NCBI RefSeq assembly: GCF_963675165.1
Contig: NC_087387.1
Location: 4,738,990-4,802,989 of the forward strand
Direction: 5' to 3'
Origin: Halichondria panicea
Taxonomy: Eukaryota > Porifera > Demospongiae > Suberitida > Halichondriidae
Length of the DNA: 64,000 bases
Shown here piece by piece: positions 1 through 64,000 of the stretch; the first letter of the stretch is position 1; each line of letters begins with the position of its first letter. Both the position numbers and the translations under genes were made by a program. Under the pieces are notes generated by a model. The model searched no databases. It was not told where the DNA came from and saw nothing but the letters and a program-made list of their open reading frames with translations.

Positions 1-240
1 CTATAAGGCTGCATCAGCAGACTGAGCCTCTCATATCTCTTCTCACCCTTGCAGCTAGCGTTCTAGTGCAGAGATAACTACTAAGTGTAGAGTAGCGATA
101 TACTCAATGAACAAGTTTTTCTACGCATGCACTCTTCTGAAAAGGCTGCAATGGTATTCCAAGTAAGCAAAACTAGGCATAACTTGAGAACAAAGCATTA
201 TTTTGCAAATCCACTGTTTATAATTATAAGCCTAAAATAT
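1..240 (-). repeat. Dispersed repeat, left-edge copy
   Basis: The reverse complement matches 16,640-16,750 and 47,511-47,600 (shared core: a sentence-like block reading GTGGATTTGCAAAATAATG and TTGCTTACTTGGAAT). A related piece occurs at 13,680-13,840. The longer copies end in a shared block around GAGGCATCAGCACCTG. No coding capacity is evident, so it is a non-autonomous element of unknown class. Confidence 0.5.
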
Positions 241-1549
241 AGAAACTTTTATTTGCACTACATTGATCCTTGAGCAGCTGTAGCAGTCTACATTGACAGT
301 TGTTTACAATGCTGTGAAGCTTACACATTTTAACTGATACAAGAAGATATATACACGGGATCTATACACGAGAATAGTTGACAACATCTAGCTATATTGA
401 ACAGATCTATTGAACAGATGATGATATCTTCAAGCCAAACAAATGAAAAATACAAGGGACCTCCATCCCCATTCTTGCATGCACTACGATTAAAAGGATC
501 CCCAGTGATTTCCACCATTCCTTTATATTGACGTCTCTTGCAAGAAAGAAAAAAATGAGTGGAGCATGTCATACTCTAGCTATAGTAGTTATAGTATAAT
601 ATATACTTCTTGATTTGTGTACTTATAGCTCATGTATAGCTTTCATCCAAAATGCATCCAGGCTGTGTCTAATTCGAAAATATATAAACATTCCAGACAG
701 AACTGCTAATTAAGTATTGTTTGAGGTAGAGTTGCAATTTAGCCGCGGCCATTTACTGGGTGCTTTCTGAAGTACGGCCACCTCGCTATCCCGGCCACAT
801 TACACTGTCCCAAGGGTGATTGGATTAACAAGAGTCTACGTATACTGCATTATCTATAATAAAAACTGGCTTGGCTATATACACATGCATCCGGATCCTT
901 ACTATATTTTATGCCACAAATCAAACCAATTTTTCAACCACAATACATTCATGGCCATGCAAGTCAACTTACGATTGCGTTGATACTTGGTTTATCCACA
1001 ACCCTATGAAATGATCATATATATATGCATGCACGCAATAAATCAAAAGTCTGTATTGTATACCGTAGAAACTGGATTATTAGCTCTTGCTCAATTATAA
1101 GCGTATCTTTATTTTAAGTGCAAGGTTTTTTGTACTCGAATTGGTCTGCTTTTCCAATAATGCAAAGGATTTAGTGACATTTCCGCTAACTTTGTTTATC
1201 TATGAGCTGTTACTGTACTGTAGCTGCATGGTGATATCTATCTGGAAGGACTCTTTGAGCCAGCTCGGATCATGCGGAGACTCGGATGAGGTGGACTTTA
1301 CCCTGTTCCTGGTCAATTGAGTTGTGCAATGAACTGTAGCATAGTTAGCTCGCTCACTTTCTACATAGCTATAGCTGTCACAGAGACATCCGGTTACTGG
1401 GTGGGGCTCAAAAATGACTGTATTATAGGCGCATTCCCTCTGCTATTAACTTCATGAACGCATGCATGCGCTAATAATCTAGTTTCTATATACAGTACAA
1501 TAAATCATGTCAGTCTTGACCCATGTTATATATACACTCATGTTTCATT

Positions 1550-2589
1550 CAGTGGAATCTTCATAAAATAGAGACAATTGGGGAACAGCCTTTTGGCCGT
1601 TATAGAGAGGTGATCTTCCTTGGGAGGTTCGATTGCCAGCTATGTATGCTCTAGGAGTCGTTTCTTGCTGCAAATGAATCTTAGAGCTTTGCTAACTGCT
1701 TCTTAGCTCATACACGGCTGTAGGGACAAGCTATAGCTAGGTTTCAACACTATCTTATCAGCCATCTTTTTTGTAAATGCTGTTCCACTCTAGAATTCAT
1801 ATCACGTAGTGCAGTCGCCGCAAGTAGTTTACTTAGTTTTAAGGCTCATGTGCGGGACTGTTTCTGAATCAATTAAATACGTATATACTTATAAGTACTT
1901 ATACTAAGGCCAAGCCAACTTAATTACATGCTTCACGGATGCAAGCGGGTCTCTTTTTGAAAATCTAAAAAAACCCACAACCACCCACTCCATACCCTTA
2001 TAAGGCTTATTTTGTTACCACAACTTACCAGTGTGGTTTGGGAAGCCTAAAAATTTCTCTAACAGTCTAAAAACACCCACTCTCCCTTTATTTTTAATGA
2101 GATTCAGGCTTGGCTGGTCTATAAATTGCTAATGAAAGTCCGTGAAACAGTTGGCTTGGCCTAATTGCCTGTTTGCTTACCTGTTGTGTTTCTTTGGGAC
2201 AGTTACATCTGTTAATTAATTATACTTCACTCACTGCCCCTTTTTTTTTGTCAGTCCTGTACTTTCATTGTTTTGCTTTTCGTTGTTAAGCTCTTAGTTG
2301 CTAGTTGGTATACACTTCATGCTCCGCATTAAATTTTATAAAGAAAAATGTGTTCACGATTGTGCAAAATAATGCTATCTCAGCCATAATTTCCTGGTAA
2401 TTCTGGGTAGGAGGTTATATTTTCCACTGCTAAAACTGATTGGGTAACTAAAAAGCTGCTTGCTATACAGAGTAGAGAGCTGCCCGTTCCTGAGAGATTG
2501 CTTAAATTGAAGTCATTGTAGTTTCAATCCGGACCTGAGCTCTTGGCCGTTATATAGCCTGTGGTTGCTCTTTGGAGGTGGTTCCACTG
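1550..2589. repeat. MITE, CAGTGGAA terminal repeats
   Basis: It starts CAGTGGAATCTTC and ends GGTTCCACTG, with an inner block about a 'ggccgttata' tract repeated in inverse near both ends. It is the longest member (about 1.04 kb) of a family also seen at 17,240, 27,576 and 40,281. The cleaner members are flanked by TA, which suggests a Tc1/mariner or pogo-type parent. No transposase remains. Confidence 0.55.
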
Positions 2590-2673
2590 TAGCTATATAC
2601 AATTATAGGCTTATAATTTATGTATATAGCTATACAGTGCAACTCAGATATAAATCTATATAGTTATACTCAC

Positions 2674-2722
2674 CTCCAATAAGTAGGCTTGTACAAAGAA
2701 CAAGATACTCATCAATGATCAT
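2674..2722 (-). other. Putative RTK leader exon (unit Z)
   Basis: This short block is conserved in the same position of four RTK units. It has an ATG, a hydrophobic run (frame MIIDE..LVLCTSLLIGG, or alternatively MSILFFVQAYLLE-like) and a strong GTGAGT donor. It could encode part of a signal peptide or be 5' UTR. Its exit phase (0 or 1, depending on the ATG used) does not match the phase-2 entry of the first Fz exon, so another exon would be needed. Confidence 0.3.
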
Positions 2723-3044
2723 ACTGTAAGACTTGCGGCGTTAGCTAGATCTACTTCTCCACAATGAGTTAATTTACCAGCTATAGATCTAGATCTAGCT
2801 TATAGTCTTTGCCATATATAGAGATAGAAAAAATGACACAAAGGGATTTTACCTATAGTTAGTCTTAGAGCCTGCAAGTTGGGGCGTTGCCCAATTTCAG
2901 TTTCAGGATAGACACAGTATATCTACATTAGCAAGCAGCGATCATGCACCGTCATAATAGATCTACAGTAGATGTATAGATCTAGGTCTACACGACGTCG
3001 TGCAGATCTCTATAGGTTCCACGATTCTACGTACTTCACATGCA

Positions 3045-3955
3045 TGCATGCAGTTCTACAGTTCTTTAGTTCCATGGTTCTACAGTTCTCTGGTTCTACA
3101 GTTCTCTGGTTCAGTCTGCAGTTCTCTGGTTTTACAGTTCTTTAGTTCTACAGTTCTTTGGTTCCACAGTTCTTTACTTTCATGGTACTATATACGTGCA
3201 GTTCTCTGGTTCTATACAGTTCTGTGGTTCTACAGTTCTGTGGTTCCACAGTTCTTTACTTTCATGGTATACTACATGCAGTTCTCTGGTTCTATACAGT
3301 TCTCTGGTTCTACATGCAGTTCTTTAGTTCCATGGTTCTAGCCACAGTTCTCTGGTTCTACAGTTATCTGGTTCTACAGTTCTCTGGTTCCACATGCAGT
3401 TCATGGTTCTACAGTTCTGTGGTTCTATAGTTCTGTGGCTCTACAGTTTTGTGGTTCTATATACAGTTCTCTGGTTCTACAGTTCTCTGGTTCCACATGC
3501 AGTTCTTTAGTTCCATGGTTCTACAGTTCTTTAGTTCCATGGTTCTACAGTTCTCTGGTTCTACAGTTCTCTGGTTCAGTCTGCAGTTCTCTGGTTTTAC
3601 AGTTCTTTAGTTCTACAGTTCTTTGGTTCCACAGTTCTTTACTTTCATGGTACTATACGTGCAGTTCTCTGGTTCTACAGTTCTCTGGTTCTATAGTATA
3701 CAGTTCTGTGGTTCTACAGTTCTGTGGTTCTACATGCAGTTCTGTGGTTCCACAGTTCTTTACTTTCATGGTACTATACGTGCAGTTCTCTGGTTCTATA
3801 CAGTTCTCTGGTTCTACAGTTCTTTAGTTCCATGGTTCTACAGTTCTTTAGTTCCATGGTTCTACAGTTCTCTGGTTCTACAATTCTCTGGTTCAGTCTG
3901 CAGTTCTCTGGTTTTACAGTTCTTTAGTTCTACAGTTCTTTGGTTCTACAATTCT
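3045..3955. repeat. Satellite of 15-16 bp units with higher-order repeats
   Basis: About 900 bp consist of variants of TACAGTTCTCTGGTTC. Blocks of roughly 120-300 bp recur with the same order of variants (compare 3,067, 3,540 and 3,850), showing higher-order amplification. Open frames rich in Q-F-S-G-S and W-F-Y-S-S-L are by-products of the repeat. The array ends directly at the LINE fragment. Confidence 0.9.
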
Positions 3956-5140
3956 ACACCCCTAGCTTTCCAAACAATGACAGTAATTGACTACAACAAA
4001 CAACTGTTACTGGATGCTTATGGAATGCTCGTATAGCTTTGTTAACAAACTTAATAAATTCCAATCATATATAGAAACCAAATCTTTCGATCTAGTATAC
4101 ATAACAGAGACATGGCTGAATCAGATGATTAAGGATCCCCAAATATTGTCAGCCAACTACACAATCTACAGAAATGATCGTACTTCCCTTGGTGGCGGGG
4201 TTCTGATAGCTGTCTCATTACATAATAATGAAATTCTTACATGTATACTACACCAGTGGAAATGGTCACAGTCAAGATTTTATACACTGTGTATGCATCC
4301 TACCAAATTGTGACTCATCCTATCAGTATCACATTATTACGGCCTTGAGAAACCTCCCCTCAGACTACGATATAATAATTACAGGTGATTTCAATACCCC
4401 AGACAGACATTTTCTGGCCTTCACTATTCGCCCAACAACCTTTCTCCAAAGATATTTGTTATACTTTCTTCTCTCTAAACCTCCAACAGCTAATAAAATT
4501 CATATAGGTAACATGTGTGCGGCAACATTCTATACTGGCTATACAAATTCTCCAGACAGGTTGAGTAATGTCATTGTGGATGAAAAGAATAAGTTTTGTC
4601 GCTCTGACCACTACTTTTACTTTTTCTCGTTTGATGCCGCCGCTATAAACATACACCAACTAGACCTGTGGGTCCAAGAACGGCCGGTCTTGCTATATTC
4701 GAGGGCAGACTTCACATGTTTAATAATTCCATATAACTTCACATATCTCCTCGTCCAGCAACCATTGACACATTTTGGAATACCATTAAAGATGCCATCT
4801 TGTCTGCTTGTCTGCTCTATGTACCAACAATCTCAATATCAAGTTACCAAAGTGGTTTGATGGTGAAGCTAGACATCTCCTAACAATTCTGCACCCTTAA
4901 ACGTTCTGCAAAATGAAATAACATGGTGGCTAAACAACAAAGGATTAACTGTATATGGAAGAAGAAATTATCAGTAAACTGATTAGGGGAAAGCGTTGTT
5001 ACAAAGAAAATCTCATTCAGAACTTCTCCTCCACTCTAAAAAAACTGTGTCGCCACCTATAAGATCTATCAGTGTGTCTAAACACAGTTCAAATCATCTA
5101 AATGTAAATTCTACCCCTGTCACTGATCCTGTTGAATTAT
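3956..5140 (+). mobile_element. LINE fragment: AP-endonuclease domain, truncated
   Basis: Two overlapping plus-strand frames together carry hallmarks of the exonuclease-endonuclease-phosphatase domain of non-LTR retrotransposons. In order these are: a VNKLNKFQ-like start, the metal-site block 'LVYITETWL' (around 4,095), 'GGGVLIAVS' (around 4,192), 'IIITGDFNTPD' (around 4,375) and the catalytic 'CRSDHY' (around 4,597). The frame shifts between the first and second pieces, and stops follow after 4,860. A KWFDGEARHLL-like linker remains at about 4,850, but no reverse transcriptase motif follows. It is a dead 5' fragment; its clade cannot be assigned by eye. Confidence 0.85.
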
Positions 5141-5164
5141 AGTGAACAATTATGAATTGTCTAC

Positions 5165-5240
5165 ATGCAGTGCAACTCAGATAGAAATCTATAGATATCA
5201 GTTACCTCCATAAGAAGGTATAAAGAACAAGATACTCATC
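5165..5240 (-). pseudogene. Degenerate leader-exon block
   Basis: This is a second, eroded copy of the leader block seen at 2,674, with the same 'acaagatactcatc' core and upstream 'gtgcaactcagata'. The spacing is changed and one base is inserted in the ATG region. It shows that the boundary between unit Z and unit A was rearranged. Confidence 0.5.
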
Positions 5241-6047
5241 TAATGATCATACATGCACATAATATACTTGCATTACTTTTCCACAGGTTTGCTAATTAGT
5301 TTTACAAAGTTTCCTGTGACAAAAAAGGCAGCTCCAGGAGTGCTCAAGTTAAATATGGAAACTGCAAATAGAATGAGTTGGTATGAATCCATCATTATTG
5401 ACTTCAAAAAATGTAATGGTAGAGCTTAGCACAATTGAGCATCTAGCATCAACGTATATATAATTAGTTTTAAACTAGCAGATTATTGTCTCACTATATA
5501 AATAATGCCTTAGAGCCTTCCGCATGGTTGTGATCGACTTGTGTGTAATATTCGCGTCAGAAGTAATCACTATAATGAGATCTAGATGAGATCACTCTGC
5601 TGCTAAATATCTCAGTTAGATATCAGCATACAAGTCTATAACTGCAGCACTTAAGGCCTGACTATGAGCAAAAATATTTATGGTACAGGCATTATGAGGC
5701 ATTAGAGATGTACCACCCAAATTGTTTGCTACGCAGCAGCTCTAGGTGGGATAGGGATATTTACCAACAATGTGTAGGATTCGTTGGACCTAAAGTTGCT
5801 ATTTCCATCGGAAGCAATTTGGTTTATCCAATTAAGTTTTTAATTAATATAGTATCATGCATAGCCATGGCACCGTTATATAATATGTGTTTGCAGTTAG
5901 TTAGAATCAATCTCGGTTTGCACATTCAATGTATACATAGCTGACATTATTTTACATGAAAAAGTTTGCTAATCTGCTTGTAATCGATAAATAGTGTATA
6001 TACACCTGAATAAAATAACCCCCTCATCACACACACACACACAAAAA
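5241..6047. other. Intergenic spacer, 3' side of unit A
   Basis: No gene is seen. Bases 5,480-5,960 match 18,640-19,150 downstream of gene B. This is the conserved spacer between array members. A short (CA)n run lies at about 6,029-6,042. Confidence 0.6.
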
Positions 6048-6125
6048 ATCTGAGCCTCTGCGAAACTAGAAACTGTTCTGCAGACTGTACTATAGAGTCG
6101 CACTTTCCTTCTTCAACTACACGAT
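6048..6125 (-). pseudogene. Orphan fragment of the first Fz-domain exon
   Basis: The reverse complement encodes VEEGKCDSIVQSAEQFL, matching the end of the first Fz-like domain of genes A, B and C (VEE(R/G)KC(D/N)S...). Only about 78 bp remain, followed by frame loss. It sits just 3' of gene A, where B and C instead have a duplicated kinase tail. It is the scar of an additional receptor copy removed by deletion. Confidence 0.75.
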
Positions 6126-6292
6126 TATAGCAAAGACGATAATAACTTTTATGAGCATTAATTATTCTTATCATGAGCATTAATATAAATTTGCTAGAGA
6201 GTTGGAATTAAGCTACTTTATTAAGTGAGACCATAGATTTCAATCTATGATGAGACGTAGAAATTCACAACATTGTATGATTCATAATCCAG

Positions 6293-9200
6293 TTAATTGT
6301 TGCTCGGTGTGTCAGTGTTTTCAATAATGTAAGCGTGATTCTCCTCCCAGTACTCTTGCAGCTGTTCCACCAGCTGACTGAACGATGGTCTCTCCTCAGG
6401 CAGCAACCTCCAACACGGGGTCATCAGAAGTTCATATCTAAACAGAAGAGCAATCATTATAGCTACTATGTAATATGATGTCAATGGACTTACAGCATTT
6501 TTGGACATAGTGACGGTCTCTCTAATCTCTTGTTTTCAGTGGAGATGTGTTTGAGAATATCCTGGTTTCGTATCCCTGGATACGGGCCTCGTCCCAAAGA
6601 GAATACCTCCCAACAAGTCACACCAAATGACCACTAAGAATAGAAATATAGCAACCACAGTGTAGCTGACAAGTTCACTAACTCACCACATCAGTTTTCT
6701 TGTTGCTAATGGCATCATGGAGTGTCTCCGGAGCCATCCACTTGACTGGGATCTTGGCTCCCTGGTTGGCTCTGTAGTAGTCACTACTGTAGATGTCCCT
6801 GGCTAGGCCAAAGTCACCAACTTTCACAACTAGATTACTGTCAACCCTAAGGTAGAGTAATAAAGGTAAAATCAGTGGAAGATCAAGGAAAAATGAAAGG
6901 GAGGGTTCTAATCCAACGTGCGCGCAGCGCGATTTGGGGGGGTTTTACACCCATTTCCGGTCAAATGTTGTGAAGTAAAACTAGGGAAAATCTCATTCTT
7001 AGCCAGGTGAAGTCCCATAATAGACTAGCTTGCATAGAGCTAGCTAACTAGTACAAATAGTCAACTAGCTAGCCTAGAATATATATTAACCATTGACTCT
7101 TTGGCAGTTGATACATTAAAACAACAGGTACAATCATTGAAAATAGCTACAAAAATAATAAATAGCTAGCTGGTAGCTACATAAAATAGCTAGACTGAAC
7201 TGGGAGATCCATGGCACCCTGGGATCTCCCCCTGGATCCGGTAATTAAGTATAATTACCTCGTGTGTGCGCGCGCGTAGCAGGGGAAGAGTGATTGGTGT
7301 GTGCGGACACAAAAATGAGCTGTTTTAGTGAACTAGATACTTTCATGCTTTTATAACTGCTAACGAGAGACAGTGGTTGCATGAATAGGCTACTTACAAT
7401 TATAGTTGAAATTTGTAGTTATATACTGCCATAATTATGAATATTGGTTAATTGGTCCTAATTTGGGCACTGTTTCTTACACAATTTAGGAAGTTGACTG
7501 CAACTAGTTTTCCTTTCCTACTAGCTTTCATATGCACTTATCTTTTAGTTCTTGCAACTCCTGCGAAGGTTTGTTTGTGCAGTTTTAGTTATTTTGTTGG
7601 GTAAAATTCCGGCAATGATCTAATGCGCATGCTGACTGTTTAGTAGAAGTGACGACCCTTTTTTAGGTAAAATTCAGAATCCTTGTCCCGCTCAACTGAC
7701 TGTGCTACTGGAACCCCCTTTCAAGAATCCTATAGTAGATCCGCCACTGGTAGGTAACACAATGGTGGTACGCATGAGGGCACGGGCAATTACAAGGCTT
7801 GAAATGGTGTGTAAGTAGCTCACCACTACATGTGGAAACAGATATGTGTATACAGGCTAGCACGCTGTATAGAGGAGGTAGATTTTCAATTAAACTGTGC
7901 TAGATACTTTTACTGGAAATTGAAAGCTGGCTCTACTATAAATTGCACATACACATGTTATTATATACATGCACATTAGTATTGCACATGCTACAAATAA
8001 GTTAAAGGATACGAGTGTCTATACAGATGCAGTACGTTTTGTGGTGAGCCAATGTGGGGTAGGGAGAGACTCAGAACTATATACTGTTGGCATGGCGGAG
8101 AGCCACAGGTATGTAGGACACTATATAGACCTAGAAAAGCTCTAAATACTACCAAAAGGCTATGTATCGAATCCACACTATGTAAGAACACATACAGTAA
8201 TATTGCACATGCACGTGCACCAAGGAAGTTATATCTGCCAATGTATACAAACACTTTCCCCTCCTGCCATTAACCACTGTTTAGTGCTAACACACAAATT
8301 TAAACCCCTTTTTGAAACAAAGACCTTGTTGACCCAACAATATTGATCACTTACATGCAGTTCCTTGCTGCTAGATCTCTATGAACAAACTTCTCCTCAG
8401 CAAGATATTCCATACCATTGGCTACCTCCATACACATGCGTACCAGGGTAGAAACATTTAGATCCTGTACAGAGGGAATACAAGCGTAAATTGTTACAAA
8501 TTACGGAGTGGACAAAACAGGCTTTAGGAAACGTCAGCTTTGGAGCTACAATGCATATCACACTACTTTATAATTAAATTGAAAAACGCTTGAGGAAAGT
8601 AATTAAAGTTTTGGGGCTAGCTTCAAAAATTAAATCTGTAATTTGAAAGAACATTTATAAAATTAATTTGCAGACAACCACAAAATCATACAGAGCAGCA
8701 CGAGCTACAGTACGTTCCAGTTGTCTATTCAACCCTTTTACCTCAGATAGAATATCTACGTTGGTAACGTGAGTTCTCTTCTTCTTCAGAAAGTCCTTCA
8801 AACTTCCGTTTGCCATAAATGGGAGGATAATGTAGGGTACTCCATCAGGAGTGTCAAAACACACTCCAGTTAGTCCAAGAATGTTGGGGTGACTAAAATC
8901 CTTCATCAGCAAACTCTCGGCAAAGAACGATTCCAATTGATCTTTCGAACTCAAGTCTGTGTGGGAGAATAGATATTACTTAGAAATATAAAGAAAAAGA
9001 TGCAGCTCACTTTTGACTGTTTTGATAGCAATTTCTTCACATTTTGAGGAGTCTGACCTCCTCATTTCTCCTCGAAAAACCTTACCAAATGCACCTATAA
9101 AATACAAGCTAGCAAGTGCTATACATGCTTATTGCTCATTGTGGTCAGACATCAAAGGAGTTTCTTTGTATTTTATTTTTGTTATAATTTATTTGTATTT

Positions 9201-12200
9201 TATATTTTATGCTGTATAATACATTGTTGCATTTTGAGTGGGCAGATCAAAGGAAACACTGTGCCAATATCTGCCATATGGCACAGGTCAAGCCTTGAAC
9301 TGTGCCACTATCTAGATACTGGCATAGTATAGCTGAAGTTACCTAAAGCCCACCCTCCAGCCAGTAACCTGAAACGGTCCCTTTTATAGTATAACACTGT
9401 TAAACAGTCAGTGGTAGGCAGAAAACGTTTTTCATGCGTCTGGAGCATTCCACAGCCACCACAAGTAGTTGAAACTAGTTGTCCTATAAAAGGAGTGATG
9501 TGTACACGGAAAGGAATGCACAAGGCAAATCAGTTGTTACACAGCTCACTCGTGCGCACATGGGATATATTGGCTCAGTAGTGCCTTTGCCCTCGAGGCC
9601 TGCGGCCCTCGGGCCTAAGTCACTACTGAGCCAATATATCCCATGTGGCACTCGTGCATGTGTCACAACTATAACGTACACACGCCTGACTGTGGCGTTT
9701 CTAGGAATATCCGGCAGTAGGAGGGTGCTCAGGTCACGTTTAATTTTTTGGGACCTGCCTATGCACAGGAAACCACACCCACAGTTAATACGCATAACAA
9801 GAGACACACCTTGATTATAAAGAATAATCACCTCTACCATGCATTGTCTACAAAAGTCATATAATTATAGCTGTTATAAAATAATAGCAATCCTATACAG
9901 GTATATGTGACGATGTATGAATGCATGTGTAGAAGTAGTCTAGTTAGTCGATCATTAATTCTGTACGTGCATGGTGATGCCCATTCGAGTATTTTGATTA
10001 AATCGGCATGTACATAGATTATTATAATTATTCAGAATACCGACACAGTCATGTTTTGTGTTTTGTTTGTTACACAGTTCTACAGTTTTTGAAGTTGTCC
10101 GTTTCGATTGCAACGTTCAGTTCAGTAGTTGTATATCCTTTTGCTCATTGTGGTGATTGTACTGCTGTCTCTACTCCCTTCATACCACTGAAAGACCTCT
10201 CTGCTGAGCAGCTAGTGACAGGCTGAGTGCACAATATACTATCACCAAGACCACACATTTGTATCAAAAGCTTTGTTAATTGTCTTCGTTTACCTGGTAG
10301 AGTGTGATCAAGTTTTTCTAGGTTTCTGCTGCATGGTGATGGTTGCATGGGATATACATTTTGTAGCGTGCAGCTTTATAATAAGTCACAGTCTGAGTCA
10401 AAGTACGCATGCCCAGGAAACTTATTTCACCTCATGCATATCTGAAGGTGTGGTCTCCAATCAGATAAAAGCTCTTCTGCTAGCTCGCTTTCGATCTATC
10501 TCAGAGGAGGTACAAGTACCTTGATTTAGCAATTAGCCTCTGCAATAACGTTGAGCACCCTGAGCCCCTAGCTGGATATTACCCAGGATGTGGTCATTAT
10601 CCAGGATACAGCCTAAAGCACCACTGACCACCGTATTGGTTTAAAATACGAAGTATTTACATTTATACAAAAATTTGCACCAACGAATTTACCCGCTATA
10701 GTACAACTGATTTGTTGCATTCCTTAATATTATTGCATTCCTTTCCGTGTACACATCACTCCTTTTATAGGACAACTAGTTTGCAACTACTTGTGGTCGG
10801 CTGTGGAATGCACCAGACGCATGAAAAACGTTTTCTGTTTACCGCTGAATACTGCAATAGTGTTATACTATAAAAGGGACCGTTTCAGGTTACTGGGTGG
10901 GCTTTAGGTAACTTCAGCCATACTGTGCCAGTATCTAGATAGTGGCACAGTTCACCATTTGACCTGTGCCATATGGCAGATATTGGCACAGTGTTTCCTT
11001 TGATCTGCCAACTCAAAATGCAACAACATACCATACATTTAATACACTCAGTTGTTAAACACCTCTCCCCCCACACACACACACCTTGTACTCATACATG
11101 GTCACCCACCTTGTCCAATCACCTCTCCAACTGTTAGGGTAGTGTATGGCACAAGAATGGAAGAGAATATCTTTTCATAAGAAGATTTGTCAGCATCACT
11201 CAGTCGGATATCATCAGTGCCAGTGACAAACAACGCATTGTGACTAGGGCTACCTGTATAATTATGATTCACTCAATGCCACAAATATTTACAAAATGTT
11301 ACTCACAATGTTTTTTGTTGCATATCCTTTGGGAACCTCTTTGCATCCTGTAAACATTGCTATTGACACAGTTACAATCATTATATCGCAATCATCTCCT
11401 AATAATTATATAGGTCTATAAAAAGAGCAAGAAATACAAACTATAGTTACCTAGAAACTTTGCCGCGTTGTGATCTCTTTCGAACAAATGCAACCCAACC
11501 CCAAGAATCAGGAATACACCACCCCCCACAATGGCTCCAGCTATCACACTTACAGCCACTATCTCGGAGATGGCAGTCTCAGCTGAAGGATGAGAGCACA
11601 CAAGTGCATGCATGTAATACTAAACAGATGGACGCACTTAGAAACATGATGTATACTGCATACAATTATACTATCCAAGAGCAATAAAATGTTTCACAAA
11701 AATTTAAAATAGAGCAAATACTACAATTTCAAGTTTAAAAAACTCACGTAATTTAGTTGAATTGATACACAGAGAAGAGCGCACACGCACAAAATCTGGC
11801 AGATAGGAATTGACATCAGAACAATTGAACAGTGACATCATTATCGTTAATTCATTCACTGACGTAATCATTGAGAGACAAGATTGAATCGAAGCATATT
11901 CAACTTCGCAGACCTCCAAGCAGAGTGGTAGTGCGTCTCCTGTCTCAGGGTCACAAGGAGGAAGCGTGATGTAACAGCCGAGAGAGAAGAGAATGTCAGT
12001 ACAGTTCTGGTCCAAGTTGCCACTAGTAGCCACCTCTCCTAGCAACTGTTGGTAGGTTGTTGTGCTCCGACTGCGTAGAGGAATGTAGTGGGTGTACTGG
12101 GAGATGGCTGTAGAGTCACAGATGCTCGTGGAAGGAGTGGGCACACACCTATTGTAAAACCTTAAAGTTACTATTAAAAGACAGGTAGTGATTTTAGAGT

Positions 12201-13205
12201 TTTCAGATTTTTCTCTCTTTTTAGGGTATTAATTTAGCAGATTTGCAGAAAATTCATTAGCACAAAAAAATTGTCAGTTTAAGGTTGAATTGAAAGTTTT
12301 GAGTCAGGCTAGCTTGATGCTTAGCATACTCTCAAACAGAAGCAGTTGGAAGGTTGAGGCAATTAAAGCTATAAATGTGGTGAGTGAGTCAGCGCTATTT
12401 TTGTGTCAGCAGTTTAGTTGTACATAAGATACCAAGAGCTAGAAAGAAGCAGTACTGAAGATCCAGAGGACCACCTATATAAGCCAGACTCCTGTTCAAT
12501 CCGGGAAGAGAAGCCTCGATCATCTCCGTGGATATAGTAGTTTGGCTAGGAGAAACCTTAGTAGAGATTTTAATCGGAAACTAGTGCAGTGATCAATGTT
12601 GTACATACACATACACACATGTACATTTAACTATAATTATTGAGCCTGCTCAAAAACTTACTGATTTGGATTAGAGACAATTGAATCTGAATGGAGAAGA
12701 AATAATTATGATTTAATAATTCATTTTCTTACCTGTTTGTTGAGTTGTAAGCAGATCAGTGCATCTCTCGGAATCAATAAGAGAGTCCACCCGGTCGAAA
12801 TAATAATAAGTACTGGCATTTTTGCAGTTAAACTCCGTTAACAAGTTAAATAAAAGCTGAGCCTCTGGAACACCAGATGATAACAGAAATTCTTCTACAG
12901 ACTGTAATGCAGAGTCACACTTCCTTTCTTCAACTAGACGATTAAACGCCGAGCAACTATCACTGCAAACTGGCAGTAGAAGATCTGTAACATTGGTGCA
13001 AGGTGGTGTAGCTGCCAAGCATATTATGTGCTTGATTGCAGTTTCACAGTTCGGGTCGGGTGAGGGCACTCGTAAGAGAGAGAATGCAGCGGTGATACCA
13101 ACTGAAGATATAAAAACATTACCAGGAAGCTCCTGGGGATATTCATTCAGGGTGTTTCTGGCTGTTAAGGTGTAGCAGGCATGCTTCTCATCAAGTGGAG
13201 TACAA
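6293..13205 (-). CDS. Receptor tyrosine kinase A, two Fz-like domains
   Basis: Inferred exons, 5' to 3' on minus: 13205-12733, 12686-12662, 12148-11748, 11582-11451, 11347-11303 (or -11307), 11253-11110, 9094-9011, 8956-8742, 8464-8355, 6846-6687, 6633-6494, 6437-6293 (about 691 codons; leader unknown). Exons 1 and 3 each encode a 10-cysteine Frizzled-type domain. Exon 4 holds the membrane span ([13 protein letters not shown]). Kinase landmarks: GQGAFGKV loop, IAIKTVK lysine, FFAESL glutamate, [15 protein letters not shown], an IYSSDYYR activation loop, VKWMAPE and a final ERPSFSQLV. The kinase most resembles the Met/Axl group ([23 protein letters not shown]). A 19-bp deletion in exon 4 relative to B and C shifts the frame. 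Using a donor 4 nt further on (GTGA/GTAAC, exon 11347-11303) restores it, so A may still be functional. Confidence 0.8.
6880..7245. repeat. Degenerate hAT-like MITE in intron of gene A
   Basis: It shares the interior of the insertion at 38,045-38,431 (the 'gaaaaatgaaag' start, a 'cgcagcgcgaa' stretch, an 'aacaacaggtacaatcattga' block, and an end in 'ctggatccg'). The terminal repeats are mostly lost. It lies in the long intron between the catalytic-loop and activation-loop exons. Confidence 0.55.
7250..8350. other. Long intron of gene A
   Basis: This is intronic sequence between the HRD and DFG exons. Only the first part, near 7,255-7,400, has a match in the corresponding introns of B and C ('gtgtgtgcggacacaaaaatg'). 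I see no gene; the open frames at 7,991-8,273 are not supported by any motif. Confidence 0.5.
9540..9670. repeat. Hairpin in the hAT-derived element
   Basis: Two arms of about 40 bp (ATGGGATATATTGGCTCAGT and its complement) flank a GC-rich centre containing CTCGAGG. The same hairpin, with a shorter centre, is at 38,945-39,050. Confidence 0.75.
10145..10348 (-). pseudogene. hAT transposase C-terminal fragment
   Basis: The minus frame reads ...[19 protein letters not shown]..., the C-terminal dimerisation motif of hAT transposases (family pattern P-V-[ST]-S-[CAS]-x-x-E-R-x-F-S). No other transposase domain is found nearby, and the frame ends shortly after the motif. It is a relic inside the inverted-repeat element of gene A's intron. 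Confidence 0.75.
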
Positions 13206-15214
13206 CTGCAAGGATTGTGTATAAAGCATGCAGTTAAAATTATTATGCCAGATATCTATAAAGCACACTATACACGGTTGAATGGTTACTGTTAATACAG
13301 TCACACTATAAAAAAGCATTGTTCTGTGTTCTTGACCTTTGCTGCATATAGCATCTGTTGCGGTTTGAAAAGCTTACTATATCTAGATCTATATATATCC
13401 AGTGCAGCAAGCCAGTATACAATACCCTAGGAGTAGCCACGGAATATCAAATATCTGCAGTCTAGAATTGCTATTACATACCTACGGGTGTTCTTATAAT
13501 ATATTTTTCATAATTGATCAGTTCATATTTCACGCAAATGTCACAAAAGATATTGGCAATATGTACTACACTTGGCTTCGCCTCGAGCTACATGAGCTTC
13601 TCGAACTTCCGCTTGGCCAATAATATCCATAGAGCATGAGCGTAAAACAGTGCATTAACTGGTTTGTAGTTTTTAGCTTCTTGCAGCTACCAATAGCTAT
13701 CGGCTCTAGTATAGAGCTAACTACTAAGTAGAATAGCAACCTTCTACGAAAACATTTTGCTATTTCTGATTCTGGAGAGACTGCAATGGCCTTCAACGTA
13801 CACTGGTAAGCAAAACTAACCTTTATACTCGAGAATAAAGCCTTTAATTTGTTAGCAAGATAGCATTGCTAGAAGCTTATAGCATGGAGCAGTTGTAGCT
13901 ATTATAAAATTCTGTGGCTTAAAAAAATGACCACAAACCGTGCTCTAACTACCCCAGCCATGCTCTAACTTAGTCTACCAAACTGTTCCAAAAATGCCAA
14001 CCACAGAATAATAGAGCACGGTCTGTGGTTCCTAGTCTATGGCATTTGTTAGCATAGTTTTTCCTTTGATCTTTGTACAAAAAAACTACAAAATTATATA
14101 AACTCTATAGGTAAGATCCAGCTAGAGGTTCGACACAACACTACTGCATGACTATACTATAGTTTGTTCACGCAACAGCTATTTTTGCAGTCATTATATG
14201 AAATTAACAAACAGTCACAAACTGTTTCAACACTATAATTTATTATATAGCTATATATGATTATGGGTTCCACTCAACGTCATGTATATATAGACATGCA
14301 CAGTCTAACAATTGCAAGTTAAAGAATTTCACAGTATCTGGCTGTTGGCCAATAATAAGTAGTAGATGCAGTACATGTATATACACAACACACAATTCAT
14401 GCACAAAGTGAGTGCGTGTGCATCAGTTGTTTGCCATGCTGTGAAGCTTACACATTATTATGAGGTGCCGTTTGTCTTAAAACTGTGTAAAAGTGAGACA
14501 TATATATATCATTCATTCTATGTGGGTAGCTAAGTCAATAGCGAGGAATTAAAGTGGGTGTTGGCGACGCCTCTCAGTCAATCCAACGTGTGCAAAATTG
14601 ACACGTGGTAAAGTTGAGTGGGTGTGATCAATCCACTTAAGATACTGCAACCTGATTGGAGCTGGTGGAATTCCACCAGCAGAACAAAACCATGGATAGG
14701 CTTGGGTCCCAACCTCCTTCCGGGCAACAGTAGAGGGCAGAGACACCAGACTAGGCATGTACGTGCAGCTAGCTAGCTCATAATGTGCAAAAAACAAGAC
14801 TTTAAATGTTAGTAGTACTATATCAATATAGACCTATACAAAGTTGTTAGATCTATCCTAGAACAGACATCAAGCGTTTAAGATGAGACTGTTTCCTCTG
14901 AACACCAGAACACATCTATACTTCCAGATCAGTCAGGCCCCATTCTATCTTGTGGCAGAGTGCCTTCTGTGATCTGTAACTGTAGATGGAGCTGTGTCAT
15001 TTTCATAGAAAGTACCGGCCAGCATAACTCTCTTAGATGGGCGCTTGCACGGTTTAGTATAGCACATGATCAAATATCTGCCCACCCCTTGTTTAGCCTA
15101 AATGAAGCTATCAAAACAGATAGGCGGTTCGACGGTTAACTACAGTAACAGTATATACATGCATACATTCAAGCCTCGAGGGCAAGGTTTGCACATACAT
15201 GCACACTAGTATCT

Positions 15215-15375
15215 AAATGAGTTAGACACTGTTTTAATTTGTTAGTGTCCATGCATGCAATTTAGAAGCCCTCAGGCACTTGTATAATATAGTACCCTTG
15301 CTATTCTCGGGATACTAAAGTACGTGTGCCTTTGGCCTCTAAATCTCATTTACACCTCAAAAACAGTGTTTAAAT
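15215..15375. repeat. ACACTGTTT MITE
   Basis: Ends read GACACTGTTTT and AAAACAGTGTTT, with an internal mirror of 'tttagaagccct' and 'ggcctctaaat'. Related copies are at 27,060-27,180, 39,525-39,665 and, in shortened form, inside both units of the ribozyme dimer (48,365-48,476 and about 49,183-49,293). Confidence 0.6.
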
Positions 15376-16127
15376 ACAGTAGACTCACTCTGAAGTACGG
15401 CCACCTCAATATACCGGCCATTTGGTTTGGCACAAAATGCTAGCTATATAATTATTATTATGTTTACTCCACCTGGGGTGTGGTTTCCGGTTGAAAATTT
15501 TGCAGGGTTGCCTCCTTCCTGTACAATTTTTAGCTATGCCCCTGTTCTTCCACCAGGATTAAGAGGTTCCCCAGTGATTTCCACCATTCCTTTATTGACG
15601 TCTCTCACAAGAAAAAAAAAGTCAGTGGAGCTATACTTTGGCACATGTCCTATTATTACATATCTAGCTATAGTAGTTGGTATACTTCTTGATTTGTGTA
15701 CTTAGCTCATGTATATGGCTTTCATCCAAAATGCATCCAGGCTGTGTCTAATTCAAAAATCTAAACACTCGAGACAGAACCGCTAATTAAGTAGCCTTTG
15801 TATTTGAGGTAGAGTCGCAATTTAGCTGCGGCCATTATTTTTACTGGGTACTTTCTGAAGTACGGCCACCTCACTATTCCGGCCACACTGCACTGTCCCA
15901 TGGGTGACCGAATTAACGAGAATCTACTAATAAAAACTGGCTTGCTATACACAATACATGAAATGCATCCGGATCCTTGCTATTTTTATGCCACAAATCA
16001 AACCAATTTTGAAACCACAATGCCATTCATGGCCATGCATGCAAGTCAACTTACGATTGCGTTGATACTTGGTTTATCCACAACCCTATGAAATATCATG
16101 TAATAGTTGTACCATGGATATCAAGGG

Positions 16128-16216
16128 TGTATTGGATTTGTACTACCAAAGGCAGTTCTTTGTATTCCCCGAGGGAATACATACAACTGCCCTCGGTAGT
16201 ACAATAACAATACACA
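16128..16216. repeat. Short hairpin element
   Basis: Arms GTGTATTG...TACTACC and their complement enclose a CCCCGAGGG centre. It is a hairpin MITE of unknown family. Confidence 0.6.
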
Positions 16217-16639
16217 CGCAGATAAATCAAAAGTCTACATGCCTATAGTTGATTATAATACCGTAGAAACTGGATTATTATAGCGCTTGCTCGATTATAA
16301 GCGTATCTTTATTTTAAGTGCAAGATCAACTGCATGCAGGTTTTTGTACTCAAATTGAAGCACGCGCTTTTGCAATTATATGCGAAGGATTTAGTGACAT
16401 TTCAACTAACTTTGTTTATCTATGAGCTGTACAATCTATATAGCTGGTGATATCCATCATGGTCAGAAGGGCAAGCTCTGATCATGCTGAGAGAATGGAG
16501 AGAATGGAGACTCAGATGAGGTGGACTTTACCCTTTTTATGCCTCGGTGCGCATGCACAAGCGAGGTATACGGTTGTGTGTGTGTGTCTGTGTAGACTGC
16601 TACAGCTGCTCAAGGATGAATCAAGTGCAAGTAAGAGTT

Positions 16640-16990
16640 TCTATAGGCTTCTAGTCATGTTTACTTGGATTTTAATTCGTGGATTTGCAAAATAATGCTT
16701 CGTTCTCGAGTTATGCCTATAGTTTTGCTTACTTGGAATTCCGAGTGAGAACAGAGCTGCAAGGTCTGCTAATGCAGCCATTATAATTTTAGACTTTAAC
16801 TTTTGGCATCCATCGTTTTTAACAACAATCATGGTCAATCATTACCCACTCTTTCAGTTTGCATGCAGCAAAATTATTCATCATGTCATATGTATAAAAA
16901 TCAAGCTATTAGTAGCTTTATGTTATGTAGCTTTGGCATCTCTACCGAGGCATCAGCACCTGCGGTGCTTTCATTATTTAAATAGTGTAC
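16640..16990 (+). repeat. Dispersed repeat, second copy
   Basis: Matches 47,511-47,760 over most of its length, including the 'ctttggcatct..accgaggcatcagcacctg' end, and the reverse complement of 1-240. Confidence 0.6.
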
Positions 16991-17239
16991 AATGAACTGT
17001 AGCATACTGTAGCATAAATTATATGATATGATATAGATATAGTTCACTTTCTACATATATAATTATAGCTATAGTTGTCACAGAGACATCCGGTTAATGG
17101 GTGCATGGGGCTCAAAAATGACTGCATTATAGGCGCATTCCCTCAGTCTGCTATTGACTCCATGACCGCATGCGCTAATAATCCAGTTTCTACGATACAG
17201 TAAATCATGTCAGTTCTTGACCCATGTTATAATTATATA

Positions 17240-17953
17240 CAGTGGAACTTCCATAAAACGAACACCATTGGGGAATTAACCGCCTTTTGGCCGTTATAGA
17301 GAGGTGAACAAGAGTCATTTCTTGCTGCAAATGAATCTTGGAGCTTTGCTAACTACTTCTTTAGCTCATACATGGCTGTAGGGACAAGCTATACATGTAT
17401 AGGTTTCACACCAGTCATCTTTTTTTGTAAATGCTGTTCCACTCTGGAATTCCCTACCACGAAGTGCAGTCACCGCAAGTAGTTTACTTGTTTTAAGGCT
17501 CATATACTGTTTCAATTAAAATTAATACTTAAGTACTTATACTAAAATTGCCTGTTTGCTTACCTGTTGTGTTATTTCTTTGGGACAGTTATGTCTGTTA
17601 ATATTGTCCATGTCACTGCATGCCCCTTTTTTGTAAGTTGTGTATATACTTTTGTTGTTTTTTGTAAAAGGTTTTCACCGGATTGTGCAAAATAATGCTA
17701 TCTCAGTAATAATTTTCTGGTAATTCTGGATGTGGCTGTCCGTTCTTGGAGGTTATTTTCCACTGCTATATAAAGCTGATTGGGGGGGAACTATAGAAAG
17801 CTGCTTGTTATACGGAGTATAGAGAAGTTGCCGTTCCTGAGAGGTTGCTTTACGTGAAGTCATCGTAGTTTCAATCCGAACCTGAGCTCTTGGCCGTTAT
17901 ATAGCGTGTGATTGCTCTTTGGGGGTGGTTATTAATGGAGGTTCCATGCACTG
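17240..17953. repeat. MITE, CAGTGGAA family, with TA flank
   Basis: Begins TA-CAGTGGAACTTCC and closes with a slightly damaged GGTTCCATGCACTG-TA. The interior matches the member at 1,550-2,589. Confidence 0.55.
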
Positions 17954-18054
17954 TAGCTATATACAATTATAGGCTTATAATTATATCTTTGTGTAATTAT
18001 AGTTATTTATATGCAACTTAGATATAGAAAATCTAAATCTATAATTATACTCAC

Positions 18055-18103
18055 CTCCAATAAGTAGGCTTGTGCAAAGAACAAGATACTCATCAATGAT
18101 CAT
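18055..18103 (-). other. Putative leader exon of RTK A
   Basis: Same conserved block as at 2,674. The frame starting ATGATCATTGATG reads MIIDEYLVLCTSLLIGG and ends at a GTGAG donor; an inner ATG gives MSILFFAQAYLLE. The position upstream of the Fz exon and conservation across units favour a transcribed 5' exon. Joining it directly to the Fz exon would break the frame. Confidence 0.35.
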
Positions 18104-19300
18104 ACTGTAAGACTTGCGGCATTACTTCAATCTTCACAATGAGTAAATTTACCAGGTTTTTTCCGGCTATAGCCTTTGCCATATATAGAGATAGAACAAA
18201 GAGTCTGCAAATTTGGGCGTCGCCCGATTTCAAAGCTGCATGAGAAAAGGTTGGTTGATGAGTCTTCTTGTGTATATTTTGAATTCTCAGCACAATTGTA
18301 TGTCTTGAGCATGCATGCACCCATCAACCGTTTATCTATAGTTTATCAATAGACTTTAGAGTACTCTATTATAAGAGTAAGTCGGCGAACTCCGTCAGAC
18401 ATCAAAGTGCGTAACTATAGGCGCTATGTATAAGCGCTTAAATTCAACACACCTATGCTAGACTAAGTATCACTGCATGGTCAACTCACTGCTTCCGCAT
18501 TAAATTCGACCCATGTCCTCAAAAATTGTGCCACCTCGCTAACAAAAGAACTCACGGAACTCTTCAATCTCAGTATTAGGACTGGCTATATACAATTGAG
18601 CACCTATGCAGCATCACTTTAACGTATTATTAGTTTAACTCTAACAGATTATTGTCTGACTATAGTTTTATAACGCCTATAATTTATAGAGCCTTCTGCA
18701 TGGTTGTGACTTGTATGTAATAAATTATTCGTGTCAGAAGTAACCACTATAATGATATAGATGAGATCACTCTGCTGCTAAATATCTCAGCTAGATATAA
18801 TTTTTATCAGCATACAAGAACTATCACCACTCATTATCTAACCGCGGCACTTATAAGGCCTGACTATTTTACAAAAATATTTATGGTACAAGCATTATGA
18901 GGCATATCATTAGAGATTTACCACCCAAATTGCTTGCTACGCAGCAGCTCTATATAGGTGGGATACGATATGTAGGATTTATTGTACCTATAAAGTTGCT
19001 ATTTCCACGGAAGCAATTTGGTCTATCCAATTAAGTTGCGCTTAATTAAATATCATGCATAGCCACCGTTTTAATAAGTGTTTGCAGAATCTTATTTAAA
19101 AAAAAAGTGGCTATGCAAACACTTATTAAAACTGTGGCTATGCATGATATTTAATTATACACAGCTGAAATTATTCTCCTTGACAAAGTTTGGTAATCTG
19201 CTTGCATTAATTTTGATCATGAAAGCATTTAAATAAGTGCATGTATATATACACAAATTCTTTAGAAAGAAATTCACAACATTGTATGATTCAGTTATAC
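18104..19300. other. Spacer between units A and B
   Basis: Conserved intergenic sequence with no gene. Bases 18,640-19,150 match 5,480-5,960. A hairpin lies at 19,042-19,156. Confidence 0.6.
19042..19156. repeat. Hairpin in unit B spacer
   Basis: Arms 'taaatatcatgcatagccac...taagtgtttgc' and their complement surround an A-rich loop. The second arm is absent in units A and C, so it arose in this copy. Confidence 0.7.
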
Positions 19301-19309
19301 TCGGGGTAT

Positions 19310-20106
19310 CAGTGTTTTAAATAATGTAAGCCTGATTCTCCTCTTAGTACTCTTGCAGCTGTTTCACCAGCTGACTGAACGGTGGTCTCTCCTCAGGCAG
19401 CACACTCCAACACTGCACCATCAGAAGATCATATCTAAACACAAGAGCAATCATGCACTTAAGTAGTAATTTTGATGTTAATTGGCTTACAGCATTTTGG
19501 GACATATAGTGATGGTCTCTCCAATCTCTTGTTGTCAGTAGAGATGTGTTTGAGCATGTCCTGGTTCTGTATCCCTGGATACGGGCATCGTCCCAAAGAG
19601 AACACCTCCCAACAAGTCACACCAAATGACCACTAAGAATAGAAATATAGCAACCACAGTGTAGCTGACAAGTTCACTAACTCACCACATCAGTTTTCTC
19701 GTTGCTAATGGCATCATGGAGTGTCTCTGGAATCTGGTTGGCTCTGTAGTAGTCACTACTGTAGATGTACCTGGCTAGACAAAAGTCACCAACCTTTATC
19801 ACTAGCTCTGTGTTCACCCTGCATGAGGTAAAGCACAAAAGCAACTATTAAAATTAATGTCAGTTCATATACAAAGTCAAATAACTGTAGTTGTGTGTAT
19901 CAGTATAATATCAAATCTGTAAATAGTTGATAGAAAGTGTATTAACATCTGAGGCACTGGAGCAAACACTTGTACCTCAGTAGTTATATTGATCACTTAT
20001 ACATGCATGCAGTTCCTTGCTGCCAGATCTCTATGCACAAACTTTCTATCAGCAAGATATTCCGTCCATACACATGCGTACCATGCAGGATAGAAACATT
20101 TAGATC
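19310..20106 (-). pseudogene. Decayed second kinase tail behind gene B
   Basis: Four exon relics repeat the last kinase exons of gene B in order: catalytic loop 20106-20003, activation loop 19818-19686, alpha-F 19632-19491 and C-terminal 19434-19310. Lesions: indels in the HRD exon, DFG changed to DFC, a 27-bp loss covering the VKWMA region, a 2-bp insertion late in the alpha-F exon, and two stops in the last exon (one replacing the Trp of EYWEE). Several of these lesions also occur behind gene C, so decay preceded the B/C duplication. Confidence 0.8.
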
Positions 20107-21129
20107 CTATGCAGAGGGAATAAAAACATCCTGGTAAAAGATGAACAATGCATTGGACAAAAATAACTAAATATAACCTTTGTAGCTGCATTGTACCCAT
20201 GTAATAAACTAAAAAAGCATTTACGTTATGTATATTGACAATTTCACACAATAATGAGCAAAATTATTCTTATCGTGAGCATTAATGAGAAATATAAATT
20301 ACAAGAGAGTTGCACTACTTTATTAAAAGTAGAAATTCACAGCATTGTATGATTTATAATCCAGTTAATTGTTACTCGGTGTCTCAGTGGTTTCAATAAT
20401 GTAAGCGTGATTCTCCTCCCAGTGCTCTTGTAGCTGTTGAACCAGCTGACTGAACGGTGGTCTCTCCTCAGGCAGCAACCTCCAACACGGGGTCATCAGA
20501 AGTTCATATCTAAACAGAAGAGCAATCATAATTATATGTAGCTACTCAGTATGTCAATGGACTTACAGCATTTTTGGACATAGTGACGGTCTCTCTAATC
20601 TCTTGTTTTCAGTGGAGATGTGTTTGAGAATATCCTGGTTTCGTATCCCTGGATATGGGCCTCGTCCCAAAGAGAACACCTCCCAACAAGTCACCCCAAA
20701 TGACCACTAAGAATAGATAGCAACCACAGTGTAGCTGACAAGTTCACTAACTCACCACATCGGTTTTCTCGTTGCTAATGGCATCATGGAGTGTCTCCGG
20801 AGCCATCCACTTGACTGGGATCTTGGCTCCCTCGTTGGCTCTGTAGTAGTCACTACTGTAGATGTCCCTGGCTAGGCCAAAGTCACCAACCTTCACAACT
20901 AGATTATTGTCAACCCTGAGGTAGAGTAATAAAGGTAATTAAAAATAACCTCGTGCGTGCGCGGGGGCAGCAGAGGAAGAGTGATTGGTGTGTGTGTTTG
21001 TGTGGACACAAAAATGTTGTTTGACTAATAAACTAGATACTTTCATGCTTTTATAACTGCATGCTAACGATCGAGACAGTGCATGGCATGGTTGACAAGG
21101 CTACTTAAAATTATAGTTAACATTTGTAG

Positions 21130-21450
21130 GTGATCTTCAAGGCAACAAAAACACTAATGATGTTGCTTTATAGATTTTCGATTATTCCTGATTCACAATT
21201 CAATGTCATACAGCATAATAATATGATAATTTGGGCAAACAAGGCTGTTAAGCCACCACACGTGATAGGAGGTGGCCGATGTGTGAGGCCATGCCCCCGT
21301 GTGGGTAACATACAAGGCTGTGATACCGTAAAGATTAGCGGGCCAAAGGGAAATCCGTGGGATGCGATAGCAATACATGCCAGTGGCGTAGGAAGCAATT
21401 TCTCAATAGGGCTCTATAGTTTTTGGAAAAAAGTACGGCTATCTACATAG
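21130..21450 (+). other. Intronic open frame on opposite strand (unit B)
   Basis: A 106-codon plus-strand frame lies in the intron between the HRD and DFG exons of gene B and is nearly identical at 32,171-32,467 in gene C (stop differs). It includes [18 protein letters not shown] recognise no domain. Because B and C are recent duplicates, the open frame alone is weak evidence for coding. The 'gccactggc' motif near its end suggests a transposon-derived stretch. Confidence 0.25.
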
Positions 21451-23198
21451 TGCAGCTTGATAAGTCATATCTACTTAATATAGCCTAGAAAGATGGGGGG
21501 GGGGTTCCAGCCTCTGGAGCCCCCAGGCCCTCCTTCACTTACATGCAGTTCCTTGCTGCTAGATCTCTATGCACAAACTTCTCTTCAGCAAGATATTCCA
21601 TACCATTGGCTACCTCCATATACACATGCGTACCATGGTAGAAACATTTAGATCCTGTACAGAGGGAATACAAGCGTAAATTGTTACAAATTACGGAGTG
21701 GACAAAACAGGCTTTAGGAAACGTCAGCTTTGGAGCTACAATGCATATCACACTACTTTATAGCTTGAGGAAGTAATTAAAGTTTTGGGGCTAGCTTTGA
21801 AAATTAAATCTGTAATTTGAAAGAACATTTATAAATATTTGCAGACAACCCACAAAATCATTGTTGCCATGCAGAACACGAGTTACAGTTATTCCAGTTG
21901 TCTATTCAACCCTTTTACCTCAGGTAGAATATCTACGTTGGTAACGTGAGTTCTCTTCTTCTTCAGAAAGTCCTTCAAACTTCCATTGGCCATAAATGGG
22001 AGGAGGATGTACGGTACTCCATCAGGAGTGTCAAAACACACTCCAGCTAGCCTAAGAATGTTGGGGTGACTGAAATCCTTCATTAACAAACTCTCGGCAA
22101 AAAACAATTCTAATTGATCTTTCGAACTCAAATCTGTGTGGGAGAATAGAATTTACTTTGAAGAAAAAAAGACGCAACTCACTTTTGATTGTTTTGATGG
22201 CAATGTCTTCACATTTTGAGGCGATTGACCTCCTCATTTCTCCTCGAAGAACCTTGCCAAATTCACCTATAAAATACAAACTAGCAATTGCTATATACAT
22301 GCTTATTGCTCGATCACATTGTGATCAGACATTAAATATGAATTGATTGATCTATTGATAATGATCCTCGAAATTATTACACAATAAAGCAACAGACCGA
22401 ATAATGTTATACAATGCACTGTACACAAAAATTCACCATCTTCTTTAGTTTTTGCTCATAAGCTGTTGCATGCCCTCTCTCTGTTTATACGCCCTTGTTA
22501 TGCTACTCATGCCTTCATGCTGTTACTGCTAATACAACTCTCCCCTGCCCCACACACACACATCACCCTGTATATCTACTCACACACAGTCACCCACCTT
22601 GTCCAATCACCTCACCAACTGTTAGGGCAGTATATGGCACAAGAATGGAAGAGAATATCTTTTCGTAAGATGATCTGTCAGCATCACTCAGTCGGATATC
22701 CTCAGTACCAGTGAAAAACAACTCATTTTCAACATTGTGAGCAGTGTGATGAGGACTAGCTGTTTAATATGATTCACTCAATGCCACAAATATTTACAGA
22801 ATGTTACTCACAATGTTTTTGGTTGTACATCCTTTGGGAACCTCCTTGCTTCCTGAATAAAATTGCTATTAACACAGTTACAATCATTACATTAATTATT
22901 CTATTCAAGAGCAATCATCTCCTAGAAGAGCAAGAATAAAAACTAGATTTATTTACTTTGATACTTTGCCGCGTTGTGATCTCCTCCGAAAAATAACAAC
23001 CAGAACAAAGAAAAGCATTCCAACCACGAGAATCAGGAATACACCACCCCCCACAATGGCTCCAGCTATCACACTCTCAGCCACTATCTTGGAGATGGCA
23101 GTCTCAGCTGAAGGATGAGAGCACAAAAGTACATGCAGCATGGGATGATGTAATACTAAACAAAATGGACGCACTTAGAATCATCATGTACAGTACTA

Positions 23199-23698
23199 TA
23201 GCCTCGTTCCCAGGCCGATCCGTCTCCAATTGAACGCTAGGTCGACTCCTAGGCCTGGTATTGATTGTATCTGGGCGTGGTTGGAATTCGCTCAAACGAG
23301 CGAATTCCTAAGCGATTTTAGTGTTTATATTAGCAAGCTAGCTAGCACCTGTGACTGGACAAGGGGAGCGCTGGTCCTACCAAGCTTGTAGTCCATCAAA
23401 AAATGGTAGCAACTGGTAGCAGAGAGACTTTCCATACCCTGTTGGGAACCACAGAAACACTTCCCTTCCCTCAGACAGGAGCTTGAGGGCCTGGGCCTGT
23501 TCCAAGTAAGGCCTTCCAGAACTGAAGTCTCCATAGTCGAGTCACAGGTAGCTAGCTAGCTTGCTTAGTAATAATTTATAATTTAGAAGGAATTCGCTCG
23601 TTTGAGCGAATTCCAACCACGCCCAGATACAATCAATACCAGGCCTAGGAGTCGACCTAGCGTTCAATTGGAGACGGGTCGGCCTGGGAACGAGGCTA
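23199..23698. repeat. 500-bp element with ~115-bp terminal inverted repeats (unit B)
   Basis: Both ends begin TAGCCTCGTTCCCAGGC and run as an inverted repeat through 'gtcgactcctaggcctgg' to 'gaattcgctc'. It lies in the intron between the second Fz exon and the membrane exon of B. C has it at the same site (34,234-34,729); A does not, giving an empty site near 11,665. The flanks share GTAC. Confidence 0.85.
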
Positions 23699-24382
23699 GT
23701 ACTGTCCAAGAGCAATAAAATGTATAAAAAAATTTTTAAAACAGCATATACTACAATTTTTAAGCTTACAAAACTCACGCAATTTACTTGAATTGAAACA
23801 CAGAGAAGAGTTCACAAGCACAAAGTCTGGCAGGTAGGAATTGACATCAGAACAATTAAACAGTGACATCATGATCGTTAATTCATTCACTGACGTGATC
23901 ATTGAGAGACAAGATTGAATCGAAGCATATTCAACATCACAAGTTTCCAAGCAGAATGGTAGTGCATCTCCTGTCTCAGGGTCACAAGGAGGAAACATGA
24001 TGTAACAGCCGAGAGAGAGGATAATGTCCGTACAGTTCTTGTCAAAGTTGCTACTAGCAACCACCTCTCCTAGCAACCGTTGGTAAGCGGTTATGTTCCG
24101 GCTGCGTAGAGGAATGTAGTGGGTGTACTGGGAGATGGCTGTAGAGTCACAGATGCTCGTGGAAGGAGCGGGCACACACCTATTGTAAAACCTTAAAAGT
24201 TACTATTATGCATGGAGACGAGTATAGTATAATTTTAGCATTCTAAGATTTTTTCTGTTTTTCTTAGGACAGTACTCATTTCGGCGGATTTGCAGTAAAT
24301 TCATTAGCACAATGATTATTTGTATGAGTTTTAAGGTTGAATGGAAAGTTTAGAGTCAGTTTTAGCTTGCTTAGTATACTCT

Positions 24383-24963
24383 CAGAGGAGGTTGGAAGGA
24401 TGCTGAGACCACGTGCGAAAAGAGCAATTAAAGCTATAAAATATGTGCTGAGTTGGTGCTATTTTGTGTATAATATAGTCGTACACAGATATGTTATAAT
24501 AACATAAAACATCTCAAATAAAATACATCATTTGAAATTTAATGTAGAAATGACATAAATTTCTGTCATTTTAACACTAAAATACTATGATGCATCCCAT
24601 ATAACATAATTATGTGTTTTTGCGGTGTAGTTTAGTTGAACATAAGATATCAAGTGGTAGAAAGAAGCAGTAAAAGATCCATAGAATAACCTACAAGCCA
24701 GATCTTCTGTTCAATCCAGGAAGAGAAGCCTCATCTCCATTATCTAGTAGTTTGGCTAGGAGAAACCTTAGTAGATATTTAAATCGGAAGCTGGTGTATA
24801 GTGATCAATGTTGTACAGTTTGGAGAAGAAGTCAAACTGCTCATTTCCTTGATGGCCATGCGCAGTAGCTATCTCTGAAACTGCTGACTAGACACAAAAA
24901 TAGCGCCATAACTTTTAATTGTTCTTTTCACACGTGATCTCAACATCCTTCCAACCTCCTCTG
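24383..24963. repeat. MITE with CAGAGGAGGTTGG ends (unit B)
   Basis: Termini CAGAGGAGGTTGGAAGGATG and its complement, followed inward by 'cacgtg' and 'gcaattaaag', bracket 581 bp in the intron between the two Fz exons. The interior contains half of the TTATAATAACATAAAACATC palindrome. Copies: 35,420-36,009 (unit C), an eroded piece near 12,350 (unit A) and a relative at 47,774-48,187. Confidence 0.75.
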
Positions 24964-27348
24964 CTCTCAGAAGTATACATTTTCATTAGAAAAAGAGATT
25001 AGCACGTACGGACATAATTTACTCAAATTAGTATAGTTACCTGTTTATAATAGTAAATAGTAACAGGTGTAACACAGTCATATGTATGTTAGTGAGCCTG
25101 CTCAAAAACTTACTGATTTGGATTAGAGATAACTGAATCTGAATGGAGAAGAAATAAATGATTTAATAATTCAGAAAAATTAATTTTATTACTTTTTTGT
25201 TGAGGCGTAAGCAGATCAGTACATCTCTCGGAATCAATACGTGAGTCCACCCGGTCGAAATAATAGTAAGTACTGGCATTTTTGCAGTTAAACTCTGCTA
25301 ACAAGTTAAATAAAAGCTGAGCTTCTGGGAGAGCAGATGATAACAGAAACTCTTCTACAGACTCTAATATAGAGTTGCACTTCCCTTCTTCAACTAGACG
25401 ATTAAACGCCGAGCAACTATCACTGCAAACTGGCAGTAGAAGATCTGTAACATTGGTGCAAGGTGGTGTAGCTGCCAAGCATATTATGTGCTTGATTGCA
25501 GTTTCACAGTTAGGGTCGGGTGGGGGCACTCGTAAGAGAGAGAATGCAGTGGTGATACCAACTGAAGATATTAAAACATTACCAGGAAGCACCTGAGGGT
25601 ATCTGTCCAGGGTGTTTCTGGCTGTTAGACGGTAGCAGGCATGCTCCTCATCAAGTGGAGTACACCTGCAACGATATCGATTGTAAAACTTTATAAATAA
25701 GCATGCAGTTAAAATTTATTTTGGCAAATATCTAATATACAGGGTTGAATGTTTTATAAAAAGCATTTTATTCGTAGCTTACCTTAGCCCATTAAAAACA
25801 CACAATCATAATTATACTGAAAAGATCTGAGATGCTTTTGTACTTGTATATATCTAGTTGGCTAACTAGAGTAGCTAGCCAGAAGTTTAATAGCTAGCCA
25901 GAGCTCAGAGGAGGAATGCCTGCATGGGTGTCAATAGGGTGTTCAATGAAAGATCAAATATCTCAGTGTTTTGGGTTCTTAATTGCATGACTTTGCTGCA
26001 TATAGCAGCTAGCGCTTTTGTTGTTTATTTACCTGCTCGGAAAGCTTACTATACCTATAGATCTATCCAGTATACAGCAAGCCAGTATTATACATCAACA
26101 TTAATACCCTACTAGCCATCGATATAATTTGGTAGTACAAAACACTACTGTTGGTATGGATGTCAAATGGTTGCTAGGGTAGGACGGGTGTGATTGTACC
26201 TTTCAAAGAAAGAAGGTCGGATTGCAAGCTTATTTTGGATTCGTTCTAGCCGCCACTATAATTATAGTGGCAGCCTAATCAAATTGTAGTATCTTTCAAG
26301 TGGTTGGTGCATGTGCATGTGTACTATGCTGTGGTTTAGCCACGGCATCAAGTCAGTTAACACCCACTTGAGAATAATAATATTCATAGCAGTGTTAATA
26401 ATAGCAGAACAGATCCATGATAAACTTGCAACCCTATACCTCCTTTCTTAACGGAAGGTCGGGCTACACTCAACTATGCTCAGTAGGAAAACAAACTGAC
26501 CTCTGCACCTATTAAGAAGGTGTGTATAGCTTCCACCCTATATACTTCGAGGGAAAGAGATTATTGTTAGTTAACTAATAGGGAAGTATACCCAACGACA
26601 GAGGACAGTACGGCATCACTAGTTTATGCTGTGGACCTATACAATTCTCTAGATTATCTCCTGAAAGCCTGGGGAAGAATGACAAAAAGATGTGACAGTC
26701 TTTTTATAGTTTTGCTGTTCTTATAAATTTTTCATTCAATGTTGAATTCAGTTTCAGTTCACGCAAATGTCACAAAATTAATGGGTAACATAACTATAAT
26801 AATAACTCTATAGGTGAAATCCAGAGAGAGGTTTTTTTGCTGTTTTCAATCCAACCCTATACTATTAGCACTACGTATACTAATAATTGCTAGTTTGTTC
26901 ACACAACAGCTATTATAGCTATTTTCAGTTTTGTATGTTATGCAGTCATAAACAAACAGTCATAATTATGAAAAACAAACAAACAGTCCACAAAGTGTTT
27001 CAACACTAACCATGCAGATATGGGTTCCACTCAACGTCACATGTATATAGACACCGGCCGTCCATGGATGCATGTGATTTAGAAGCCCTTAGGCACTTGT
27101 AGTACCCTGCTCGGGATATACTAAAGCTGTGTCTTTGGGCTTCTAAATCCCTCTGACACCTCAAAAACAGTGTTTGAGTATTATAATTATAACAAAAACT
27201 TGCTTGCTAGACAATGCATGCATGCATCCGGATCTTTGCTCTTTTTATCTTTTTATTACAAATTTTGCAACCACAATGCATACATGCAAGTCAACTTACC
27301 ATTGCGCTGATACTTGGTTTATCCACAACCCTATATGAAATGATTAAA

Positions 27349-27481
27349 CACTAAAAAATGATGATTTTTGTGTGGTCTTCACGCAAGTGCATGGGTGACT
27401 ATATTGTGGCAAATATCAGCAAATTTACATTAGCCAAAGTCACACACTCAGCGTGAAAACCACACATCATTTTTTACAGTG
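27349..27481. repeat. MITE, AAAAAATGATG ends (unit B)
   Basis: Inverted ends 'cactaaaaaatgatg...tgtgtggt' and their complement. The same element is at 39,837-39,963 in unit C. Confidence 0.7.
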
Positions 27482-27575
27482 CGCATGCATGCATGCGGAA
27501 ATCAGAAGTCTATAATTACCCTGATCATAATTACAGTAAATCATGTCAGTTCTTGCTTGACCCATGTTATAGCTA

Positions 27576-27757
27576 CAGTGGAACCTCTCTATAACGGACA
27601 CCTTTGGGGAACAATGTTTTGGCCTTTATACAGAGGACTGGTGGCCTTTGTTGAGAGGTTGTTTTGTACACAAATTGTTCATTTGGGACCTGGGTGCCTG
27701 GCCGTTATATAGCAACTGGCCTTTATTTGGAGGTGGTTGTTAACAGAGGTTCCACTG
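27576..27757. repeat. MITE, CAGTGGAACCTC family, TA target duplication
   Basis: A compact 182-bp member: TA-CAGTGGAACCTCTCTATA ... GAGGTTCCACTG-TA. The clean TIRs and TA duplication point to a Tc1/mariner or pogo superfamily parent (inference from family rules). Confidence 0.8.
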
Positions 27758-27827
27758 TATATATCAAGCTATACAATATTGGTATATCTACACTATATAC
27801 AGTGCAACTATAATTATAGCTACTCAC

Positions 27828-27876
27828 CTCCAATAAGTAGGCTTGTACAAAGAACAAGACACTCATCAATGATCAT
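27828..27876 (-). other. Putative leader exon of RTK B
   Basis: Conserved block with ATG, hydrophobic run MIIDECLVLCTSLLIGG and GTGAGTA donor; identical in coding sequence to the unit C copy. Same phase problem as the other copies. Confidence 0.35.
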
Positions 27877-28233
27877 AGACATACTGTATAGACTTGCATT
27901 ACATCTCCCAATGAGTTGATTTGCCAGGTTTTCCGGCTAGATGTCTATATATACTGAGATCTATAGAGCTATAGTCTTTGCCATATATAGAGATATTATT
28001 ATCTAGATCAAAGAAGTTTACTTTGACAACAACTTGAAAGGGGATTTTACCTGATCAGTCTTAGAGCCTGCAAGTTTGGGCGTTGCCTGGTTTCAAGGCT
28101 GCATATATGTGTTGGTTGATGCATAGATGATATCATCTATGGTTGATGTGTCTATCAGGAAATATTTTCTCAGCACAAATGCTGAGCATGCATGCACCCA
28201 CCCATGGCCATGCATCAACCGTTCATTCAATTA

Positions 28234-28592
28234 GGCCACTGTTAGTTGCATACTTGTTTCAGATGAGAATACTAGCTCGACCCGATGAGGGAGCTGAGGG
28301 AGGCCTTCATTACTCATTATCCCATTATTTGATGACGTCATATCCTGTTTTTTTAACTGACGAAAATACACAAAAGGACGGAGTCTGAACAATAATTATA
28401 TATAATTTTTTTACGCACTGGCTTTTTGGTGCACAATGCAACTTGCAACATGGCACATGGTAAAAAAAATAATGCCAAAAAAATGACTTTGACCTCAAAT
28501 AATGGCTGACATCAGCAATAATGACTTAATTGAGGAGGTGAGCAAACGAGGAGGGAGGTTGATCTGAAACAAGTATGCAACTAACAGTGGCC
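28234..28592. repeat. MITE with TTA target duplication
   Basis: Ends GGCCACTGTTAGTTGCATAC and its complement, flanked on both sides by TTA. Unit C has the empty site with a single TTA ('ccattagagtgag', about 40,898). TTA duplication is typical of PIF/Harbinger elements. Confidence 0.85.
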
Positions 28593-28828
28593 TTAGAGTG
28601 AGTTAGTTTTATATTTATTGTTATCGTAACCATTTACTGTAACTATATAAATTATAGGGGTTGGAAGATTATGCTGGCATAATTTTGAGCATAACGGGCA
28701 CATTTTTTTAGTGAGAAAGCGTCGCCGCCCATAACAAGAATTATGACGAGAATAATAGGCAAGTTTTGGAAGTGCAGGTCACAGTATAATTATACATTAT
28801 GTTATAGATAGTACATGGGCATGAGGTA

Positions 28829-28918
28829 TCTATGTGTTATAGTGTCCCATATCACGAGGGCTTTGCCCGAGGGATGAGGGACACTATAACCATAGATACC
28901 GAATGCACATGTGCTAAC
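28829..28918. repeat. Short hairpin element
   Basis: Arms 'ggtatctatg..ttatagtgtccc' and complement around a 'gagggctttgcccgaggg' centre. Confidence 0.6.
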
Positions 28919-28937
28919 TGATTTAGATCCCACTTTT

Positions 28938-28974
28938 CATTGGCTGCCTCAGGCAAGAAGTGTATCTATAAAAG
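28938..28974 (+). promoter_or_regulatory. Candidate TATA promoter
   Basis: ATTGG (inverted CCAAT box, 28,939-28,943) is followed about 24 bp later by TATAAAAG (28,967-28,974), which is 34 bp upstream of an ATG. The spacing fits a polymerase II core promoter with a very short leader. Confidence 0.35.
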
Positions 28975-29007
28975 CAGCAAGCCTTAGCAACAGCTTTATT
29001 TTTGAAA

Positions 29008-29223
29008 ATGTCCTGTTTTGACAAGCTAGATGATTTCTGCTTCTCTGCTAAAAAACCTTTGCATTGGCCTTGCTTCAACATTGGAATGGACAACTATAGT
29101 GACTCCACCTTGTGCAGGAAGCACTCTGCAACAAATGAGCCCAGCCTCCTCTTTTCTCTGCACTCAAGCCCCACCCCCAGCTCAAGCTTCTCAGTAAACT
29201 GTTCTGATAGTACGGCTAGCTAG
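29008..29223 (+). CDS. Small hypothetical protein, unit B only
   Basis: A 71-codon frame beginning MSCFDKLDDFCFSAKKPLHW directly behind the TATA-like promoter; Ser-rich in its C-terminal third. I recognise no domain. Different frames stay open downstream to about 29,414 (for example VDKCYKLKRCFHACDNG), separated from the first by a GCTAGCTAGC duplication, so the original gene may have been longer. It is absent from units A and C. It could be a captured host fragment or a chance frame. Confidence 0.3.
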   Translation: MSCFDKLDDFCFSAKKPLHWPCFNIGMDNYSDSTLCRKHSATNEPSLLFSLHSSPTPSSSFSVNCSDSTAS

Positions 29224-29794
29224 CAAGGAACAGCTTGCAGCAATGCTACAGTGCATTATCGTTTCCAAAAAGACACAGGAGTCTCCTGTTTGAAACATGG
29301 CTGCAGGATAGAAACAGAAGTCAGGAGGACGAAGTTGACAAATGCTACAAGTTGAAGAGATGCTTTCATGCTTGTGACAATGGACCCAGAACTGTTATAA
29401 TCATTCGCTCTTAGTGTTCCTCGTAGAGACAAGAAAAGATACTGGTGAACCCTACCATCAACCCAGCAAACGCTATAGAAACTGGTAGTGAAAAAACTGA
29501 ACAGCCATAGCTAATTATCATGCAGCTAGCTACAGCTTTATTATCATTTCTGTGCATTCAAAAAAATTATACTTGTACTTTATACCCTCAAGCTTATAAT
29601 TCCCTGGGAAACTATGAGATTATGGCTCATAATTCCCTGCTAAACACACACAAGTGGGATCTAAGTTAATATAGAGTCATGTGACCATTTGTAGTTTATG
29701 CTATTTGTGTGACGACATGGCCAGCCATGGGGTCTATGTTGTGTTACGAGGAGGAATAATGGGTGATTTGAAAAGCTGAACATAAAAGAATATC

Positions 29795-29966
29795 ATGCAG
29801 TAAAAACAGATTCGTTATAATAACATAAAACATCTCAAATAAAATGCATCATTTGAAATTTAATGTAGAAATGACAGAAATTTATGTCATTTCTACATTA
29901 AATTTCAAATGATGCATTTTATTTGAGATGTTTTATGTTATTATAACGAATCTGTTTTTACTGCAT
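29795..29966. repeat. Near-perfect palindrome, ~86-bp arms
   Basis: Arms 'gcagtaaaaacagattcg...taatgtagaaatgaca' and their complement meet with almost no loop. Half-length, more diverged versions are inside the introns of B (24,487-24,590) and C (35,531-35,635). It marks the junction between units B and C. Confidence 0.9.
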
Positions 29967-30314
29967 GCATGCATGCATGATTAATATCTCGAGCACAAAA
30001 CACAGCACACAACAGCACACAACAGAACTGACACCATTCAATATTATGACTCTCAGTGTTATCTTGCTGACTTGAACTGATTCACGTAAAGGTTGGTAAA
30101 CATAATTATGTAGCCATGGACCTGTTATAGATAATAAGTGTTTGCATCAATCTCGGTTTGCTCATTCATACTTGACAAACTTTGCTGCAAAAATTGCATC
30201 AAAAAAAGGTGATCATGAAAGCATTTAAATTAATTGAGAAATGTAATAATATTATTGGTAGAGAATGTATACACAAAATTCTTTAGAAAGAAATTCACAA
30301 CATGCACATTGCAG
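29967..30314. other. Spacer between units B and C
   Basis: A short conserved spacer, with part matching 5,870-5,960 ('gcatcaatctcggtttgc'). No gene. Confidence 0.5.
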
Positions 30315-31156
30315 TTAATTGTTACTCGGTGTATCAGTGTTTTCAATAATGTAAGCCTGATTCTCCTCCCAGTACTCTTGCAGCTGTTTCACCAGCTGAC
30401 TGAATGGTGGTCTCTCCTCAGGCAGCACACTCCAACACTGCACCATCAGAAGATCATATCTAAACACAAGAGCAATCATGCACTTAAGTAGTAATTTTGA
30501 TGTTAATTGGCTTACAGCATTTTGGGACATATAGTGATGGTCTCTCCAATCTCTTGTTGTCAGTAGAGATGTGTTTGAGCATGTCCTGGTTCTGTATCCC
30601 TGGATACGGGCCTCGTCCCTAAGAGAACACCTCCCAACAAGTCACACCCAAATGACCACTAAGAATAGAAATGTAGCAACCACAGTGTAGCTGACAAGTT
30701 CACTAACTCACCACATCAGTTTTCTCGTTGCTAATGGCATCATGGAGTGTCTCTGGAATCTTGGCTCCCTGGTTGGCTCTGTAGTAGTCACTACTGTAGA
30801 TGTACCTGGCTAGACAAAAGTCACCAACCTTTATCACATGCAAGCTCTGTTTTCACCCTGCATGAGGTAAAGCACAAAAGCAACTATTAAATATCAGTTC
30901 ATATATAAAATCAAATAACTGTAGTTGTGTGTATCAGTATAATATCAAATCTGTAAATAGTTGATGGAAAGCGTATTAACATCTGAGGCACTGGCAAACA
31001 CTTGTACCTCAGTACTTATATTGATCACTTATACATGCATGCAGTTCCTTAATTGCTGCCAGATCTCTATGCACAAACTTTCTATCAGCAAGATATTCCG
31101 TGCCATTGGCTACGTCCATACACATGCGTACCATGCAGGATAGAAACATTTAGATC
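30315..31156 (-). pseudogene. Decayed second kinase tail behind gene C
   Basis: Relics: HRD exon 31156-31035 (two 4-bp insertions), activation-loop exon 30857-30712 (DFC, VKWMA missing), alpha-F exon 30658-30516 (2-bp plus 1-bp insertions) and C-terminal exon 30459-30315. The last exon stays open to its stop and keeps ERPPFSQLV and the TPSNN end. The 2-bp insertion, DFC and HRD-exon insertion are shared with the relic behind B. Confidence 0.8.
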
Positions 31157-31404
31157 CTATGCAGAGGGAATATGAACAATGCATTGGACAAAAATAACCT
31201 TTGTAGCTGCATTGTACCCATGTAATAAACTAAAAAAGCATTTACGTTATGTATATTGACAATTTCACACAATAATAATTTTTATGAGCAAAATTATTCT
31301 TATCGTGAGCATTAATGAGAAATATAAATTACAAGAGAGTTGCACTAACTAAAGCTACTTTATTAAAAGTAGAAATTCACAGCATTCTATGATTTATAAT
31401 CCAG

Positions 31405-34400
31405 TTAATTGTTACTCGGTGTCTCAGTGTTTTCAATAATGTAAGCGTGATTCTCCTCCCAGTGCTCTTGTAGCTGTTGAACCAGCTGACTGAACGGTGG
31501 TCTCTCCTCAGGCAGCAACCTCCAACACGGGGTCATCAGAAGTTCATATCTAAACAGAAGAGCAATCATAATTATATGTAGCTACTCAGTATGTCAATGG
31601 ACTTACAGCATTTTTGGACATAGTGACGGTCTCTCTAATCTCTTGTTTTCAGTGGAGATGTGTTTGAGAATATCCTGGTTTCGTATCCCTGGATACGGGC
31701 CTCGTCCCAAAGAGAACACCTCCCAACAAGTCACCCCAAATGACCACTAAGAATAGATAGCAACCACAGTGTAGCTGACAAGTTCACTAACTCACCACAT
31801 CGGTTTTCTCGTTGCTAATGGCATCATGGAGTGTCTCCGGAGCCATCCACTTGACTGGGATCTTGGCTCCCTCGTTGGCTCTGTAGTAGTCACTACTGTA
31901 GATGTCCCTGGCTAGGCCAAAGTCACCAACCTTCACAACTAGATTATTATCAACCCTGAGGTAGAGTAATAAAGGTAATTAAAAATAACCTCGTGCGTGC
32001 GCGGGGGCAGCAGAGGAAGAGTGATTGGTGTGTGTGTTTGTGTGGACACAAAAATGTTGTTTGACTAATAAACTAGATACTTTCATGCTTTTATAACTGC
32101 ATGCTAACGAGACAGTGCATGGCATGGTTGACAAGGCTACTTACAATTATAGTTAACACTAATTTTGTAGGTGATCTTCAAGGCAACAAAAACACTAATG
32201 ATGTTGCTTTATAGATTTTCGATTATTCCTGATTCACAATTCAATGTCATACAGCATAATAATATGATAATTTGGGCAAACAAGGCTGTTAAGCCACCAC
32301 ACGTGATTGGAGGTGGCCGATGTGTGAGGCCACGCCCCCGTGTGGGTAACATACAAGGCTGTGATACAGTAAGGATTAGCGGGCCAAAGAGAAATCCGTG
32401 GGATGCGATAGCAATACATGCCAGTGGCGTAGGAAGCAATTTCTCAATAGGGCTCTATAGTTTTTGAAAAAGTACGGCTATCTACATAGTGCAGCTTGAT
32501 AAGTCATATCTACTTAATATAGCCTAGAAAGATGGGGGGGGGGGGGTTCTAGCCTCTGGAGCCCCCAGGCCCTCTTTCACTTACATGCAGTTCCTTGCTG
32601 CTAGATCTCTATGAACAAACTTCTCTTCAGCAAGATATTCCATACCATTGGCTACCTCCATACACATGCGTACCAGGGTAGAAACATTTAGATCCTGTAC
32701 AGAGGGAATACAAGCGTAAATTATTACAAATTACGGAGTGGACAAAACAGGCTTTAGGAAACGTCAGCTTTGGAGGTATACAATGCATATCACACTACTT
32801 TATAGCTTGAGGAAGTAATTAAAGTTTTGGGGCTAGCTTCGAAAATTAAATCTGTAATTTGAAAGAACATTTATAAATATTTGCAGACAACCCACAAAAT
32901 CATTGTTGCCATGCAGAACACGAGTTACAGTTATTCCAGTTATCTATTCAACCCTTTTACCTCAGGTAGAATATCTACGTTGGTAACGTGAGTTCTCTTC
33001 TTCTTCAGAAAGTCCTTCAAACTTCCATTGGCCATAAATGGGAGGAGGATGTACGGTACTCCATCAGGAGTGTCAAAACACACTCCAGCTAGCCTAAGAA
33101 TGTTGGGGTGACTGAAATCCTTCATTAACAAACTCTCGGCAAAAAACGATTCTAATTGATCTTTCGATTTCAAATCTGTGTGGGAGAATAGAATTTACTT
33201 TGAAAAAAAAAATGCAACTCACTTTTGAATGTTTTGATGGCAATGTCTTCACATTTTGAGGCGATTGACCTCCTCATTTCTCCTCGAAAAACCTTGCCAA
33301 ATTCACCTATAAAATACAAACTAGCAATTGCTATATACATGCTTATTGCTCGATCACATTGATCAGACATTAAATATGAATTGATTGATCTATTGATAAT
33401 GATCCTCGAAATTATTACACAATAAAGCAACAGACCGAATAATGTTATACAATGCACTGTACACAAAAATTCACCATCTTCTTTAGTTTTTGCTCATAAG
33501 CTGTTGCATGCCCTCTCTCTTTTTATACACCCTTGTTATGCTACTCATGCCTCCATGCTGTTACTGCTAATACAACTCTCCCCTGCCCCACACATACACA
33601 TCACCCTGTAGATCTACTCACACACAGTCACCCACCTTGTCCAATCACCTCACCAACTGTTAGGGCAGTATATGGCACAAGAATGGAAGAGAATATCTTT
33701 TCATAAGATGATCTGTCAGCATCACTCAGTCGGATATCCTCAGTACCAGTGAAAAACAATTCATTTTCAACATTGTGAGCAGTGTGATGAGGACTAGCTG
33801 TTTAATATGATTCACTCAATGCCACAAATATTTACAAAATGTTACTCACAATGTTTTTGGTTGTATATCCTTTGGGAACCTCCTTGCTTCCTGAATAAAA
33901 TTGCTATTAACACATGTACAGTTACAATCATTACATTAATTATTCTATTCAAGAGCAATCATCTCCTAGAAGAGCAAAAATAAAAACTAGATTTATTTAC
34001 TTTGATACTTTGCCGCGTTGTGATCTCCTCCGAACAACCAGAACAAAGAAAAGCAGTCCAATCACGAGAATCAGGAATACACCACCCCCCACAATGGCTC
34101 CAGCTAGCACACTCTCAGCCACTATCTCGGAGATGGCAGTCTCGGCTGAAGGATGAGAGCACAAAAGTACATGCAGCATGGGATGATGTATACTAAACAA
34201 AATGGACGCACTTAGAATCATCATGTACAGTACTAGCCTCGTTCCCAGGCCGATCCGTCTCCAATTGAACGCTAGGTCGACTCCTAGGCCTGGTATTGAT
34301 TTCATCTGGGCGTGGTTGGAATTCGCTCAAACGAGCGAATTCCTAAGCGATTTTAGTGTTTATATTAGCAAGATAGCTAGCTACATGTGACTGGACAAGG

Positions 34401-36714
34401 GGAGCGCTGGTCCTACCAAGCTTGTAGTCCATCAAAAAATGGTAGCAACTGGTAGCAAAGAGACACTTTCCATACCCTGTTGGGAACCACACAAACACTT
34501 CCCTTCCCTCAGACAGGAGCTTGAGGGCCTGGGCCTGTTCCGAGTAAGGCCTTCCAGAACTGAAGTCTCCATAGTTGAGTCACAGGTAGCTAGCTAGCTT
34601 GCTTAGTAATAATTTATAAGGAATTCGCTCGTTTGAGCAAATTCCAACCACGCCCAGATACAATCAATACCAGGCCTAGGAGTCGACCTAGCGTTCAATT
34701 GGAGACGGGTCGGCCTGGGAACGAGGCTAGTACTGTCCAAGAGCAATAAAATGTATAAAAAAATTTAAAAACAGCATATACTACAATTTTTAAGCTTACA
34801 AAACTCACGCAATTTACTTGAATTGAAACACAGAGAAGAGTTCACAAGCACAAAGTCTGGCAGGTAGGAATTGACATCAGAACAATTAAACAGTGACATC
34901 ATGATTGTTAATTCATTCACTGACGTGATCATTGAGAGACAAGATTGAATCGAAGCATATTCAACATCACAAGTTTCCAAGCAGAATTGTAGTGCATCTC
35001 CTGTCTCAGGGTCACAAGGAGGAAACATGATGTAACAGCCGAGAGAGAGGACAATGTCCGTACAGTTCTGGTCAAAGTTGCCACTAGCAACCACCTCTCT
35101 TAGCAACTGCTGGTAAGCGGTTATGTTCCGGCTGCGTAGAGGAATGTAGTGGGTGTACTGGGAGATGGCTGTAGAGTCACAGATGCTCGTGGAAGGAGCG
35201 GGCACACACCTATTGTAAAACCTTAAAAGTTACTATGGAGACGAGTATAGTATAATTTTAGCATTCTAAGATTTTTTTCTGTTTTTCTTAGGACAGTACT
35301 CATTTCGGCGGATTTGCAGTAAATTCATTAGCACAATGATTATTTGTATGAGTTTTAAGGTTGAATGAAAGTTTGGAGTCAGGCTACCTTTAGCTTGCTT
35401 AGTATACTCTCAATTAAAACAGAGGAGGTTGGAAGGATGCTGAGACCACGTGCGAAAAGAGCAATTAAAGCTATAAAATATGTGCTGAGTTGGTGCTATT
35501 TTGTGTATAATATAGTCGTACACAGTGAAAACAGATATGTTATAATAACATAAAACATCTCAAATAAAATACATCATTTGAAATTTAATGTAGAAATGAC
35601 ATAAATTTCTGTCATTTTAACACTAAAATACGATGATGCATCCATATAACATAATTATGTGTTTTTGCGGTGTAGTTTAGTTGTACATAAGATATCAAGT
35701 GGTAGAAAGAAGCAGTAAAAGATCCATAGGATAACCTACAAGCCAGATCTTCTGTTCAATCCAGGAAGAGAAGCCTCATCTCCATTATCTAGTAGTTTGG
35801 CTAGGAGAAACCTTAGTAGAGATTTTAAATAGGAAGCTGGTGTAGTGATCAATGTTGTACAGTTTGGAGAAGAAGTCAAACTGCTCATTTTCTTAATGGC
35901 CATGCGCAGTATAGCTATCTCTGAAACTGCTGACTAGACACAAAAATAGCGCCATAACTTTTAATTGTTCTTTTCACACGTGATCTCAACATCCTTCCAA
36001 CCTCCTCTGCTCTCAAAAGTATATATACATTTTCATTAGAAAAAGAGATTAGCACGTACGGACATAATTTACTCAAATTAGTATAGTTACCTGTTTATAA
36101 TAGTAAATAGTAACAGGTGTAACACAGTCATATGTATGTTAGTGAGCCTGCTCAAAAACTTACTGATTTGGATTAGAGATAACTGAATCTGAATGGAGAA
36201 GAAATAAATGATTTAATAATTCAGAAAAATTAATTTTATTACTTTTTTGTTGAGGCGTAAGCAGATTAGTACATCTCTCGGAATCAATAAGAGAGTCCAC
36301 CCGGTCGAAATAATAATAAGTACTGGCATTTTTGCAGTTAAACTCTGCTAACAAGTTAAATAAAAGCTGAGCTTCTGGGAGACCAGATGATAACAGAAAC
36401 TGTTCTGAAGACTCTAATATAGAGTTGCACTTCCCTTCTTCAACTAGACGATTAAACGCCGAGCAACTATCACTGCAAACTGGCAGTAGAAGATCTGTAA
36501 CATTGGTGCAAGGTGGTGTAGCTGCCAAGCATATTAAGTGCTTGATTGCAGTTTCACAGTTAGGGTCGGGTGGGGGCACTCGTAAGAGAGAGAATGCAGT
36601 GGTGATACCAATTGAAGTTATTAAAACATTACCAGGAAGCACCTGAGGGTATCTGTCCAGGGTGTTTCTGGCTGTTAGAGGGAGCAGGCATGCTGCTCCT
36701 CAAGTGGAGTACAT
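31405..36714 (-). CDS. Receptor tyrosine kinase C, two Fz-like domains
   Basis: Exons: 36714-36243, 36188-36164 (or one exon 36714-36164), 35209-34809, 34145-34001, 33890-33850, 33797-33636, 33306-33223, 33175-32961, 32694-32585, 31955-31796, 31746-31607, 31549-31405. The kinase is intact by eye: [76 protein letters not shown]. The membrane exon ([14 protein letters not shown]...RRRSQR) and the second 10-Cys Fz domain are intact. One base is missing near 36,680 compared with A and B, about 11 codons into the first Fz exon, giving a stop (TAA) in the expected frame. Either the copy is 5'-broken, uses another start or acceptor, or the base is an assembly error. Confidence 0.8.
32171..32467 (+). 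other. Intronic open frame on opposite strand (unit C)
   Basis: The duplicate of the frame at 21,130-21,450, 98 codons with a few substitutions (RPCPRV to RPRPRV, KGN to KRN) and an earlier stop. Unrecognised and probably not a gene. Confidence 0.25.
34234..34729. repeat. ~500-bp element with long terminal inverted repeats (unit C)
   Basis: Orthologue of the element at 23,199-23,698, same intron and flanks. The arms have a few substitutions (gagcaaattcc against gagcgaattcc). Confidence 0.85.
35420..36009. repeat. MITE with CAGAGGAGGTTGG ends (unit C)
   Basis: Orthologue of 24,383-24,963 in the inter-Fz intron. Confidence 0.75.
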
Positions 36715-38044
36715 CTGCAATGATATATATCGATTGTAAAACTAAGTATGCAATTAAAATTCATTATGGCGAATATCTGCACTAATAATATATACAAGGG
36801 TTGAATGTTTTATAATACAGTCACACTAAAAATGCATTTTATTTGTAGCTTACCGTAGCCCATTAAAAACATTTTATACTGCAAAGATCTGAGACAGAAG
36901 GCATGCTTTTGTACTTGTATATATCTAGTTGGTTAACTAGAGTAGCTAGCCAGAAGTTTAATAGCTAACCAGAGCTCGGAGGAAGAATGCCTGCATGGGT
37001 CAATAGGGTTTGTAATAAAAGATTAAATATCTCGGTGTTTTGGGTTCTTAATTGCATGACTTTGCTGCATATAGCAGCTAGCGCTTCTGTTGTTTATTTG
37101 CCTGCTCGGAAAGCTTACTATAATTATACCTATAGATCTATCCAGTATACAGCAAGCCAGTATTATACATCAACAATAATACCCTACTAGCCATGGGCAT
37201 CGATATAATTTGGTAGTAAAACTGTTGGTAATATGGGTGTCAAATGGTTGCTAGGGTAGGACGGGTGTGATTGTGCCTTTCAAAGAAAGAAGGTCGGATT
37301 GCAAGTTTATCTTGGATTCATTCTAGCCGCCACTATATATAGTGGCAGCCTAATCAAATTGTAGCATTTTTCAAGTATTTAGTGCATGTTACATTTCTGG
37401 TTGCGAAACCGTAATGTATATACTATAAATTATATACTGTGGTTTAGCCACGTCATCAAGTCGATCAGTTAACATCCACTTGAGAATAATAATATTCATT
37501 GCAGTGTTATATATACATAATAGCAGAACAAATCCATGATTGCATCCCTATACCTCCTTTCTTAACGGAAGGTCGGGCTACACTCAACTATATGCTCAGT
37601 ATAGGAAAACAAACTGACCTCTGCACCTATTAAAGAAGGTGTGTATATAGCTTCCACCTTATACTTCAAGGGAAAGAGATTATCGTTAGTTAACTAATAT
37701 AGGGACGTATACCCAAGACGGCAGTATATACTTATTGTTGAATATGCATGGCTGACGATGAATTACATATGCAAGATGTGTCTGAAGAAGAAGTTAATGC
37801 AATGGAGGCGACGACCAATGCAGTTAAACATATATAATTATACGGTGTCACTAGTTTGTGCTGTGGACCTATACAGTTTTCTAGATTATCTCCCGGAAGC
37901 CTGGGGAAGAATGACAAAAATATGTTTTTTTTATAGTTTTGCTGTTTCTTATAAAATGTTCAATCAATGTTGAATTCAGTTTCAGTTCATATTTCACGCA
38001 AATGTCACAAATAATAATTGGGTAACATAATTATATAATAACTC

Positions 38045-38431
38045 CAGTGGCGGATCCAGGAAAAATGAAAGGGGGGGTCCAAACTAACTAGCGCCCAGCG
38101 CAAGTAATGAAAGTCGCTCGCAGCGCGAAATTTTTAGGGTTACGTCCACTTCCGGTCACACGTGACTAGGGAAAATCCCATGCTCAGCCAGGGGAAGTCC
38201 CATAATAGACTTGCGTAGAGCTGCCACGAACAGTCAACTATAGCTAGCCTAGGCTAACCTGAACACTCTTTTGGCAGTTGATGCATCAAAACAACAGGTA
38301 CAATCATTGAATCAAATTACAATAGCTACAAAAACTGATAAATAGCTAGCTGGTGTCATTAAGCCTTTTAAAGTTAACTTCAAAAGGGGGGGTCAAGGGA
38401 CCCCATGGACCCCCCTCTGGATCCGCCACTG
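38045..38431. mobile_element. hAT-like MITE, 5-bp target duplication
   Basis: Ends CAGTGGCGGATCC and GGATCCGCCACTG, flanked by AACTC on both sides (38,040-38,044 and 38,432-38,436). Unit B retains the empty site with one AACTC at about 26,803. Superfamily assignment rests on the CAGTGGCGG terminus and is tentative. Confidence 0.85.
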
Positions 38432-38934
38432 AACTCTATAGGAGAAATCCAGAGAGAGGTTTTTTTGCTGTTTTCAATCCAACCCTATACTATTAGCACT
38501 ACGTATACTAATAATTGCTAGTTTGTTCACACAACAGCTATATAGCTATTTTCAGTTTTGTGTGTTATGCAGTCATAAACAAACAGTCATAATTATGAAA
38601 AACAAACAAACAGTCCACAAAGTGTTTCAACACTAACCATGTAGTTTATATAGATATGGGTTTCACTCAACGTCATGTATATAATTATATAGACACCATC
38701 TATATATTATAACAATTGCAAGTTAAAGAGAATCTGCTGGCCAATTAAGTAGTTGCCTCGATCCCAGGCTGCACTTCACTCAGGGAAGTGGTGGAGGCTA
38801 ATTAAGTAATAGATATACACAACACAAAGTCTTTTGAGTGCGTGTGCACCAGCACGTTGTTTGCCCTCCTGTGAAGTTTACATATTTTATATATATATAG
38901 CTGATATAAGTAGATCTATATATATACACGGGAT

Positions 38935-39370
38935 CTATGTTATAGTTGTGACACATGCACGAGTGCCACATGGGATATATTGGCTCAGTAGTGATTTAGG
39001 CCTCGAGGGCAAGTGCACTACTGAGCCAATATATCCATTGTGCGCACGAGTGAGCTGTGTAACAACTGATTTGTTGCATTCCTTGTGCATTCCTTTCCGT
39101 GTACACATCACTCGTTTTATAGGACAACTAGTTTCAACTACTTGTGGTGGCTGTGGAATGCACCAGACGCATGAAAAACGTTTTCTGCCTACCACTGAAT
39201 CTGTTTAACAGTGTTATACTATAAAAGGGACCGTTTCAGGTTACTTTTACCATACTTCAGCCATACTATGCCAGTATCTAGATATTGGCACAGTTCAAGG
39301 CTTGACCTGTGCCATATGGCAGATATTGGCACAGTGTTTCCTTTGATCTGTGCCCACTCAAAATGCAACT
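38935..39370. repeat. Half copy of the hAT-derived inverted element
   Basis: Contains the ATGGGATATATTGGCTCAGT hairpin and one arm of the element in gene A's intron (9,225-11,026), including 'gccatatggcagatattgg'. Absent from unit B. Confidence 0.75.
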
Positions 39371-39836
39371 AATTATACATGAGAAAAGTGCCTCATATAG
39401 CAATTATATAGTCTACAACTTACTTTATAGTATACCCGTTGTCAAGTACATACATGCATGCATGTATTATTAAACTTGAGAGCAAGGTTTGCACATACGC
39501 ATTAATAGTATCTATATATAGACACTGTTTTGTTAGTGTCCATGGATGCATGTGATTTAGAAGCCCTTAGGCACTTGTAGTATACCCTTATAATTATGCT
39601 CGGGATACTAAAGCTGTGCCATTGGGTTTCTAAATCCCACTGACACCTCAAAAACAGTGTTTGAGCATTATAATTATAACAAAAACTTGCTTGCTAGACA
39701 ATGCATGCATCCGGATCCTTGCTATTTTTATCTTTTTATTTTTACAAATTTTGCAACCACAATGCATACATGCAAGTCAACTTACCATTGCGCTGATACT
39801 TGGTTTATCCACAACCCTGTATGAAATGATCAAACA

Positions 39837-39963
39837 CACTGTAAAAAATGATGACTTTTGTGTGGTTTTCAATGCAAGTGGGTGACTATTGTGGCAAATA
39901 TCAAATGTACATTTGCCAAAGTCACACACTCAGTGTGAAAACCACACATCATTTTTTTACAGT
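39837..39963. repeat. MITE, AAAAAATGATG ends (unit C)
   Basis: Copy of 27,349-27,481; ends CACTGTAAAAAATGATG and complement. Confidence 0.7.
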
Positions 39964-40057
39964 GCGCATGCATGCATGCGGAAATCAGAAGTCTATATAA
40001 TTACCCTGATCATAATTACAGTAAATCATATCAGTTCTTGCTTGACCCATGTTAGCT

Positions 40058-40270
40058 ATACTGTATAGCGGGTAATTTTCGGGGGACAAAATATTCGTGG
40101 TTCAGCAATATTGAGACATTTCGTGGATAATATTTTCGTGGTTGCTGCTTGGATTGTAAGTAAAGGTAGGCAAGGTCGCTTCATTCGTGGGTAAAATATT
40201 CGTGGTCAGACCTCCAACCACGAAAACCACGAATATTTTGCCCCACAAAAATTACCAGCTATACGGTATA
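40058..40270. repeat. MITE, TACYGTATAGC ends
   Basis: Inverted ends 'atactgtatagcgggtaatttt' and 'aaaattaccagctatacggtat'; interior holds 'attcgtggt' repeats. Same family as 51,020, 51,332 and a single end at about 58,975. Absent from unit B. Confidence 0.8.
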
Positions 40271-40280
40271 TAGCTAGCTA

Positions 40281-40439
40281 CAGTGGAACCCATCTATAAC
40301 GGACACAATGTTTTGGCCTTTGTTGAGAGGTTATTTTGTACACAAACTGTTCATTTGGGACCTGGGTGCCTGGCCATTATATAACAACTGGCCTTTATTC
40401 GGAGGTGGTTGTTAACAGAGGTTCCACTGTATACATATA
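40281..40439. repeat. MITE, CAGTGGAACC family (unit C)
   Basis: Counterpart of 27,576-27,757 with a short internal deletion; TA on both sides. Confidence 0.75.
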
Positions 40440-40524
40440 TATAAAGCTATACAATTTGCAATAATTTTATTGTATATCTACATGCACTCTGATACAGTGC
40501 AACTATAATTATAGCTATACTCAC

Positions 40525-40573
40525 CTCCAATAAGTAGGCTTGTACAAAGAACAAGACACTCATCAATGATCAT
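40525..40573 (-). other. Putative leader exon of RTK C
   Basis: ATG-initiated hydrophobic block MIIDECLVLCTSLLIGG with GTGAGTAT donor. The frame is also open upstream for about 31 codons (MAKTSSRSQ...), so it could be read through. Confidence 0.35.
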
Positions 40574-41143
40574 AGACATACTGTATAGACTTGCATTACA
40601 TCTCCACAATGAGTTGATTTGCCAGGTTTTCCGGCTATACTGAGATCTAGAGCTAGTCTTTGCCATATATAGAGATATTATAGATCTAGAACAAAGTTTG
40701 CTTTGACAACAACTTGAAAGGGGATTTTACCTGATCAGTCTTAGAGCCTGCAAGTTTGGGCGTCGCCTGGTTTCAAGGCTGCATGAATGCGATATGCATG
40801 CATGCATGATTGGAGAAAAGGTTGGTTGATGTGTCTATCAGGAAATATTTTCTCAGCACAAAATGCAGCATGCATGCACCCACCCATGCATCAACCATTA
40901 GAGTGAGTTAGTTTTATATTCATTGTTATCATAAGGCCACACTCCAAATGAGACTGTAGTTTCCCGTCAGAGAATTATAAGCGGATGTGAGCAGTATTAT
41001 CATTATTCATTACTATGAAATAATTATAAATTGAACCGTCACAATGAATTTGACTTAATTAGCCACAAGAATTCACCCAACCATGTGCTTAGAGGCAACA
41101 AAGAACAAGAAAAAGATTCTATCGCGTTAGAGTCATGTGGCCA

Positions 41144-41229
41144 TAGCCTCGATCCCAGGCCGAGTTTTCGCTTTTATAACGGTTAGGCTCCCGTTATAAA
41201 AGCGAAAACTCGGCCTGGGATAGAGGCTA
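41144..41229. mobile_element. 86-bp MITE with 10-bp target duplication
   Basis: Termini TAGCCTCGATCCCAGGCCGA and complement. CATGTGGCCA flanks both ends (41,134-41,143 and 41,230-41,239). Unit B has an uninterrupted 'catgtgacca' at about 29,685. A 9-11 bp duplication is characteristic of Mutator-like elements. Confidence 0.85.
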
Positions 41230-41388
41230 CATGTGGCCATTGTTATATGCTATTATTTTGTGTGACAACATGCATGGTCAGCCATGGGGTCTATGTTGTG
41301 TTATGAGGGGAGGAATAATGAGTGATTTGAAAAGCTGAACATAAAAGAATATCATGATTAAAGGTATAGCCAGCGATCCGATTACGGC

Positions 41389-41673
41389 AGATGTTTTTAA
41401 TATATCTGATGATAGATCTTGATTAGTGCTCTCTAGTGGTGGTCTTGGATTTCCAGTGCCTTGCTTGGTTCTCTAGATATGAAGGCCGAAAGTAGCTGGG
41501 CGTGGTCTGGCGAGTGGGTAAAGGGTCCTGTAACCCTAGGACTTTACCCACGCGCCAGACCACGCCCAGCTACTTTCGGCCTTCATATCTAGAGAACCAA
41601 GCAAGGCACTGGAAATCCAAGACCACTAGAGAGCACTAATCAAGATCTATCATCAGATATATTAAAAACATCT
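41389..41673. repeat. Near-perfect palindrome, ~135-bp arms
   Basis: Arms run from 'agatgtttttaatatatctg' through 'ggccgaaagtagctggg' to a short 'gggtcctgtaaccctagg' centre and back. It lies exactly at the right end of the RTK array and at the left end of the 115-bp tandem repeat. Confidence 0.9.
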
Positions 41674-42275
41674 ACCGTGTACCCTAAATGCGCGGGCGTA
41701 TGTATTTCTTGGTGTGTATTGTGTGTGCGCAAGTGCATTTTTTATTTACTGCACACACAATACACACATAGAAAAATATACACTTACACGTACCGTGTAC
41801 CCTAGAGTGCACGGGCGTATGTATTTCTTGGTGTGTATTGTGTGTGCGCAAGTGCATTTTTTATTTACTGCACACACAATACACACATAGAAAATTATAC
41901 ACTTACCGTGTACCCTAGAGTGCGCGGGCGTATGTATTTCTTGGTGTGTATTGTGTGTGCGCAAGTGCATTTTTTATTTACTGCACACACAATACACACA
42001 TAGAAAAATATACACTTACCGTGTGCCCTAGAGTGCGCGGGCATATGTATTTCTTGGTGTGTATTGTGTGTGCGCAAGTGCATTTTTTATTTACTGCAAA
42101 CACAATACACACATAGAAAATTATACACTTACACGTACCGTGTACCCTAAATGCGCGGGCGTATGTATTTCTTGGTGTGTATTGTGTGTGCGCAAGTGCA
42201 TTTTTTATTTACTGCACACACAATACACACATAGAAAATTATACACTTACCGTATACCCTAGAGTGCGCGGGTAC
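41673..42275. repeat. Tandem repeat, 112-119 bp units, ending at ribozyme
   Basis: Units begin TACCGTGTACCCTA at 41,673, 41,791, 41,904, 42,017, 42,136 and 42,248; the sixth is cut short and runs into the hammerhead. Each unit holds a self-complementary stretch ('gtgtgtattgtgtgtg' with 'cacacacaatacacac'). Confidence 0.92.
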
Positions 42276-42288
42276 TGAGTGCGTGTGC

Positions 42289-42351
42289 AGTCCACTGATG
42301 AGTCCCGGCACAATAAACATTAGGGACGAAAAGGTCTAGACCTTCTGGGCT
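42289..42351 (+). ncRNA. Hammerhead ribozyme, type I, minimal stem III
   Basis: Core CTGATGA (42,295-42,301) and GAAA (42,328-42,331). Stem II GTCCC/GGGAC (42,302-06 with 42,323-27). Stem III AAGGT/ACCTT (42,331-35 with 42,340-44) with a CTAG loop. Stem I AGTCCA/TGGGCT (42,289-94 with 42,346-51). Cleavage is predicted after C42,345. All invariant core bases are present, and stem I is the open end. Confidence 0.88.
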
Positions 42352-42867
42352 ATACCAATGATGGATGATTGACATGATCAATCTTCGTTCTGTAAGTGTA
42401 TGGCTTTTTGTCACAGCCTTTTCTGCAGCTCAAGCACACCTGTCCAGTAAATGTCCAGAACAGTGCAAGCTAGGATAATTAACATGCCGATTTACCTTAG
42501 GTTTTTGTTTCTCACATACATTTCACTTGGTCCATTTGCCTATTCGTTCTGCAGGTGATGTACAGTTTGGATTCATTGAGAATGACGCTATTTTGATGTG
42601 AGGAACTGAACTGGCAGTATTTAAACAGTTACAGTCAAGAGATGTGAGTCGTCGTGGTGATGTGTATTCTGATCTAAATAGCAGCTGTTGTATATGCCCC
42701 CTGCTCCATTAGACTATAACTTTCACTTTCAGCATTAACACACACACACACACAAACGGACTACCGTATACCTCGCTTGCGCATGCGCACCGAGAGCATA
42801 ATTATTCTCGGCCACAGCAATTATGTCTGCATGCAGTCACATGGTATTCCTCTGATCTGTTGCCTAG

Positions 42868-42996
42868 GACCATCGAGAGGCCTCTCTTCCAATCGAACGC
42901 TACCAAGGTCACACACAGGAGGTGTGCAGGCTCAGATGGTCACCTGACGGTCAGCTCTTAGCCTCAGGTGGAGATGACAACTATGATGTTTTCAGA
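42868..42996 (+). pseudogene. Orphan Cdc20/Cdh1-like WD40 exon
   Basis: A 43-codon open exon follows an acceptor (TTGCCTAG) and ends at GTACG. It reads ...[28 protein letters not shown]..., matching the first WD40 repeat of the APC/C activators Cdc20 and Cdh1/Fizzy-related (family pattern GHxQEVCGLxWSPD...LASGGNDN). Key Gly is replaced by Arg (VCRL) and the final VW is replaced by VF. I found no other WD40 exon within several kilobases on either side, so it is probably a fragment, or an exon of a gene too dispersed to assemble by eye. Confidence 0.6.
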
Positions 42997-43273
42997 GTAC
43001 GAAGCTTGCATGTACATGTACGTGTACTTTAGATCGAGTCATCCAATGCAAATGTTCCTACACAAAGATGCCTCTCAATCAGGCAAATAAGCAAATAAGC
43101 AAATAAAGCCTCTCTATAGAAAACCCGTTTTCAGGTGCACCTGCACAGCATGTATATCTCCCACTCACTTTTGGTATCATCATTTATAATAGGGTCACAG
43201 GCCAATGTTACGAGCTGTTGTATACGCTGTGCCCTCCCCCCTATGCTCAGTTAGACACTAACGTACTTTTTGT

Positions 43274-43796
43274 TAAACCATAGATACAGGAAGAGAGGGA
43301 TTGGTAACAAAAGCGCCTCGAATAGCCATCCGTGTTTCCCTGCGGTTTAATTGAAGCCGTTTACTTTCAACGTTGGGAAAAATGGCCAGACACAAAATAA
43401 GAGACAAACGATTGTTTTACTGTCAGTATAAGAATTTTGCTGCTTGACTTTCAGTTCAATGCAGTGCTTTAGGCCATATGCTACACAGTACACTACTTAG
43501 TTAGGCAGCTCTAGCTATATTATAGTAGCAGGAGGTACATAGTGTCGCATGTACCTCTAGCTACTTCACAACAATCGAAATTATGTTTTTGTCATCTCTA
43601 AAATAATGATGCCTACAAGCAAGGGGCATCGAATAGAAGGGCTTGGAAAGGTTCGTAAAGGTTGTTCTACCGCGTTGGGGAGGGAAACACGGATGGCTTG
43701 TCAAGCTCTGTATTGATTTCATGTAATTTTATATGTGGCTTATGGGCGCACGTGATCCGTTGCCAATCCCTCTCTTCCTGTATCTATGGTTAAACA
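43274..43796. repeat. MITE with AACCATAGATACAGGAAGAG ends
   Basis: A ~35-bp terminal inverted repeat ('aaccatagatacaggaagag...gggattgg') brackets 523 bp, with a second inner inversion ('ccatccgtgtttccct'). Related termini bound the element at 59,657-60,388. Confidence 0.75.
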
Positions 43797-43960
43797 AGCT
43801 GTTGCATACGCTGTACCCCCCCCCCCGTGTTCCATTAGACTATTATAATAACGTACTTTTTGTATGTTGTATACGCTGTGCCCCCCCCCCCCCCGTGTTT
43901 CGTTAGACTTTTTATGTGTTGTATACGCTCTGCCCCCCCTGTGTTCCATTATAGTGTTAT
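43797..43960. repeat. Tandem units with poly-C runs
   Basis: Three units of 'ttgtatacgctgtgcc(C)n gtgttccattagac' of about 60 bp. Poly-C lengths vary between 8 and 14. Confidence 0.7.
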
Positions 43961-44647
43961 AATAATGTATGATCGACCCTTCAGAGATAGGACCTCCGTC
44001 TCACATAGTGTTTATTGTCTAGTGGGTCTTTACCGGCTGTTTTGGCTTATTGTGACTGTTACTTATCCATTCTAAAGTCTTTACCCACTAATCGAGGCAC
44101 GTGTGTCGTATACCTCTTCTGCTCTTGAACTGTGACATACATTCGAGAATAATGGTATAACAAGTGCAAAAAACATTTTTGGGAGAGTAGGGCATGTGCT
44201 CTTGAACTGTGACATACATTCGAGAATAATAGGTATAACAAGTGCAAAAAACAAAAATGGGGAAGAGTTATTGGACAGAGTTCAGATAACAATAGAGATC
44301 ACAGAAAGACGCACAAACATGAGTGAAATAAGCTTCATCACAGGGACTTAATTATATGCAGGAAGCGGCTTGTTTGCCAAGGTGGTTTGAACACCAATAC
44401 TTGCTGGGGAAATCTGCACTTTATTGTGTCCACATCATCATGCTACATGTAGGTGGTTCCACCCAATTTCATAGCTCCGTGGAGGGTCACAGCGATCCCT
44501 ACTCAACTGGTAGTCAGTGACCGCCTACGACGTTAGTATTTAGCTTTTTTTCACAGCAATATTTTCTTTTTTGCAGCTCTAGTGAGTTTCTCTATAGCAA
44601 CACTTTCATTTTGAAAATTTTCATTTTGGATCTAATTACCAACCAGG

Positions 44648-44711
44648 AATTTGGCTGCCCGATTCACTCACATTGAGAACGACAGAGATCAAGAGACAAG
44701 ACTCGATCAGA
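44648..44711 (+). pseudogene. Exon-like repeat, copy 1
   Basis: Open frame NLAARFTHIENDRDQETRLDQ followed by a consensus GTAAGT donor. Similar to 46,702-46,761. Parent gene not recognised. Confidence 0.3.
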
Positions 44712-46701
44712 GTAAGTCAACGTGTTATACGGTACCCTCTTCGATGTGGGTCATTCGTTTCTCACGTTTAATTCTTAAGTTTCACCCCAAAAGCACTCTA
44801 TGTGTAACTATACACGACAATGTATAGCCAAAGTTAGCTACTTGCTTGCACCATAATCATCAAGGTGAGGTGTATTGGCATTGGCCTACAGTATTGCCCA
44901 GCAGTGACAGTTATTGTAGCCTTTAAGGAATGGATGCATGTAAAGTACTTAGTATACGTACAATTAATCCTTAATTCGAACCGTTGCCAATAATTATCAT
45001 AAACAACATTAGATTGCAATCATTAATCTTTGTATGTACACATGTACATTATTATTGTCTTTGTGCAAAAGCACAAGATATACTGTGACATGCAGCCTAT
45101 AAGCACATGTGTCATATACACACACACAGCACATACACCACTCCAGGTATGGCAAAGACCAACTCGTTCTTTTGGGACGATTGTACATATTGCTAGGTTG
45201 TACAAAGACGTTATCTCCTCCGCAGTGGGAGCCTAGGGTTTGGGATCACCAAGCACCTCCAGTGACTGTCAGCGGATTGCTGTAAAAGGTGAGGGTTACA
45301 AAGTAATGTGTTAAACCAGCATGTATGTAAATTTATAATGCAATACTAGCCATGTACGTACATTTTATCTCCACAGTTAATACTGACTCTGTCATAATCC
45401 ATGTACACGCATGTACCTAAAGTGTCTGTTTCGTTATATACGTGTGTCCATTACAAATGGTTGTGATCCTCCAACTGTGTACCTCTAACTCTAAACCATT
45501 GGATATCACCATCCCCTCATGTCCTTCTACCCACGCATTTCTGTGTCTTACATGGGGAGGTATGAGTTAGCTAGCCAGACCAAGAAACCTGGTTCAGAGC
45601 TAGCCTCTTTATATACATGTCGTCGTGTGTGCTAACAGTAGTACTGATATGCATCTCTTGTCCTTGCAGAGAACAAATTAGCTTGTGAAAGCGTGACCCT
45701 ATATACCCATTGGAGATGAAGCCAATTTATTGTGTAGGGGGTATTTACCGTATTTTTTTGTCTCAGTGTGTTGTGATTCGTGTCCCAACGACAGTGCTGG
45801 CTGCTTGACAGAAGTGATTGACCAATGGATGAAGGGTTGGTCTGGACGACCAACATGGAGTGAGCTGGCCAATCTCGTCTCAGTAACATAGGAGAGGAGC
45901 AAGTACATGTAGCAAAGGAACTTGTGACCAGCTACGAGTCTGGTGAGTATACAGTGATAATAGTTGTGTTAGGTTGTACAATCAACCCTTTATCAGAGCT
46001 ACGTAGGACTCGTGTGTCGCTTAATGTTTATTGTCTAGTGGGTCTTTACCGTCTGTTTTGGCTCAGTGTGACTGCTGCTTTTACCCAAGTGCTCTAAAGT
46101 ATTACCAAATGTACCCACTCTGAGTAGAGAGGATGTGTTTATTGGTTGACTGATGCTTCCATTTACAGCCCCTTTGTATACTTTATTGCTTCTTGATGTT
46201 TACCACTTCTAGCAGTTAGAATAAAGTTCCCATTCTGTTTACGTGTAGGGGCATGTGGCAGGGGTGCACGACTCTAAGAGGATCTTCTGAGAGGAGAGTG
46301 TGCTATATAAAATATCTCCTTGGGCAGTTCCAGCAGTGGATTGCAGCTACATCTGTTATAGAGTGTACACAAACCAGTGAGGAGGACCTTGCACATAAGG
46401 AAGTGTTTTGGTACACAGTAATATTACCTAGCTAGCTACATTGTAGTGTTTTCTAACCAGAGAGATGGGATTCTATTTCACAGAGTGTATACTAGCTAAC
46501 GTAGGTGATGTGTTTTCTCTGTGCATGGTGGCCTATATCAACCTTAGCACTCTAGTGGGTCTTTACCGTGTGTTTTGGCTCAGTGCGACTGCAATATTTC
46601 CTTTTCTGCAGCTCAAGCACACCAGTGAGTTTCTCCATAGAATCAGATTGCTCGTAGCACCAGTCGTATGCTGATGAAGGTGGCAAGAGAATTTCAAGAA
46701 A

Positions 46702-46761
46702 ATGGCTGCCCAGGTCACCCAGATTGAGAACGACAAAGATCGAGAGAAGACTCACCGATAA
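46702..46761 (+). pseudogene. Exon-like repeat, copy 2
   Basis: Frame MAAQVTQIENDKDREKTHR then stop. Shares A-A-x-x-T-x-IEND-x-D-x-E with the piece at 44,648. Preceded by the same 'ctgcagctcaagcacacc' block seen at 42,424. Confidence 0.3.
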
Positions 46762-47414
46762 GAGAGAGTACATGTAAGTCAATATACAGTACCCCCTTAG
46801 ATTATAGGCACGTAGTTCACATTTAAAGGTCGTCAGTTGAATCCGAAGGTCGGGTGGAGATGCTGGCGTGATAATATCGGTTTACGCGGGCACAGTCTTT
46901 GTGGCTTAACCTGTTGACCCATACTTGCATTTTTTTTGTCATCTTGTTGTGGGGGCTGGCTATGCGTTTAGGCCACTCTTTTTATTTGTTGAACACACAA
47001 TCAGCATGAGCTTGCCGTCACACAAACACGAAGTTTAACCCCACTCTCTTTTGAGTAGCCCCACAAAATTAGCGCCACTGTTTTTAGCTTGTCGCCACAC
47101 AAATACAAAGTTTAGCCCCCCTACTCTTAGCATACTTTTAGAACAAATAGTATGCCATACAATGGAGGATTTCAAGTTGGTGGCAGAAGTTAAAAGTTGA
47201 AGTGCACTCAGCCATGACCCCTCCCCCCCACACACACACATGTACACACACACCGTGCACTGTGCACAGGAGGATAGTCAGGGTCAATTAAAAGGATTCC
47301 TGATAACTTATTTGCATTCCGCTCTTTCTTTCTTACCTCTAACCACTAGCGAGGGGGTTGGAGATAATTAAGTCCGCTGGAAGCAGATTTGAATTGACCT
47401 TGAATATCCTCATT

Positions 47415-47417
<3 letters not shown>

Positions 47418-47452
<35 letters not shown>
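47418..47452. repeat. (CA)n microsatellite
   Basis: About 17 CA units. Confidence 0.95.
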
Positions 47453-47453
<1 letters not shown>

Positions 47454-47510
47454 CTGACAAACATTTGGTTCATATTAGCTCAGCCAACAAGTCACAAGTA
47501 AGTATCCTTT

Positions 47511-47760
47511 GTCTTCGACTTAATTCGTGGATTTGCAAAATAATGTTCACAGTTTTGCTTACTTGGAATGTCATTGCAGCCTTTTCAGAAGAGCACGTTT
47601 GTTTACGGAGTGTCAATTGGTTGATCGTTACCCATTCTTTGAGTTTGCATGCGCAGTAAAATGTATGTTCGTCATGTACATTTAAAAAAGCTATTAGTTG
47701 CTTTATGTTATATGTACGTAGCTTTGGCATCTCCACCGAGGCATCAGCACCTGAGGTGCT
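47511..47760 (+). repeat. Dispersed repeat, third copy
   Basis: Matches 16,670-16,965 and, inverted, 1-240. Confidence 0.6.
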
Positions 47761-47773
47761 AAGTATACTTAGA

Positions 47774-48187
47774 CAGAGGAGGTTGGCCACGCGTCATCAA
47801 TTTTGTGACGTATGTGATGTCTCTGCTCAGGTTACCATGGATACCGAGCAACTGTAAAAAGAATGTATGGCTACTGTTACTTTGCTAGCTTATAACTGTT
47901 GTCTAGTTGGACCAGGATTAGTTAGACTATAGGGTAGAGTATAGCTCAGCGGTGCTGCATGTAGCTTGTACTGTACTGGCTGACTATATGCACTGATAAC
48001 TCGCCAGAATAGAGGGGATCGCTGGGGATCGGGTTGGTTAATGATAGCCAGAGAGATACATAAATGTTGCTTTCAGTCTCCAATGACCGTGCAACACCAG
48101 CTAGAAGTTTACATGGAAAACCCTTGTCAATTTCTATGCCAGCTCAGCAAAAAAAGTGGTGCACGTGATCGTGTCCAACCTCCTCTG
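47774..48187. repeat. MITE with CAGAGGAGGTTGG ends, third copy
   Basis: Ends CAGAGGAGGTTGGCCACG and CGTGTCCAACCTCCTCTG; borders the ribozyme dimer on its left. Confidence 0.65.
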
Positions 48188-48508
48188 ATGCTTAGATCAT
48201 GTTTGTCATAAATACTGCAATTTGATTGGCTAAAGGAATTAAGTGTTCTATCCAACTTAGAAAATCATGTATATACTTCACTTAGAAAATCATGTAGAGA
48301 TAAGAACATTCAAATCTGATTGGCTAAATACCCATGGTTGCTATGATCTAAAATGCTTAGACGTACACTGTTTAGGAAGTTTCCACGTGATTTAGAAGTC
48401 CTCAGGGCACTGCGTTCGAGATACTACGACCAGCCCTTTGGGCTTCTAAATCATGCAGAAACTTCCTAAACAGTGTCTAACTATTGCATAATCATACCAT
48501 GCAACTGC

Positions 48509-48576
48509 ACTGTGCTGATGAGGCCCAATAAGGCCGAAACCATCTGACCATAATTATAAGGCAGATGGTCCACAGT
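48509..48576 (+). ncRNA. Hammerhead ribozyme, type I, copy 1
   Basis: Core CTGATGA (48,515-48,521) and GAAA (48,536-48,539). Stem I ACTGTG/CACAGT (48,509-14 with 48,571-76). Stem II GGCC/GGCC (48,522-25 with 48,532-35) with a CAATAA loop. Stem III of eight pairs, ACCATCTG/CAGATGGT (48,539-46 with 48,562-69), loop 15 nt. Predicted cleavage is after C48,570 in the classic GTC triplet. Every conserved core position is met. Confidence 0.93.
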
Positions 48577-49326
48577 TGTTAACATACGATTGGCATATCA
48601 ATTTGAAATGCAAATTATTTACCTCTACTATAGTGTTGAGAGGCATTAGCAAGCTATAGCGCACGCTTGCAACACTCATGTAAGTTATGTGCATGACCAT
48701 TATATAATTTGACAACATAATTGCAAAACAACAAGCGAGAGCTAGCTAGTGACAAGCTACTGAGTGGGAGTGATAAGTGAGCATCAATAACAACGCAGAA
48801 ATACAATCAATTAGTGTTTGTTTTCAAGAGCGTTTGTAATTAATGTATAGAATTAGCTAGTGTATGTTTTGTTTTCCCCTTTTCAAAGGACGTTCATTCG
48901 GCCGGTTTCCAAGACACCTTTGAGGTACGGCCTTCATCTCGCTTTTTTTTTTCGAGGTATCGCCAGTAGCCATATAACCCCGCTCACATCACCATCATGT
49001 TTGCCATAAATACTGCAATTTGATTGGCTAAAGGAATTAAGTGTTCTATCCAACTTAGAAAATCATGTATATACTTACTTAGAAAATCATGTATATACTT
49101 CACTTAGAAAATCATGTAGAGATAAGAACATTCAAATCTGATTGGCTAAATACTCATGGTTGCTATGATCTAAAATGCTTAGACACTGTTTAGGAAGTTT
49201 CCACGTGATTTAGAAGTCCTCAGGGCACTGCGTTCGAGATACTACGACCAGCCCTTTGGGCTTCTAAATCATGCAGAAACTTCCTAAACAGTGTCTAACT
49301 ATTGCATAATCATACCATGCAACTGC

Positions 49327-49394
49327 ACTGTGCTGATGAGGCCCAATAAGGCCGAAACCATCTGACCATAATTATAAGGCAGATGGTCCACAGT
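49327..49394 (+). ncRNA. Hammerhead ribozyme, type I, copy 2
   Basis: Identical ribozyme in the second unit: stem I 49,327-32 with 49,389-94, CTGATGA 49,333-49,339, predicted cleavage after C49,388. The ribozyme is unchanged while its surroundings carry several indels. Confidence 0.93.
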
Positions 49395-49853
49395 TGTTAA
49401 CATACATATCCTATTGTAAAAACAACCCATTTATAATGAAAAACTCAATTTGAAATGCAAATTATTTATATACCTCTACTATAGTGTTGAGAGGCATTAG
49501 CAAGCTATAGCGCACGCTTGCACTCATTTTGTAAGTTATGTGCATGACCATTATATAATTGACAACATAATTGCAAAACAACAAGCGAGAGCTAGTGACA
49601 AGCTACTGAGTGGGAGTGATAAGTGAGCATCAATAACAACGCAGGAATACAATCAATTAGTGTTTGTTTTCAAGAACGTTTGTAATTAATGTATAGAATT
49701 AGTGTATGTTTTGTGTTTTCCCCTTTTCAAAAGGACGTTCATTCGTTTCATTCGGCCGGTTTCCAAGACACCTTTGAGGTACGGCCTTCATCTCGCTTTT
49801 TTTTCTCGAGGTATCGCCAGTAGCCATATAACCCCGCTCACATCACCACGGGA

Positions 49854-51019
49854 CACTGCAGGAAATAAACACACAGTCACATTGCATTCTCATAATCGTC
49901 TTCACTCACTGTATTAACGCTCAAAAGAAATGTTTAAGAACAATGAAGTTGCCCATTGTTTTGTTGGTGTGTTCGTTAACTGTAAGGTCTCTTGCACCAG
50001 CTAGTGTGCTCATAGAGACACAAACGGAAGGAATACTTTTAGGCTACACATACATGTTCAAGTGCAGCTACATTCTCACTAGCCTCGATCGCAGTCCCTC
50101 TCACTAGAGGAAGGCCTGGTAACCAACCATGCACCGTTCACGTTCAATTTTTTCGAATTCTTTACCCAACGAAAATTAACTGCTACAGTAGTAAAGTTTT
50201 TAGTACTTATGGTTACCAACGTGGTTGATTAAACTTAGCCTCTACACAGGCTCTCCTTTTTCTGTTCTTTATCACAATCGTTCAATAAGATAAAATACTG
50301 TCTTAATCGTTCAATGAGATAAAATACGGTAGTTAATTAGAGGAATAAAGAAAGAAATAGACGTAGAGTTAGGAAAAGGAGAGCCTGTATCGGGAAGTCG
50401 CGTGAGGGTAGAAGGGTGGTAGAAGGGTGAAAATGAGCGTGGGCATGCTGAGCTAGAGATGTTGGACTGCCCACACAGATATCTATGACTAATAAAACTT
50501 TGCCTGCAGCATGCAAGCTGGACATGGACTTGGAACTGGAAGTTTGCAAGCACTATAGCTAGCTATATACCTTAGGCTTAGCTAGATGATCTACTAGTCT
50601 AGATTGTGTGTTCAGATTCTATCAGACTATTACCTTTTCTTGTGTCTTTCTACATGCTAGTATAGATCAAGAATAGCTTAAGTTAGTCATCATTATCATA
50701 TATAGCAGGTAGCTACTGCCACCAGAGCTGGCCACGCTGGTTCTCTGATCTGACTTGCAGCACAGCTTGGTGGTTGTCTCAGTACAGTCTTATTAACTCT
50801 GAATGCGTGGGAGAATACCTTACGTCACGATTGTGGGCTACATATCGCCCACGTTCATAAAAATCCTTGTGGATCACGCGATTTCCCAAACCAGGCCTTA
50901 CTTTTTCTTAACTGTACGCCCATTTCTTTCTTTGCTGCCTCACTAGCACTATGTCTTTCATGGATGAACAGTGACAACAGCAAGAAAAAGTAAGGCCAGG
51001 GAACGAGGCTAGATTAAAC
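49854..51019. other. Unannotated stretch right of ribozyme dimer
   Basis: No convincing gene. It contains a 'ggccttactttttctt' inverted pair (50,897-50,996) and single ends of the TAGCCTCG-type element (50,083 and 51,000). Confidence 0.4.
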
Positions 51020-51221
51020 TACCGTATAGCACGAAAATTTCGCGGATTTCGTGGGTTAGCCGAAAATTAAGTCCACGAAGTAGAATTACCTGTTACAAGT
51101 CATGTATGACGTAAAGGCATGGCTTCTGGTAAGCAGTCATTCTGCGAACTTGTGCAACGAAATACTTTTAGAGGCCAATCCACGGAATATAAGTGCCTTG
51201 AAAATTTCGCGCTGTACGGTA
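51020..51221. repeat. MITE, TACCGTATAGC family
   Basis: Ends 'taccgtatagcacgaaaatttcgcg' and 'gaaaatttcgcgctgtacggta'. Confidence 0.8.
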
Positions 51222-51331
51222 TTAGAAATGAAGAGAGGAGAGATAATCGCCATCACAACTCTAGGCTCATACGAGGAGCACTGATCTTTCTAGTAGCTAT
51301 CAGATGGGCTAGAACCTTCAATCAAAGTTTC

Positions 51332-51511
51332 CACCGTATAGCAGGTTATTTTCGAGGCACTAAATGTTCGCGGATTGGCATTTCGAGGATAGATGTTCAA
51401 TTGACCACACCCCTATAGTAGAAAGGCTCAATACCGGATGTAAACCAATTTTCGAGGCACTAAATGTTTGTGTTTCTGGGCCAATCCTCGAAAATAACCA
51501 GCTATACGGTA
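51332..51511. repeat. MITE, ACCGTATAGC family, adjacent copy
   Basis: Ends 'accgtatagcaggttattttcgag' and 'tcgaaaataaccagctatacggt'; interior repeats 'gaggcactaaatgtt'. It lies only 110 bp from the previous member. Confidence 0.82.
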
Positions 51512-52194
51512 AACGGTTGCGTGTATTCCAGAACTGGTCATTTTCCTGTTTGAGAAATTATAAATTATAAATTTATATATAGACGCCGCCCCAACCCCCC
51601 TGTTTGAGTGAGAGACCCGCAACATTATTGGATATTTGTTCCCGTAAATACTGATTTATCACAAAAATATCTTGACAAAGTCATACAAAGAGCTACTTTC
51701 TATATACTATAAGCATATAGGATGTTCTTGGTATCAAAATGTAGCCCATTTATCTGTAAACTTACTACAGAAATTTGAAAGCTAAGCTATTAATTTTTCA
51801 AAAGTTATTACTCTAACCAAAAGTGTACCTGAAAACCAGTAAATCATGAATTATAAACACTGTGAACATTTGTAACACCCATAAAGGGATGGCCAGGATA
51901 CTTAAACCATTGAACAATTACGTGATGAAGTCTAGGACCTTAGCTGTACAAGATTACTGTTTTATTACTCTAACCAATTACCCACTATAACAATTTGCTG
52001 TTGTTCTATTAATCACCACAAACCCACCACCTTATGTTTCCATGGAAACATTTTTGGATATGTTGTAGTTCAGTCATTCATTTACACACGGGTATCAACA
52101 CCATTTCTTAGAAATACTTCAATCAAAAGATATTTACATTTAAGTACAACTACTCACACATTTGTGGTAATCTACTCTCTAGACTAAATGAACT
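51512..52194. other. Intergenic, no feature
   Basis: AT-rich sequence with no motif, repeat or long frame that I can support. Confidence 0.4.
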
Positions 52195-52490
52195 GTAGGT
52201 AACACGGGTAATGTAGGTAACACAGGTAATGCTGGTAAGGTAGGTAATGCTGGTAATGTAGGTAACACGGATAATGTAGGTAATGCTGGTAATGTAGGTA
52301 ATGCTGGTAAGGTAGGTAATGTAGGTAACACTGGTAAGGTAGGTAATGTAGGTAACACTAGTAATGTAGGTAATGTAGGTAACACTGGTAATGTAGGTAA
52401 CACTGGTAATGTAGGTAATGTAGGTAACACAGGTAATGTAGGTAACGTAGGTAACATAGGTAATGTAGGTAACACGGGTATATAATGTAT
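52195..52490. repeat. GGTAAT/GGTAAC hexamer array
   Basis: About 300 bp of GTAGGTAAYRCTGGTAA-type units, 6 and 9 bp mixed. Open frames rich in T-Y-I-T or L-P-T-L-P are repeat artefacts. Confidence 0.92.
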
Positions 52491-52819
52491 TATAGGTAAT
52501 GCAGTTAATTAGATGCAGTAATGCATGTACATAGCTACGCATTATATAGGTAGGTATTTTGTAACAGTGGTAATAATTAGCGGTTGCAATAATGCAATAA
52601 TGTGATGAACACAATTTGAAACGATACTCTCCTTATAGTGACAAAGAGCACCGACTTACTCGTTTTCGTTTATAAAGAGATCAAAGTAACTATAGTCGCC
52701 ATCAAATTAAATTAATATAACCATAGATTGAACTCTTCAATCTATGATGTAACCAGCATGTTTGCTGATTTCCCAGCAATTGCACACTAATTATAATGAC
52801 TGTAACACCTACTTAATTA

Positions 52820-52945
52820 CTAATTATAATGTGTTACCTACATGTACATTACCCATGTTACCTACCTACATTACCTACATTACCCCTGTTACCTACATTA
52901 CCCATGTTACCTACCTTACCCGTGTTACCGACATTATCTAAACAC
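52820..52945. repeat. Inverted hexamer array
   Basis: The complementary array, TTACCTACATTACCC units, about 330 bp after the first. The two arrays form an interrupted inverted repeat around 'atagattgaactcttcaatctat'. Confidence 0.85.
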
Positions 52946-53596
52946 TAGGCTTATGATGTAATATAGTCTATATGATGTAATGCAAGGAATAGTTGTACCA
53001 AGAAGCACCCAAAACATAAGCCCACGTGATGTTTTAATTAGTGACTGACATTGGCGTACCTCCTCTGGCCGGGGGCTAGTGTTTAGGTGTACTATAGCTT
53101 ACCAGATAATATTTTTCCATTTCCGAATGAAAAGTATTCTCTCCCACTCCATGGCCCTCTTTGCTAACTTCAAAGAAGAACGTCTTCTTTGGGGGAGTTA
53201 CGTTGGCCATTGTAGGGTTGAGATGGTAGTGCAGGTTGGGTTGAGACGGTAGAACTGGTCAGTGTAGTACGTTAATTGGTTGCACTTGTAAGAAAGTAGA
53301 TACACAATTAACCTCTGACCCCCCACTGTCCACCTAGGCCTATGGCCTCGATTCAAGGGAATGTCAGATCACTTGCAGGGGAGTGGTCTGCCTAGCCTCA
53401 TGGGACTGATCCACCACCTGTCTGTATATACATGTTGTTTTTTCTCTCATTATTTTGCAATTAAAAAAAGACATTATACAGAGAGACAAAGGTGCAAAGC
53501 AAAAGACAGACAGACAAAGGTGCTAAGCAAAAGACATTATACAGACACAGACATTATGCATAAATTTGGCACATCCTAGACAAACAAAAAATAAGT
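52946..53596. other. Downstream region of the 365-codon exon
   Basis: No gene. A short tandem 'gcaaaagacattatacagaca' block lies at 53,460-53,560. Confidence 0.4.
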
Positions 53597-54694
53597 TCAT
53601 TTTTGTTTGTATTTCGATATCCTTCGGATTATATATGACAATGCCCCATTTGAGAAGTGACCAATCGCGGGGCATTGAGGGTACCTAAACCTTCGTGTGT
53701 ACAGGAATGTATTGTCTTTGAAATTCAGTTGTAGTTTCAAAACATCTAAATCTGTGGAAGATCCCAACGTCATCCCATACGCTGTCAGGGTAGTAATATC
53801 TTTTAGCCTCATACTCGTCCCATCTGAATCTGAATCAATCGTGTTTGCCAACACATTATAAAATTGATGACACAACACGAGCATCATATTTGCCTTTAAC
53901 TCTAGCTCAATTTCGTGTGGGCTTTGTGAGCTGCTGCTGCCCACCTTACATTCAATGATACTTGGTCGACGGAAGCTTTGAGAAGGGTCAGAAGTGGGGC
54001 TGTCAGGGCGTGAGCTGTCAAAGTCTGTATCGTCTAGCTCTCTAAAGAGGCATACACCAGTATGGTTTGATAAGACGTCTTTGTTAATGAATATGTCCCC
54101 CCCTCCCGTGAACGGGCAGACATCTAATCTCATTTCTTTAAAAAACTCTGTTGATAGTGATAGATGAATATTGTTGTGTTTTACATATGGTACCTTCTTC
54201 AGCTCATCTAACAATATAGCTGTTCGTTCGGTTTCCGTTGTCAGTCTTTTCCGACACAAAAAAGGATTCGCTAAAGATTGTTTTTCAAAATGAGTTGATG
54301 CTGCTATACAAACGCCGTTGGGGGAAGGTACATAATCGAATCGGATAGATGGGAATAAGTACTTTCCCACAGGGTTGAAATTAGTCAGCAGGTTGTTTTC
54401 TTCAATTAAGTCTGATGGTTCAATTAAGTCTACAGTAGTTTGACATATTTGTTTGTGACATGTACTAGATGTGTCCCGACAGCCAGCTGTAGTGTCGTAA
54501 ATAAACCCGTATATGATTACATTTGGACACCAAATTACATTTCTGAAGCATCCACTAGGCAGTTCGAAAGGTAGGGGAATACCTAAACGTCTTATTTCGT
54601 CTTTCATATATATTTCTTTGGATGGTAAACTACATTGATGTAAAAATGGGCAAGGCCCAACAGCAAGTAGAAATGATGTAGTTATCCGTCCAAC
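53597..54694 (-). CDS. Hypothetical protein, last exon, possible nuclease fold
   Basis: The longest open frame of the window: 365 codons from a consensus acceptor (TACTTCATAG/GTTGG) to the stop. The first ATG is 29 codons in (MKDEIRRLGIPL), and the preceding residues (TTSFLLAVGPCPFLHQCS) read like continuing protein. Upstream coding may exist at 54,780-55,000 but I could not fix the junction. Counting from that ATG, D171 in GGGDIFIN and E219-x-K221 in SIIECKV fit a D...ExK arrangement as in PD-(D/E)XK nucleases, followed by a helix (ELKANMMLVLCHQFYNVL). A Ser/Pro/Asp-rich insert separates them. No family is recognised with confidence. Codon usage is richer in C/G than its surroundings. Confidence 0.65.
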   Translation of the reverse strand, partial: VGRITTSFLLAVGPCPFLHQCSLPSKEIYMKDEIRRLGIPLPFELPSGCFRNVIWCPNVIIYGFIYDTTAGCRDTSSTCHKQICQTTVDLIEPSDLIEENNLLTNFNPVGKYLFPSIRFDYVPSPNGVCIAASTHFEKQSLANPFLCRKRLTTETERTAILLDELKKVPYVKHNNIHLSLSTEFFKEMRLDVCPFTGGGDIFINKDVLSNHTGVCLFRELDDTDFDSSRPDSPTSDPSQSFRRPSIIECKVGSSSSQSPHEIELELKANMMLVLCHQFYNVLANTIDSDSDGTSMRLKDITTLTAYGMTLGSSTDLDVLKLQLNFKDNTFLYTRRFRYPQCPAIGHFSNGALSYIIRRISKYKQK

Positions 54695-56264
54695 CTATGA
54701 AGTACAGAAATAGTTTATATTAAGCAGAGTTCCAATTACAATAACAAATTAACATGTAACAAAGCACAGTTCTATAGCATTGTGGTGTTACATAACCATA
54801 TAGCGAAGAGTAATTCGCCCTCGAAAAATGTGAAAATTACAAATGCGTAACAGGAAGCAATGTGCAAATGGAGGAAGACTGTTATTCTGTACCATGTACC
54901 ATACCGGTAGTTCCTGTAGTTTGGATGGAGATACTTGTATTCCTTTGTCCTGAATATTATGGATATAGATGCTGACAACACACAACAAACATGAAGTCAT
55001 TACGTACACGTGTGTGGTGCTATGAATATCATTAACTACTGGGGGGTTTAGGGCACATAGGTACAGTCAAGGGCATATACAGAGAAGAGGGCATGCAACT
55101 CACTATGTACCCTACGTACTCATCTGACTTCGTATCAGAGACCGGGTATGCTAAAAATAGAATCCAGTATACGGACGTGAACAAGTGGGCGGTGTTGTTT
55201 ACGGAGTTATAATTATGGGCATGTACATCAGAGCTGCCTAGCCTTTGCTAGCTAGCTAACAGTGGAGTATTATTAACAGTGGAGTATTATTTTAGAAAAG
55301 TGTCATGACCAGTCCTAGTCCAGCCAGGTCCAAGACAACCCCTTCGAGCGGGAAGTTAAGTGCTGGGCGCATTGTTAAGAAGTACCAGAGACTCAGGAAG
55401 ACAGGTTTATTGTACCTAGGTTTCATCTTCTTGGAGTTGCAACTGTTGGATGGTTTGCCTTTGACACTGCTAGTACGAGCCATACTGCTGCTGAGAACTA
55501 GTTTTACTATGCTGCAATCGAGCTAGCTAGTTAAGCACAGATATAAAAAAGACTTTGATTTACCTTGTGCGGTCAAAGATTACGCGTGGGCGTTTTGTGG
55601 GCAGTTTTAAAATAGCTCAATACGAAGTCGGATGATTCTGAGAATTGGGCGAGTTGCATGCCCTCTTCTCTGTATACGCCCTTGGTACAGTACAGCAGAG
55701 GAAAAAGCTCGTCCACATCAAAGGCTCGTGGGAGGAGCCCAACAAACCACACTAATGTGATGACTTACTATACAAAGACGTTTTGATGGCCCTGGCTCTT
55801 CTTCGTTTGACTTTTGTCTGGTACCTGAAATTAACAAAAGAACAAAAAGTCCATCATAAAGCAGGTAATTAATTTTTGAGGCACAACATTTTTAGGCCAT
55901 TTTTGCAAGTTCCACCGGGAGTTCCACGGAATAAAATGTTCAAGGACACCTATCAAAGTGATGGTTAGTCACCTAACATTGTTCAGATACATATTAACAC
56001 TCCACTCATAAACTACAGTAACTTTTTTTTTTAACACACAGCCAAAATCCACAACTTACTTCGTCTACTCTTTCTGATTTTTTTTCCTTTTCCATTCTTA
56101 TCAGACATTAATAGTGATAGCTGTTGATAGTGATAATCATAGTAAAACATGCTCTGACATATATCTATAAAGGCTTCTAAATTAACAACAACGCTTATAC
56201 CCTCATACGCCTATGGGTTAAACACTAGGCTCTACTCAGGTAATACCACATACCCTAATCACGA
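54695..56264. other. Upstream region of the 365-codon exon
   Basis: Open stretches at 54,788-55,009 (minus) and 55,305-55,526 (either strand) carry no motif I can defend. A donor-like 'ctacctaggt' splits the latter. Remaining sequence is unassigned. Confidence 0.35.
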
Positions 56265-56269
56265 CTGGA

Positions 56270-56440
56270 TTGTTGAGAGAGATGGTAGAGTGAGACAGTA
56301 GAGCTGGGCTGAGACGGTAGAGCTGGTACAGGTTGAGAGAGATGGTAGAGTGAGACGATAGAGCTGGTACAGGTTGAGAGAGATGGTAGAGTGAGACGGT
56401 AGAGCTGGGCTGAGACGGTAGAGCTGGTACAGGTAGTGTG
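56270..56440. repeat. Minisatellite
   Basis: Alternating 'gagagagatggtagagtgagac' and 'ggtagagctgggctgagac' units, three to four copies. Confidence 0.85.
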
Positions 56441-57680
56441 CAAAATATCCCTCGAAGACGACAGTGAGTTACTTCAGAGTAGCGACTTTTTATACTCCTA
56501 AAATGCTCTAGTCATCCGGTCATAAATACTGCAATCCGATTGGCTAAATGAATATGGGCAGTTCTATTTTTAGAAAGTGTCTCTATTTTGTCATTGTCAT
56601 CAGAGGAGGCTGGAACCACTTGACCTTAGCTAATTAAGGTTACTAATTGGCAAACTTCTCTTGTGAGGGCACACCTTAGACACAACTGACGGCTAGCCAC
56701 AGGGATCACTCGATTAAACCCCTAGTGCAAGGTGTCCAATTACAAACCCGGGTTTAGTGAGTACATGTATGTTGCACTCCAAAGTAGTTATGCTCTAGAA
56801 AATTTTGACCTGTATTTTATTCTCAAAACCACGAGCACAACATAGACCACATCATTGCCATCACACAAGCAACCTCACAAACTTTATGATGGCCACATAA
56901 CAGAGATAATAGTTGAGGAATCACCCATAACTAATGTCTCCGTACAGACATGTGTTTCCAAAGCCTGCATATAGTTACCCCTTTTATACCAGCATAATTC
57001 TCACCCAAAAACTTGAACTTTCTCAATGTACTCACCAGTCGAGGCTTTGAAGTCCGAGCTGAATAATGAGAGGGTGTGTCTAGTCTTTCTCCCAAGACTG
57101 TGGAACCCACCACTCAGAGTGGGGGTCTGGACCACAACTCTCTGTTCTGCTGTTGAGGGATAGTGAGCGTAGAGAACAAGACGCAGGGGGTAGTGAGCAA
57201 TAACTATGCACGAGTTCGAGCGTGCGCCTCAGGCCAAGTGTTAGCTGTGTGTGTGCAGGGGGGGGGGGGGGGGGTTGAGAGAGTGAAGCTGTGTGTTAGT
57301 GAGTGTATTGGGGGGTATAGAGCTATAGCATGCATGCACACAATACACACCGACAGGATCTAACTAGCCCAGAAAATAAAGTAAGCTATAACAGGCGTAC
57401 ACATGAATTCCGCAAAATAGTTATTCGTATTACTAGAATAATTATTTTGCGGATGGCCTTTGCGAATAAGCCAAATCAGCAGAAAAATTGACCTACCGGA
57501 ATTGAGGTTTTGGGATTTTATTTTGGGATTGATCAACACTTGCAAAGTTCACATATTTTTTTTTATTATGGCTCACAAAACATTCTAGCAATACGATATG
57601 CACAGTTAGTGAAAAAATAATGTGCATCACGCCATGTGCAAATTGGTTTTATAGCAAATCCCCTGTAGATGGCGCATGTG
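56441..57680. other. Intergenic with element fragments
   Basis: Includes a fragment of the ribozyme-dimer element (56,517-56,580), a poly-G run (57,258-57,275) and a short palindrome 'aataattattttgcgga' near 57,440. No gene. Confidence 0.45.
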
Positions 57681-57742
57681 GCCCAGAAGGTCTAGACCTT
57701 TTCTTCCCCTATGTTTATTGTGCTGGGAGTCATCAGTGGACT
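57680..57742 (-). ncRNA. Degenerate hammerhead ribozyme
   Basis: Minus strand carries CTGATGA (57,736-57,730) and GAAA (57,703-57,700). Stem III with CTAG loop and the cleavage-site region CCTTC/TGGGC match the plus-strand ribozyme at 42,289. Stem I AGTCCA/TGGGCC has five good pairs. Stem II is damaged: the conserved first pair is a C-A mismatch and the 3' strand has an extra base. Activity is doubtful. Confidence 0.7.
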
Positions 57743-59656
57743 GCACACCTAAATCTAGTTTGCAGTCTATCATTACGAGCACGTACGTATGATCCAGTGT
57801 GGTTCCTCTGATTAATCGTAATTATTTGAATCCTTGACCTTTTGACAAGTGCCCACTGGTCTGTGTGACCACCCTCCAGGTCTCCTAAGAGTAGAGCCCC
57901 ACACCCTCAGCCACATGGTACATGTACCTGAGAGGAGGGTTAGTAACGTTCAATGAACACAATAATCTAGCAATGTGACTGTCGCTCTAACACTTACTTG
58001 TCCGTTGAAATTCTTGAATGCAGAAACACACTGTTACATGTACGTGTAGCAGTCGTTGTAACAACAGCCAGCTTCTCTAGCGTAACTATAGTCAATAAAG
58101 GGACCACTGGTGGGTGGGCGAAGTAAACCATGAATGATGAAGAGTGTAAAGAGGTGTCAATCCGAGAGGTTCGTCTCTGGTCAGTCGTGCGTGAGACAAG
58201 AGAGGGGTGGATCTGTGTGAGGGGGTGGGGTTGATGTGTACTGTATGTCATTAACACATACATTCAGTAGCTCTAAAGGAGGTCTATCACATCACATGAG
58301 TAAAGTGGGGAGAAGTTGGGGGATAGTAGGGGAACAAGTGGAGATCTAGAGTGAGGGATATTGGGCAAACTGTACGTGAAACGGTGAATGTCAATGGTAA
58401 CATGTATGTGGTGTAAGGAAGGGTTTAAATAATGTATTCAGTGAGTTGGCGCGGTAATTACAAGTACATCAACTACGGTGCACACTGTAAAATTGTTTGA
58501 AATGACAGGTTACTTAATTGCATTTTGGGTGCAATTTCAATTTAGGTAATCATTTCTATGTTGTCACCGACATACTGATAACGAACTGGAGCACTGAAGT
58601 GCTACGTCTCAAAACGAGGTATATGTACCCATAGCAAAAGTTTAGTAGGTGCATATTTTCGCTAAATGGCTCGAGAGCCCTCAGAAGAAATTTCCTCAGT
58701 CAATTCCACGCACCTCATGGGTACACAAACACATTATTATCTTGTTGTGTGATATGGCATCCAGGTGAGTGGACTTAATCGCAAACAGACAAACAAACCA
58801 ACGGACTATTATACCCGTGGCCTTCCACGCGCCTCGGATAATACAGTACAACTATATGCATCAAATGGATGCGCACAACGAACCAAAAAACAAAGCCGAC
58901 TGCACCTTGTCCTCCACGGAAATTATTCACTAGTGAAGTAGAACACTGATTCAGCCGTATTGCGGGAATGTATGTACTGTATAGCGGGAATTTTCGCGGG
59001 TGCAAAAGAACAAGAGCACGTGTATGGAAACAACAACTGAGTGCAATGTACAGTAGAGGCCAAATTAAAGTTCTGTTCCATTTGTTGATTCTATTGCAGC
59101 AAGCAAATCCAAACATCAACATTACACTAGAAGGGACTGCTTCAACAAACCACCACTTCACTTTGACCTTTATTTGATTTTTGGGTGTGTGGGTGGACTA
59201 AAATAACACAACAACTACATTGTGGTTGCAGTGGCTCTAGAGTATAGCCTGCAAAGGACTGTAGTACAGAGGTTTTCAGGTAGGTTGAGGGAATCTTTAG
59301 AGCATAAAGTTACTCATGCATAAGTTATGTACTGTGGAACAATAGATACAGTAGAGAAGGATTGGAAACACTGTACCTCAGAAGTACCATCCATGTTTCA
59401 TAGCCTGCAAAGGACTGTAGTAGTACTGTGGAACAATAGATACAGTAGAGAGGGATTGGAAACAACGTACCTCGAAGTACCATTGCTTGTTCCCCCCCCC
59501 CCCCCCGTTTTAATCGAACCTTATTTCCAAGTGAGGGTCTAAACATGAATAATTCATGAGAATTGTTTTTGCTGTCTGTAAAAAGTCCAAGAGCAGTTCT
59601 GCTGCCAAATATTACATTAAGGTCACTCATTGGGTTTCTCCAGTCTGTTCTGTCAT
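57743..59656. other. Intergenic, repeats only
   Basis: No gene supported. It has a single TACTGTATAGCGGG MITE end at 58,975 and duplicated 'tagcctgcaaaggactgtagta' phrases (59,247 and 59,400) that belong to the foldback family further right. Confidence 0.4.
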
Positions 59657-60388
59657 AGATTGAAAAGGAAGGGGATTGGAAACGAGAATGTTTGCATGAA
59701 ACACTCCGCGTTATAGGGCGTGGCTAACACTACAAAGGGATTATTTTATAGTCAGCATGCTCATTACCTGTCTTGGCTGCCATACAATGTGCTGTACACA
59801 GAAATGGATCACTTTTAATGTTGAATATTCTAAAAAGTAAATAGAATATAGCTCTAAAAGGTCGACTAAGCAACGCAACCACTATCACTAAACAAATAAA
59901 TGCTATAAAAGAAGGAATAGCCCTTACTATGAAGTCGTGAGAGGTCAAGGCCTGTGGTGTGTCTAAAAGTATACTAAAGCAGTTTGAAGGACTATACTGC
60001 AAACGTTTATGAACAGTAAAGCTTATCCATGGCATGAAGATACATAATAACCAAGTCAAGCAATGTCTTTTGCTGTTTAGGCTTTGCAGCAGGGAAAGAG
60101 AAAAGTTGACATGGAGTAATTCAAGCTATACTCAACAAAAACTAAAAACAGAGTAAAGACAGCGGACTTAGACAAATTAGAGCTTGTCAGTGGTGTAAAC
60201 TTACTTCTCTAGAGTAACCTCCCAGCCTCTGAGTGATCGCTAGTGGATAGGAGAGCTAGAAACAGTTGAAATACAACCAGAGTATGGTCAAAACAAAAAT
60301 AATCGCGAGCGTGATTTCGCGCGGAGAGTTTCAACCATTTACACAGGGAGGCCTGGTTGGTTCCAATCCCCTTCCTTTTCAATCTATG
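59657..60388. repeat. Element with CATAGATTGAAAAGGAAGGG ends
   Basis: A 28-bp terminal inverted repeat ('catagattgaaaaggaaggg gattggaa' and complement) brackets 732 bp. Termini resemble those of 43,274-43,796. Confidence 0.8.
59768..60255 (-). CDS. Two-exon membrane-protein candidate inside an inverted-repeat element
   Basis: Exon 60255-60205 (LSYPLAITQRLGGYSRE, phase 0, GTAAGT donor) joins in phase to 60125-59768 (acceptor in a T-rich tract ending TATAG). The joined frame has no stop and contains two hydrophobic segments (CLTWLLCIFMPWISF and IPSFIAFICLVIVVALL). It ends at an AAGACAG/GTAATG donor. I do not recognise the family. Good splice signals on both sides argue for a genuine or recently captured exon pair; position inside a repeat argues for capture. 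Confidence 0.35.
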
Positions 60389-61349
60389 GTTCTGTGCAGC
60401 ACACCACTGCTCCTTTTAATGTTACATTCATTGTCTGGAATTAATCTTAGCCACAAGGTGCTCATTAGCTCCCCACACTCTATCTGACATCTACAGTGGT
60501 TTTCCTTTGTACTAGTACCTTTGCAGGCTATACTGCAAAAGCACTGCAACCACAATGTAGTAAATATAGTATTTTGGTTGGCTTCTGTTATGATTGTTAG
60601 TACAGGCCAACAAAATTACTTGCTATGGCCTGCAAAATGCAAACTGTAACTGGTTTTCATTTGGCAATTTCAAAATTACCAAATTAGTGGACCTAATTGC
60701 TGTAGTAGCCTAAGATGTCAAATTAAAAATCGCCAAATTCTAATAGCTCACTCAGCCAAATAATTATAATAGCCGCTAAATGTTCCAGGTATCTCATATT
60801 TTGTCTAACTGAAGTGATGGTAGCTCTGATGGTAGCTCAGCTAACTTGTTGCTTGGTTCATTGTGGCAAAATGATATGAGCTAAAACTTGTATGTATAGC
60901 TATAGGGAGCGGAGGGCCTATATTTACTAGGCTCAAAATTGGATATTTCGAAGCAGCTTGTTGACCTCAAGCATTATAATTATAGAAGGAGTGCTGTGAA
61001 AGTAGTGCTGTGAAAGTAGAGTAGTAACCCCTTGAGTTGTGTGAAAAGTCTGCAATAGCCAGTATTTTACCCATCATTGATTTTTTTGTGATGTGTGGGT
61101 GTACTAAAATAACACAGACAGGTAATCACTACATTGTGGTTACAGTGCTCTTGGAGTATAGCCTGCAAAGGTACATTTGTACTGGAGTTTGCAGAATCTT
61201 TGCAACACATGAATAAAAGTGTTGAGCACTGTGGTTCCTGAAATGCTCAAACAGACCCCAGTGTGTACACAAAATCCATATAAGGAACGGGTAACGCTCT
61301 ACGCTTTTACTGGTGTGTTGCGACTCTGCAAACTCCAGTATGGAAAACC

Positions 61350-61620
61350 ACTGTACCACATGGCAACAAGCTGGATCTTGCCTAGATTCACACTGGGCAG
61401 ACAATGAATCAACACCTCTATCTGACATCTAACCACATGGCAACAAGCTGGATCTTGCCTGGATTCACACTGGGCAGACAATGAATCGACACCTCTATCT
61501 GACATCTACCACATGGCAACAAGCTAGATCTTGCCTGGATTCACACTGGGCAGATAATGAATCAACACCTCTACCTGACATCTACCACATGGCAACCAAC
61601 TGGAACAAGCTGAATCTTGC
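61350..61620. repeat. Tandem repeat, 70-80 bp units
   Basis: Three to four copies of 'ccacatggcaacaagctggatcttgcc...cacctctatctgacatcta' inside the left arm of the foldback element. The right arm lacks them. Confidence 0.85.
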
Positions 61621-62089
61621 CCTGATTGACACCTGATTTGTCACCCACCTAACCATGCACACCTGCACACCTGACTGAGTGGGACTGTCCACAACCCCCC
61701 CCCCCCCCCCTCTGCGGTTTTCCATACCTTTGCAGGCTATACTTGCCCAATTGTGCTCAAAATTTTTTATTCTAGTCTCCAAGTCTCATGCATTGTACCT
61801 ATTCAATAAAAAAACTAAACTGCAACAACATCACAGACACTTCTATATAATCTTCTAAGAACTATATTGGTGAAGAAATCTGAGTCAACTGATCTAGTAG
61901 TATACTACACCTTCCATACATATATACTCAGCCCTATAGCCAGTCTAGCCACCAACATAGACCTGCTCAGAAGTGTGAAGGTCAACTATTAGCTTCTACC
62001 AAACTTTGGTAAAAATTTCCAATAGGCTAATATTTTTTGCCTATTAGGCTGGCTAAGTACGGTGGCCCTGAGCGTTACTATTAGTTCAC

Positions 62090-62290
62090 CTACCTTAGCT
62101 ACTTGATAGTTCACCTACCTTAGCTACTTGATAGTTCGCCTACCTTAGCTACTTGATAGTTCAACTACCTTAAGTTTGTAGTTCAACAACCTTAGCTACT
62201 TGATAGTTCGCCTACCTTAGCTACTTGATAGTTCACCAACCTTAGCTACTTGATAGTTCACCTACCTTAGCTACTTCGAAGTTGACCTTT
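62090..62290. repeat. TAGCTACTTGATAGTTC array, left arm
   Basis: About seven units of 'agttcacctaccttagctacttgat'. The complementary array is at 62,795-62,985. Confidence 0.9.
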
Positions 62291-62794
62291 GAACTGTATG
62301 TTAATGCTGCTGGAGAGCCACGTGACTCAGAGCTCCATGTATATATACAGGTACTGAGGATTATCTGCAGCCGGTTAGTGCTACCTATAGGGTAACAGCA
62401 ATGCAAGATGAGAGTACCGCACTTGATTCATTTGGAAGTTACATGTTATTCACAATACTAGCTCAGTAGTCTAATAGCTTGGGGCAATAGAGCTAGGATT
62501 AAGAGACCTTTTTCTTCTCTTCCCCCTCCCCTCTGAGAAAAGGTCTGGCCCCAGACTAATACAACACATGCAGTTCAAGTTGTTCATGTTTATATCTCCT
62601 AATCCCATCGCAGCACAAGAATTCTGTACTATACAATGGTTCTGGTGTGGTACTCTAGTCTTGCATTGCTGTTAGATAATCCTCAGTACCTGTATACGTG
62701 CATATGTAGCTCTCATTATTGATCTCTAGTCGCTATGTACAGTACGGCTACAGCAGCATTAAATAGAATTAACATGCAGTTCAAAGGTCAACTG

Positions 62795-62985
62795 CAAAGT
62801 AGCTAAGGTAGGTGAACTATCAAGTAGCTAAGGTAGGCGAACTATCAAGTAGAACTACCCAGTAGCTAAGGTAGGTGAACTACCAAACCTCTTATAACCC
62901 AGTAGCTAAGGTAGGCGAACTATCAAGTAGAACTACCCAGTAGCTAAGGTAGGCGAACTATCAAGTAGCTAAGGTGAACTAATAG
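62795..62985. repeat. Complementary array, right arm
   Basis: About six units of 'aagtagctaaggtaggtgaactatc', mirror of the left array, with a 'agaactacccagtagctaagg' variant not seen on the left. Confidence 0.9.
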
Positions 62986-63557
62986 TAACGCTCAGGGCCA
63001 CCGTAGCTAAGGCCTAGCTATGCTCCAACAGCATTGCAACCACCATGTAGTGATTATCTGTTTTAGTCCACCCACACATCACAAAAATCAATTCAAAGTG
63101 AAGTAAAAATACTGACCTTACAGACTACTGCAGATTTTTCCACACAACTCAAGGGGATGTACATTTACTCTTACTTTCACAGCATTTATGTATATACTCA
63201 TTTATGCTTGATGCTCTTGATGCTCAAGTCAACAAGCCAATTGTGAGCCTATATACTGTGTATGGATAGTAAATACAGGCCCTATACATAAAGTTTTAGC
63301 TCATAATTATCATTTTGCCACAATGAACCCAAGCTACCATCGCAATCACTCAGTCAGACAAAATGTGAGAAATTTAGCAGATAAGCAGATATTATAATTA
63401 CTTGGCGAATGAGCTATTTGAACTTGGCAGTTTTTAATTTGACGTCTTAGGCTACTACGGCAATTAGGTCCACTGACTGGCAGTTTTAAAATCGCCAAAT
63501 TAATACACCCACCAAATCAGTTATAAGAGGTTTGCATTTTGCAGGCCATAATTATAG

Positions 63558-63811
63558 CAGGAGCCCATACAGAAAAGGAGCGGCTAACTTCAACGTATAC
63601 TCGGGAATCACGTTTCGTAATTGCCGGTGAAACCGCACTTCCTTGTATGGAAGCGACTAAGTGCTTGCAAACCGCAGCCCTGTGTTGCGTATAACACGTG
63701 TAGGGAGTCAACCACTTAAGTGACTCTGCATATATGGAAATGCGGTCATAACCACTTACGAAACGTGATCCCGTAGTCAGCCACTCCTTCAATTCTCTTT
63801 ATGGGCTCCTG
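63558..63811. mobile_element. MITE nested in the foldback element
   Basis: Ends CAGGAGCCCATA and TATGGGCTCCTG with mostly inverted interior ('aatcacgtttcgtaa'). ATTATAG flanks both sides (63,551-57 and 63,812-18). The left arm of the foldback has no counterpart, so it inserted after the palindrome formed. Confidence 0.8.
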
Positions 63812-64000
63812 ATTATAGCAATTCCAAAATTATTTTGTTGGCTTGTTACTGACATCATAACAGAAGCCAACTATATTTACTACATTGTGGTTGCAGTGCT
63901 CTTGCAGTATAACTGCAAAGTACAGTGCTTTTCAAGTAGGTTGAATGTATAACTTGAAGATTGCTCTGGAATCGCCCCCTGTACTAACAGACTGAGATAG

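Follow-up and report, generated by a model that had tools for sequence, protein, structure and literature searches.

A tandem pair of type I hammerhead ribozymes in the sponge Halichondria panicea: probable DNA duplication of a transposon-fragment composite bearing a Helentron tail relic

Results

Two Identical Hammerhead Ribozymes in a Head-to-Tail Duplication

The window analyzed here, 64,000 nucleotides of the Halichondria panicea genome (assembly GCF_963675165.1, contig NC_087387.1), harbors a head-to-tail duplication on its plus strand, with repeat unit 1 at 48196-48993, repeat unit 2 at 48994-49848 and a junction at which ..CACATCACC meets ATCATG.. (48993/48994). A dimer of this kind had been proposed from an earlier reading of the DNA and proved real. 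Type I hammerhead ribozymes are characterized by the invariant core CUGANGA..GAAA..UH and three helices, with stem I open, and each unit contains one sequence with exactly this core, three helices and an open stem I. Ribozyme 1 extends from stem I to stem I over 48509-48576 (+) and consists of stem I (48509-48514/48571-48576), the core CTGATGA at 48515, stem II (GGCC/GGCC, followed by GAAA), a stem III of 7 bp and C17 at 48570, after which cleavage is predicted. Ribozyme 2 (49327-49394, +) is identical in sequence and shifted by +818, such that its C17, and the predicted cleavage site, is found at 49388. For both copies the hammerhead fold is predicted (-25.3 kcal/mol, z -3.6). A hammerhead scan of both window strands yielded three matches, i.e., the pair and a further one at 42295, and the same scan on 60 sequences simulated from it with a second-order Markov model yielded none. 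The coordinates, the fold and the scan against simulated windows thus bear out two identical canonical type I hammerheads, with cleavage sites predicted after C48570 and C49388 at a head-to-tail distance of 818 nt, as had been claimed originally. A chance origin of the pair is rejected on the basis of the simulated windows and of the genome-wide pattern search (17 matches vs. 0 in the reversed control). With full core and helices retained, both ribozymes have probably kept the ability to cleave.

The comparison with Rfam covariance models gave a divided result. Over the whole window no family reached its gathering score, and the type I model RF00163 listed the pair neither in a 2.2-kb scan nor genome-wide. 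The nearest Rfam model, Hammerhead_HH9 (RF02275), matched both copies over its whole length at E ~1e-5 (1.3e-5 and 8.5e-6 in the 2.2-kb scan), but at 32.1 and 32.7 bits these matches stay below its gathering score of 52, and the stem III region is longer in the window ribozymes. Our own model R1 matches both window ribozymes by construction. Outside the dimer, a separate motif at 42289-42351 (+), directly after a tandem array at ~41673-42272, resembles a hammerhead and has a stem III that is short and palindromic (AGGTCTAGACCT); when 351 bases were scanned with RF00163, it scored 20.4 bits (gathering score 34) at E 0.018. Elsewhere in the window, pairs of similar frames on the minus strand are repeated at 11704-13255, 23696-25715 and 34765-36699 with a spacing of 11-12 kb; three of the six paired frames were scanned and have weak similarity to the Fz domain, below the Pfam cut-off.

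The identity of the two ribozymes had originally been regarded as conspicuous given diverged surroundings. It is unremarkable because, with the 79-nt ribozyme excluded, the units differ at just 8 of 703 aligned bases; at this divergence, the probability of no difference among 79 positions is 0.40, and that of none among 223, the longest identical block, is 0.08. Selection on the ribozyme is not shown by this comparison of units within the dimer. Likewise, the "37-bp insert" ascribed to unit 2 is mostly ancestral sequence missing from unit 1, since sister copies of the dimer keep it in both units, where they read ACATGATTGG(C/T)ATCCTATTGT... In agreement with the earlier statement that no protein is encoded, the unit contains no evident coding frame.

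The Dimer Occurs at Three Loci With Common Flanks

Three loci with the dimer were detected in the genome, namely in the window, at C2:8.61 Mb and at C11:5.04 Mb (C11b), and all three loci have their flanks in common at 96-99% identity. Window positions 47596-50235 match the C2 locus at 96% over 2.7 kb and the C11b locus in two stretches (0.9 and 1.8 kb, 96-97%), and further flank segments of 2.3-3.4 kb are 97-99% identical. On the right side, the match to C2 is shown up to 50235, about 0.39 kb past the dimer, and the window continues from there with a 0.8-kb high-copy repeat. This dispersed repeat (50236-51011, ~776 bp), which has copies of up to 100% identity in other places, is inserted beside the window dimer and is missing at that point in the C11b sister copy. 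No independent insertion of the dimer was seen among the three loci, and the shared flanks therefore indicate a single origin of the dimer, followed by copying of the dimer together with the adjoining sequence. The predicted cleavage sites are spaced by 818, 840 and 841 nt at the three loci; the length of a potential circle is not a conserved trait. In addition, a diverged paralogue (C6, 9.5 kb examined) carries the MITE described below and a single damaged hammerhead that has lost part of stem II; it could be a reduced copy and not the ancestral single-hammerhead state.

The Repeat Unit Is a Patchwork of Mobile Element Fragments

Three components make up the unit: a dispersed MITE, a hammerhead-bearing fragment of a Helentron 3' tail and a portion of a further dispersed repeat. 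The MITE (~283 bp) forms the left part of unit 1 (48195-48477), is flanked by TA and contains a long internal hairpin (48365-48476, -66.9 kcal/mol); its second copy makes up the start of unit 2 (48994 to about 49295). It is present at no fewer than 39 further places in the genome, a lower bound with 40 of 688 first-look candidates scored, and matches elsewhere mostly span the first 288 bases of the unit and then stop. A single other copy (L008), in which TA is found on both sides, served to define the ends of the MITE, and by this reading the junction (48993/48994) is offset from the MITE end by 1-2 nt toward the interior of the MITE.

The Helentron tail relic is split in two. Its first part (47214-47512, +) is colinear with stretches within positions 8091-8640 of the Helentron-type element C1a, and its remainder, which bears hammerhead 1, lies at 48481-48597 (+), with the unit 2 copy at 49299 to about 49415. 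Between the two parts lie the MITE and a nested sequence of ~680 bp (47513-48192) that consists partly of dispersed repeats. Across the right edge of unit 2, and thus extending into the flank, a segment of another dispersed repeat is situated at 49521-50061 (+), and the right edge of the duplication (48993/49848) falls within this repeat. Five of its relatives (C8:4.50, C13:3.17, C13:2.40, C1:9.04 and C2:5.68 Mb) are located downstream of frames for Helitron helicases, at a distance of 1.2-1.4 kb and in opposite orientation.

A Helentron 3' Tail as the Probable Carrier of the Hammerhead

C1a, located on the minus strand at C1:13.26 Mb, is an autonomous-looking Helentron-type element with a stop-free frame of a stated 1707 aa and with Helitron_like_N, OTU, PIF1 helicase and Exo_endo_phos domains. 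It resembles Helentrons/Helitron2 elements as described in the available text of PMC5148889 in encoding Rep-like, OTU, PIF1 helicase and endonuclease domains, and it differs from them by a hammerhead near its apparent 3' edge. This hammerhead is encoded on the coding strand, and its cleavage site follows the end of the frame by 761 nt (coordinates 2275 and 3036 of L015). A related, decayed copy (C13) contains a hammerhead at the equivalent position. Seven other Helentron-type tails adjoining helicase genes (L038-L044, 2.5-2.7 kb each) gave no hammerhead, either by scan or with model R1 at E up to 1.

The first part of the window relic aligns with the C1a tail in two pieces, with 35/224 and 13/87 mismatches, partly in CA repeat. 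After ~970 bp of nested repeats in the window, the hammerhead region again matches C1a, up to ACATGATTGGCATCCTATTGT, as read in the C2 sister because each window unit has lost part of it. Together, the window and its sister copy comprise three pieces colinear with C1a downstream of the Helentron coding region, and judging from this colinearity the window ribozyme is carried by what remains of a Helentron 3' tail. C1a, C13, the window and C6 have tail sequence in common upstream of the ribozyme.

The position of the 3' edge, which in a Helentron would be marked by defined termini (ATIR, TT target), is less clear. The match between C1a and the window ends 36 nt after the cleavage site, and homology among C1a, C6 and the dimer stops near CCTATTGT, with C13 diverging earlier. 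Under lenient scoring, matches to C1a reach ~92 nt (C13), 57 nt (family B) and 81 nt (C3) past the cleavage site, the latter running into a 403-bp repeat and probably being spurious. A sharp Helentron 3' edge at the ribozyme is thus uncertain.

The Ribozyme Family and Its Other Carriers

A core pattern allowing up to three mismatches matched 17 times in the 131-Mb genome, 16 times exactly, and not once in the reversed control. The 16 exact cores comprise six in the three dimer loci, five in a transposon family termed family B, two on C3 and one each in C1a, C13 and C1b.

Family B (L025-L029) comprises DNA transposons whose terminal inverted repeats start with AACACATTCACTGTTAAAAGTTCC. Its five copies contain the hammerhead ~660 nt inside one end, and for four of them the second end was found 8.6-11.2 kb away. 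Apparent 4-bp target duplications read TCTT, ATAG and ATAT, and TGTC with a one-base offset. The family is considered young, with pairwise matches of 98.3-99.97% identity among the five copies, and four frames scanned from L026 had no Pfam match. C1b shares ~1.1 kb with family B at 90-91% and represents an older relative. On C3, two ribozymes are 531 nt apart, and 403 nt of this distance belong to another dispersed repeat. The pair was therefore once ~128 nt apart, and its interpretation as a 531-nt retrozyme is discarded, the spacer being mostly repeat.

In seven aligned sequences (six distinct), 2 of 22 base pairs are altered on both sides, and outer stem I beyond the internal loop CTRC/TGT is paired in 26 of 36 cells in the six distinct sequences, as compared to a permutation mean of 19.8 (fraction 0.0055), a count that is depressed by the decayed C3b copy. 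These data lend modest support to helices maintained by compensatory changes. No clear signal of constraint on the ribozyme emerged from comparing C1a with C13 (1/74 differences in the ribozyme vs. 40/915 outside) or family B with C1b (2/74 vs. 18/971). The window ribozyme, read in the C2 sister, differs from that of C1a at 3/74 positions, counted by hand on the alignment, as opposed to 35/224 upstream (P ~0.002), a single comparison in which the upstream part includes CA repeats.

A looser pattern, CTGANGAGN{9,16}CGAAAC, gave 41 matches and is by itself uninformative because the reversed control gave 49. From these matches we kept the 16 family members, one at C9 with stems and three type III-like motifs on C10; 20 others were set aside by eye, without a stem test. 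One match, at C1:8147813 (L033), fails the stem scan, yet scores 24.4 bits with model R1. The C9 motif (C9:2565689; L011, 1501-1558), a lone type I hammerhead, has a stem III of 8 bp and differs in its sequence context; it reaches 26.3 bits with RF00163 (cut-off 34) and 44.5 bits with R1. The three related C10 motifs lie on the reverse strand within 70 kb (C10:2.05-2.11 Mb; L030, L031 and L032, cores at 1910, 1922 and 1961) and have stem III open and stem I closed; visual inspection suggests a possible overlap with the end of a coding exon, and the motifs may hence be accidental. Over the genome, RF00163 gave two matches, both below its cut-off, and such weak matches mean little because sub-threshold matches also occur in 11 of 14 control genomes.

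Penelope-Like Elements in the Genome

A partner Penelope element had been suggested for the pair and was sought genome-wide via the GIY-YIG domain, a search that a copy without endonuclease would escape. Matches were obtained at 19 places, none of them on C11, the contig of the window. The one locus among them that was examined (L045, C12:6449500-6457500) encodes reverse transcriptase and GIY-YIG domains in an 803-aa frame and lacks a hammerhead by scan and by Rfam. It forms a head-to-tail tandem with a 4536-bp step, and because the tandem copies are 99.6% identical, this element has probably been active recently.

Discussion

We consider it probable (roughly 0.78) that the pair arose by ordinary local DNA duplication, when a composite of transposon fragments was doubled in tandem, with the hammerhead inherited from a Helentron tail. 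In the lineage leading to the window, a Helentron-type 3' tail with a type I hammerhead would have been invaded by other repeats, including the MITE just upstream of the ribozyme, and the segment from the left end of the MITE across the ribozyme into the neighboring repeat would then have been duplicated head to tail, once. Because the breakpoint is located immediately inside the MITE end, the duplication was probably caused by repair of a break at that end; a MITE- or replication-driven process could also have placed its edge there. The locus, i.e., dimer and flanks, would later have been copied to two other places. If the window is transcribed across both ribozymes, hammerhead chemistry makes plausible the release of an 818-nt RNA whose ends would be a 5'-OH and a 2',3'-cyclic phosphate, and a circular RNA could still form, whatever the origin of the dimer.

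A different account concerns the origin of the ribozyme itself and is compatible with DNA duplication of the dimer: the ribozyme may itself be mobile, as a small unit of ~80-130 nt (conceivably a retrozyme of very short length), and may have reached the Helentron, the transposon with terminal inverted repeats and other places in separate events, its carriers being accidental. We regard this as possible, at clearly less than even odds. It would accommodate the conserved island of ~80-150 nt in otherwise unrelated contexts and the former ~128-nt spacing at C3, which resembles a short tandem dimer. Around the single copies, however, an unsystematic look revealed neither a target-site duplication nor a free unit, and the tail upstream of the ribozyme that C1a, C13, the window and C6 share implies inheritance there and not new insertion.

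The hammerhead might instead be a working part of the Helentron, situated ~36-92 nt from its 3' edge and trimming transposon or read-through transcripts, with a fold that may double as a terminal hairpin in single-stranded DNA. This idea, which we deem unlikely, derives from the resemblance of the ribozyme position to that of the terminal hairpins of Helitron2-type elements, which are ~30-40 bp from the 3' terminus in the fungal FoHeli1/2 according to the available text of PMC5148889. The unremarkable fold of the ribozyme as a terminal DNA hairpin (z -1.8 and -1.1) and the seven Helentron-type tails without the motif count against it. Any role of the ribozyme in the Helentron is putative, as are transcription and cleavage at the pair. 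In the literature searched, as far as its text was available, we came across no Helitron reported to contain a hammerhead, and a search for hammerhead ribozymes in Amphimedon returned nothing related.

The original prediction of an undescribed long retrozyme or a solo pair of Penelope-like terminal repeats (pLTRs) is unsupported in view of the shared flanks at all three loci, the patchwork with the MITE, the duplication edge at the MITE end and the contig free of GIY-YIG matches. A long animal retrozyme would be a non-autonomous retroelement spread via hammerhead-processed circular RNA and integrated as a dimer. Canonical type I hammerheads in direct tandem without an evident coding frame are just what the metazoan non-LTR retrozymes display, and animal retrozymes do make such dimers, as stated in the consulted parts of Cervera and de la Pena (2020; PMC7229834). 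According to the same parts, however, their RNAs measure ~170-400 nt and their repeats ~150-450 bp. The window unit (818-841 nt) is about twice as long or more, is a composite of other transposons and occurs at three loci with common flanks, so that the dimer displays neither the size range nor the independent insertions of retrozymes. Moreover, 16 exact cores genome-wide compare with more than 6000 type I motifs in a coral (PMC7229834, in the same parts). Such an origin of the pair is very improbable.

Least credible is a solo pLTR pair, for although Penelope elements are present in the genome and, according to the accessible portions of the literature, Penelope-like elements/Terminons likewise carry hammerheads near mobile-element ends (PMC6431247), in a minimal form in Penelope (PMC7229834), the window ribozyme is canonical with its 7-bp stem III, the tail that bears it matches a Helentron, the flanking element being a Helentron relic and no retroelement, and the Penelope search delivered neither a match on the contig of the window nor a hammerhead at the locus examined.

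A tandem pair of hammerheads need therefore not be a retrozyme, and duplicated transposon debris of the kind favored here can yield one. The literature cited, in its available parts, ties genomic hammerheads of animals and plants mostly to retroelements. The family described here, unlike those, sits in the tail of an autonomous-looking Helentron and in a young DNA transposon with terminal inverted repeats. Should the hammerhead be a working part of the Helentron, its presence in the latter transposon would represent a capture, and hammerheads would serve class II elements too and not retroelements alone. The ribozyme in the tail of a rolling-circle transposon is a more interesting point than the dimer and provides the lead to follow.
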